A DNA stretch of 36,297 bases, from NCBI GenBank assembly GCA_002688095.1, contig NZCA01000004.1, positions 1 through 36,297 on the forward strand, written 5' to 3'. Of the stretch, positions 1 through 36,297 are shown one piece after another; the stretch's first letter is position 1; every line of letters starts with the position of its first letter. The notes under the pieces were generated by a model. That model saw nothing but the letters and a program-made list of their open reading frames with translations. It had not been told where the DNA came from and did not search any database. The DNA comes from Nanobdellota archaeon (GTDB taxonomy: Archaea; Nanobdellota; Nanobdellia; SCGC-AAA011-G17; ARS1403). A program made the translations under genes and the position numbers.

Positions 1-147
1 AATAAAAGAGATGTAAAAGTGATGTATACTGAAGGGAAGAATATCTACAAAAGAAAAGAGATGAGTACTGGGACCTTTGGAGTTAGGCAGGATAGAAGTT
101 TTATTATTGTAAAGAAAGAGGAATTGGAAACCTTTAAAAAGTGTTAA
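1..147 (+). CDS. C-terminal end of an unrecognised protein (partial)
   Basis: Frame 1 is open from the first base to a TAA at 145-147 and encodes the last 48 residues of a protein that starts outside the window. The piece is rich in Lys, Arg and Glu and contains the short strings YTEGKNIYKRKE and FGVRQDRSFIIVKKEE. These look like beta strands ending a small RNA- or nucleotide-binding domain, but I cannot assign a family. It is codirectional with S19e, and the 54-nt gap between them holds an apparent TATA element, so S19e probably has its own promoter. Confidence 0.5.
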   Translation, partial: NKRDVKVMYTEGKNIYKRKEMSTGTFGVRQDRSFIIVKKEELETFKKC

Positions 148-151
148 TTCT

Positions 152-178
152 CGATATAAAGTAATGTCAGTCATGACA
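152..178 (+). promoter_or_regulatory. Putative promoter and small palindrome before S19e
   Basis: A TATA-like CGATATAAAG lies at about 152-161, some 40 nt before the S19e start at 202. The inverted repeat TGTCA-GTCA-TGACA follows at 165-178, between the TATA element and the likely transcription start. The TATA call rests on sequence likeness only. The palindrome could be an operator or could be chance. Confidence 0.35.
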
Positions 179-201
179 GGATAAGATCCGAGAGGATAAA
201 A

Positions 202-831
202 ATGGTTACAATATATGATGTTAATCCTAGTGAATTAATTAAAAAAACTTCTGATAGATTGAAGGAGATTGATTCTATAAAAGCTCCTGAATGGGCTCAA
301 TTTGTTAAAACAGGTGTTAGTAAAGAAAGACCTCCTATTGAGAAGGATTGGTGGTATACTAGGGCTGCAAGTGTATTAAGAAAAGTTTATGTTTTAGGTC
401 CTGTTGGGGTTTCTAAGTTAAGAAAGAAATATGGTGGAAAGAAAAATAGAGGTCATAAACCAGAAAGATTCTATAAAGGTTCTGGAAATATTCTAAGAAA
501 GGTATTACAGCAATTAGAGAAAGCTGAATTAATTAAACAAACTGAAAGGGGAGTACATAAAGGAAGAGGTATAACTCCAAAAGGTAAGAAATTTTTAGAT
601 GGAATTGCTAAAGAACTTTTTAAAAAAACTCCTGAAGTAAAGGAAGAAGTTAAGGTAGAAAAGAAAGTTGAATCCAAACCTGAGTTAAAAAAAGAAAATA
701 CTTGTCCTTTACCACAGAAAAAAGAACAACTCAAACAAGAGGTAAAAACAGAAGTTCCAAAAGCTCACGATTTAAAAGTTAAGAAGGAGAAAGAAGATGG
801 CAAGATTCAAGCCGAAGGGAAAAAAGAATAG
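202..831 (+). CDS. rps19e: Ribosomal protein S19e with long charged C-terminal tail
   Basis: Small-subunit ribosomal protein eS19, found in archaea and eukaryotes and needed for 30S head assembly. Residues 1-142 match the family: YDVNPSELI near the start, PPIEKDWWYTRAASVLRKVY at about 44-63, LGPVGVSKLRKKYGG, and a C-terminal GRGITPKGKKFLD. A typical archaeal S19e is about 150 residues. This one has roughly 67 more (143-209), nearly all Lys, Glu, Val and Gln in a low-complexity pattern. The start ATG follows a GAGGAT purine stretch. The 3' end overlaps the L39e start by 35 nt in another frame, so the two are probably translationally coupled. Confidence 0.95.
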   Translation: MVTIYDVNPSELIKKTSDRLKEIDSIKAPEWAQFVKTGVSKERPPIEKDWWYTRAASVLRKVYVLGPVGVSKLRKKYGGKKNRGHKPERFYKGSGNILRKVLQQLEKAELIKQTERGVHKGRGITPKGKKFLDGIAKELFKKTPEVKEEVKVEKKVESKPELKKENTCPLPQKKEQLKQEVKTEVPKAHDLKVKKEKEDGKIQAEGKKE

Positions 832-970
832 GCTAGTTAAGAAAGGCAAACAAAGTAGATGGGCGCCTTTTTGGACAGTTCCTAAAATTTACGGTAAAGG
901 TAAGAAAGTACATCCTGGAAGGCATACTAAAACTAAGAGAAGTTGGAGAAGGAGTAATACAGATGCCTGA
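797..970 (+). CDS. rpl39e: Ribosomal protein L39e
   Basis: A 57-residue, highly basic protein of the large subunit that lines the peptide exit tunnel. The family signature is clear: MARFKPKGKKNRL at the start, SRWAPFWTVPKIYGK in the middle, and an HTKTKRSWRRSNTDA ending that matches the usual RRHWRRNDTD-type terminus. Length is close to the usual 51 residues. The ATG at 797 lies inside the S19e tail, preceded by AAGGAGAAAGAAG, a good ribosome binding site. The TGA overlaps the ATG of the next gene (963), giving a tight S19e-L39e-hypothetical-L31e chain. Confidence 0.93.
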   Translation: MARFKPKGKKNRLVKKGKQSRWAPFWTVPKIYGKGKKVHPGRHTKTKRSWRRSNTDA

Positions 971-1262
971 TCCCTATAAAAAGTATAGAGGAAAAAGTGA
1001 TCCTGAAAGAAGGGAAGTTGCTCGTAATGAAGATTATCATGAATCAAGGAGTGAAAAACAAAAAAGAATTGCTGGAGAAGAAATAGACAAAATGAGGGTA
1101 GAAATGGAAGAAGATTCTTGTTGGGAGAGAAGAGAAGAAGAAACAAAGGAGAATTGGGTTGCTCATTATACAGTCCACAAGCATATAATGTTCAATGGTA
1201 AAGAAATAAGAGTAGAATGGGGAATGGTTGAATATCCTTATGGGGAAATTATTTTAAATTAA
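963..1262 (+). CDS. Hypothetical charged protein between L39e and L31e
   Basis: A 99-residue protein of unknown function. Residues 1-60 are strongly charged (Arg, Glu, Lys) and probably helical or disordered. Residues 63-99 (NWVAHYTVHKHIMFNGKEIR and onward) look like a short beta-rich domain. It overlaps L39e by 8 nt and ends 1 nt before the L31e start, so it is almost certainly cotranscribed with ribosomal genes. L39e and L31e are usually adjacent in archaea, which makes this an insertion in a conserved pair. I recognise no family. Confidence 0.7.
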   Translation: MPDPYKKYRGKSDPERREVARNEDYHESRSEKQKRIAGEEIDKMRVEMEEDSCWERREEETKENWVAHYTVHKHIMFNGKEIRVEWGMVEYPYGEIILN

Positions 1263-1263
1263 A

Positions 1264-1779
1264 ATGGCAGACGAAAAAATTTATACAATCCCATTGAGAA
1301 GAGAATGGTTGAAGGTTCCTATTTACAAAAGAAGTAGAAAGGCTGTTACAGCTACAAAACAATACTTATTAAAGCATTTGAAGAAGGAAGTTAAATTGGG
1401 TCCTTATTTGAATGAGTTTATTTGGGAGAAGGGAAATAGACATCCACCTGGAAAAGTTAAAGTAAGAGTGGAAGAAGAAGGGGAGAAAACTATTGCAGAA
1501 TTAATTACCGCTCCAAAAAAGGAAGTTAAAAAAGATGATAAAAAAGATACTATTTCAATTAAAAAACCTAAATTTTTAGGTGGAAAAGGTAAAGAAGAAA
1601 CAGAGAAAAAGGTAGAAGAGAAAGCAGAAATAGATAATAAAGCAATTGAAAAAGTACCAGTAGATAAACAAGTAGAAAAAGAAGAGAAAAAAGAAGTTAA
1701 ACCAGCAGATGTTAAAGAAGCATCTCCAAAAAAAGAGAAAGTTATTGCAACTGAAAAAGCTGGTCAGTTAAGAGAGTAG
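1264..1779 (+). CDS. rpl31e: Ribosomal protein L31e with long charged tail
   Basis: Large-subunit protein eL31, located near the exit tunnel. Residues 1-84 carry the family pattern: IYTIPLRREWLKVPIYKRS, KAVTATKQYLLKHLK, and FIWEKGNRHPPGKVKVRVE. Archaeal L31e is usually 85-95 residues. Here a Lys/Glu tail takes up residues 85-171 and about doubles the protein. In archaea the genes S19e, L39e, L31e and aIF6 often form one cluster, but in this genome aIF6 sits at the end of the large minus-strand operon. Confidence 0.94.
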   Translation: MADEKIYTIPLRREWLKVPIYKRSRKAVTATKQYLLKHLKKEVKLGPYLNEFIWEKGNRHPPGKVKVRVEEEGEKTIAELITAPKKEVKKDDKKDTISIKKPKFLGGKGKEETEKKVEEKAEIDNKAIEKVPVDKQVEKEEKKEVKPADVKEASPKKEKVIATEKAGQLRE

Positions 1780-1826
1780 TTATCTTTTTCTAAATTTTTA
1801 TATAGTTAATCATATCCCTTATTTGA

Positions 1827-2894
1827 ATGGATTCGGAAGATTGGGCGGATGAAGTCAAGAGTAAAATATCTACTATCGGCAATCTAAAAAGAGAGGTTGT
1901 CAACATAAGGATAGATTCTAGTTCAGCTTTAAAATCTTTATTTCAAAATTATAGATTAGCAGCAACTAATAATGAATGCGTTCCTAATTTTTCTGTAAAA
2001 GATATGATAAGAGATAATAAAAGAGATTTCAGAAAAAATTCTTCAAAAGTTTGGGAGAGAATAATTGGAGATAAAATTCAAATGTACCATACTGGGGCAG
2101 TGAAGGAAAATCATGATAGGCTAAATAAACTTTACAGATATTGTTTTTTTTTAACTAAGGATAGAAAGAAAGCTTTGAAATTATTTAGAAAAGCGATAAT
2201 TATGGGGAACGATAAGGCTAATTATATAGATAGAAAAAACTTAGAGAAAGAAGAAAAAATGGCTCTAGAAGTGCTCAGATTTAATGAAAGGGCGCTTGAA
2301 TCGGATATACAAGAATCTAAAAAAATAGGGAAAACAGAATATGAAGAAGAGAGTAGAATAAAGGTAGAGGAAGCAAAACAGGATTTGGAAAGAATTAGAA
2401 ATATAAAAAAAGCATCTGATCAAGAATTAAAAGCAGTTGATTATTTTTTGAAGTTAGCTCCTTCTCAAAGAACAGGATTTACTTTTTCCAGGGTAGAAGA
2501 GGCAGAAAAAACAGAGGAAGAAGAGATGCTTTTTAATCGTTTTTTGGAAGATGAGAACTATTTTTTAGAGAATTATAGAACTTATTTCCATTTATTTGCT
2601 ATTTTGTTTGCAAGAAGAGAAGATCTAAATGTGATGACAAGAGACAAGTTACATACTTATAATATAATATTAATATTAAATGGGAGTGTTGTAAAAGAAC
2701 CGGGCATGTGGGGGGATGTGGCCTTTAATGGGACTGAAATTGTTTTTAAAGAGGGTTTATTAGGGATTCTTTGTTTATTGAATAATAAGTCTTTTTTTGA
2801 AGATATAAAAAATAAAATGCTGAGTTTAACAAAAAATAAACCTTATTTGAGAGTTCCAATTTATAAGCCGAATTGTGATGTATATTGGCCTTAG
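1827..2894 (+). CDS. Hypothetical helical protein
   Basis: A 355-residue protein that I do not recognise. It has no signal peptide or membrane segment. Residues from about 120 to 240 are Lys/Glu-rich and predicted coiled coil. The C-terminal third (about 245-355) is less charged, contains NYRTYFHLFAILFARRED and a globular-looking stretch with GMWGDVAFNGTE, and ends in NCDVYWP. A TATA-like TTTTATATAG lies about 27 nt upstream, so the mRNA is probably leaderless or nearly so. The reading frame has the same AT-rich codon use as its neighbours and is probably a real gene. Confidence 0.7.
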   Translation: MDSEDWADEVKSKISTIGNLKREVVNIRIDSSSALKSLFQNYRLAATNNECVPNFSVKDMIRDNKRDFRKNSSKVWERIIGDKIQMYHTGAVKENHDRLNKLYRYCFFLTKDRKKALKLFRKAIIMGNDKANYIDRKNLEKEEKMALEVLRFNERALESDIQESKKIGKTEYEEESRIKVEEAKQDLERIRNIKKASDQELKAVDYFLKLAPSQRTGFTFSRVEEAEKTEEEEMLFNRFLEDENYFLENYRTYFHLFAILFARREDLNVMTRDKLHTYNIILILNGSVVKEPGMWGDVAFNGTEIVFKEGLLGILCLLNNKSFFEDIKNKMLSLTKNKPYLRVPIYKPNCDVYWP

Positions 2895-2932
2895 TCAAAA
2901 GATTAATAAAACTAAATTTCTAGAATTTTTAT

Positions 2933-3925
2933 ATGAATAAACTACCCTTTGAGAGGGAATTGGGAATTTTGGAAAAGAAAAAGGAAGAGACTAATCCAGA
3001 ATTTGGGAAAAGACCTGAAGAAAGAAGTGTGGAGGAATTATTGGATTTTGGAATCATCAACCTCAATAAAAGTTCAGGTCCAACGAGTCACCAAACGAGT
3101 GATTATGTCAAAAAGATCCTAAAGGTAAAACGCGCTGGACACTCTGGAACGTTAGCGATTTGAAAAAATCAACGAAATCCCAAGGTAACTGGTGTATTAC
3201 CAATAGCTTTGAATAGAGGGACGAGAGTTTTAAAGTTTTTATTAACTGCTGGGAAAGAATATGTGTGTTTGATGCATATACATGAAGATGTCAAGGAATC
3301 TAAGATAAAAAAGGTTATGAAGAAGTTTGTGGGAAAGAATATTCAAAAACCCCCGGTTAGATCAGCGGTTAAAAGAGTGGAAAGAGAAAGAACTGTTTAT
3401 TACTTAGAGATATTAGAAATTGATGAGAGAGATGTTTTATTTAAAGTAGGGTGTGAAGCTGGGACTTACATAAGAACACTGTGTGTACAAATTGGAAGGG
3501 AATTAGGAACGGGGGCACATATGGCTCAATTGGTAAGGACTAAAGTAGCTAATTTTAATGATTCAGATTTTGTAAGTTTGCATGATGTAAAAGATGCTTA
3601 TGAATTCTATAAAGAGGGGGACTGGGAAAAGTTTAGGGAGATTCTCCAACCAATTGAAAATGCTGTAAGTCATCTTCCTAAAGTTTGGATAAATGATAAT
3701 GCTGTAGATTCTTTATGTCATGGAGCAGATTTGAATGTGCCTGGTATTGTTAAATTAAATGAGGGTATTGAGAAAGAGGATTTAGTGGCTATTATGTCCC
3801 TTAAAGATGAATTAATTTGCGTTGGGAATGCAGAATTAAGTTCAAATGAAATGGTGAAGAAAAAAAGGGGAAAAGCGGTTAAAACTTCTAAAGTATTTAT
3901 GTTGAGAGGGGTTTATTCTAAATAA
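2933..3925 (+). CDS. cbf5: Cbf5 (archaeal TruB-like pseudouridine synthase), split by a 21-nt intron
   Basis: Catalytic subunit of H/ACA ribonucleoprotein, which converts uridine to pseudouridine in rRNA, and also a tRNA U55 synthase in archaea. Exon 1 is 2933-3155 and exon 2 is 3177-3925; joined they encode 323 residues, the usual archaeal length. N-terminal motifs are NLNKSSGPTSHQTSDYV and RAGHSGTL. Exon 2 continues PKVTGVLPIALNRGTRVLK, the thumb and AGTYIRTLCVQIG motifs, then a C-terminal PUA domain from about residue 240. Read directly, the frame ends at TGA 3161-3163. Removing 3156-3176 restores GTLDPKVTG, with the catalytic Asp75 codon formed across the junction. The gene is usually next to L14e in archaea but is displaced here. 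Its 3' end overlaps the convergent gene by 8 nt. Confidence 0.95.
3156..3176 (+). other. Archaeal pre-mRNA intron with bulge-helix-bulge splice motif in cbf5
   Basis: The 21-nt insertion is in frame, contains UGA and interrupts the catalytic Asp codon (phase 1, G^AT). The pre-mRNA folds as follows. The central 4-bp helix pairs CGUU 3150-3153 with AACG 3171-3174. Bulge 1 is AG|C at 3154-3156 and bulge 2 is AA|A at 3175-3177. The inner helix pairs GAUU 3157-3160 with AAUC 3167-3170 around loop UGAAAA. The outer helix pairs 3142-3149 with 3178-3185, with two mismatches and one U-G. This is the substrate geometry of the archaeal tRNA-splicing endonuclease, which cuts inside each 3-nt bulge. cbf5 introns of this kind are established in Crenarchaeota. 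Confidence 0.9.
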
Positions 3926-4760
3926 TTACTATTATATTGAAATCCCAGAGTTTTCGTAGTTCTTTTATTAATCCGGTTATGTGCTTTTTTCCAAAAACAA
4001 TGGCTCCAATTTGAATATGATACTTTTTCATTGCCTCAAACATAAGTTTAGCAGCTGGTGGATTTCTCATCTCAACAAGGAATCTATCTGTTAAACTTTT
4101 TAAAGTTTCATATGCGTTTTTATCTCCCCTATGTAAATTTATCTTAAGAAAATTTTCAGCCTCAGTGATTATCTTTTCGATGTTTTCTTGAGTGGGTTCT
4201 ATTTTCAAATCTCTTTTTAACATAAAACTGGCTCCCCTTTTTGATCGGGGTTGTTTAAAGCCTTTAAAATAAATAAGTAAAGCCACAAATTTTATTGTAA
4301 ATTCGTGAAGGTAAGGATCTTCTAATCCCACAATTCTATAGTGAAGATTATTTACCAGTTTTTTAACTTCCGAAAAATTCATTTTAAATCCTCTTTTTTT
4401 GTCTGCTTTGGGTCCTGCCCACCCTTCAGTACCTACGAGGTTAATTCCAAATTTTTTTCTAAGTATTTCTAATTGTTTATATTCTTCTTTCGGAGAATAA
4501 TGAAGATCTTCAATTAAGATAATTATTGGATTATAAGGATATTTTGAAAAAACAGGTTCTCTTATGGGTTTTAATTCTGGAATTTTCTTTAATTCCTCAT
4601 ATAGATCTCTTGCATTTATTGGTTTTCCTTGTCCAAAGGCTTTAGTCCCCAAGAGTCCAACACCTGCAGCAGTTGCAACAGCATTTCTTAAGAATTTTCT
4701 CCTAGGAATTTCTCTATCTCCAGTTAGTTGGGTTTTTAATTTATCAATCCTACTAATCAA
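3918..4760 (-). CDS. Tat-signal protein, possibly EreA/ChaN-like (TIKI-type) fold
   Basis: A 280-residue protein from a TTG at 4760. Residues 20-45 form a twin-arginine signal (RRKFLRNAV, then a hydrophobic Ala/Gly stretch ending near AFG), which points to Tat export. The mature part contains IIILIEDLHYSPKEEYKQL, NLVGTEGWAGP, RIVGLEDPYLHEF and a C-terminal GAIVFGKKHITGL. The spacing of acidic and His residues resembles the EreA/ChaN/TraB superfamily, but this is a weak family call. The frame stays open upstream to a TAA at 4958-4956, so the true N-terminus is uncertain. It converges on cbf5 with an 8-nt overlap. Confidence 0.6.
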   Translation of the reverse strand: MISRIDKLKTQLTGDREIPRRKFLRNAVATAAGVGLLGTKAFGQGKPINARDLYEELKKIPELKPIREPVFSKYPYNPIIILIEDLHYSPKEEYKQLEILRKKFGINLVGTEGWAGPKADKKRGFKMNFSEVKKLVNNLHYRIVGLEDPYLHEFTIKFVALLIYFKGFKQPRSKRGASFMLKRDLKIEPTQENIEKIITEAENFLKINLHRGDKNAYETLKSLTDRFLVEMRNPPAAKLMFEAMKKYHIQIGAIVFGKKHITGLIKELRKLWDFNIIVII

Positions 4761-5012
4761 AGAAGTCCATTCCTCTTTATGGAAAATTTTGCTTTTATTA
4801 ATCGCTTTTAATAATCTTGATTTGAATGTGCTGTATTTTTCATTAAATTCTTCTTCATTGAAAATATCGACTTCCAGAACTTTAATTACTTCAGATAAAG
4901 CTTCTAAAGTTAGTCTTATTCTTCTTTTTTCACGCCAAGAACCTTTTTTAATTAGTTATAGTGTTTTTTGAATATCGAGAAATCTATTTAGTAATTCTTC
5001 TTTGGGTTCCAT
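4761..5012 (-). other. Upstream in-frame extension of the Tat protein, interrupted by TAA
   Basis: An ATG at 5012-5010 begins MEPKEELLNRFLDIQKTL and is cut by TAA at 4958-4956. After this stop the same frame runs open for 65 codons into the Tat protein, with a composition typical of helical cytosolic protein (LTLEALSEVIKVLEVDIF, KEEWTSLISRIDKLKT). A TATA-like element lies in the short gap after herA. Either the gene is a recent nonsense mutant, or translation restarts downstream, or the stop is bypassed. I looked for a bulge-helix-bulge fold around the stop like that in cbf5 and did not see one. Confidence 0.5.
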
Positions 5013-5039
5013 AAAATACTAAAGAAGATTTATTCTATA

Positions 5040-7049
5040 TTAATCTTCCTTCTCTTCATAAGCTAGTTTGAAAGTTTCTAAAAAACATTCTTTAGAATTG
5101 GTTATTGTAAAAAAGTTTGAGAAAATTTTTAAGACATCGTCTTTATTATAAAGGAGTTCTAATTTTCTATCATAACTAGTTTTAAGATATTCTGGTTTGA
5201 GATAAGATGAAAAACCTTGAATTTCCGAGAATATTTGTAGAGTTTTATTTAAGGTGAATTTATTTTCTTCATGTTTTAAAAATAAATTTTTTTCAGATAA
5301 GTTTTTGATAATATCATAAACTTCAGAGAATTGTAATTTAGATAGATTAAATAATTCTGCAGGTGTGAATTTTTTTAGTTTAATTGCCAACCTTAAGATA
5401 ATTAATTGATTTTCTGAGAGAGTAATTTTAAGTGGTAATTGTTGACCTTCTAAAGTTTCTAGATTAGTTAAGATTTTATTTTCATTTAGGTTTATCAAAA
5501 TATTAAATTGATTAGAATCCTGCTGTAATTGTACAAATAAACAAGGAATTAAAATAGTTTCTTTAGAAATAATTTTCTTTTCAGATGCTAATTCTAAGTC
5601 TTTTAAAGAAGTTTTTTGTTTTATTACTGGAAGTAAATCAGAATCTTCAGTTTCTTCAGCCTCTTCAACTTGTTGAGGTGTAGAGCCTACAATGTCTATA
5701 GCTTCTCCTCCGTGTTCGGATTTTCTTGGACGTACATTCACAAACAAAGGCTGGGGAACAACACCTACAAGCAAGGCTGTTCCAATTGGTAAATTTTTAA
5801 TTTCCTTTTCAGTTTCAGCAGTCAAACCCTCTACAGAGGAAGTTAAAGAACGTAAATCATTGGGGTTTGTAACTTTTAAGATAATTTGAGTAGTACATTG
5901 AGATAAGACAGATTTATCTATTCTAGAAGGTCTTTGGGTTATTAAGCAACAACCTAAACCAAATTTCCTGCCTTCGGCTAAAACTCTACGTAAAATTTGG
6001 GAGGATTTGGCTTCTCCAAAAGCTCTTTCTGGTGCAAAGTTTTGAGCTTCTTCTATTACTAAGAAGAAAGGGGGGATGTTACCTAACTTTCGGGCTTCAA
6101 ATAAATCATTCACTAATTTGTAAACTACGATTTCAGAAATTTCCGGAGAGATGCCTTTTAAGTTTACAAGGGAAGCTTTTCCTGGTTGAACTAATTCCTG
6201 GAACGTAGTTGGGACATCTGAAAAAATATTTAAGGTTTTTATCTGTTCTATTAGATTTATTAAAGTATATTTAGCATTCGTTTCCTCTGTGTCTAAAGAA
6301 ATAATTAAATCGTCAAAATTAATTTTATCTAAATTTTGTAAGGAAGAGTATAATAAACCAGTTTGGATATTGCTTAATCTGGCTGGAAGAATATTTAATA
6401 GATCAGCTGGAGAGATATTAGAAAGAGATAATTTTAATTGTTGGGCATCAGGATTAACACTAATATCGGGAGTGTATTCTTGAATGTTTCCAGAATAAGT
6501 CTTGGGTTCTAAGTTTAATTTTTTTAATTCCTCTTTTTGTTTAAAATTGGCTTTTTTTAGAGTGGAGTATTCGGCATGAGGGTCTAAAATAACTAAAGGG
6601 ATATTTCTATCCAAGATTTCTTCAATTAAACAGGCGGAGGTGTAAGATTTTCCAGAACCGGATTTAGCAATAATAGAAATATGTTTAGTTAAAAGTTTAT
6701 TCAGATCTAGGTGGACTTTTAAGTCAGTATATTCTAACGTACCTAAGAAAGCGCCTTGTTCTTTTTCTAAACCTAAGGCGGAGTTAATGGAATTATCATC
6801 TGCTGCTTCCACATTAGTACCAGGGTTTAGGGGAAATCTTAAAGGTCTTAGATGAGAATCCTCTTTATAACCTAAAATAATACAGGAAGCGATGGTTTCA
6901 TCAATATGTTTTTCTATTTCAATAATTTGAGCTAAAACATAAGAATCTTGAGCTGGAATTTTGATGTATTGGTATTTTTTAGCTTCATTTTCTACTTTAA
7001 ATTTAAACTCAGTTGTAGAAGTTTTTCCTATGATATTTCCTAAAATCAT
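5040..7049 (-). CDS. herA: HerA-type DNA-translocating ATPase with C-terminal extension
   Basis: Hexameric FtsK/HerA-family ATPase that works with the NurA nuclease in double-strand-break end resection. The N-terminal 100 residues form the HAS-barrel region (MILGNIIGKTSTTEFKF). The Walker A is AKSGSGKS at 128-135, with LVILDPHAEYS just after. The Walker B is FFLVIEEAQNF at 328-338. A sensor/arginine region reads LAEGRKFGLGCCLITQRPSR. At 669 residues it exceeds the usual 500-600. The extra part after about residue 470 includes a winged-helix-like segment (FTPAELFNLSKLQFSEVYDI). No nurA, rad50 or mre11 is adjacent in this window, unlike many archaea. Confidence 0.88.
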   Translation of the reverse strand: MILGNIIGKTSTTEFKFKVENEAKKYQYIKIPAQDSYVLAQIIEIEKHIDETIASCIILGYKEDSHLRPLRFPLNPGTNVEAADDNSINSALGLEKEQGAFLGTLEYTDLKVHLDLNKLLTKHISIIAKSGSGKSYTSACLIEEILDRNIPLVILDPHAEYSTLKKANFKQKEELKKLNLEPKTYSGNIQEYTPDISVNPDAQQLKLSLSNISPADLLNILPARLSNIQTGLLYSSLQNLDKINFDDLIISLDTEETNAKYTLINLIEQIKTLNIFSDVPTTFQELVQPGKASLVNLKGISPEISEIVVYKLVNDLFEARKLGNIPPFFLVIEEAQNFAPERAFGEAKSSQILRRVLAEGRKFGLGCCLITQRPSRIDKSVLSQCTTQIILKVTNPNDLRSLTSSVEGLTAETEKEIKNLPIGTALLVGVVPQPLFVNVRPRKSEHGGEAIDIVGSTPQQVEEAEETEDSDLLPVIKQKTSLKDLELASEKKIISKETILIPCLFVQLQQDSNQFNILINLNENKILTNLETLEGQQLPLKITLSENQLIILRLAIKLKKFTPAELFNLSKLQFSEVYDIIKNLSEKNLFLKHEENKFTLNKTLQIFSEIQGFSSYLKPEYLKTSYDRKLELLYNKDDVLKIFSNFFTITNSKECFLETFKLAYEEKED

Positions 7050-7136
7050 AATAGGAAGTTTTAATCGGTATTTATTAAAACTATTGTGAGGGGAAAGGTA
7101 TATTTTTTTATATCAACTTTAGAGTAGTTGTAAAGG

Positions 7137-7144
7137 TTTATATA
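7137..7144 (+). promoter_or_regulatory. TATA element for the small membrane protein gene
   Basis: TTTATATA preceded by AAAGG (BRE-like purines) sits 66 nt before the start at 7203. With the usual spacing, transcription would begin near 7165-7170, giving a leader of about 35 nt that contains an in-frame mini-ORF and a strong Shine-Dalgarno site. Predicted from sequence only. Confidence 0.5.
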
Positions 7145-7170
7145 GGTTTTAACCATATTTTTAGATAATT

Positions 7171-7203
7171 ATGGTTAGAGTTAAAAAAAAGGAGGTGTGT
7201 TAA
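7171..7203 (+). CDS. Possible 10-codon leader ORF
   Basis: ATG at 7171 opens a frame encoding MVRVKKKEVC followed by TAA at 7201-7203. The TAA shares its last A with the ATG of the next gene, and the mini-ORF covers the Shine-Dalgarno sequence GGAGGTG of that gene. A ribosome translating it would mask and then reload at the downstream start, which suggests translational coupling. It could equally be chance in a purine-rich leader. Confidence 0.3.
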   Translation: MVRVKKKEVC

Positions 7204-7529
7204 TGGCTAAAAAGAATAATGCTAAAGGTTTAGGCTGGTGGGCATTTATAGCTGGCTTAATAATTGCAGTTGTAGCTGGTTATACTGGAAGAGTACCTGA
7301 TTGGACCTGGTTATTAGTTGTATTGGGTTTGGTTGTCGGATACTTCAATATCAGTAAAGCTGAAGCTGTTCCTTTCTTGCTTTCTACAGTCGCTTTGATT
7401 GTAGCAGGATCTGCTGAATTAGGGTCTTTATGGGCTCCAATAAGTGGAATGTTAGAAGCAGTTGTTATCTTTGTTGCTCCTGCAGCAATTGTAGTAGCAG
7501 TTAAGACAGTTTATGAAATAGCCCAATAA
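7203..7529 (+). CDS. Small four-helix membrane protein
   Basis: A 108-residue hydrophobic protein. After MAKKNNAKGLG come about four predicted membrane segments: WWAFIAGLIIAVVAGYT, WTWLLVVLGLVVGYF, VPFLLSTVALIVAGS and MLEAVVIFVAPAAIVVAV. I chose the ATG at 7203 over GTG 7197 because AAGGAGG lies exactly 7 nt before it. The strong ribosome binding site, single-gene unit and hairpin/T-run terminator suggest high expression. The family is unknown to me. It could be an abundant envelope or S-layer-associated peptide, which is inference only. Confidence 0.8.
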   Translation: MAKKNNAKGLGWWAFIAGLIIAVVAGYTGRVPDWTWLLVVLGLVVGYFNISKAEAVPFLLSTVALIVAGSAELGSLWAPISGMLEAVVIFVAPAAIVVAVKTVYEIAQ

Positions 7530-7549
7530 GGGCTTTTTTTTTATTTTTT
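7521..7549 (+). terminator. Hairpin plus T-run terminator
   Basis: GCCC 7521-7524 pairs with GGGC 7530-7533 around a 5-nt loop that holds the TAA stop. A run of nine T follows, then A and six more T. Poly-T alone terminates archaeal RNA polymerase, so termination here is likely with or without the stem. Confidence 0.7.
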
Positions 7550-7561
7550 GTAAAGACTTCT

Positions 7562-8077
7562 TTAGATGTAATCAGATATGTGGTGTTTGTATTCTTCATG
7601 GACTAACCAGAGAACTAGTAAAATAGCATCTAGGCCTTGGAAAAATGTTCCCTGAAAATAACTAAAGTTCATTCCAATTCCCAACATAAAACCAGGAAGG
7701 ATTTGAACAGGTCCGGATAAGAAAGCATCTAATAAAATATGAGTTAATGAACCAAAGGAAATGGCTAGGAAAAGGTAAGAGATTTTTATATTTTGTTTTT
7801 TAAAGTATTTAGAAGTGTAATTTTTAGTTAGATAAAATAAGATTAAAAATAGTAAAGGGAAAGCCAAGGAATGTGTGAGGGTTCTGTGAATATCTGAAAT
7901 AGGAATATAAGAAAATAGATTAAAAATCCAACCTACAAGAATATCTAAATCAGGAAAGAGACCGGCGAGACCGGCGACAAAAACATATCTTATGCTGAAT
8001 TTTTTCTTTGCAAAATAATCTCTATAAATTCCTGCTAAAACTAAAGGTATTAAAATATGAGTAACAGCTAGAGGCAT
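7562..8077 (-). CDS. DUF457/YdjM-type membrane-bound metal-dependent hydrolase
   Basis: A 171-residue integral membrane protein. The family hallmarks are His7 in MPLAVTHILIPLVLAG, the FPDLDILVG motif at about 41-49, the DIHRTLTHS motif at about 62-70, and a later LTHILLDAF. These His and Asp residues are the putative metal ligands of the LexA-binding/inner-membrane-bound hydrolase family (YdjM, PF04307). It has four or five hydrophobic segments. TTTATAATT about 25 nt before the start suggests a leaderless mRNA. It is divergent from lysK. The substrate is unknown. Confidence 0.8.
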   Translation of the reverse strand: MPLAVTHILIPLVLAGIYRDYFAKKKFSIRYVFVAGLAGLFPDLDILVGWIFNLFSYIPISDIHRTLTHSLAFPLLFLILFYLTKNYTSKYFKKQNIKISYLFLAISFGSLTHILLDAFLSGPVQILPGFMLGIGMNFSYFQGTFFQGLDAILLVLWLVHEEYKHHISDYI

Positions 8078-8110
8078 AACTTTTTTAAGGTAAGGTTAAT
8101 TATAAATGTT

Positions 8111-9631
8111 ATGGCTAAGAAGGAAAAAAGACATTGGGCAGATTTAGCTGGGGAAAATGTAATTAGAGAACAGGGAGATAAAAAGGAGTATTGTTGTGCT
8201 TCGGGGATAACACCAAGTGGAACAATCCATATTGGAAACTTTAGGGAAATAATTACTACGGACTTAGTTGTAAAAGCCTTGGAAAATAAAGGGAAGAAAG
8301 TAAGATTTATTTATTCTTGGGATGATTTTGATAGATTTAGAAAAGTGCCTAAAAATATTCCTGAAAGTTTTGAAGAACATATTGGGATGAATTTGAGCGA
8401 TGTGCCTGATCCCTTGAAGAAAGAAAAGAGTTATGCTTTAAGTTTTGAAAAAGAAATGGAAGATTCTATTAAAGATTTGGGGATGGATATTGAGTTCATA
8501 AGACAAAGTGAGATGTATAAAAAATGTGTTTATGCTAAAGATATTAAAAAAGCTTTGAACGAAAAGGATAAAGCAATTCCTATTTTGAATAAATACAGAA
8601 AAGAACCTCTTCCAAATGATTGGATGCCTTTGGTGGTGTATTGTGAGAGTTGCAAGAAAGATTCTACTAATGTGTTAAGTTATGATGGAGATTATAAAGT
8701 AAGTTATGAATGTGAATGCGGGTTTAGTAATGAAGTTGATTTTAGAAAAACAGGAATTGTTAAATTAAATTGGAGATTGGATTGGCCAATGAGGCAGTTC
8801 TTTGAGAAAGTGGACTTTGAGCCTGCTGGAAAGGATCATTATGCAGCCGGAGGTTCTAGGCCTACGACAAATCAAATTATTGAAGCTATTTGGAAAAGGG
8901 AAAAAGTTACGGATTTGATTTATGAATGGATTGGAATTAAAGGGGGGAAGCAATTTTCAAGTTCTGCGGGAAATGTAACTAATGTTACGGATGTTTTGGA
9001 AGTTTATGAGCCAGAAGTTGTAAGGTTTTTATTTGCAGGGACAAGACCTAAAACTGAATTTGGTATTAGTTTTGATTTGGATGTTATTAAGATTTATGAG
9101 GATTTTGATAGATTAGAAGCTAAATATTATGCTAAAGAAGGGGATGAAAAAGATAAAAGAACTTATGAGTTAAGTTGTGTTAACGTTCCTAAGAAAAAAC
9201 CTGAAAGAATTGGATTTAGGCATTTAACTATGTTGGTGCAAATTTATGAAGGTGATGTTAAGAAAGTAAGCAAAGATAAATTAATCCAGAAAAGAGCTGG
9301 GTGTGCTAAGAATTGGTTAGAAAAATATGCTCCAGATGATTTTAAATTTAAAATACATGAAAAAGTTTCTAAAGAAGTTTTAAAATTGTTAAATGGAAAA
9401 CAAAAAGAATCTCTAAAAGAATTGATTAAAGTTTTAGATAAGAAATTAGATGAGCAAGGGTTATTTAATGAATTTTATGAAATCTGTGAGAAGTTTGAGA
9501 TTAAAAATACCGAGTTTTTTAAAGGGGCTTATTTGGCTTTGATTGGGAAAGAAAAAGGTCCTAGATTAGCAAGTTTTATATTAGCTATTGGAAAAGATAA
9601 GGTTAAGAAATTGTTGAAGGAGATAAAATGA
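8111..9631 (+). CDS. lysK: Class I lysyl-tRNA synthetase
   Basis: Charges tRNA-Lys in the cytoplasm. This is the archaeal class I enzyme, not the class II LysS. The Rossmann-fold motif is GTIHIGNFRE (HIGN at 40-43), and the second signature is KQFSSSAGN at 280-288, the class I LysRS form of KMSKS. An inserted zinc knuckle has Cys178, Cys181, Cys201 and Cys203. The C-terminal helical anticodon-binding domain runs from about 330 to 506. Length is normal (500-530). The stop codon overlaps the start of a 33-aa gene as ATGA. Confidence 0.96.
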   Translation: MAKKEKRHWADLAGENVIREQGDKKEYCCASGITPSGTIHIGNFREIITTDLVVKALENKGKKVRFIYSWDDFDRFRKVPKNIPESFEEHIGMNLSDVPDPLKKEKSYALSFEKEMEDSIKDLGMDIEFIRQSEMYKKCVYAKDIKKALNEKDKAIPILNKYRKEPLPNDWMPLVVYCESCKKDSTNVLSYDGDYKVSYECECGFSNEVDFRKTGIVKLNWRLDWPMRQFFEKVDFEPAGKDHYAAGGSRPTTNQIIEAIWKREKVTDLIYEWIGIKGGKQFSSSAGNVTNVTDVLEVYEPEVVRFLFAGTRPKTEFGISFDLDVIKIYEDFDRLEAKYYAKEGDEKDKRTYELSCVNVPKKKPERIGFRHLTMLVQIYEGDVKKVSKDKLIQKRAGCAKNWLEKYAPDDFKFKIHEKVSKEVLKLLNGKQKESLKELIKVLDKKLDEQGLFNEFYEICEKFEIKNTEFFKGAYLALIGKEKGPRLASFILAIGKDKVKKLLKEIK

Positions 9632-9729
9632 GTGATGCTTTGTTAGTTATTTTGGGTTTGATTGGATTAGGAGCTTTATGGTTTGTTTTATTTGGTCAGA
9701 AACGGTATAACAAGCTTATGAAGCAGTAG
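9628..9729 (+). CDS. 33-residue single-span membrane microprotein
   Basis: ATG at 9628 overlaps the lysK TGA, and AAGGAG lies at the usual distance before it. The product is MSDALLVILGLIGLGALWFV followed by a short basic tail with KRYNKLMK, that is one transmembrane helix with its positive residues at the C-terminal end. The ribosome binding site and the overlapped start support translation. The function is unknown and no homologue is recognised. Confidence 0.6.
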   Translation: MSDALLVILGLIGLGALWFVLFGQKRYNKLMKQ

Positions 9730-9779
9730 AAAGCTTTATAATGGGTTTTAGAGGACTTTAGAGTATTAGGGGATATCTT

Positions 9780-10679
9780 ATGGGAGAAGACGAAAGAACT
9801 AATGGGTATTTGAAGATAATGGACCTTTATAGTTCTCCTTCTGGTTTGCCTTCTGCGATTGATATTTTTAACAATAGATTGGTACTTTTAGCTCCTGGAA
9901 GTGTTACTGGAGAATCAATAGGGATGACTAAAGCGGGGAGATCTGAAAGATTAAGAAACTTGGCAGAGCGACTAATAGCAGACGAAGCAATAGAAGAAGC
10001 GTTAGGAAGGAAACCTGTTGTGACAATCTTTAAACCAAATAGTTTAGCTAAAAATCTTTTTGAAAAAGATCCTGAAAAGAGAGCTATTTTTCATGAATAT
10101 ATTTGTAATTTACATAGAAATACTTTATTGGAATTACGTCAACCTTCAAGACAAGGATATGATGTTCATTATACAGATGTAGCTTTATTTGATAGGGGTC
10201 CTCATGATGATATCTTTTGGTCTTATGCTTTAGAAGATGCGGGTTTGATTAATTCTGCTAGAAGAGAACGGGCATTAGAGATTGCTGGATGGTCCACAAA
10301 AGAAAAATTGGTAGATATGGTGTTTGGAATAAATGTACCTCCTGCCCGTGCCCTAGAAAGAGAAAAGAAAAGGGGAGAAGGGTTTGGAAATGTTATGAAT
10401 CCCGAATTTTTACCAGTATTAGAAGAATCTTATATGGGAGCAGAAAGAGAAGAAAGAATAAGAAAGGGGTTGGCTTCTAATCTTGAAAGGGGAGAGATAA
10501 CTGCAGAAGATTATAAAGAACAAACAAAAGACTTTTTGGTGCAATGTCCTTATGTGAGTGTAAATGGGGAAGACTTTAAAACTGTTAATTCAAATAAATT
10601 CTTTTATCCTTTAAAAGGCCAATTACTTTACAATCATGGTGTTTCTGAAGAATTAGAGCATTTAGCTGAAAACAAGTAG
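9780..10679 (+). CDS. Thymidylate-kinase/AAA-like P-loop protein with degraded Walker A
   Basis: A 299-residue soluble protein whose core resembles AAA-type or dNMP-kinase-like NTPases. VVTIFKPNS is followed by ALFDRGPHDDIFWS (the DRGxxD motif of deoxynucleoside-kinase-like folds at about 136-148), then a lid-like region REKKRGEGFG and a C-terminal YVSVNGEDF strand. The expected P-loop reads LLAPGSVTGES, with Glu where the invariant Lys should be, so ATP binding may be lost or altered. A TATA-like TTTATAATG sits about 45 nt upstream. Family assignment is moderate and the substrate is unknown. Confidence 0.6.
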   Translation: MGEDERTNGYLKIMDLYSSPSGLPSAIDIFNNRLVLLAPGSVTGESIGMTKAGRSERLRNLAERLIADEAIEEALGRKPVVTIFKPNSLAKNLFEKDPEKRAIFHEYICNLHRNTLLELRQPSRQGYDVHYTDVALFDRGPHDDIFWSYALEDAGLINSARRERALEIAGWSTKEKLVDMVFGINVPPARALEREKKRGEGFGNVMNPEFLPVLEESYMGAEREERIRKGLASNLERGEITAEDYKEQTKDFLVQCPYVSVNGEDFKTVNSNKFFYPLKGQLLYNHGVSEELEHLAENK

Positions 10680-10715
10680 CAGAAGCATAAAGTATTTATT
10701 CTAATTAATTTTTTA

Positions 10716-10742
10716 CTCGACATATTCGACATACTCGTCATG
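10716..10742 (+). repeat. Three tandem 9-bp repeats upstream of the HTH-endonuclease gene
   Basis: CTCGACATA (10716-10724), TTCGACATA (10725-10733) and the diverged CTCGTCATG (10734-10742) lie end to end. They sit just upstream of a TATA-like TTTATAAG at about 10755 and 41-67 nt before the ATG at 10783. The 9-10 bp spacing places the copies roughly on one face of the helix, as expected of operator sites. The adjacent gene encodes an HTH protein that could bind them. Confidence 0.45.
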
Positions 10743-10782
10743 TACGTGTAGCGTTTATAAGGAAAACTTCCTCTATTATTGT

Positions 10783-11106
10783 ATGCAAAAAGGGGTCGGT
10801 ATTTCGGGTTTGTCTTCGGAAAAAACATATGTTCAACTAAAAGATGGTTTCAGAGAGTCCTTGTTTGATGGGGCTCATAATTACTTTGATAATTGGAGAA
10901 TTTTAGGCGAGTTTCTTGGCATTAAAAGGGGAGATACAACTATTGCTAGGAATTGGAAGGAAGGTATGAACTGTTATCCATTAAATATTGTCTTAAAAAT
11001 TGGAAATCTTATTAACATAACCAAAAAAGAAATAGAAAAGAACATTATTCAAATAAGGTATAAAACACAAATAGACGGTGGGGGGGTTCTAGTGGAGGAC
11101 CAATAA
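10783..11106 (+). CDS. HTH N-terminal half of a frameshifted LAGLIDADG endonuclease
   Basis: Residues 15-95 (KDGFRESLFDGAHNYFDNW, LGEFLGIKRGDTTIARNW, YPLNIVLKIGNLINITKKEI) look like a Xre-type helix-turn-helix domain. I know this arrangement at the N-terminus of free-standing archaeal LAGLIDADG proteins. The frame ends at TAA 11104-11106 soon after a run of seven G (11080-11086). A -1 shift in that run continues as GGSSGGPINNPNFPIKIDGD and into the endonuclease domain, so this and 11151-11756 were almost certainly one gene. Confidence 0.65.
   Translation: MQKGVGISGLSSEKTYVQLKDGFRESLFDGAHNYFDNWRILGEFLGIKRGDTTIARNWKEGMNCYPLNIVLKIGNLINITKKEIEKNIIQIRYKTQIDGGGVLVEDQ
11080..11086 (+). other. G7 run at the frame change of the endonuclease gene
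   Basis: The upstream frame reads GGT GGG GGG GTT. The downstream frame is open from 11064 and reads GGG GGT TCT AGT through the same spot. One extra G in the mRNA, or a -1 ribosomal slip on GGG, would join the two halves. An indel mutation or a homopolymer sequencing error would look the same. Confidence 0.6.
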
Positions 11107-11150
11107 ATAATCCTAATTTTCCCATAAAAATTGATGGGGATTTTGCTGAA

Positions 11151-11756
11151 ATGCTTGGACATATTTGCGGGGATGGAACGATAGTTAGATGTCGTCCTGA
11201 AAAAGGAATAAGGACTTCCTATTCAAATAGTGAAATAGAATTGATTAAAGGGTTTGATTTTTTAATGAAAAAAATTTTTGGAGAAGTGGAATCTTACTTA
11301 TATAATGTTGATATTTCTTCCCAGGTTGTAAAAACAAGTTTTACATATACAAAACCCCATTATCAAATATCTTATCCAACAATTATATCCTATTTAATTC
11401 TCTCTGTTTATGATTACAAATATAATGATAAAATGGAATTTCCTGAATTTATTTTAGACCTGGATGAAAAAGCAAGGTGTGGATTTCTTAGAGCTTTATT
11501 TGATGACGAAGGGTATGTAAATGAAAAACATAAAGTGGTAAGGATTGGTATGAAACCTTTTAATTTTATGAAAGGTGTTGATAGAACTCTAAATTCTGTA
11601 GGAATTGAAACAAAGGGTATAAGAAGAGAAAAAGATAAAATGTATTACATAAAAATATATAATAAAAAGAATCAAATTTTATATAGTAAGAAGATTAACT
11701 TTAAACATCCACTAAAGAAAAAAAGATTAAAGAAACTTATCAATTTCATAAAATAA
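11151..11756 (+). CDS. LAGLIDADG homing endonuclease domain (C-terminal half)
   Basis: Two LAGLIDADG motifs are present: AEMLGHICGDG at the start (conserved Asp8 counted from this ATG) and CGFLRALFDDEG at about 110-121. This is a single-chain, two-motif nuclease that would cut a long specific DNA site. The C-terminus is basic (KHPLKKKRLKKLINFIK). The frame is open upstream of the ATG back to 11064, and the conserved lead-in FPIKIDGDFAE lies before the ATG, so 11151 is not the natural start. It sits between cellular genes, not inside a host gene, which fits a mobile free-standing element. Confidence 0.8.
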   Translation: MLGHICGDGTIVRCRPEKGIRTSYSNSEIELIKGFDFLMKKIFGEVESYLYNVDISSQVVKTSFTYTKPHYQISYPTIISYLILSVYDYKYNDKMEFPEFILDLDEKARCGFLRALFDDEGYVNEKHKVVRIGMKPFNFMKGVDRTLNSVGIETKGIRREKDKMYYIKIYNKKNQILYSKKINFKHPLKKKRLKKLINFIK

Positions 11757-11760
11757 TAAA

Positions 11761-11774
11761 AAGGTGATATAATC
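11761..11774 (+). promoter_or_regulatory. Ribosome binding site and ATC start of hjc
   Basis: AAGGTGAT (11761-11768) can pair with AUCACCUU at the 3' end of 16S rRNA. Its GG core is followed by 7 nt (TGATATA) and then ATC at 11772. The genes at 7203 and 9628 have the same 7-nt spacing before ATG. No ATG, GTG or TTG occurs in frame between the upstream stop (11757-11759) and the TTG at 11796. Confidence 0.6.
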
Positions 11775-12158
11775 AGCAAAAAGAAGGGGTCGCGATTGGA
11801 ACGAGAGCTAATTCATATGTTCCATAATTCTGGATGGCAACCCATTAGAGCTAGCGGATCTGGGAATACTACTTTACCTTGTGTAGACTTATTAGCTGGT
11901 AAAAACGGAAGGTCTCTTGCTATTGAATGCAAAGGTGGAAAAAAAGCCAGATATATTAAAAGAAAACAGATTGAGGAATTAAAAGAATTTTCTAGGAAGT
12001 TTGGAGCAGAGGCTTGGTTGGGAGCAAGATTCGATAACACAGAATGGTTATTTTTAGAGATAGAACATTTGAAAATAAGTAAAAGTGGGGATAACTTTGT
12101 AATAGATCCTAAATTAGCTAAAGAGAAAGGGCTTAAATTTGAAGAGTTGATTGGTTAA
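11772..12158 (+). CDS. hjc: Holliday junction resolvase Hjc (apparent ATC start)
   Basis: Homodimeric archaeal resolvase that cuts four-way junctions during recombination. Motifs are KKKGSRLERELIHMF at the N-terminus, IRASGSGNTTLPCVDLLAG (catalytic Asp), and SLAIECKGG (the E-x-K of the nuclease core), with KRKQIEELKEFSRKFGAEAW after. Length from the ATC is 128 residues, normal for Hjc. The KGxxxERE segment is conserved in Hjc and precedes the first canonical start (TTG 11796), so initiation at ATC 11772 fits better. The TTG has AAGGGG 6 nt upstream and remains possible. Confidence 0.9.
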   Translation: MSKKKGSRLERELIHMFHNSGWQPIRASGSGNTTLPCVDLLAGKNGRSLAIECKGGKKARYIKRKQIEELKEFSRKFGAEAWLGARFDNTEWLFLEIEHLKISKSGDNFVIDPKLAKEKGLKFEELIG

Positions 12159-12188
12159 ATTAAAAAGAGTTTCTTCTTTTAGTTTTTT

Positions 12189-13946
12189 ATGCATAGAGGT
12201 GTATGTTTGATAATTTTGGTACTTTTTAGTTGCTCTGTTTGGGGTATTAGAATAAATGAGATAATGTACGATCCTGACTGTTCAGATAATTATTGCGAAT
12301 ATATTGAAATCTATAATAATGAAACTAGTTCAGTTAATATGACCGGTTGGAAGATAAGTGATAATTCTGGAGAAGATATTTTGGATGACTTAATTTTACC
12401 AGGAAAAAGTTATGGTTTAATTGTAGATTCAGATACAAGAGTGTATGGTAATTTTGATATTGGAAGTGTTGAATGGATATATGTGGATGATGATGCAATT
12501 GGAAATGGTTTAAGCAATATTGAAATTATAACTTTGAAAGATGGAAATGGGACCATAGTGGACTCAATTAGTTATAATGAAAGTACGGGGGGAGAAAGTT
12601 ATAGTTATTTGGATGGGAATTGGAATATTACTGTTGCAAGTCCTGGAAAGGACAACATAAATAATGAAGAAAGTGTAAATGATTATTCGGTAATTAGTAT
12701 TTCCGAATTTCTACCCGATCCAGAAGGGGAAGATGATGCGATTATGCCAAATGGAGAATGGGTAGAATTGTATAATAATGGGAATGAAAATTTGGATTTA
12801 TTGGGTTTTAGTTTGTATGATAATTATGGAAGTGAAACAGATGTTATTATAACTGAAACTACCACTTTAGATGGAACGATAATTGGAAGTAAAGATTATT
12901 TGATTGTATATATGAATGGGGTGAGTGGATTTTTAAGTAATGGGGGTTTTGAGAAAATAAGTTTGTATGATTTAAGGGATAACTTGGTTGATGAAGTAAG
13001 TTATGAAGGTTCTGAAGAAGGGGTGAGTTGGAGTTTTGCAGAGGAAAAATGGCAAAAATCAGCTCCCACATTGGGTTCTGAGAATTTAGATAGCTCTAAT
13101 TCTATTCAATCGGAAATAAGGATTGAAGATATTTATGATTTAGGAGATGGAAAAGCAGAATGGGGGGATATTATTCGGACTAAATTATTTGTTAAAAAGG
13201 GAAATACAAATAAAAACGTAGTTTGGATATGGGTAGAAGATAGAGAAGGAAATAGGGTGACTAAGAAAAGTAAATTTAATGTTTATGATAGATTTTTGAA
13301 TTATACTTTTACTTATCCTATTGGAATTCCAGATAATTGTAATGATGATTTTGTAAGTGGTTTAGGGAAAATAAAAATAAGTGGATTAGATACGGGGGAT
13401 GAAGAAGAATTAGAAATAAGAGGAAAACCTAATTGTAAAGGTGGAACTAAGAAAGTTAGAACCAAAAGTTTTGAATATGAATTATCGGAATATCCTAAAG
13501 AAATTAAAGATAACTCGGAATTTGAAAGTAAATTAAGATTAAAGAATAATTTAAAAGAAGATCTGAAAGCAGATGTATGGAGTTATGTTTATTCTGGGAA
13601 AAAACACTTTGTTAAAGAAAGTGACGAGGAAAATATGCAAACAATAAGTTTGAAGGCTAATGAAGAAAAAACAATAATATTGAAAAATGAGATTACGGAT
13701 GTGAGTAAGGCTAAGTCTCCTAGGTTAAAAGTAAAAATATTAAAAGAAGATAGAAAAACTCCTTATGATATTACTAAAGAACTTAAAGTCTCTAAGAACG
13801 AAAACGTTAAAAAAGGAATTGATACCATTACTGGGGAAGTTATATACGAAAGTAAAGGTGTTAAAGCACAAAGATCTGCTGTTTTCTTTTTCAGCGGATT
13901 AATGATGACTCTGGGCATTTATAGCTTTGTAAGAAAATGGAATTAA
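12189..13946 (+). CDS. Secreted membrane-anchored lamin-tail-domain protein
   Basis: A 585-residue cell-surface protein. A signal peptide occupies about residues 1-19 (MHRGVCLIILVLFSCSVWG). Two lamin-tail domains (LTD) follow: IRINEIMYDPDCSDNYCEYI with EIYNNETSSVNMTGWKISD, then ISEFLPDPEGEDD with GEWVELYNNGNENLDLLG. A beta-rich region runs from about 300 to 545, and a C-terminal membrane helix (about 563-580, AVFFFSGLMMTLGIYSF) ends in a short basic tail. The extracytoplasmic LTD pairs may bind ligands or carry enzymes, but no partner is evident. It overlaps the next gene by 10 nt. Confidence 0.85.
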   Translation: MHRGVCLIILVLFSCSVWGIRINEIMYDPDCSDNYCEYIEIYNNETSSVNMTGWKISDNSGEDILDDLILPGKSYGLIVDSDTRVYGNFDIGSVEWIYVDDDAIGNGLSNIEIITLKDGNGTIVDSISYNESTGGESYSYLDGNWNITVASPGKDNINNEESVNDYSVISISEFLPDPEGEDDAIMPNGEWVELYNNGNENLDLLGFSLYDNYGSETDVIITETTTLDGTIIGSKDYLIVYMNGVSGFLSNGGFEKISLYDLRDNLVDEVSYEGSEEGVSWSFAEEKWQKSAPTLGSENLDSSNSIQSEIRIEDIYDLGDGKAEWGDIIRTKLFVKKGNTNKNVVWIWVEDREGNRVTKKSKFNVYDRFLNYTFTYPIGIPDNCNDDFVSGLGKIKISGLDTGDEEELEIRGKPNCKGGTKKVRTKSFEYELSEYPKEIKDNSEFESKLRLKNNLKEDLKADVWSYVYSGKKHFVKESDEENMQTISLKANEEKTIILKNEITDVSKAKSPRLKVKILKEDRKTPYDITKELKVSKNENVKKGIDTITGEVIYESKGVKAQRSAVFFFSGLMMTLGIYSFVRKWN

Positions 13947-14335
13947 AAATAAAAATCATAATTGAAATCTTGGGTAGTCCCAAAGAACATGTAGAGAAAA
14001 CAATAAATGGTGTTATGGAAGAGTTAGAGAAAAGAGAAATTAAAATTTTAAAAAAAGAAGTGAATAAGCCCAAGGAGGTAGAAAAGTTTTTTAGTACTTT
14101 TGCAGATGTGGAGTTTGAATGTAAGGATTGGGATGTTTTAATTGATATTTGTTTTGATTTTATGCCTAGTGTAGTAGAAATTATAGAACCTTTAGAATTG
14201 AAATTTGAAGGTAAGAAGATGGAAGAATTATTGAATGATTTACTCGCGAAATTACATAAAAATAGTATGATGATGAGAAATTTGCATGCGGAGAATGTGC
14301 AAATGAAAAGGGAATTAGGAAGAGAGAATGGTTAA
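13937..14335 (+). CDS. Hypothetical coiled-coil protein
   Basis: A 132-residue soluble protein, unrecognised. The N-terminal half has an alternating beta/alpha pattern (KIKIIIEILGSPKEHVEKTI, REIKILKKEV, WDVLIDICFDF). The C-terminal 45 residues form an amphipathic helix (ELLNDLLAKLHKNSMMMRNL). Its start overlaps the LTD gene by 10 nt and its end overlaps the next gene by 8 nt, so all three are one unit. Confidence 0.7.
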   Translation: MELKIKIIIEILGSPKEHVEKTINGVMEELEKREIKILKKEVNKPKEVEKFFSTFADVEFECKDWDVLIDICFDFMPSVVEIIEPLELKFEGKKMEELLNDLLAKLHKNSMMMRNLHAENVQMKRELGRENG

Positions 14336-14525
14336 TAATAGTTTAACATGTAGATGTATTGACTGTGGTTTATCCTATAAAACAAATCCTGATACTGAAA
14401 CAATATATAATAAATGCATAGGGTGTCGTACAAACTACGGTGGAATAGAAGACCAATTAGAAGCGATTAAGTTAGATCAATTAAGACATAATAAAGAATT
14501 AAGAAGAAGTAAAGAATTAAATTGA
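14328..14525 (+). CDS. Small zinc-ribbon-like protein
   Basis: A 65-residue protein. CRCIDCGLSY near residue 8 and CIGCRTNYGG near residue 30 give two CxxC pairs, a plausible zinc site. A charged helix follows (IEDQLEAIKLDQLRHNKELR). The start overlaps the upstream gene by 8 nt. The stop directly abuts the stop of the convergent gene at 14526. The function is unknown; zinc binding is inferred from the Cys spacing. Confidence 0.65.
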   Translation: MVNNSLTCRCIDCGLSYKTNPDTETIYNKCIGCRTNYGGIEDQLEAIKLDQLRHNKELRRSKELN

Positions 14526-16340
14526 TTATTTTTTTAATAATTTATCTAGTTCATCCATAGACCTATCTAATTCTTTATCCAGGAATTTCTTAACGGGAGA
14601 CTTTCTAGTTCTAGGATGGGTTCTGGGTTTGTAAGGGCTAGAAGGTTTTGTGGATAATTTGGGTGTATAGGCTGCTATGCCTTTTCCTTTAGTGTCTTTT
14701 TTAAATTTGATTAGACCCTTTTTGTAAGCTAAGAAAGCGCCGCCTCCACCTGCTAAAAGTAAAGCAATAAGCATTAAGAACCAGAATAAAGCGCGAGATT
14801 TTTCATCTTCGTCTGAGCCTCCAGCTCCTCCATCAGTACCTCCAGTACCGTCTGTTCCCCCACCATCCCCGCCTGTTCCACCAGTAGCTTCACAGTTTCC
14901 AGTATTGAAATCCCAAGTGCCATCTGCTCCAGAAGATGTAGAACAAGGTTTCCCATCACAATCTAAGCAAGAACCGTCTTCAGCAGCATCACAAATATCA
15001 TCATAATCACAAGCAACAGAACCAGGTATTGGACAATCATCTCCCGGGATGTCTTGGCACATACTAAAAGCATCCATTTGACCGTCACATAAATCAGGAG
15101 TTACACAAGGGGAACCTATTGGAGGTTCATCATCACCGTTTTCGCCTTCACAAGTATTTCCATTATTTATGGTAGTTTGAGTACAGTCAGAAGGACAAAT
15201 ACAACCATTTAAATCTCTACATTTTTGATCACAATCTGTTAGAATCGTTTTATCTCCTGGATCGGGAGTTGTGGTTGTAGTTGAAGAACCCAGGGCGTAA
15301 ATAGCGGCTGCTGTGGATTTAACTGTACAGAAATGTTTGGGCCAACAACCAGTTGAATCTCTTTGGTTCTTGATAAAGGTGGAGGATTTATTTTTTGTTT
15401 CTGAATCAGGAATTAAGGAATTAACTAAACTTGTTGTATGTATATTTGAAGAAGCCCAATAACCACTTGTTGCTTGAGTAGTCTCTAAAGCAGTTAAATA
15501 ACTGGATTGGGAAGTTAATTCGTAAAGAATGGCATTTTGAAGTGCAGTTAAGGAAGGTCTTTCTTTTAACCAAGTAGGATCTGGATTTTTATTTCTTTTG
15601 TTTAAAGCAAGTAAAACATAAGCTGTTATTTCTGAGTCGCAAGTAGATCTATAAGTAGGACCCCAACAAGGAATACCAAGTTGAATATCCACAATTTTTT
15701 GATTGGTTTTTTCTTCTTTAATGAAATAATCTACTATCTTGCTATTGCTTGCTGTTTTTTTATTGATTAAGGAAAGTGTAGGGGGGGCTGTTAAGGAAGA
15801 ACAGTCTATTTTTAAGTTATTATTAGTAGGGGTTATCATCTCCTCTTTTTCTACCTTAATCCAAGGAACATAGTCATTAGTATCTGGATTAAGAGTCAAG
15901 GTTTGATTTTTAGGTATGCCATTATTGATTAATTTACAAGTGCCAGCTTCATCTGAAATAAATTGGATTAGCCATTGTCCTGAAATATCTGAGGCAAACA
16001 TGGTTCGAGAATTAATTAACCAAGTGGTGGCGGTTTCTAAAGTTTCAGATGAATCTCCTATTTCCTCTAAAGCCCAAATAGACAAAGCTACATTTTTATT
16101 GTTACAAGAATTTGAAGTCATGCAAGAATCTAAATTAGTTTTTAATTGAGAAATCGCTCCTGATAATCTGGTAGTAGAAGCAAGTTTCTCATTAATAGCT
16201 AATAAAGCTAAGGAAGAATCTTCAATATTGGAATATTTTCCATTATCGGCTTGGGATAGTAACCAATCTGTTTCTGTAGAAGCTTGAGTAGAAATAAGTA
16301 AAATTACAGAAATTAATGCGAGTAAAAGTATCTTTTTGAT
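14526..16340 (-). CDS. Surface protein with alpha/alpha-toroid repeats, Cys-rich stalk and membrane anchor (apparent ATC start)
   Basis: A 604-residue protein. Residues 1-21 from ATC 16340 form a textbook signal peptide, (M)KKILLLALISVILLISTQAS. Residues 25 to about 350 hold repeats of the squalene-cyclase/prenyltransferase type (DWLLSQADNGKYSNIEDSSL, TATTWLINSR, SGYWASSNIHTTSLV, KSTAAAIYALG). Residues 370-483 contain more than 15 Cys. A Gly/Asp linker leads to a membrane helix at about 518-540 and a basic cytoplasmic tail. The first canonical start (ATG 16121) would delete the signal peptide and first repeat. A stop lies in frame just upstream of the Shine-Dalgarno site, and no ATG, GTG or TTG intervenes. 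The function is unknown. Confidence 0.82.
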   Translation of the reverse strand: MKKILLLALISVILLISTQASTETDWLLSQADNGKYSNIEDSSLALLAINEKLASTTRLSGAISQLKTNLDSCMTSNSCNNKNVALSIWALEEIGDSSETLETATTWLINSRTMFASDISGQWLIQFISDEAGTCKLINNGIPKNQTLTLNPDTNDYVPWIKVEKEEMITPTNNNLKIDCSSLTAPPTLSLINKKTASNSKIVDYFIKEEKTNQKIVDIQLGIPCWGPTYRSTCDSEITAYVLLALNKRNKNPDPTWLKERPSLTALQNAILYELTSQSSYLTALETTQATSGYWASSNIHTTSLVNSLIPDSETKNKSSTFIKNQRDSTGCWPKHFCTVKSTAAAIYALGSSTTTTTPDPGDKTILTDCDQKCRDLNGCICPSDCTQTTINNGNTCEGENGDDEPPIGSPCVTPDLCDGQMDAFSMCQDIPGDDCPIPGSVACDYDDICDAAEDGSCLDCDGKPCSTSSGADGTWDFNTGNCEATGGTGGDGGGTDGTGGTDGGAGGSDEDEKSRALFWFLMLIALLLAGGGGAFLAYKKGLIKFKKDTKGKGIAAYTPKLSTKPSSPYKPRTHPRTRKSPVKKFLDKELDRSMDELDKLLKK

Positions 16341-16350
16341 AGTATCACCT
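16338..16350 (-). promoter_or_regulatory. Ribosome binding site and ATC start of the secreted protein
   Basis: AGGTGAT (16350-16344 on the minus strand) complements the 16S 3' end. After the GG core come 7 nt (TGATACT), then ATC at 16340-16338. The arrangement and spacing are the same as at hjc. Confidence 0.6.
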
Positions 16351-16402
16351 TTTGAGTTTATTTGTAGAAATTAATATATATATGTTTCTATATTTTAGAA
16401 GG

Positions 16403-16927
16403 ATGGAAATTAAGGATTTAAAATTTTTAGCTAAAGGGAAGAGAAGTGAAGTTTACACTGGTTTCTTAGGTAAGAAAAAAGTTAGTGTTAAAGTGAGTCC
16501 TCGGGCTGGAATAGAAAGTAAATGGTTGAAGTTATTAAATAAACATAAAATCGGACCTAAATTTGTGAAAGTGTCTAAAAATGAGTTAATTTATGAATTT
16601 ATTTCTGGGAAGAGGATTGGGGAATGTTTGAATAAGAAGGTAGTTAAGAAAGTTTTAATGCAGTGCAGGATTTTAGATAAATTAAAAATTGACAAGAAGG
16701 AGTTAACTAATCCGTATAAACATATTTTAGTTCACAAAGGGAAGGTTGTTATGATTGATTTTGAAAGATGTCATAAAGTAAAAAAGAGTAAGAATGTGAC
16801 TCAGTTTGGGGAATATATAATGAGGAAAAAATTAGTTCCAAGAGTTAGTTTTACTAAATTACTGATAGAATATAAAAAAAATCAAAGTGAAAAGAATTTT
16901 AAGAAGATTTTGTCTTTCTTTTCTTAG
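16403..16927 (+). CDS. Bud32/RIO-like small protein kinase
   Basis: A 174-residue minimal kinase of the archaeal type resembling COG2112. It has a Gly-rich-loop remnant LAKGKRSEVYTGFLG, an ATP-site Lys at about 30 (KVSVKVS), a YEFISGKRIGE hinge-like segment, and VVMIDFERC at about 115-122, where DFE stands in for DFG. I chose ATG 16403 over ATG 16352 because homology begins there and a TATA-like TTAATATATATA lies about 25 nt upstream, so the mRNA is probably leaderless. The 3' end overlaps the primase gene by 29 nt, tail to tail. Confidence 0.75.
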   Translation: MEIKDLKFLAKGKRSEVYTGFLGKKKVSVKVSPRAGIESKWLKLLNKHKIGPKFVKVSKNELIYEFISGKRIGECLNKKVVKKVLMQCRILDKLKIDKKELTNPYKHILVHKGKVVMIDFERCHKVKKSKNVTQFGEYIMRKKLVPRVSFTKLLIEYKKNQSEKNFKKILSFFS

Positions 16928-18206
16928 GTTTATGTTTTTGATGAGCAAAGAATTTTCTTTTGGAGAAATTAACAGGATTTTTAGTGTTTGTGCAGTCTAT
17001 ACATTTAATACCCATATTTTTGTAGTAAGAATCGTTATCGCAATTGGGTGGAAGGACTTTGTCTATTTGTCTTTTGTGCCAGTTTAACTGAGATTGAATA
17101 TAACCAGCATGTAAAGCTTGATAATTTTTGTTATTCCAATCAAGAACTATTTTTTCTACTTCTGTAACAGGATAACCAACGCTTTTAAGGAAATTAATTA
17201 AAATAAATAAAGCTCTTTTCCTGCCATCTTCTTTTACTCCTTTTAGGATTTGGTTTATACAAGAAGGGAAAAATTTAGTTGGAATGGCAGTCTTTAATTC
17301 TTCATAAATTTTGGATGTTTTTATTTCTTCAGGTATTTGGACTAAAGAAGGTTTTTTGTTAACAGTGTCGAAAGCTTGGATGACTAATTCAGAAGCTTCT
17401 TTTTCTGTAGTTTTTGGTAGAAAGGAAGTAGTGGTTTTTACATTTTCAATCCTAGCTTTTTTTAGATTAAATGAAGGTAAATTTTCTATTGAAATGGGAA
17501 CTGAAATTAATCCTTTTTTTTCATTTAAAGAATAAGGAGCTCGATACATGTGTCTATTTGAAATTAAAATTGTGTCTATTTCAATTATAGAAAAGGGGTT
17601 GAATTCTTCATTTTCTAATAATTCTTCTTGGGGTTTGTTTACAGCTTTAGAAATTTCTTGTAGAGTGCTAATGTCTAAAATTTTTTCTTTTAATTGGGAT
17701 TGGACTATATCTTTTAGATGGGCAGCTATAGCTCTGGGAGCTTCTGGAAATAGTAATTTGATGTCTTTTCCATTAACTTCCTTTGGAAGGGAGGAAAAGG
17801 GTACTCCCAAATGTATTCCTGATCCGCCTGAAAATTTTAAGCCTATATTTTTTATGTTATGGAATTGTAAGGCTTTGATTAACAAAGAAGCTGTTGTTTT
17901 GGCATAGTCTATGAATTTTGTATCTATATCTAAGATTAAATCCCAACCTATTCTTAATTTATCTAATTGGGGTTGAGTCATTCCCGGTTTTAATAATAAA
18001 GAATTAGACCAATGTTCTTCAGAAATATGGAAAGAGGTGGCTCCTTGTTTTGCTAATTCGAAAATATCATTTTCAAAACTTACCATATCTGGACGTTTGC
18101 CAAAATTTCCCAATCCGTATACAGCAGAAAATTCTCTATTCTGAGAAGCGTTTACAATGGCTTTTTGGATATCTTTTCTGGAATAAAATTCTAAAATGTC
18201 TGCCAT
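16899..18206 (-). CDS. priS: Single-chain archaeal primase (PriS fused to PriL Fe-S domain)
   Basis: Synthesises RNA/DNA primers. The N-terminal part is PriS: WDLILDID with catalytic Asp93 and Asp95, SGGSGIHLG at 126-134, a third Asp near 211 (IIEIDTILIS), then RHMYRAPYSLNEKKGL. From about residue 305 the chain continues as the C-terminal PriL domain (FFPSCINQILKG, ALHAGYIQSQLNWHKR). The Cys set 316, 389, 402 and 405 fits the 4Fe-4S ligands. Such a fusion is known in Nanoarchaeum equitans. TTATAAATT about 25 nt upstream suggests a leaderless mRNA. Zn-site residues of PriS are not obvious. Confidence 0.92.
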   Translation of the reverse strand: MADILEFYSRKDIQKAIVNASQNREFSAVYGLGNFGKRPDMVSFENDIFELAKQGATSFHISEEHWSNSLLLKPGMTQPQLDKLRIGWDLILDIDTKFIDYAKTTASLLIKALQFHNIKNIGLKFSGGSGIHLGVPFSSLPKEVNGKDIKLLFPEAPRAIAAHLKDIVQSQLKEKILDISTLQEISKAVNKPQEELLENEEFNPFSIIEIDTILISNRHMYRAPYSLNEKKGLISVPISIENLPSFNLKKARIENVKTTTSFLPKTTEKEASELVIQAFDTVNKKPSLVQIPEEIKTSKIYEELKTAIPTKFFPSCINQILKGVKEDGRKRALFILINFLKSVGYPVTEVEKIVLDWNNKNYQALHAGYIQSQLNWHKRQIDKVLPPNCDNDSYYKNMGIKCIDCTNTKNPVNFSKRKFFAHQKHKPKKRKTKSS

Positions 18207-18253
18207 AAACTGAGAAAAAAAGAAGTAATTTATAAGTTCTATTGTAATGAAAT

Positions 18254-18643
18254 TTATTGTAGTTCTTGTTGTAATTGGTTAATCACTTGACCTATTTTTT
18301 GAATTTCAGATTGTAGTTGAGATATCATTAAAGTGATGTGTTTTTCTTGTTCTGCTATAAGTTTTTTAGCTTCCTTTACAGGTTTTTTTACCATTACTCC
18401 CGCCCCTACAGCCATCAAAACATCTTCAGGTTCTTTTAAATCAGCTTTAACCAGGACACCGGAAGATAAAGGACTTAAAAATTCTGAATCTTTTTTTAAT
18501 TTAGAAATTTCTTTTAAACTTATAGATAAATTGGAAATATCCTTTTTTTGCTCTTCTAATTTGGCTAACTGTTGTTTATATTGTTCAAATTGATTATTTA
18601 AAATTTGAAATTCTAAAGCCTTTTTTTGTTGGTCTTCTTCCAT
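18254..18643 (-). CDS. pfdA: Prefoldin alpha subunit
   Basis: Subunit of the hexameric prefoldin co-chaperone, which hands unfolded proteins to the thermosome. The 129 residues show the pattern of two long coiled coils flanking a beta-hairpin: an N-terminal helix (FQILNNQFEQYKQQLAKLEE), then LSPLSSGVLVKADL and VLMAVGAGVMVKK, then a C-terminal helix (ITLMISQLQSEIQKIGQVI). Length is a little under the usual 140. A TATA-like TTATAAAAA overlaps the aIF6 end 33-40 nt upstream, so it may have its own promoter at the tail of the ribosomal operon. Confidence 0.9.
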   Translation of the reverse strand: MEEDQQKKALEFQILNNQFEQYKQQLAKLEEQKKDISNLSISLKEISKLKKDSEFLSPLSSGVLVKADLKEPEDVLMAVGAGVMVKKPVKEAKKLIAEQEKHITLMISQLQSEIQKIGQVINQLQQELQ

Positions 18644-18678
18644 GTTTAAATATTAAGAAATTGGGTTTTTAAGGTTTT

Positions 18679-19338
18679 TTATAAGAATCCCAGGGTTTCG
18701 TCAATTCGTTGTATTTCAGGTCCAGAAGTATCTTTACCGGTGATGAAACCATTAAAATTAGCGATTATTCCAGATTTAATGTAAGGAGTACCCATATTTA
18801 CCGTACCTATGTCTGTTTTGACTTTAAAAAAAGCTTCAATTTGTTTAGTATTATCAGCGTCTCTGTGGACTAAACAACCCTTATTTGTAATGATTGCACA
18901 AGAACCAATTGTAGAAGATTCGGCGATTTCTAGTTTTTTAACTTTAAAGCCGTATTTTTTTAATTTTATAATGGCTTTTTCTTCTAAATTAGGATTAACT
19001 AAACAATTTTTTTTATTGATTAAAATATTATTACCCAAAGCAGTTAGATTGGTAGGTAAAATTAAGACTTTAACATTTGGAATTTTCTTTAAAGTTTCTA
19101 GTTCATCTTCTTGGATAAGTTCGGGAACAAATAAAAACTCTTCATTTCCAACACAAAAAACTCCAATTAAATTTGTATTGTGGATTGTGGTTTGATAAAT
19201 TGGAACGTTTAGAGCTTCTTGGATCTGTTTAATTGAGGTGGAAGGTAGATTTTTAGGTAATATGCAATAAGTATCTGTGGCAAATCCAAATAAACCAACA
19301 TTAGAATTGTTATGGAAATTAGTTTTTAAAATGTGCAT
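18679..19338 (-). CDS. eif6: Translation initiation factor aIF6
   Basis: Anti-association factor that binds the 50S subunit and blocks premature 30S joining. The 219 residues match the five-fold pseudosymmetric family: NSNVGLFGFATDTYCILP near the start, VPELIQEDEL, TALGNNILINKKNCLVNP, STIGSCAIITNKGCLVH, and IKSGIIANFNGFITGKDTSG near the end. Length is normal (220). It starts 2 nt after the L14e stop and is probably the last gene of the superoperon. In other archaea it usually sits by L31e. Confidence 0.95.
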   Translation of the reverse strand: MHILKTNFHNNSNVGLFGFATDTYCILPKNLPSTSIKQIQEALNVPIYQTTIHNTNLIGVFCVGNEEFLFVPELIQEDELETLKKIPNVKVLILPTNLTALGNNILINKKNCLVNPNLEEKAIIKLKKYGFKVKKLEIAESSTIGSCAIITNKGCLVHRDADNTKQIEAFFKVKTDIGTVNMGTPYIKSGIIANFNGFITGKDTSGPEIQRIDETLGFL

Positions 19339-19340
19339 AA

Positions 19341-19730
19341 TTATTTTTTCTCAGTTTTTTTATCTTCTTTTTTTGATTTTTCTTCCTTTTTTTGAGAGGA
19401 ATCCGTCCCTTTCATCCCAGCTTCTTTTTTGTCTTCTTTTATTTTTATTTTTCTTTGTTTAATAGGTCTGGGTTTAGCTTCCCTCTTTTTTCCTGTTTTA
19501 AGAATTTTAATTCCCAATTTTTCTAATTCTTTTTTTACAGCTTCAGAAGAAGCACCTTTCTTAATATCAAGTTTTTTATCTAAAAATTCTAAGTGTTTAA
19601 TATTACATTTCTTTTTACGAACATTTCCGTCTATTAAAACAAACGCATCATCTACTATTTCTACAACTGCACAAAAATTTCCAGAATCCCGTCCAGCTAT
19701 CTTTATAGCTAATTGTCCAACTTCTACCAT
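19341..19730 (-). CDS. rpl14e: Ribosomal protein L14e with basic tail
   Basis: Large-subunit eL14 with a KOW-type SH3 fold: MVEVGQLAIKIAGRDSGNF, CAVVEIVDDAFVLIDG, KCNIKHLEFLD. Residues 1-79 cover the archaeal domain. Residues 80-129 are a Lys/Glu/Arg extension (KREAKPRPIKQRKIKIKE and onward), longer than in most archaea. It overlaps L34e by 7 nt. In many archaea cmk separates L34e from L14e and cbf5 follows; both are missing here. Confidence 0.92.
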   Translation of the reverse strand: MVEVGQLAIKIAGRDSGNFCAVVEIVDDAFVLIDGNVRKKKCNIKHLEFLDKKLDIKKGASSEAVKKELEKLGIKILKTGKKREAKPRPIKQRKIKIKEDKKEAGMKGTDSSQKKEEKSKKEDKKTEKK

Positions 19731-19993
19731 TTTACATTCCTCGCTCTTTCAATTAATTTTTTTCTAGAACATTTAGAACATAAATTTGCAAATTTCCTAG
19801 ATGGAACTTTTTTAGATTTTGATGTTTGTTTAAGTTTAGTGGCCCTAACATTTGGAATCCCTAATAAAGTTTTTCCACATTCGGGACATTTAGGTTTGCT
19901 TGGTTTACGTTTTCTATATCTAGTTAAAACTCTGGAAGCGGTTTTAACAAAAACCTTTCTTCTACTTCGAGATCTATGTTTTGGTGCTGTCAT
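19724..19993 (-). CDS. rpl34e: Ribosomal protein L34e
   Basis: An 89-residue large-subunit protein eL34. It has MTAPKHRSRSRRKVFVKT at the start, the conserved KPKCPECGKTLLGIP zinc-knuckle pair at about 35-41, and LCSKCSRKKLIERAR near the end as the second CxxC. All four zinc ligands are present. Its stop overlaps the L14e start, and it begins 2 nt after the DUF106 gene. Confidence 0.95.
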   Translation of the reverse strand: MTAPKHRSRSRRKVFVKTASRVLTRYRKRKPSKPKCPECGKTLLGIPNVRATKLKQTSKSKKVPSRKFANLCSKCSRKKLIERARNVKW

Positions 19994-19995
19994 TT

Positions 19996-20433
19996 TTAGT
20001 GTACCCTTAATATTTTTCTTAACCCTATACTAAATACAATTGAAAATATAATGTAAATCCAAATCCAACTGTGGATTCCAAGGAAATTTAAATCTATCTC
20101 TGAATAAGTGGCTCTTAACCAGCTAAAGATGATCAAAATGGGAACTAAAGTTATTAAAGTAGGTTTGAAGCTGTTCATCATGTACTTCATGTTTTTTTCC
20201 ATAGATTGTTTTTGAAGTTGCATTAATCTTTCTGTATCGTGTTTAGCTTCTTTCATTTGTCCTTGAAGTTCTTTTAATTCAGCCTTTAGAGATTTCATTA
20301 ATTCTTGATCTGTAAAATATTTGTAAGCTACTGTGATTAAAGCTGTTAAAAGGAAGGAAATAATAATTAAGGCTCCTAAGGGATGCCAATTAATTAAAAA
20401 TCCAAAAATTGCATTAAAAAAACCGTTTAACAT
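19996..20433 (-). CDS. DUF106/EMC3-like membrane insertase
   Basis: A 145-residue archaeal member of the Oxa1/YidC/EMC3 superfamily, which helps insert membrane proteins alongside SecY. It has three predicted membrane segments: LGALIIISFLLTALITVAYK (about 18-37), TLITLVPILIIFSWL (about 91-105) and WIWIYIIFSIVFSIGL. The cytosolic coiled coil ELMKSLKAELKELQGQMKEA lies between the first two, and NMKYMMNSFKP precedes the second, as in the family. It shares one base with the secY stop. In archaea adk often lies between the two; it is absent here. Confidence 0.88.
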   Translation of the reverse strand: MLNGFFNAIFGFLINWHPLGALIIISFLLTALITVAYKYFTDQELMKSLKAELKELQGQMKEAKHDTERLMQLQKQSMEKNMKYMMNSFKPTLITLVPILIIFSWLRATYSEIDLNFLGIHSWIWIYIIFSIVFSIGLRKILRVH

Positions 20434-21887
20434 TAGGCCATCATCCTCCTTAAGGCAGGATACATATCCATCATATGTTGTTGAGCTACTTCTTCATACA
20501 ATCTATAAATAATCATAACTGTAAGCAAAATGCCTGTTCCAGATGTTAAAGCTCCTAAAAGATCTGCAAAAGCAGCTAAGAATCCCACTGTGATCGCACC
20601 CATTATAGTTAAAGGGAAAATATAACGGTTTAAAATTCTTTCTAAAACTCTTTCATCCCTTCTAAAACCGGGAATTTGTAAACCTGAAGCCATTATTTGT
20701 TTAGCTTGAGATTTGGCGTCCATACCAGCAGTTTGAACCCAAAAGATAGAGAATAAAACTGCGCCTGCCATCATAAATAAAGCATAAGTGAAAGCTTGAC
20801 CAAAAATGGGCCAATTAAATGAACCTGAAGACCAGGCAGCAAATATTTCATTAACTAAATTAGGAGAAGTAACCCATTTTGCTAATCCTGAAATAGGGGT
20901 TTGTCCCTGGAATTGACCAAAGATATGTTGGGAAATCCAAACCATAACTCCTGAGGAGTTTTCGACCCAACCTTGCATTAATCGAGCCCATAATTGCAGA
21001 TTGGCTATTAGGGCTGCCACTAAGATAACGGGAATATTAGAGGTATATATGAAACTTAAAGGCCATCTAACCCCATGTCCCCTAACCCTTCCAAAAGACA
21101 AGGGAATTTCTACTTTCATAGCTTGGGCATAAACTACCATCCCAAATACTACGACTGTGGCTACTATTGTAGATAAAGCTAACATGGCCCCCATGGGATT
21201 TCCGGATGCTAAAGATCTTAAAAATACCCAAATTTGTCCAATCGGGGCTTGGCCTGTACCGAAAGCCATAACTCCAGCTTGGGTTAGAGGTGATAGGGCT
21301 CTTACAAAGATTCCTGCTGATACATTGGCTGCAATGAATAAGGAAATACCAGAACCGAATCCCCATTTATTGATAACTTCATCCATGAATAAGACAATTA
21401 AACCACCCAATGTTAATTGAGCGATTAATAACATTTGTATAAATCTAAATTCAGAAGGGGGCAAGGCTGCAGAAGGTGCTAGACCCCCCATTAAAACATA
21501 AATACCCGCTTCAAAAACAATAAAGAAAATAGCTAAAGCTTTTTGTAAACCTTGAAAAAAAACTCTACCTTCGTGTGTGTTGGTGTCGAGTTTTAAAATA
21601 CCAGATCCTTTAAGCAATTGTAAGACAATAGAAGCTGTTACAATAGGACCAATACCTAAAGAAAGTAGAGAACCAAAACTGGCTCCTAAAATAACAGATA
21701 AAAATTCAAAATTTTGTAGGGCATTTTCTCCTAAACCATACAAAGGTAAAACAGAGAGAATGAAGAATAAAACCAAGATAATTAAGGTCCACTTTAATTT
21801 TTCTTTAAAAGGGAGCTTTTTTTCTGTAGGTCCTTTAATTTCAGGTAGGTTAGATAAAAGGCCTTTAAGAGAATCCTTAAGAGACAA
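20433..21887 (-). CDS. secY: Preprotein translocase SecY (Sec61 alpha)
   Basis: Channel subunit of the Sec translocon. The 484 residues carry the archaeal pattern: a short N-terminal cytosolic helix ending FKEKLKWTLIILVLFFILS, the plug-region LPLYG, LGIGPIVTASIVLQLLKGS (TM2b), KWGFGSGISLFIAANV, EIPLSFGRVRGHGVRWPLSF on the cytosolic loop, and FYALFMMAG-like later helices ending with MMDMYPALRRMM. Ten membrane segments are expected. Length is normal. Its start overlaps the L15 end by 11 nt, so channel and ribosome synthesis are tied together. Confidence 0.96.
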   Translation of the reverse strand: MSLKDSLKGLLSNLPEIKGPTEKKLPFKEKLKWTLIILVLFFILSVLPLYGLGENALQNFEFLSVILGASFGSLLSLGIGPIVTASIVLQLLKGSGILKLDTNTHEGRVFFQGLQKALAIFFIVFEAGIYVLMGGLAPSAALPPSEFRFIQMLLIAQLTLGGLIVLFMDEVINKWGFGSGISLFIAANVSAGIFVRALSPLTQAGVMAFGTGQAPIGQIWVFLRSLASGNPMGAMLALSTIVATVVVFGMVVYAQAMKVEIPLSFGRVRGHGVRWPLSFIYTSNIPVILVAALIANLQLWARLMQGWVENSSGVMVWISQHIFGQFQGQTPISGLAKWVTSPNLVNEIFAAWSSGSFNWPIFGQAFTYALFMMAGAVLFSIFWVQTAGMDAKSQAKQIMASGLQIPGFRRDERVLERILNRYIFPLTIMGAITVGFLAAFADLLGALTSGTGILLTVMIIYRLYEEVAQQHMMDMYPALRRMMA

Positions 21888-22317
21888 TTTGGCCCCCTGC
21901 AGCTTCTATTTTTTCTTTAGTTTTTTTAGAGACCGAACCCAAGATTTTATATTTTTGAGTAGGTGTTCCAGCTGATAACAATTTATTAATTTTTAATTTT
22001 TTAAAATCTACTTCCAAGAAACCTTCTTTTTCTGTAAGTAATTTTTCAGCTTTTAATTTTTCTAAGTGAGTTTCTAAGAATGAAATATTAACGCCCTTTG
22101 AAGGTTTTCGAGTTTTATTTACAAAACCTTGTTTACCAAAGTAGTCTTTTCCAAATATTTTGAAGATTCTTTGTTTATGATGATGGGCCCTTTTTCCAGA
22201 ACCAGCTAGGCCTCTTCCACCCCGGTTTCCAGCTCCTCTTCTCTTCTTTTTAGAACCCCCACCATGAGTATGAGAACCCCGGTATTTTACAACTTTTTTT
22301 CTTTTTGTGGTTGTCAT
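21877..22317 (-). CDS. rpl15: Ribosomal protein L15 (uL15)
   Basis: A 146-residue large-subunit protein. The Gly/Arg/His-rich N-terminal extension (YRGSHTHGGGSKKKRRGAGN, then RGGRGLAGSGKRAHHH) threads into 23S rRNA. The C-terminal globular part includes FLEVDFKKLKINKLLSAG and AAGGQIV. Length and order (L30-L15-SecY) are canonical. It overlaps secY by 11 nt. Confidence 0.96.
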   Translation of the reverse strand: MTTTKRKKVVKYRGSHTHGGGSKKKRRGAGNRGGRGLAGSGKRAHHHKQRIFKIFGKDYFGKQGFVNKTRKPSKGVNISFLETHLEKLKAEKLLTEKEGFLEVDFKKLKINKLLSAGTPTQKYKILGSVSKKTKEKIEAAGGQIVS

Positions 22318-22318
22318 T

Positions 22319-22795
22319 TTAAATCATCCTATTAAGTAAATCATTAATTTTTTCTTTTCTGTAACCCAAGACACCACCTAAAGAGAATGGAACTTTAATA
22401 CCCTTACGTTCAAATCCTTTTCTCGGTGGAGATAATCTGAAAAAGAATTTTAATCCGGGAACATCTTTTAAGGATTTTTTAGATTCAAAAAATTCTTTAG
22501 TGAATATATCAAAATCGGAGTTACCTTTCTTTTTTAAATATTCAGGAGTGATTCTTTTCTTTCCAGCCAATCTGCCCCTCTTTTCTAATAAAGATTGGAA
22601 TGTTTCTGGAGAGATTTCACCCCAAGTAACATAATCTTTTACTTTAGTCAACATTCCAATATACTGGGGAGTGTTATCTATAATGATAGCGTAATTTTTC
22701 TTGTAAAGTCTAAGCAATTTGAAAGTATCTCTAATCTCTCTCTTCAAACCGAGACTTCCCCTAATCCTAATCACTGCTATCTTTTTCTTTTCCAT
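22319..22795 (-). CDS. rpl30: Ribosomal protein L30 (uL30)
   Basis: A 158-residue archaeal L30. IAVIRIRGSLGLKREIRDTF begins the ferredoxin-like fold, followed by RLYKKNYAIII and QYIGMLTKVKDYVTWGEI. The archaeal C-terminal extension has LSPPRKGFERKGIKVPFSLG. Its start lies 29 nt inside the S5 gene in another frame, a longer overlap than most in this operon, which suggests coupled translation. Confidence 0.95.
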   Translation of the reverse strand: MEKKKIAVIRIRGSLGLKREIRDTFKLLRLYKKNYAIIIDNTPQYIGMLTKVKDYVTWGEISPETFQSLLEKRGRLAGKKRITPEYLKKKGNSDFDIFTKEFFESKKSLKDVPGLKFFFRLSPPRKGFERKGIKVPFSLGGVLGYRKEKINDLLNRMI

Positions 22796-23537
22796 CCTGT
22801 TTTATTTCTCCTTCTGTATAAGCTAATTTTTCAAGGTGTTCAGGTTGAATCTTAACTTTGGATAAGTTTTGTAAAGCATCAAAGCAAGCTTGTAAAAGAT
22901 TAATCTTGATTTTAGTTTGACCAAAAGTCTTAGAATAAATATCTTTAATTCCGGCCAAAGTTAATAGTTTCTTACATTGATTTTCGATACATAACCCCAC
23001 TCCCTTTGGGGCAGGCATTAGTTTGATTTTTACTGAGCCACATTTACCTTCAACTGCAAAGGGTATAGAGTTTGTGTCTGGAACCCCTTCCCAGGATCCA
23101 CATCCCCGTACAATTCTGATTAAATTTAATTTGGCTTGTCTTAGAGCTTTTTCTCTGGCAGGCATAGTTTCCTTAGCTTTACCTTTGCCCAACCCAACAT
23201 AACCATTTTCATTACCAACGGCAATCATTGTGGTGAATTTGGGTTTGTTTCCTTCTTTGGTTTTCTTTTGAGTCTGTCTCCAAATACTTCTTTTTCCACC
23301 ACCAAATTTACCTTTAGATTGACCAATTTCTATGAATTCAGATTCTAAATTAGTTAAAAGAGCATCTACTATTTCCGATTCTAAGATTTTTTGACCCGAA
23401 TTTGTGATTTCCTGTAAGGATTTAATTTCTCCTGCTTTGACCTTTTTACCCAGCCCAGTCTTAGGTTTCCAAGCTTCCTTATCAAATTCCCTTTTTGCAA
23501 CTCCTCTTGGAGGCTCATTTTTGCTTTTATTTACCAT
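22767..23537 (-). CDS. rps5: Ribosomal protein S5 (uS5)
   Basis: A 256-residue archaeal S5, which acts at the mRNA entry channel and in decoding fidelity. The double-stranded RNA-binding motif is FTTMIAVGNENGYVGLGKGK, followed by ARAKALRQAK-like AREKALRQAKLNLIRI. The second half has CGSVKIKLMPAPKGVGL and LTLAGIKDIYSKTFG. The end is acidic and basic mixed (GKEKDSSD). It overlaps L18 by 7 nt and L30 by 29 nt. Confidence 0.96.
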   Translation of the reverse strand: MVNKSKNEPPRGVAKREFDKEAWKPKTGLGKKVKAGEIKSLQEITNSGQKILESEIVDALLTNLESEFIEIGQSKGKFGGGKRSIWRQTQKKTKEGNKPKFTTMIAVGNENGYVGLGKGKAKETMPAREKALRQAKLNLIRIVRGCGSWEGVPDTNSIPFAVEGKCGSVKIKLMPAPKGVGLCIENQCKKLLTLAGIKDIYSKTFGQTKIKINLLQACFDALQNLSKVKIQPEHLEKLAYTEGEIKQDGKEKDSSD

Positions 23538-24004
23538 TTTTCTTTCAAAATTTTCTCCTTTATTTCTTTAAATTCAGATTGTTTCTCTAATTTTTTTTTT
23601 GGAGGCAAAACTTCTTTGGAGTGAGGAACTTCAAGTTCAGCATCTAAAACTCCTTGTAAAGCAGCATAGAGAACAGAACCTTTGATGGAAGGGTTTAAAC
23701 CAAGATCCAAAACAGCTGTTTCTATGTTTTTGGATTTAGCTTTTAAACCCCCAATTAATCCTGTAAGATAAGCAGAAGAGACATTCCCTTTATGAGATTT
23801 CCAACCCAATTTTTTTAATTGATTGGAATGGGTGGAGATAAGAACCTTATCTCCAGTCGGGATATAATCTATAAATTGGATTGAAACATTATTAAGAGAT
23901 TTCCGAATAACTAAACGGGGTTTTTGATATTTTAATAAATTCAACCGTTTATTATAATCTGTTTTCCCTTCTCTTTTCCGTCTGAATAATGTTTTTTTAG
24001 GCAT
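23531..24004 (-). CDS. rpl18: Ribosomal protein L18 (uL18)
   Basis: A 157-residue 5S-rRNA-binding protein. It has RRKREGKTDYNKRLNLLKYQ, PRLVIRKSLNNVSIQFIDY, the LGWKSHKGNVSSAYLTGLIG motif, AVLDLGLNPSIKGS and QGVLDAELEVPHSKEVLP. This is the archaeal/eukaryotic form, related to eukaryotic L5. Length is slightly under the usual 190 because the C-terminus is short. It overlaps both flanking genes by 7-8 nt. Confidence 0.95.
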   Translation of the reverse strand: MPKKTLFRRKREGKTDYNKRLNLLKYQKPRLVIRKSLNNVSIQFIDYIPTGDKVLISTHSNQLKKLGWKSHKGNVSSAYLTGLIGGLKAKSKNIETAVLDLGLNPSIKGSVLYAALQGVLDAELEVPHSKEVLPPKKKLEKQSEFKEIKEKILKEKW

Positions 24005-24452
24005 TTTTCTTAAATAAGTTTTTTTCTTCCAGGTATAATTTGATGTGTCTTTTATTTCTGAAGAATCCCCCTTTAGCTTTGTCTAAAAGATTTTTGTAAA
24101 CCAAATTTTCGATTAAGTTCTTTTGTTTTAATTCTCTGATGAGCTTTCTTTGAGTTCTTATTTTAGCCATCCAATTTTCTTTTTTGGATAATCTGGCTGT
24201 TTTTTTACCTCTTCTAGCTCCAGGTCCTTTTTGATTTCCTTTTCTTTTTTGAATTCTTATTTTTCTAGCTCTAGATCTGGATTGAGAGGGTGCTTTTTTG
24301 ATTTTAATGAATTTACCTGCGATTAGAGATCTTATATCGGATTTAGTGATAGCTTCTTTTATCTCGGTTAACTTTTCAGGGTCAAACCAAACTTTTTTGG
24401 TTCCCACTTTCAAAAGTTGTCCTGCAATCCGTTTTTGAGTTGTGAATTTCAT
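23997..24452 (-). CDS. rpl19e: Ribosomal protein L19e
   Basis: A 151-residue eL19, absent from bacteria. The family start is TTQKRIAGQLLKVGTKKVWF, followed by ITKSDIRSLIAGKFIKIKK, SRSRARKIRIQKRKGNQKG, GARRGKKTARLSKKENWM and IRTQRKLIRELK. Length is normal. It overlaps L32e by 4 nt and L18 by 8 nt. Confidence 0.96.
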   Translation of the reverse strand: MKFTTQKRIAGQLLKVGTKKVWFDPEKLTEIKEAITKSDIRSLIAGKFIKIKKAPSQSRSRARKIRIQKRKGNQKGPGARRGKKTARLSKKENWMAKIRTQRKLIRELKQKNLIENLVYKNLLDKAKGGFFRNKRHIKLYLEEKNLFKKNA

Positions 24453-25024
24453 TTTTGTTTAGGTGCGTTTGCTCTTGCAATTTGGGTTGTTTGTTTTTGA
24501 GGTACATCCTTTGGTTTTTCTTTTACTTCTGGAAGTCCTTTGGTTTTGTCTTCGATTTTTTCCTCTTTTTCTTCTTCTTTAGTGTCTTTAGTTTCCTCGG
24601 CTTTTTTCACTGCTTTTTCTTTTTCTTTTTTCTTTTGGGTTTCCTTTTCTTTCTTTTTTTGTTTCTTTTTTTCAAAAGATTCTGTTGTTCTTTTGATGAA
24701 AGCTTCAGTGTCCTTTATGTTTAAAACTTGAAGATCCAGTTCTTTGGCTTTTTTCAAAATTTCTAATTTCTTTTTTAATCCTAATTTAGTTGAAAGTAAA
24801 ATTGTTGCATTTTTTAAGGAGGATAAATCCTGGAGATTATTAACCAAATGAATTCTCTTTCCAGATACTAGGTGGCGATTGGATTTGGGAGTTCTGAAAC
24901 CTTGAGAAGGTTTTTTTCTATGTCCGGCTTTATTTAATCTTAGCTTAGAATGTCTACCTCGGGGCTTTCTCCATTTCACTCTCATACCTTTTGCCTTGTT
25001 CGTATCTTGTCTTAGGAATTTCAT
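24449..25024 (-). CDS. rpl32e: Ribosomal protein L32e with long charged tail
   Basis: Large-subunit eL32. Residues 1-115 hold the domain: FLRQDTNKAKGMRVKWRKPR, GRHSKLRLNKAGHRKKPSQG, FRTPKSNRHLVSGKRIHLVN and a helical end. The family's N-terminal leader is short. Residues 116-191 are a low-complexity Lys/Glu tail with Pro and Gln near the end (QTTQIARANAPKQK), unusual for an archaeal L32e. Runs of T on the plus strand mirror this tail and produce false Phe-rich frames there. Confidence 0.92.
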   Translation of the reverse strand: MKFLRQDTNKAKGMRVKWRKPRGRHSKLRLNKAGHRKKPSQGFRTPKSNRHLVSGKRIHLVNNLQDLSSLKNATILLSTKLGLKKKLEILKKAKELDLQVLNIKDTEAFIKRTTESFEKKKQKKKEKETQKKKEKEKAVKKAEETKDTKEEEKEEKIEDKTKGLPEVKEKPKDVPQKQTTQIARANAPKQK

Positions 25025-25581
25025 TTTATTTCCTTCCCAGCTTTTTCAATAATATAACAGCCATCTTGGAATACTCTTTTATCAAAACCGGCTCTGCGTG
25101 TGGCCAATTCTATATTGGCAGCAGATTGACCTACTTTTTCTTTATCAAAACTGGAAAGTGTGATTATATCTCCCTCTATATTTACCTCGACCCCAGATAG
25201 GATTTTGGCTTTTCTAGGAACTTTTTCTCCCATGAAATTATTTATGACAAGGGTATTGTCTTCATTTGCTAAGGTCATAGGGAAGTGTCCAGAACAGACT
25301 TTTATTTTGTAAATGAAACCTTCCCGAATACCCTTGATTAAGTTTCGAACATGAGCTTGGAAAGTTCCAATCATAGTTTTGTCCTTTTTTGTAGCATTCT
25401 TGATTGAAAGGGCAACTTTATTATCTTGGACAGAAGTTGAAAGCGAAGGATAAAGAAGGGTTTTTTGATTCTCTCCTTTAGGCCCTTTAACTGTTAAAGT
25501 CTTATCTTCTATCTTAACTTCAACACCTTCCGGGATTTCAATTTCCTTCTTTATTTCTTCTAATCTCATCTTAATAAACAA
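25021..25581 (-). CDS. rpl6: Ribosomal protein L6 (uL6)
   Basis: A 186-residue protein near the sarcin-ricin loop and the factor-binding site. The two tandem domains begin EIPEGVEVKIEDKTLTVKGP and GHFPMTLANEDNTLVINNFM. GEKVPRKAKILSGVEVNIEG and FDKEKVGQSAANIELATR mark the second domain. Length is normal. Its start overlaps the S8 end by 11 nt. Confidence 0.96.
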   Translation of the reverse strand: MFIKMRLEEIKKEIEIPEGVEVKIEDKTLTVKGPKGENQKTLLYPSLSTSVQDNKVALSIKNATKKDKTMIGTFQAHVRNLIKGIREGFIYKIKVCSGHFPMTLANEDNTLVINNFMGEKVPRKAKILSGVEVNIEGDIITLSSFDKEKVGQSAANIELATRRAGFDKRVFQDGCYIIEKAGKEIK

Positions 25582-25963
25582 AAGCTAAGAGTTTGCCTCC
25601 TATGCCTTTTTTTCTAGCTTCTTCGTGAGCCATGATTCCCTGTGGAGTAGAAATGATAAGTAAACCAAAGTTTTGAGCCGGCAAGAATCTTTTTTCAAAT
25701 TTTTCAAAACCATCTTTTCTTACACTAAATCTTGGTTTAATAACTCCACATTTGTTGATTTTACCTAAAAGTTCTAATTTGAGGGTCTCTCCTTGATTGG
25801 TTTTGGATAGAGCATATTTCCCAGCATAATTATTTTCATTCATAATATCTAAAACTTTTTTAATTACCTTGGATGTTGGAGATATCTCTAGCTGTTTCTT
25901 TCCAGTTTTTTCATAGTCCATTATTTTGGACAATGCAGTTGATAATGTGTCATTTAGTGCCAT
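25571..25963 (-). CDS. rps8: Ribosomal protein S8 (uS8)
   Basis: A 130-residue primary 16S-rRNA-binding protein. It has NDTLSTALSKIMDYEKTGKK, VLDIMNENNYAGKYALS, LLGKINKCGVIKPRFSV and the signature LIISTPQGIMAHEEARKKGI ending GGKLLAFVY. This is archaeal length. It lies 1 nt from S14. Confidence 0.97.
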   Translation of the reverse strand: MALNDTLSTALSKIMDYEKTGKKQLEISPTSKVIKKVLDIMNENNYAGKYALSKTNQGETLKLELLGKINKCGVIKPRFSVRKDGFEKFEKRFLPAQNFGLLIISTPQGIMAHEEARKKGIGGKLLAFVY

Positions 25964-25964
25964 C

Positions 25965-26195
25965 TTAAGAATACCTCTTGAAACCGATTTTAGTTGCTAT
26001 ATCACGGAAACATTGTCTGCATAAATTCAACCTATACTTACTGATATGTGCACCTTTTCGGCCACATCTTTTACATTTTTTAGAACCTCTACCGAAACTT
26101 CTTTTTTGAGGTTGATTATGTTTCTTAAATTTGTTTAATTTAGTAGTGTTGCCTTTCAATTGTTTGAATATTTTTGTGTAATTTTTAGATGTCAT
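25965..26195 (-). CDS. rps14: Ribosomal protein S14 (uS14), zinc-binding form with N-terminal extension
   Basis: A 76-residue protein. The C-terminal 50 residues are the zinc-binding core: [20 protein letters not shown] and [20 protein letters not shown], with two CxxC pairs. An extra basic stretch of about 25 residues precedes the core ([20 protein letters not shown]). Archaeal S14 is usually about 50-57 residues. The next Met is not placed to start the core, so the extension is probably real. Confidence 0.93.
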
Positions 26196-26196
26196 T

Positions 26197-26703
26197 TTAT
26201 TCAGCTCCTACCTCTGTTCCGAATTTAGATTTTAGGAATTCGATTGTTTCTTCTTTTGTAATTAAATGAGAAGCAGGAAGTTTTCTTTGTTGGAGTTTCC
26301 TTTTTTTAACTCTGAAACCAGGCCTTTCTAGGGTGGCTGTTACCCCTAATCCAATCATCCCTATTTCAATATCATATTTTGTATCGGGAACAGTAATATA
26401 TTCTGGAACTCCAAAAGAAATAGTACCTGGTCCAATTTTTTTAGGATCGATTTTATTTCCAATAGCTTCCAACATTCGTTTGAAAGTAGCTTCTTGATCT
26501 TTTCTTAGAGTTACTTTGGCTCCAATAGTTAATCCGAGTCTGATTCCCCAAGTAGGGATTCTTTTCTTGGCCTTAGTAGAGATTGGTTTTTGATCCGCTA
26601 TACTATTTAGTAATTTCAAAGCTTTGTCCAGTTTAGCTCCAGCTTCACCAGTCCCAATACTCAAAGTGACTTTCTCTATCCGGATTTCTTTCATTTTATT
26701 CAT
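26197..26703 (-). CDS. rpl5: Ribosomal protein L5 (uL5)
   Basis: A 168-residue 5S-rRNA-binding protein of the central protuberance. It has [79 protein letters not shown] and the archaeal [12 protein letters not shown]. Length is normal. It overlaps S4e by 8 nt and is 1 nt from S14. Confidence 0.96.
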
Positions 26704-27394
26704 TCTTCAAATTCAAAATGGGTTTGGTTTTTCCAATAACAAAAACATAAGATTTAGGTATGTCTACTTTTTGATCATTAAGTTCTAAAAGAACATGTTT
26801 GTTCAAAGGGGTTTTTTCATGAATGGTATTGATTTTAGCTATTTCTCCAAGATGTTTACCTTTAGCGATATAAACTAAAGCTCCTTTTTCAAATGAAATA
26901 TGATCTTTTACTTTATCTTTGTCTAAGACAAGAACATCGTTTGTGTTGTATTTATTTTCGTCTATTAATAAATTAAAACCATTATGGAAATTTAATTGTA
27001 TTTTTTTATTTTTTAAGAGAGTTTTATTCAATATTTTATGGGGGAAAATGTTTTCTTCTCCTTTTGGAACTTTAACCAAAGTGAATCTGCCTCTGCTGTT
27101 ATAGGTAAGGCGATAAAAGTCTTTATTTTGAAGACTAACAACATCAAACAAACCTACGGGGAATTTAGAACTTTTTACAGGCTTATTATTTACTAAAACA
27201 GCTCTTTGATTAATAACTTCCCGGGTTTCTTTTGCAGTTTTAGTGGCTTTTAAAAGTTTTAAAACTAAGGAAATAGATAAAGATTCTACTAATTTATGTG
27301 CACCAGGGTTAGGTCGAGTAATCCAAACTGTGGATTTTCTTTTTACAGGCCAGGATTTTGGTGCTGCAAGTAATTTAAGATGTCTTTTTGGCAT
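26696..27394 (-). CDS. rps4e: Ribosomal protein S4e
   Basis: A 232-residue eS4, found only in archaea and eukaryotes. It has MPKRHLKLLAAPKSWPVKRK, an S4-type RNA-binding region (TAKETREVINQRAVLVNNKP), YRLTYNSRGRFTLVKVPKGE, and a central KOW-like part (KGKHLGEIAKINTIHEKTPL) ending in SYVFVIG. Length is normal. It overlaps L24 by 20 nt. Confidence 0.95.
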   Translation of the reverse strand: MPKRHLKLLAAPKSWPVKRKSTVWITRPNPGAHKLVESLSISLVLKLLKATKTAKETREVINQRAVLVNNKPVKSSKFPVGLFDVVSLQNKDFYRLTYNSRGRFTLVKVPKGEENIFPHKILNKTLLKNKKIQLNFHNGFNLLIDENKYNTNDVLVLDKDKVKDHISFEKGALVYIAKGKHLGEIAKINTIHEKTPLNKHVLLELNDQKVDIPKSYVFVIGKTKPILNLKNE

Positions 27395-27773
27395 TTTTTC
27401 TCTCCAATATTTTTTGTCTTTCTTTGTCTTCCAAATTTAAAGTTGTGATTAGGATGTTTGAGGGGTTTATTGGATAAGGAACTTTAGAACCATCTTTTTT
27501 TATTATTTCAGCCCCTTCGATTAAAGCTTTTGAAGTCTTTAAAAAGACTTTTTCTATTTTGCCCATGTGATTTTTGAATTGTCCACGTAAAATCTTAACT
27601 GTGTCTCCTTTTCGGATTGGAAGATTTCGAGTTCCATGTTTTGTGATTAATTCTTTAGATAAGTGTGAAGATAGGAATTTATGTTTAACATGTAAGGGAG
27701 CACTATGTCTATACTTTCTTTGTTTTCTTATTTGGCTACTTGCCTTCCATGCATTACTAAATTGTCTTTTCAT
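27375..27773 (-). CDS. rpl24: Ribosomal protein L24 (uL24)
   Basis: A 132-residue protein, an early assembly factor near the tunnel exit. The archaeal N-terminal basic segment reads RKQRKYRHSAPLHVKHKFLS, followed by the KOW motif IRKGDTVKILRGQFKNHMGK. Its last helix, EDKERQKILERKN, is shared with the archaeal family. It overlaps S4e by 20 nt and lies 1 nt from L14. Confidence 0.94.
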   Translation of the reverse strand: MKRQFSNAWKASSQIRKQRKYRHSAPLHVKHKFLSSHLSKELITKHGTRNLPIRKGDTVKILRGQFKNHMGKIEKVFLKTSKALIEGAEIIKKDGSKVPYPINPSNILITTLNLEDKERQKILERKNAKKTS

Positions 27774-27774
27774 T

Positions 27775-28176
27775 TTAAACTATGATTGAGGCGATTTTTC
27801 CAATCCCGGTCCATTTTTCAGCAGCCTCCTTCGCTACAGGTCCTTTGATTAAGGTACCTTTTGGATTTCCTTTTTCATCTTTCAAAACAACAGCAGCATT
27901 ATTCTCAAATTTAATCCTGGTGCCATCGTGTCTTCTATATTCTTTCTTTTGTCTGACAATGATGGCATTTACTTTTTGTTTTCTCATTTCGGTGTTACCT
28001 GTTTTAACAACAGCGGTAATAAAATCTCCAACACCAGCAGCTTGTCTTTTTCCTTTTGCAGTTTTGTGACCTTTTACAGAGATAATGTAAATGATTTTAG
28101 CTCCGGAATTATCACAAGCTTCCAGCTCTGTATGCAAAGGTAAGGCCCTGGTTATGTTGGATTTAGTTGCTTTCAT
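27775..28176 (-). CDS. rpl14: Ribosomal protein L14 (uL14)
   Basis: A 133-residue protein at the subunit interface. It has ELEACDNSGAKIIYIISVKG, RQAAGVGDFITAVVKTGN, RKQKVNAIIVRQKKEYRR, DGTRIKFENNAAVVLKDEKG and KGTLIKGPVAKEAAEKW. This is the archaeal L14 pattern and length. Its start overlaps the S17 end by 14 nt. Confidence 0.97.
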   Translation of the reverse strand: MKATKSNITRALPLHTELEACDNSGAKIIYIISVKGHKTAKGKRQAAGVGDFITAVVKTGNTEMRKQKVNAIIVRQKKEYRRHDGTRIKFENNAAVVLKDEKGNPKGTLIKGPVAKEAAEKWTGIGKIASIIV

Positions 28177-28438
28177 TTTTTACTATGATAAAATGTTTTG
28201 TTTTGCTTAAGGGACGACATTCTTTTACGATTACTCTGTCCCCTTCTTTGACTTCCATTTTATCTGGAACGTGAGCCATAACAGAACTTTTTCTTTTTTC
28301 ATATCTTTCATATTTCTTGATAAGATGGGTTCTATCCCATTCTACTTTGGCTGTTTTTTGCATCTTTCGGGATGTTACAATGCCTGAAAATGTTCTTCCA
28401 TGCAGACTGATTTTAGTTTCTGGTTTTTTTGCTTTCAT
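28163..28438 (-). CDS. rps17: Ribosomal protein S17 (uS17)
   Basis: A 91-residue 16S-rRNA-binding OB-fold protein. It has SLHGRTFSGIVTSRKMQKTA, VEWDRTHLIKKYERYEKRKS, VMAHVPDKMEVKEGDRVIVK and CRPLSKTKHFIIV. Shorter than some archaeal S17 (about 110) because the N-terminal extension is small. It overlaps rnp1 by 4 nt. Confidence 0.96.
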   Translation of the reverse strand: MKAKKPETKISLHGRTFSGIVTSRKMQKTAKVEWDRTHLIKKYERYEKRKSSVMAHVPDKMEVKEGDRVIVKECRPLSKTKHFIIVKNESN

Positions 28439-28692
28439 TTTAGTTGTTTTTTGAGTCTATCCTCGGGTCGACCTACCAAAAGACTGCCTTTGATTTCGAT
28501 TGTTTTTTTATTCATTTTGATTTTGAATTTTGATTGTGATTTAATGATTTTTTTTCCGTTATCCAAGATGAACATATTTTGAGTCTCGTCTACAATTTTT
28601 CCTTTTAATCCTATCAAGGATTTGTTTCTGGAATCTATGATTTCGAGGTCTGAGCCTATGAACTCATACTTGACCATATTTTTTACATTCAT
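28435..28692 (-). CDS. rnp1: RNase P protein component 1 (Rpp29/Pop4)
   Basis: An 85-residue protein subunit of archaeal RNase P, which removes 5' leaders from pre-tRNA. It has the Sm-like barrel signature: MVKYEFIGSDLEIIDSRNKS, LIGLKGKIVDETQNMFIL and KIKMNKKTIEIKGSLLVGRP. It is a little shorter than usual (95-100). It sits between S17 and aIF1, its standard archaeal place, with 4-nt overlaps on both sides. Confidence 0.93.
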   Translation of the reverse strand: MNVKNMVKYEFIGSDLEIIDSRNKSLIGLKGKIVDETQNMFILDNGKKIIKSQSKFKIKMNKKTIEIKGSLLVGRPEDRLKKQLK

Positions 28693-28997
28693 TGTATTTT
28701 GATGGATTCTGGATTAAATCCCATTTTTACGAGCTCTTGTTTGACTTTTTCCGCATGGTCGCCCTGCAATTCGATTTTATCGTCTTTTACAGTTCCGCCG
28801 CATGCAAATTTGGACTTCAACTTTTTTCCAAGATCTTTGATGTTGACTTCTTTCTTGTTTATCCCTTCAATCAAAGTCGAAATCTTCCCAAATTTTTTCT
28901 TTATTCTTTTAATTTCGATGATTTGGGTTTCTTTAGTGATACTCTCCCAAACACCAAGCTCCTTGGGTAATCCCGTTATCGGATCAATTTCTGGCAC
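28689..28997 (-). CDS. Translation initiation factor aIF1 (SUI1)
   Basis: A 102-residue SUI1-domain factor that monitors start-codon selection on the 30S subunit. It begins MPEIDPITGLPKELGVWESI, typical of archaeal aIF1, followed by QIIEIKRIKKKFGKISTLIE, LGKKLKSKFACGGTVKDDKI and IELQGDHAEKVKQELVKMGF. All key parts of the SUI1 fold are present. This factor proofreads start codons, so it is relevant to the two apparent AUC starts in this window. It overlaps L29 by 14 nt. Confidence 0.94.
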   Translation of the reverse strand: MPEIDPITGLPKELGVWESITKETQIIEIKRIKKKFGKISTLIEGINKKEVNIKDLGKKLKSKFACGGTVKDDKIELQGDHAEKVKQELVKMGFNPESIKIQ

Positions 28998-29205
28998 TTT
29001 TGGTTTTTACCTCCTGTTCTTGTTTTTTTGATAATAAGGTATTAATTTGAGCGATAGTTTTCTTTATTGCACGAACTTTTCCGGGATTTTCCGGGGGAGT
29101 ACCTGTTGAGATTTGGGAGTTGTATTTCATTAACTCTCGTTTCAAATCATTCAACTTGGTTTCTATTTCACTCGCCTTTATCTGTTTTAGTTCCTTTATT
29201 TTCAT
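28984..29205 (-). CDS. rpl29: Ribosomal protein L29 (uL29)
   Basis: A 73-residue two-helix protein at the exit tunnel. It has MKIKELKQIKASEIETKLND, LKRELMKYNSQISTGTPPEN and PGKVRAIKKTIAQINTLLSK. Length is normal. Its start lies 38 nt inside the S3 gene in another frame, within the Lys-rich S3 tail, so the S3 extension and the L29 start share sequence. Confidence 0.95.
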   Translation of the reverse strand: MKIKELKQIKASEIETKLNDLKRELMKYNSQISTGTPPENPGKVRAIKKTIAQINTLLSKKQEQEVKTKSARN

Positions 29206-29938
29206 CTTTCTTTTCTACTTTCTTTTTTTTCTTCGCAGTTTTTTTGATGGCTTTTTCTTTTTTTTCTTTGGTAGCCATAATTGTTTTTGTTTCTGCTTCA
29301 ACGTCTCCTAATTTAGTTTCTTCTTCAATTACTTGTGGAGATTGTTCTACTAATGTGATTTTGTCTGGCAATTCTATTCCTGGGGGCATAATACTCACCG
29401 AAATTCCTACAGATCCGGCTTTTAAGTGAGCTACAGATTCTCCTTTTATGATTGCAGCATCTGAAATATGACCGCATTTTTTGAGATAACCATCAATAAA
29501 ACGCCAAGTTTTAGATCTGGCACTTGGAATTTTTCCATTCATAACAATTTCAGATCCTAAAGCTCCAGCATCCATTATGGATTGTAATGTTCGATAACCC
29601 GTGGATTTGAAAGTTGTAGGACCATATCTTTCTAAAGAGTATGCAATTTTTTCAGCAACAGATTGGGCATCTAAGAAAGGATGTTCCACTTCTCCAATTT
29701 CTATTTGAGGATTTTCAAGTTTGAATTTATTTTTTAATGTAATAGTGAGTTTTTTGATATTTTCTCCTTTTCTACCCACAACCAAACCTGGGCGAGTAGT
29801 ATAAATCGTGATTTTGTCCCCTAAAGGTGTTCTTTGAATTTTAGTATGACTATAGCCTGTTTTCATAAATTGTTCTGCTATAAACTCACGTATTTTGAAC
29901 TCTTTCATTTTCTGTGATAAGATATTTCTTTCAATCAT
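29168..29938 (-). CDS. rps3: Ribosomal protein S3 (uS3) with charged tail
   Basis: A 256-residue protein at the mRNA entry channel. The KH domain holds IYTTRPGLVVGRKGENIKKL (GxxG at about 55-58). The C-terminal domain has ERYGPTTFKSTGYRTLQSIM, GSEIVMNGKIPSARSKTWRF, HLKAGSVGISVSIMPPGIEL. After about residue 202 a Glu/Lys tail (GDVEAETKTIMATKEKKEKA and onward) extends the chain. It overlaps L29 by 38 nt and L22 by 4 nt. Confidence 0.96.
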   Translation of the reverse strand: MIERNILSQKMKEFKIREFIAEQFMKTGYSHTKIQRTPLGDKITIYTTRPGLVVGRKGENIKKLTITLKNKFKLENPQIEIGEVEHPFLDAQSVAEKIAYSLERYGPTTFKSTGYRTLQSIMDAGALGSEIVMNGKIPSARSKTWRFIDGYLKKCGHISDAAIIKGESVAHLKAGSVGISVSIMPPGIELPDKITLVEQSPQVIEEETKLGDVEAETKTIMATKEKKEKAIKKTAKKKKKVEKKDENKGTKTDKGE

Positions 29939-30414
29939 TTTTTTGTAACTTCTTTAGTTTCAGTTTTTTTTGTTTCTACTTTTTTTGCTTCTGTTTTTGG
30001 TTTTTCTTTAGCCTTTTTTTCTAAAGATTTTAAAATCATTTTGATATGTGTTCTTTTTGTTTTACGTCTTCTTTGTCGACCATAATGCCAATTCCTAGAG
30101 GATTGACTTGCAATAACCTCTGATATTTGGAATGGGGCAGACATACCTTTAACTTCGGCATTAGCTTCTGCAGTCCCAATTAATTTTAAAATTGCGGAAG
30201 TAGCTTTTAGAGGATATCTTCCTGAAGCAATTTTACCTTTTTTATGCCCTACACCTTTATTGAATCTCCTGTAAGGAATTGCGATTTTTTGTTCCATAAC
30301 TTGTTCTAACAATTTTCTGCTTTTTTCTGTGGTTTTGCCCCTAATAAAACTGCAAATTTCTACCGATTGTTTGGTTGAAATCGGTAATGATGTGGCTATT
30401 GCTACGGCTTCCAT
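29935..30414 (-). CDS. rpl22: Ribosomal protein L22 (uL22)
   Basis: A 159-residue tunnel-wall protein. It has SLPISTKQSVEICSFIRGKT, YRRFNKGVGHKKGKIASGRY, PLKATSAILKLIGTAEANAE, and the tunnel hairpin region NWHYGRQRRRKTKRTHIKMI. Residues 133-159 are a Lys/Thr/Glu tail. Archaeal length is about 150-155. It is 2 nt from S19. Confidence 0.95.
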   Translation of the reverse strand: MEAVAIATSLPISTKQSVEICSFIRGKTTEKSRKLLEQVMEQKIAIPYRRFNKGVGHKKGKIASGRYPLKATSAILKLIGTAEANAEVKGMSAPFQISEVIASQSSRNWHYGRQRRRKTKRTHIKMILKSLEKKAKEKPKTEAKKVETKKTETKEVTKK

Positions 30415-30416
30415 TT

Positions 30417-30800
30417 TTATCTCACAGATACTGCTGCACTAGATTTTGTAGCTCCTACTCCCGGAGCAGAATGTGCTACAGATTTTCTAGTTAAGGCGAA
30501 TTCTCCCAAGTAATGCCCAATCATTTCGGGCTCGATTTTAATTTGAGTATATTCCTTACCATTATAGATAAAAATCATTTTACCTACCATTTCAGGTATA
30601 ATGATAGCATTTCTAAGATGGGTTTTAACTGGTTTTTTAGAAACCTTGAGATTTTCTAAAAGTTTTTTCTGTTGAGGTTTTAAACCACGTGCTAAAGACC
30701 TTCGAGATCTGGCAGGAAGTAAGGCAACGAATTCCTTTAGACTAAGTTTTTGTAACTCTTCTAAAGTTTTTCCCCTATATGTAAATTCTTTTAGTGCCAT
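30417..30800 (-). CDS. rps19: Ribosomal protein S19 (uS19)
   Basis: A 127-residue 30S head protein. The archaeal N-terminal part reads [40 protein letters not shown]. The core has [40 protein letters not shown] and [20 protein letters not shown]. Length is typical. Its ATG shares a base with the L2 stop. Confidence 0.97.
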
Positions 30801-31534
30801 TATTTATTTCTCCCTGTGTGTTTAGGTCTTAACATTCCAACTTTTCTTCCAGGTGGTGAGTTTTTAGGTGCGATGCTAGAATGTTTTCCACCGTAAGTAG
30901 GTCCGCCTCTTCCAGAACCAAATGGATGATCTGTTGCATTCATGGCTCCAGCTGCAGTTCTCGGATATAATTTATTTCGGGCTTTTTTCTTATGATAATT
31001 TCTTCCAGCTTTATAGAGGGGTTTTTCTTTTCTGCCAGAGCCAGCTATGACTCCAATTGTAGCTCTACATTCTGGATTGATTTCTTTTCTTTTTTGAGAT
31101 GGTAATTTTATGGTAATTTTATTTTTTAATTTAGAAACAACTTTAGCAAAACCACCTGAGGTACGAACTAATTTTCCTAAATCTCCAGGTCGGGTTTCTA
31201 TGTTATAAATAGAAGTTCCTTCCGGAATGTTTTTTAAAGGTAGGGTATTTCCGGATTTAACAGTGGCTAAAGCGCCAGTTGAAATTTGTTGATTAACCTT
31301 TAATTTTTCTGGAGCAATTATGAATCCTGTTTGGTTAGTTTCATATTGAACCACTGCTAAAGGGGCGTAATGACCAGGACATTTGAAGATATCCTTGACT
31401 GTGCCATTTATAACACCTTTTTGTTCTTTATCATCTAAAGGTCGGTGAGTAGGTTTACCTGCGAATTTATGTGAAGGAGACCTATAAGTAGGTCCACCGT
31501 GTCCACGTTTTTGTATTATAATTCTTTTTGCCAT
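30800..31534 (-). CDS. rpl2: Ribosomal protein L2 (uL2)
   Basis: A 244-residue protein essential for subunit association and peptidyl transfer. It has [40 protein letters not shown], the domain-2 [20 protein letters not shown] and [12 protein letters not shown], and the C-terminal [20 protein letters not shown] with the conserved His near the peptidyl transferase centre. Length is normal for archaea. Confidence 0.97.
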
Positions 31535-31535
31535 T

Positions 31536-31799
31536 TTACATTAATCCTAATTCAGTTGCAACATCAATTGCCTGATTTTCTGGTGATAGGCGAACATAAG
31601 CTCTTTTTTCTCCTTTTGGAGTATGTAAAGTTGTAACTTTCAAAACTTTAACTTTGAAAAGTTCTTCAATTGCTTTTTTTATTTCGGTTTTTTTGGAATT
31701 CTTAGCTACCCTAAACAACAATTTGTTTTCTGTTTCCATTAATCTAACCGCCTTTTCAGTGGTTAAGGGATTTAAGATTGTTTTGTAGGAATCACTCAT
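31536..31799 (-). CDS. rpl23: Ribosomal protein L23 (uL23)
   Basis: An 87-residue exit-tunnel protein that docks SRP and SecY. It has ILNPLTTEKAVRLMETENKL, LFRVAKNSKKTEIKKAIEEL, FKVKVLKVTTLHTPKGEKRA and YVRLSPENQAIDVATELGLM. Exact archaeal length. It overlaps L4 by 8 nt and is 1 nt from L2. Confidence 0.97.
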   Translation of the reverse strand: MSDSYKTILNPLTTEKAVRLMETENKLLFRVAKNSKKTEIKKAIEELFKVKVLKVTTLHTPKGEKRAYVRLSPENQAIDVATELGLM

Positions 31800-32637
31800 T
31801 TGCTTTCTCCTTCTTTAAATAAACAGGACTATTTGTGAATAATTTTTCTTTCTCTAATCTTTCTAAAGCAGATTCAGACCAAATAACCAGTCTACCGGGT
31901 GTAGTCCCCGGAGCTAAAATTTCAGCATTTATCTTGTCTATAGGTGAAAACTCTATCCCTGGAAGATTTTTAGAAGCTTTTTCTAAAGGACCGACCTTAG
32001 CTGTAATGATTAAAGGTCCTTTTTTTGTTTTGTATTTTCTATTCCTTTTTGTGCCTTTACCTGCGCGAATAGTTTTCTTGGATATTCTTTTTAATTCAGA
32101 TTCTAAACCTAATTTTATTAATAAATCTTTAAGTTGTTTAGTTTTGTTGAAAGTTTCTATTTTAGCTTCAGTAATTAATGGAAAGACCTTTGGTAATTTG
32201 TGTCTAACCGAAACTAAATCAGAAGATAGGGTTGCTGAAATAGCGGAACGGATAGCTTTTCTTCTTTCTTTTTTATTTATTTTAACTTCAAAGTTTTTTT
32301 CAGGTTTGGAAGGATGGGCTTTTCGACCACCCTTTGTACCGGAAACAAAAGCACCTTCATAACTAAATTGTGTACCTCTGCGCCACATAACTTTTCTTGG
32401 AACTCTGGACATGCCTCTTCCGTAACCCCCACGATAATCTTTCCTTCTTCTAGATAAGTTGGCAGAAGATCTCATCCCGGCGGTTTTAAGAGCACCGTAT
32501 TTTTGACGCTTATTTTGTTGAAGAACTAAAACAGCTCGTTTGATTAGATTTTCATCCACAGGTTCATCAAATTGTTTGGGGAGTGCTATAGATTTAATTT
32601 CGGTTCCTTGGATGTTGTATAGTTTTGCTGTAGTCAT
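31792..32637 (-). CDS. rpl4: Ribosomal protein L4 (uL4)
   Basis: A 281-residue archaeal L4, whose extended loop lines the exit tunnel. It has QQNKRQKYGALKTAGMRSSA, NLSRRRKDYRGGYGRGMSRV, PRKVMWRRGTQFSYEGAFVS, GTKGGRKAHPSKPEKNFEVK, then RKAIRSAISATL and a C-terminal ILAPGTTPGRLVIWSESALE. Length is normal (250-290). L4 is a known autoregulator of the S10 operon in bacteria; no such role is established in archaea. It overlaps L3 by 4 nt. Confidence 0.96.
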   Translation of the reverse strand: MTTAKLYNIQGTEIKSIALPKQFDEPVDENLIKRAVLVLQQNKRQKYGALKTAGMRSSANLSRRRKDYRGGYGRGMSRVPRKVMWRRGTQFSYEGAFVSGTKGGRKAHPSKPEKNFEVKINKKERRKAIRSAISATLSSDLVSVRHKLPKVFPLITEAKIETFNKTKQLKDLLIKLGLESELKRISKKTIRAGKGTKRNRKYKTKKGPLIITAKVGPLEKASKNLPGIEFSPIDKINAEILAPGTTPGRLVIWSESALERLEKEKLFTNSPVYLKKEKANE

Positions 32638-33593
32638 TGTATAACCTCTTGCGTTAGACCAGGTGAATTTGCTCTTACCGGTTCTCTTAGTCTTATGAGT
32701 CTTTTCTTGGGTCCTGCAATGGAACCTTGTAATAAAAGATAATCCAATTTTACTAAACCATATTTTTGGATTCCTTCAACAGGATTAATTTCCTCTGGCT
32801 TGGAAGATATCTTCAATAATAATTTATTGTATTCAGTTCGGATATGATAACCTGTTTGACCTGCATGGGCTATTCTATACATGGTGTGTTGTTGTTGATT
32901 CCAAGGCCCTAAACTACCTGCGCCCCTTTTAGTTTTTTCAGATTTTTTAGCTCTTAAAGAAACACCAAATCTTTTAACAGGTCCTTGAAAACCTTTTCCA
33001 ATTGTAACAGCCACAGCATCTACAAATTGTCCTTCTTTGAAAACATCTGAGGCTTTAATTTCTTTTTCCAGAGATTCTTTTAAAAATTCTGGAGTAACAT
33101 CTTTAGAGAAAGCGATTTCAAAAATTTCTGGTTTTTTCTTTAAAGAAACCAATTTGGGTTGAGTATAAACTTGTAAAGTTACTTTATCGTATTTATCTGG
33201 TAGAATGGACACTGTCCCCTTCACCCTTTCTTGTTTTTTCTTTTTAGATAAGTTGGTTTTTCGAGATAATTCTTTATTGGTTTCTTGAGAAGTTGAGATT
33301 TCAGAAAAAAGTTTTAAGCCATCATCAGTTTGTTTGTAGAAGCGAAGAGAAAGAGGTTTTAGGGGTGGACATTCTAAAATCGTCACCGGGACAGAAATGA
33401 TTTGACCTTTTGTAGCAGATTCAGAATTGTCTCTTAATCTAATTTGAGTCATGCCAGCTTTGTAACCTGCGAACCCGAGTAATTTAGTTCCAACTACCTC
33501 TGGCCAGGTCTTGATGCGAGGATAGATTCTCTTTGCTCGCTTTCTGGGCCAAAATTGCATACTTCCATGTCTTGGATGATGTCTTTTAGCCAT
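32634..33593 (-). CDS. rpl3: Ribosomal protein L3 (uL3), first gene of the superoperon
   Basis: A 319-residue large-subunit protein. It starts MAKRHHPRHGSMQFWPRKRA, with KLLGFAGYKAGMTQIRLRDN, the W-finger region VKRFGVSLRAKKSEKTKRGA, GSLGPWNQQQHTMYRIAHAG and QTGYHIRTEYNKLLLKI. Length is typical for archaea. The genes from here to aIF6 at 18679 follow the archaeal S10-spc order with overlaps or gaps of at most 3 nt, so they are probably one transcript of about 15 kb started by the TATA element at 33738-33745. Confidence 0.96.
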   Translation of the reverse strand: MAKRHHPRHGSMQFWPRKRAKRIYPRIKTWPEVVGTKLLGFAGYKAGMTQIRLRDNSESATKGQIISVPVTILECPPLKPLSLRFYKQTDDGLKLFSEISTSQETNKELSRKTNLSKKKKQERVKGTVSILPDKYDKVTLQVYTQPKLVSLKKKPEIFEIAFSKDVTPEFLKESLEKEIKASDVFKEGQFVDAVAVTIGKGFQGPVKRFGVSLRAKKSEKTKRGAGSLGPWNQQQHTMYRIAHAGQTGYHIRTEYNKLLLKISSKPEEINPVEGIQKYGLVKLDYLLLQGSIAGPKKRLIRLREPVRANSPGLTQEVIQ

Positions 33594-33717
33594 GTTTATT
33601 ATTGCATCCTTTTCAGGGTGTGCAATCGTTTTTGTGACTTCCCGTCACGTCACTGCGAAGAATAGAGCGAAATGTTTTTTTGCCTTTCTAGGCAACGCCT
33701 TATTCTCAAAAGGGTAA
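33594..33717 (-). ncRNA. Structured 5' leader of the ribosomal-protein superoperon
   Basis: About 120 nt between the predicted start of transcription and the L3 ATG hold three hairpins in transcript order. The first is TTGCCT-AGAA-AGGCAA (33695-33680), the second GTGAC-GGGAA-GTCAC (33648-33634). The third is ATTGCA paired with TGCAAT (33626-33601), with an asymmetric internal loop and an inner CCU-GAAA-AGG stem capped by a GNRA tetraloop. Most other genes here look leaderless or have very short leaders. This suggests a cis-acting control RNA, for example a ribosomal-protein binding site. I recognise no known riboswitch family. Confidence 0.5.
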
Positions 33718-33737
33718 ACATTGAGGAGAAAAATCGC

Positions 33738-33745
33738 TTTATAAG
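33738..33745 (-). promoter_or_regulatory. TATA element of the ribosomal superoperon
   Basis: CTTATAAA on the minus strand lies immediately after the VanZ-like gene's stop. With standard archaeal spacing, transcription would start near 33715-33720. It is the clearest TATA-like element between the VanZ-like stop and the L3 start. Confidence 0.55.
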
Positions 33746-33746
33746 A

Positions 33747-34130
33747 TTAACGGTCAGTTCTTTTTCTAAAAATAGCTATTAAAATTAGGGCTAAAATGGC
33801 ACCTAAGAAATTCATCCCAATATCAAACCAATCAAAAGTTCTACCAGGTACATAGTATTGATGGATTTCATCTAAAAAACCATAAAAAGTGGTGGAAAAA
33901 ACTACCAGGAATTTTGAAGGTGTTTTTGTATGAGTTAGAGCCCTGTATATAAATAGGGCTAAAATAGCATAAATAAAGATGTGTTGTAAGTGAGGTCCTA
34001 TGGAAAAGATGGTTGCAAAATAAGAGCTCGTGGGTATAGTGGGTTGGGAAGATAAATAGAAAATAAAAATTAACCAAATATAGACTGGAACCCAGTATTT
34101 TAATTGATATTTCCAAAATGAAGATTTCAT
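33747..34130 (-). CDS. VanZ-like membrane protein
   Basis: A 127-residue protein with four predicted membrane segments: WVPVYIWLIFIFYLSSQ, HLQHIFIYAILALFIYRAL, FLVVFSTTFYGFLDEIHQYY and FLGAILALILIAIF. The family hallmark is the DEIHQYYVPGRTFDWFDIGM motif between segments 3 and 4, together with FYLSSQP near the start. VanZ-like proteins are widespread and mostly of unknown role; only VanZ itself is tied to teicoplanin resistance. It lies upstream of the L3 operon in the same direction, but a TATA element separates them. Confidence 0.85.
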   Translation of the reverse strand: MKSSFWKYQLKYWVPVYIWLIFIFYLSSQPTIPTSSYFATIFSIGPHLQHIFIYAILALFIYRALTHTKTPSKFLVVFSTTFYGFLDEIHQYYVPGRTFDWFDIGMNFLGAILALILIAIFRKRTDR

Positions 34131-34160
34131 AGAATTGTATAAGGGGGAAATTTTAAAAGG

Positions 34161-34577
34161 TTATTTCATTTTTTTAGTGATGTCAATGTTTTCCTTGCAT
34201 TTTTGACATTGGAACCTTACAGCCTTAATGGCTTGTTTTTTGCCAGTTTCTTCATTTAATCTTTGATAGCCTTTCCATTTGAAAGGAAATTGTACTTCTC
34301 CTGAATGTTGACAATGAGGACAAGTATATTTAACATTTATCTTAAGAGTATCTTCATATTCTTGTTTTTCTACAGTATGATTACATTCGGGACAGATATA
34401 TTCTGTAGCTCTTATTTTGGGCTTACCTGTTTTTTCATCTTTAGGTTTACCCATTAAAGCCTTGCCACATTTTGGGCATTTTTCTTTTAATACCCAGGCC
34501 TTTGCTTTCCCTTTCCCTATAAGTCTATTTGAGAAATAAACGCACTCATCCATAGATTTGGGTTCTTGTAATGTCAT
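34161..34577 (-). CDS. Double zinc-ribbon protein
   Basis: A 138-residue soluble protein with four CxxC pairs: Cys34/37 (KCPKCGKALMG), Cys62/65 (YICPECNHT), Cys86/89 (YTCPHCQHSG) and Cys124/127 (FQCQKCKEN). Paired in order they would make two zinc ribbons. The N-terminal part holds CVYFSNRLIGKGKAKAWVLK. Such proteins often bind nucleic acid or act as adaptors, but the function here is unknown. It is followed 30 nt later by the VanZ-like gene on the same strand. Confidence 0.75.
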   Translation of the reverse strand: MTLQEPKSMDECVYFSNRLIGKGKAKAWVLKEKCPKCGKALMGKPKDEKTGKPKIRATEYICPECNHTVEKQEYEDTLKINVKYTCPHCQHSGEVQFPFKWKGYQRLNEETGKKQAIKAVRFQCQKCKENIDITKKMK

Positions 34578-34607
34578 AGAGAATTAAGAAAAAAAGCCAT
34601 TTATAAA

Positions 34608-34838
34608 TTATTTGATTGTATCGTTATCGCTTTGTTCAGTGGGTAGCCAATCTTGCTTAGTTGCTTCTCCGGTTACTTCTTTAAGATTGCTTCCTAAATT
34701 GGTTAGCCAACCAGTAAAATCCTTTACAAAAGAAGTCCTATCTTCTGGATTTTCCTTTAAGTCATAATCATTGTTTTTAATTATTAAATAACCCCCTACA
34801 ATAAGAAAGATTGTGATGATTAAAGCTATTTTTTTCAT
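34608..34838 (-). CDS. Small membrane-anchored or secreted protein
   Basis: A 76-residue protein. Residues 4-21 form one hydrophobic helix (IALIITIFLIVGGYLIIK), preceded by MKK, followed by an acidic outer part with GWLTNLGSNLKEVTGEATKQ. It could be a signal anchor or a cleaved signal. A TATA-like ATTTATATA lies about 25-30 nt upstream, so the mRNA is probably leaderless. No family is recognised. Confidence 0.65.
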   Translation of the reverse strand: MKKIALIITIFLIVGGYLIIKNNDYDLKENPEDRTSFVKDFTGWLTNLGSNLKEVTGEATKQDWLPTEQSDNDTIK

Positions 34839-34912
34839 GAATATTTAGAAATAAGAGGATGTATATAAATTTTAGGTAATTTTTTAAGCTAAATTTTCTA
34901 GGATTTTAATAA

Positions 34913-34985
34913 AGCCCTATGATCCAGCGGTCAAAGATACGACCCTCTGGAGGTCGAAACCCAGGTTCAAATCCTGGTAGGGCTA
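34913..34985 (+). tRNA. tRNA-Gln (anticodon CUG)
   Basis: 73 nt. The acceptor AGCCCTA pairs with TAGGGCT (7 bp), followed by discriminator A and no encoded CCA. The anticodon arm is CGACC-CTCTGGA-GGTCG with anticodon CTG at 34-36. The T arm is CCAGG-TTCAAAT-CCTGG. The D stem has three pairs (ATC/GAT) with a C-A mismatch at 13-22, and the D loop has AGCGGTCAA. Archaeal tRNA-Gln commonly begins AGCCC and has a CTNTGGA loop. No intron is present. A TATATAAAT at 34862-34870 could serve this gene or the divergent 34838 gene. Confidence 0.95.
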
Positions 34986-34989
34986 AACT

Positions 34990-35012
34990 CTTACTTTTTA
35001 GAAAAAAGTAAG
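34990..35012. terminator. A/T-rich hairpin after the tRNA
   Basis: CTTACTTTTT and AAAAAAGTAAG form an inverted repeat with a minimal loop, starting 5 nt after the tRNA. It lies between the tRNA and the convergent gene at 35043-35234, so it may stop transcription from both sides. Oligo-T is present on either strand. Confidence 0.5.
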
Positions 35013-35042
35013 TTCAAAAAGAAAAAAACATTTACAAAAACC

Positions 35043-35234
35043 CTATTCTAGTAGTTTTAACCCTTCCTTATATTCGTCCAAATTTTCTGTGGATTTTATC
35101 CCTGCACTAGTAGCCTTTTGCATCATTTCGCTAATAGTTATTCCTATGGATTCGGCAGCTTTATCTATTGAACATTTACCTTGTTTATAGAGTTCTAAGT
35201 ATTTGTTTAGTAAAAACTGTTTTCTTTTTTTCAT
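35043..35234 (-). CDS. UPF0175-like small HTH protein (putative antitoxin)
   Basis: A 63-residue protein resembling the UPF0175 family: LLNKYLELYKQGKCSIDKAA, then ESIGITISEMMQKATSAGI as a helix-turn-helix-like part. In other archaea such proteins are found beside PIN-domain toxin genes and are thought to be antitoxins. No PIN toxin is visible in this window, so an orphan antitoxin or a plain regulator is possible. The start follows a T-rich gap with TTAAAAA near the usual TATA distance. Confidence 0.6.
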   Translation of the reverse strand: MKKRKQFLLNKYLELYKQGKCSIDKAAESIGITISEMMQKATSAGIKSTENLDEYKEGLKLLE

Positions 35235-35290
35235 CTTTTAAAGGAAGTGTAGAAGGTTTTTAAATCTTTTTTAATTGAATTAAATGATGA

Positions 35291-35395
35291 TTAGGCGATT
35301 CTTCTGGCTTGTGCCCTTATCTCTTCTTCATGTTCTTCAATATATTTTCTTAATTTTTCTTCGGTTAATTTTGGATAAAAAGGATATCCTCTCAA
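35291..35395 (-). CDS. 34-residue helical microprotein or gene remnant
   Basis: From a TTG at 35395 that overlaps the methyltransferase TGA, the frame encodes (M)RGYPFYPKLTEEKLRKYIEE and a charged helix ending RAQARRIA, with a TAA at 35293-35291. The composition looks coding, and the overlap suggests coupling to the methyltransferase. It may also be the surviving end of a larger gene or a partner of the UPF0175 protein downstream. No family is recognised. Confidence 0.4.
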   Translation of the reverse strand: MRGYPFYPKLTEEKLRKYIEEHEEEIRAQARRIA

Positions 35396-36099
35396 TAACT
35401 TTCTGCAGTAAAGTAAGCTAATTCACAATTATCGACATAACCTGCCCAGAATTCTTCTCCCATAACTTCAATTCCTTCTTGATTAATTAGGGGGGTATGC
35501 CAAGCAACATTACTAAAACCATTTTCATAAAGCTTTCCTTCCATGGTTTCTTTGCTAAAATAATTGCTTTGTAATGAACAAATGTAATCTTCCTGATTAT
35601 AGAGATTAATATCAATTAAAGACCCATCCGTATAGGAATCTACTTTTTTTGTGGCTCCGAATTTCTTTGTTAATTCTGGAGAACATCCTGTTGGCATATC
35701 TATTAATCCGATAAAACGGCCCCTAACTGAACGTGAAATATTTCCTATCACTTGAGACAGTTCTTTTGGGTTTTTAGGATAATTAAGTACAAAAGGAGCC
35801 ATGGCTACATTGCCCAACGGTAGAGCATCATGAAAAATATCCCTTCTCATATAAACGGTGTTAGGAGTTTGGTTAGTTTGCGAAAGCATTGCAGATGAGT
35901 TGTCTACTCCTATGACTAATCGAGGATAGTGTTTTGCTAATTCCTGTGTGAAAAAACCGTCCCCACACCCCAGATCAAGCACAGTGCTATTCTCCAGGGG
36001 ACTAGCAAGACGTACCAGAGTTGGAAGCATACTATACTTTTTATCCGGTTTCTCGTGAGAGAGTTTATACTGATCTGTTATTTTATCAAAGTTATTCAT
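35392..36099 (-). CDS. Class I SAM-dependent methyltransferase
   Basis: A 235-residue protein of the Methyltransf_11/25 type. Motif I is TVLDLGCGDGFFTQEL at about 39-54, which binds S-adenosylmethionine. RLVIGVDNSSAML (motif II acidic residue) follows, then MAPFVLNYPKNPKELSQVIG near motif IV. The substrate is unknown. The codon use is a little less AT-rich than its neighbours (several GCC, ACC and CTG codons), which may hint at later acquisition. It is divergent from the TrmB-like regulator, and TTATAAATATT about 25 nt upstream suggests a leaderless mRNA. Confidence 0.88.
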   Translation of the reverse strand: MNNFDKITDQYKLSHEKPDKKYSMLPTLVRLASPLENSTVLDLGCGDGFFTQELAKHYPRLVIGVDNSSAMLSQTNQTPNTVYMRRDIFHDALPLGNVAMAPFVLNYPKNPKELSQVIGNISRSVRGRFIGLIDMPTGCSPELTKKFGATKKVDSYTDGSLIDINLYNQEDYICSLQSNYFSKETMEGKLYENGFSNVAWHTPLINQEGIEVMGEEFWAGYVDNCELAYFTAESY

Positions 36100-36119
36100 A
36101 CAATTTTTGAAAAAAAGCT

Positions 36120-36151
36120 AATATTTATAAGTGAGTACTCCTATTTAGGAG
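36120..36151. promoter_or_regulatory. Shared divergent promoter with CTCCTA-TT-TAGGAG palindrome
   Basis: AATATTTATAAG at about 36120-36130 reads as a TATA element on both strands. It lies 21-31 nt from the methyltransferase start and 25-35 nt from the regulator start. A perfect 6-bp inverted repeat, CTCCTATTTAGGAG, occupies 36138-36151 just inside the regulator transcript and also supplies its Shine-Dalgarno AGGAG. A second small palindrome, GAGTACTC, precedes it at 36133-36140. This is a good candidate operator for self-regulation. Confidence 0.5.
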
Positions 36152-36154
36152 AAC

Positions 36155-36297
36155 ATGATTAAAGAGACTCTCCAATTATTCGGTCTTAGTGAAAATGAAT
36201 CTAAAGTTTACGAGTTTCTGCTTCAAAACCCAGATTCTAGTGGAACCAAAGTAAAGTTAAAAACAGGGGTAGCTAATTCTCAAGTATATGAAATTCT
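36155..36297 (+). CDS. TrmB-family HTH transcriptional regulator (partial, N-terminus)
   Basis: The first 47 codons run off the window. MIKETLQLFGLSENESKVYE begins the winged helix, then FLLQNPDSSGTKVKLKTGVA and NSQVYEIL, the usual TrmB recognition-helix ending (SxVYxxL). TrmB proteins sense sugars or other small molecules, or act as one-domain regulators; the effector domain cannot be seen here. AGGAG lies a short distance before the ATG. Confidence 0.85.
   Translation, partial: MIKETLQLFGLSENESKVYEFLLQNPDSSGTKVKLKTGVANSQVYEI

Follow-up and report, generated by a model that had tools for sequence, protein, structure and literature searches.

The cbf5 gene of the Woesearchaeota genome studied here is interrupted by an insertion that, judged from sequence comparison, is very probably (roughly 0.95) an archaeal pre-mRNA intron of the bulge-helix-bulge (BHB) type, splitting the codon for the catalytic Asp75. 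The window, i.e. the whole stretch of 36,297 nt that was analysed, comprises bases 1-36297 of contig C4 in draft genome G000 (605,723 bp, 15 contigs, 81% complete), whose closest named relatives in the Cbf5 searches are Candidatus Woesearchaeota MAGs. The gene lies at window positions 2933-3925 on the forward strand; its frame starts at the ATG at 2933 and is interrupted by a TGA at 3161-3163 (+), while the remainder of Cbf5 is found downstream in the same frame, up to 3925. Translation and alignment to Cbf5 structures delimit exon 1 (2933-3155, +; 74 codons and the first letter, G, of codon 75) and exon 2 (3177-3925, +; from the AT of the Asp codon through the stop codon). The 21 nt between them (3156-3176, +), CGATTTGAAAAAATCAACGAA, are assigned to the intron by the restoration of GAT, the BHB geometry and the same position in relatives. 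The spliced protein would have 323 aa, of which residues 7-323 align to archaeal Cbf5 structures (E 1e-114), with GHSGTLDPKVTG opposite GHGGTLDPKVSG in an end-to-end alignment. Unspliced mRNA would yield a fragment of 76 aa, so that a functional H/ACA pseudouridine synthase would require splicing. There is no second copy of cbf5, and the claim of the sequence-only reading that removal of the intron decides whether an active enzyme is made appears sound. Overall, the comparative evidence for splicing of cbf5 is strong, and cutting and ligation in the cell would be the work of EndA and RtcB.

The placement of the intron is exact. As first described from the letters, an in-frame 21-nt insertion containing UGA lies between GTL and PKVTG, with G3155 as the last base of exon 1 and A3177 as the first base of exon 2; GCGATTTGAAAAAATCAACGAAAT stands between the two motifs, where GAT or GAC is expected. 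Among the possible 21-nt removals, Asp is obtained solely by joining G to AT, which turns codon 75 (counted from the ATG at 2933) into GAT. This cut separates the second from the third base in both 3-nt bulges of a strict BHB, and the earlier statement that cuts at the canonical places restore Asp75 is borne out, the spliced protein aligning with Cbf5 structures. Pairing and folding define the elements of the motif, all on the forward strand. The central helix of 4 bp is formed by CGTT (3150-3153, in the Thr-Leu codons of exon 1) and AACG (3171-3174, in the intron), or CGUU/AACG in the RNA. The bulges are A3154 G3155^C3156 (3154-3156, 5' splice site) and A3175 A3176^A3177 (3175-3177, 3' splice site). 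Within the intron, GATTT (3157-3161) pairs with AAATC (3166-3170) around a GAAA loop (whole element 3157-3170), giving an inner stem of 5 bp rather than the 4 bp given before. The outer helix, recognized also from codon bias in relatives, joins GGAA (3146-3149, Gly-Thr codons) and TCCC (3178-3181, Asp-Pro codons) by 3 of 4 pairs, with a mismatch between A3148 and C3179. The arrangement of a 3-nt bulge, 4-bp helix and 3-nt bulge agrees with the minimum-energy fold of the 36-nt element, in which the central and inner helices and the 3-nt bulges are all present.

When the 21 nt are shuffled, with the splice points fixed by homology, the central helix arises in 2.3% of cases, and in 0.002% it is accompanied by an inner stem of 5 bp or more. 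The fold of a longer 59-nt segment is no more stable than its shuffles (z -0.38), and an Rfam search gave tRNA as the sole match. A blind scan of the genome (605,723 bp) for BHB-like joins of open reading frames returned 74 loose matches and does not discriminate without homology. Because such loose joins are common in an AT-rich genome, and because the longer fold is not unusually stable, the motif alone is weak evidence; proof of a BHB intron lies in its exact placement and conservation.

Insertions at the identical position, between the G and the AT of the Asp codon, occur in 19 cbf5 genes, in line with the proposal that the position be compared among relatives. They are found in 13 of the 103 genomes of the order (12 by pattern search and G034 by hand, in five family-level groups), in two genomes elsewhere in the class, on one Woesearchaeota contig (L044) and in three Bathyarchaeia. 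Four bathyarchaeal loci carry the intron (L095, L096, L097 and L108), counted as three since that of L097 is the same as that of L096; these introns at the Asp codon are 21 nt long, and no mention of them was found in the literature searched. Most other relatives have cbf5 genes with no insertion in the Cbf5 searches. Phylum-wide pattern matches in G057, G104, G250 and others were dropped as chance matches in intron-free cbf5 or in unrelated DNA. The cbf5 of G003 (L114) has a frame break near IHSE with no signs of an intron, due to an indel or an assembly error.

The insertions measure 13 (in G074), 15, 16, 20, 21, 22 or 29 nt, and the 4-bp central helix is kept in all 19. At the wobble base of the Thr codon A-U, C-G, G-C and U-A pairs are all present, and pairing as good as this arises in just 7 of 100,000 cases when the 3' strands are shuffled; the suggested covariance check thus shows compensatory changes in the helix. 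The shortest introns (13-16 nt) have an inner stem of 0-2 bp and are therefore relaxed, bulge-helix-loop forms. With relatives at 13-15 nt and a known range beginning at 16, the description of the 21-nt intron as extremely short does not hold.

An assembly error or a decayed pseudogene might be suspected in a draft of 15 contigs at 81% completeness. It is largely refuted, and very improbable, since separately assembled relatives have insertions at the same nucleotide, of other sequence and length but with the same pairing. Furthermore, dN of 0.13-0.23 against dS of 0.59-0.86 per site in both exons (G000, G001, G005 and G006) indicates that both are under purifying selection, and the one TruB_N match region in the whole genome points to a single-copy TruB/Cbf5 gene. 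Readthrough or recoding of the stop, with the insertion retained in the protein, would fit the length here, a multiple of three with one TGA. It is rejected as the least credible of the explanations considered: the insertions of relatives contain TAA or TAG, or shift the frame (13, 16, 20, 22 and 29 nt), no codon for the catalytic Asp would be left, and the covariation of the BHB would be left unexplained.

The codons flanking the BHB intron also bear its mark. The outer helix consists of a Gly codon paired with a Pro codon. Gly is encoded by GGG in 17 of 18 intron-bearing cbf5 genes vs 22 of 106 intron-free ones (Fisher 2e-9), and Pro by CCY in 18 of 18 vs 34 of 106 (Fisher 2e-8), both values being inflated by relatedness, as the genomes are not independent and the P values are accordingly optimistic. 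The window's own cbf5 is an exception, with GGA as its Gly codon. A codon bias tied to the presence of the intron is what constraint at the RNA level predicts. In any cbf5 the outer helix is nearly supplied by the conserved Gly-Thr and Asp-Pro codons, and the site may for this reason be predisposed to BHB introns.

On a tree of 68 proteins, the presence of the intron requires 10 changes, of which at least seven are forced by well-supported branches; within one genus, for example, G006 has a cbf5 intron of 15 nt and G001 has none. This shows repeated gain or loss. A single ancestral origin and repeated gain would fit the tree alike, gain not being separable from loss, and so the earlier remark that the intron could have been kept or gained independently stands as far as repeated gain or loss goes, without a choice between the two. 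Common descent with the crenarchaeal intron may or may not apply; the spread is patchy (7-10 changes), in an alignment that has no crenarchaeal sequences.

Patchiness of this kind (7-10 tree changes) could also come from a mobile or selfish insertion, persisting as EndA excises it harmlessly and re-entering sites where exon codons can form part of a BHB. The conserved Gly-Thr and Asp-Pro codons provide the outer-helix pairing, a LAGLIDADG ORF adjoins rtcB, two distant genomes share an identical rtcB intron of 12 nt (see below), and both cbf5 and rtcB host inteins. The idea is plausible yet somewhat doubtful: at 13-29 nt the cbf5 introns have no coding content, neither a donor nor a means of insertion is seen, and ancestral presence followed by losses fits equally.

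Splicing of the BHB intron would follow the route of archaeal tRNA. The Gly-Thr-Leu codons of exon 1, the intron and the Asp-Pro codons of exon 2 would fold into the bulge-helix-bulge, EndA (the tRNA-splicing endonuclease) would cut each 3-nt bulge between its second and third nucleotides, and RtcB with archease would seal the exons to give GAT, the codon for the catalytic Asp75. The genome contains one EndA gene of alpha-type (contig C2, L133 1186-1788; 200 aa, PF01974 and PF02778), with the catalytic subunit of Nanoarchaeum equitans as best PDB match, followed by the M. jannaschii enzyme. Relatives have at most one full-length EndA gene per genome (G105 also has a partial copy where a contig ends); EndA was not found in G010, nor in G005 and G071, two genomes with the cbf5 intron, perhaps due to genome incompleteness. 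Weaker E-values for PF01974 give no second gene, at a sensitivity that a strongly diverged beta subunit might escape. Genes for RtcB and archease are present, and ARAGORN reports candidate tRNA introns in Met, Arg(TCT), Tyr, Gly and Thr genes, some of these calls being doubtful. Together with the BHB in 19 of 19 genes, the codon bias and purifying selection, this lends support to the view of a functional splicing event in a DPANN genome.

On contig C13 (L134) of this genome, rtcB is likewise interrupted, by 31 nt between HWG and YGFPIGG. Removal of AACATTTTGGTTTAGGCTAATTTGTCTCTTT joins T to AC, restoring Tyr, and the 4-bp central helix includes two G-U pairs. The same site is used in G001 (28 nt) and G003 (30 nt), with differing sequence and stronger inner stems, and also in G072, G368 and G105; it is occupied in 4 of the 103 genomes of the order. 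Further sites are a Trp codon (G022, 31 nt), the I-N-C region (G001, 30 nt; G003, 31 nt; G047, 29 nt) and the Ile codon of GGIGF (GGI^GFD), where the distant genomes G368 (L182) and G057 (L195) have an identical 12-nt insertion, TTTAAACCTTAG. In all, the putative rtcB introns occur at four conserved sites, up to two per gene, and are 12-33 nt long. A protein-restoring boundary along with a 4-bp central helix is found in 12 of 13 insertions, where about 2 would be expected; the control value for the second site of G001 is uninformative. No earlier report of rtcB introns was found in the literature searched (preprints and subscription papers lay outside the search). In the rtcB operon of L134 an ORF of 275 aa of the LAGLIDADG type lies between archease and rtcB. 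The 12-nt insertion of G057 is immediately upstream of an intein, and RtcB inteins occur in other relatives.

If the rtcB introns are spliced, RtcB must already be there for more of it to be made. The chances are about even that BHB splicing in Woesearchaeota processes its own ligase, in a loop which limits itself and controls Cbf5 too, and in which an EndA encoded by one gene works on introns of 12-13 nt with hardly any inner helix. A comparison of G000 and G001 ORFs (654 to 816 ORFs, about 450 with matches each way), covering G001 in part, with antisense and low-complexity noise set aside and such that shared introns would be missed, gives interruptions in cbf5 and rtcB alone. Both are RNA-processing genes, which could suggest a regulatory switch, with splicing efficiency setting the level of Cbf5 and, via the rtcB introns, that of the ligase. 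Splicing decides whether active enzyme is produced, and negative regulation by the cbf5 intron has been proposed for Crenarchaeota (PMC2738675). We consider such a switch unlikely, as frequent gain and loss, even inside one genus, suggests a dispensable intron.

As the sequence-only reading stated, cbf5 introns are known in Crenarchaeota. In Desulfurococcales and Sulfolobales (Yokobori 2009, PMC2738675), they measure 16-44 bp and interrupt the catalytic Asp codon after its first letter; cDNA confirmed them in several species. Gene, site, phase and the cut after the second bulge base are the same here, so the kind of intron is already known; the crenarchaeal introns are likewise very short and patchy, with losses, and the 21 nt found here are within their range. 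The differences are the phylum, the sizes (13-29 nt), a central helix that is always 4 bp, and the enzyme, in that the crenarchaeal case was linked to a hetero-oligomeric (alpha-beta)2 EndA while the hosts here show a single alpha-type EndA gene. Archaeal tRNA introns share the BHB geometry and presumably the same EndA and RtcB, and their known range of 11-175 nt covers the present sizes, but here the host is protein-coding and the helix is made from codons. According to a paper of 2020 (PMC7714728), the crenarchaeal cbf5 intron was, besides its own 5'-UTR case, the sole BHB intron reported in archaeal mRNA. That case, in HVO_1309 of Haloferax (PMC7714728), is also a BHB intron that is processed in an mRNA but sits in the 5' UTR and, unlike the cbf5 intron, interrupts no codon. 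In relatives (L122 and L123; G006, G034 and others), inteins of Cbf5 or RtcB interrupt conserved sites of these genes too, but by protein splicing, as large in-frame ORFs; in Cbf5 they occupy another site (TYIR.LC), following TYIRKLC or TYIRRLC, away from the intron, in L122 and L123 (G052 and G091).

Relative to the literature searched, the lineage, the sizes of 13-15 nt, the single-gene EndA and the BHB introns of rtcB, including that of this genome, appear to be new. A second, distant lineage, and Bathyarchaeia, are added to those with the same cbf5 intron site, cbf5 introns are extended down to 13 nt, and rtcB becomes a second host gene. Splicing of archaeal mRNA at BHB motifs, a rare kind, would then be far wider than reported, which puts to the test the idea that mRNA introns could emerge only with a hetero-oligomeric EndA. 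In genomes of this sort, gene callers will cut essential genes short.

Elsewhere in the window, a stand-alone ORF of the LAGLIDADG type (201 aa) is found at 11151-11756 (+), and a protein of 585 aa with two lamin tail domains is encoded at 12189-13946 (+). A protein of 435 aa at 16899-18206 (-) matches the families of both the small and the large DNA primase subunit, and represents a fused primase.
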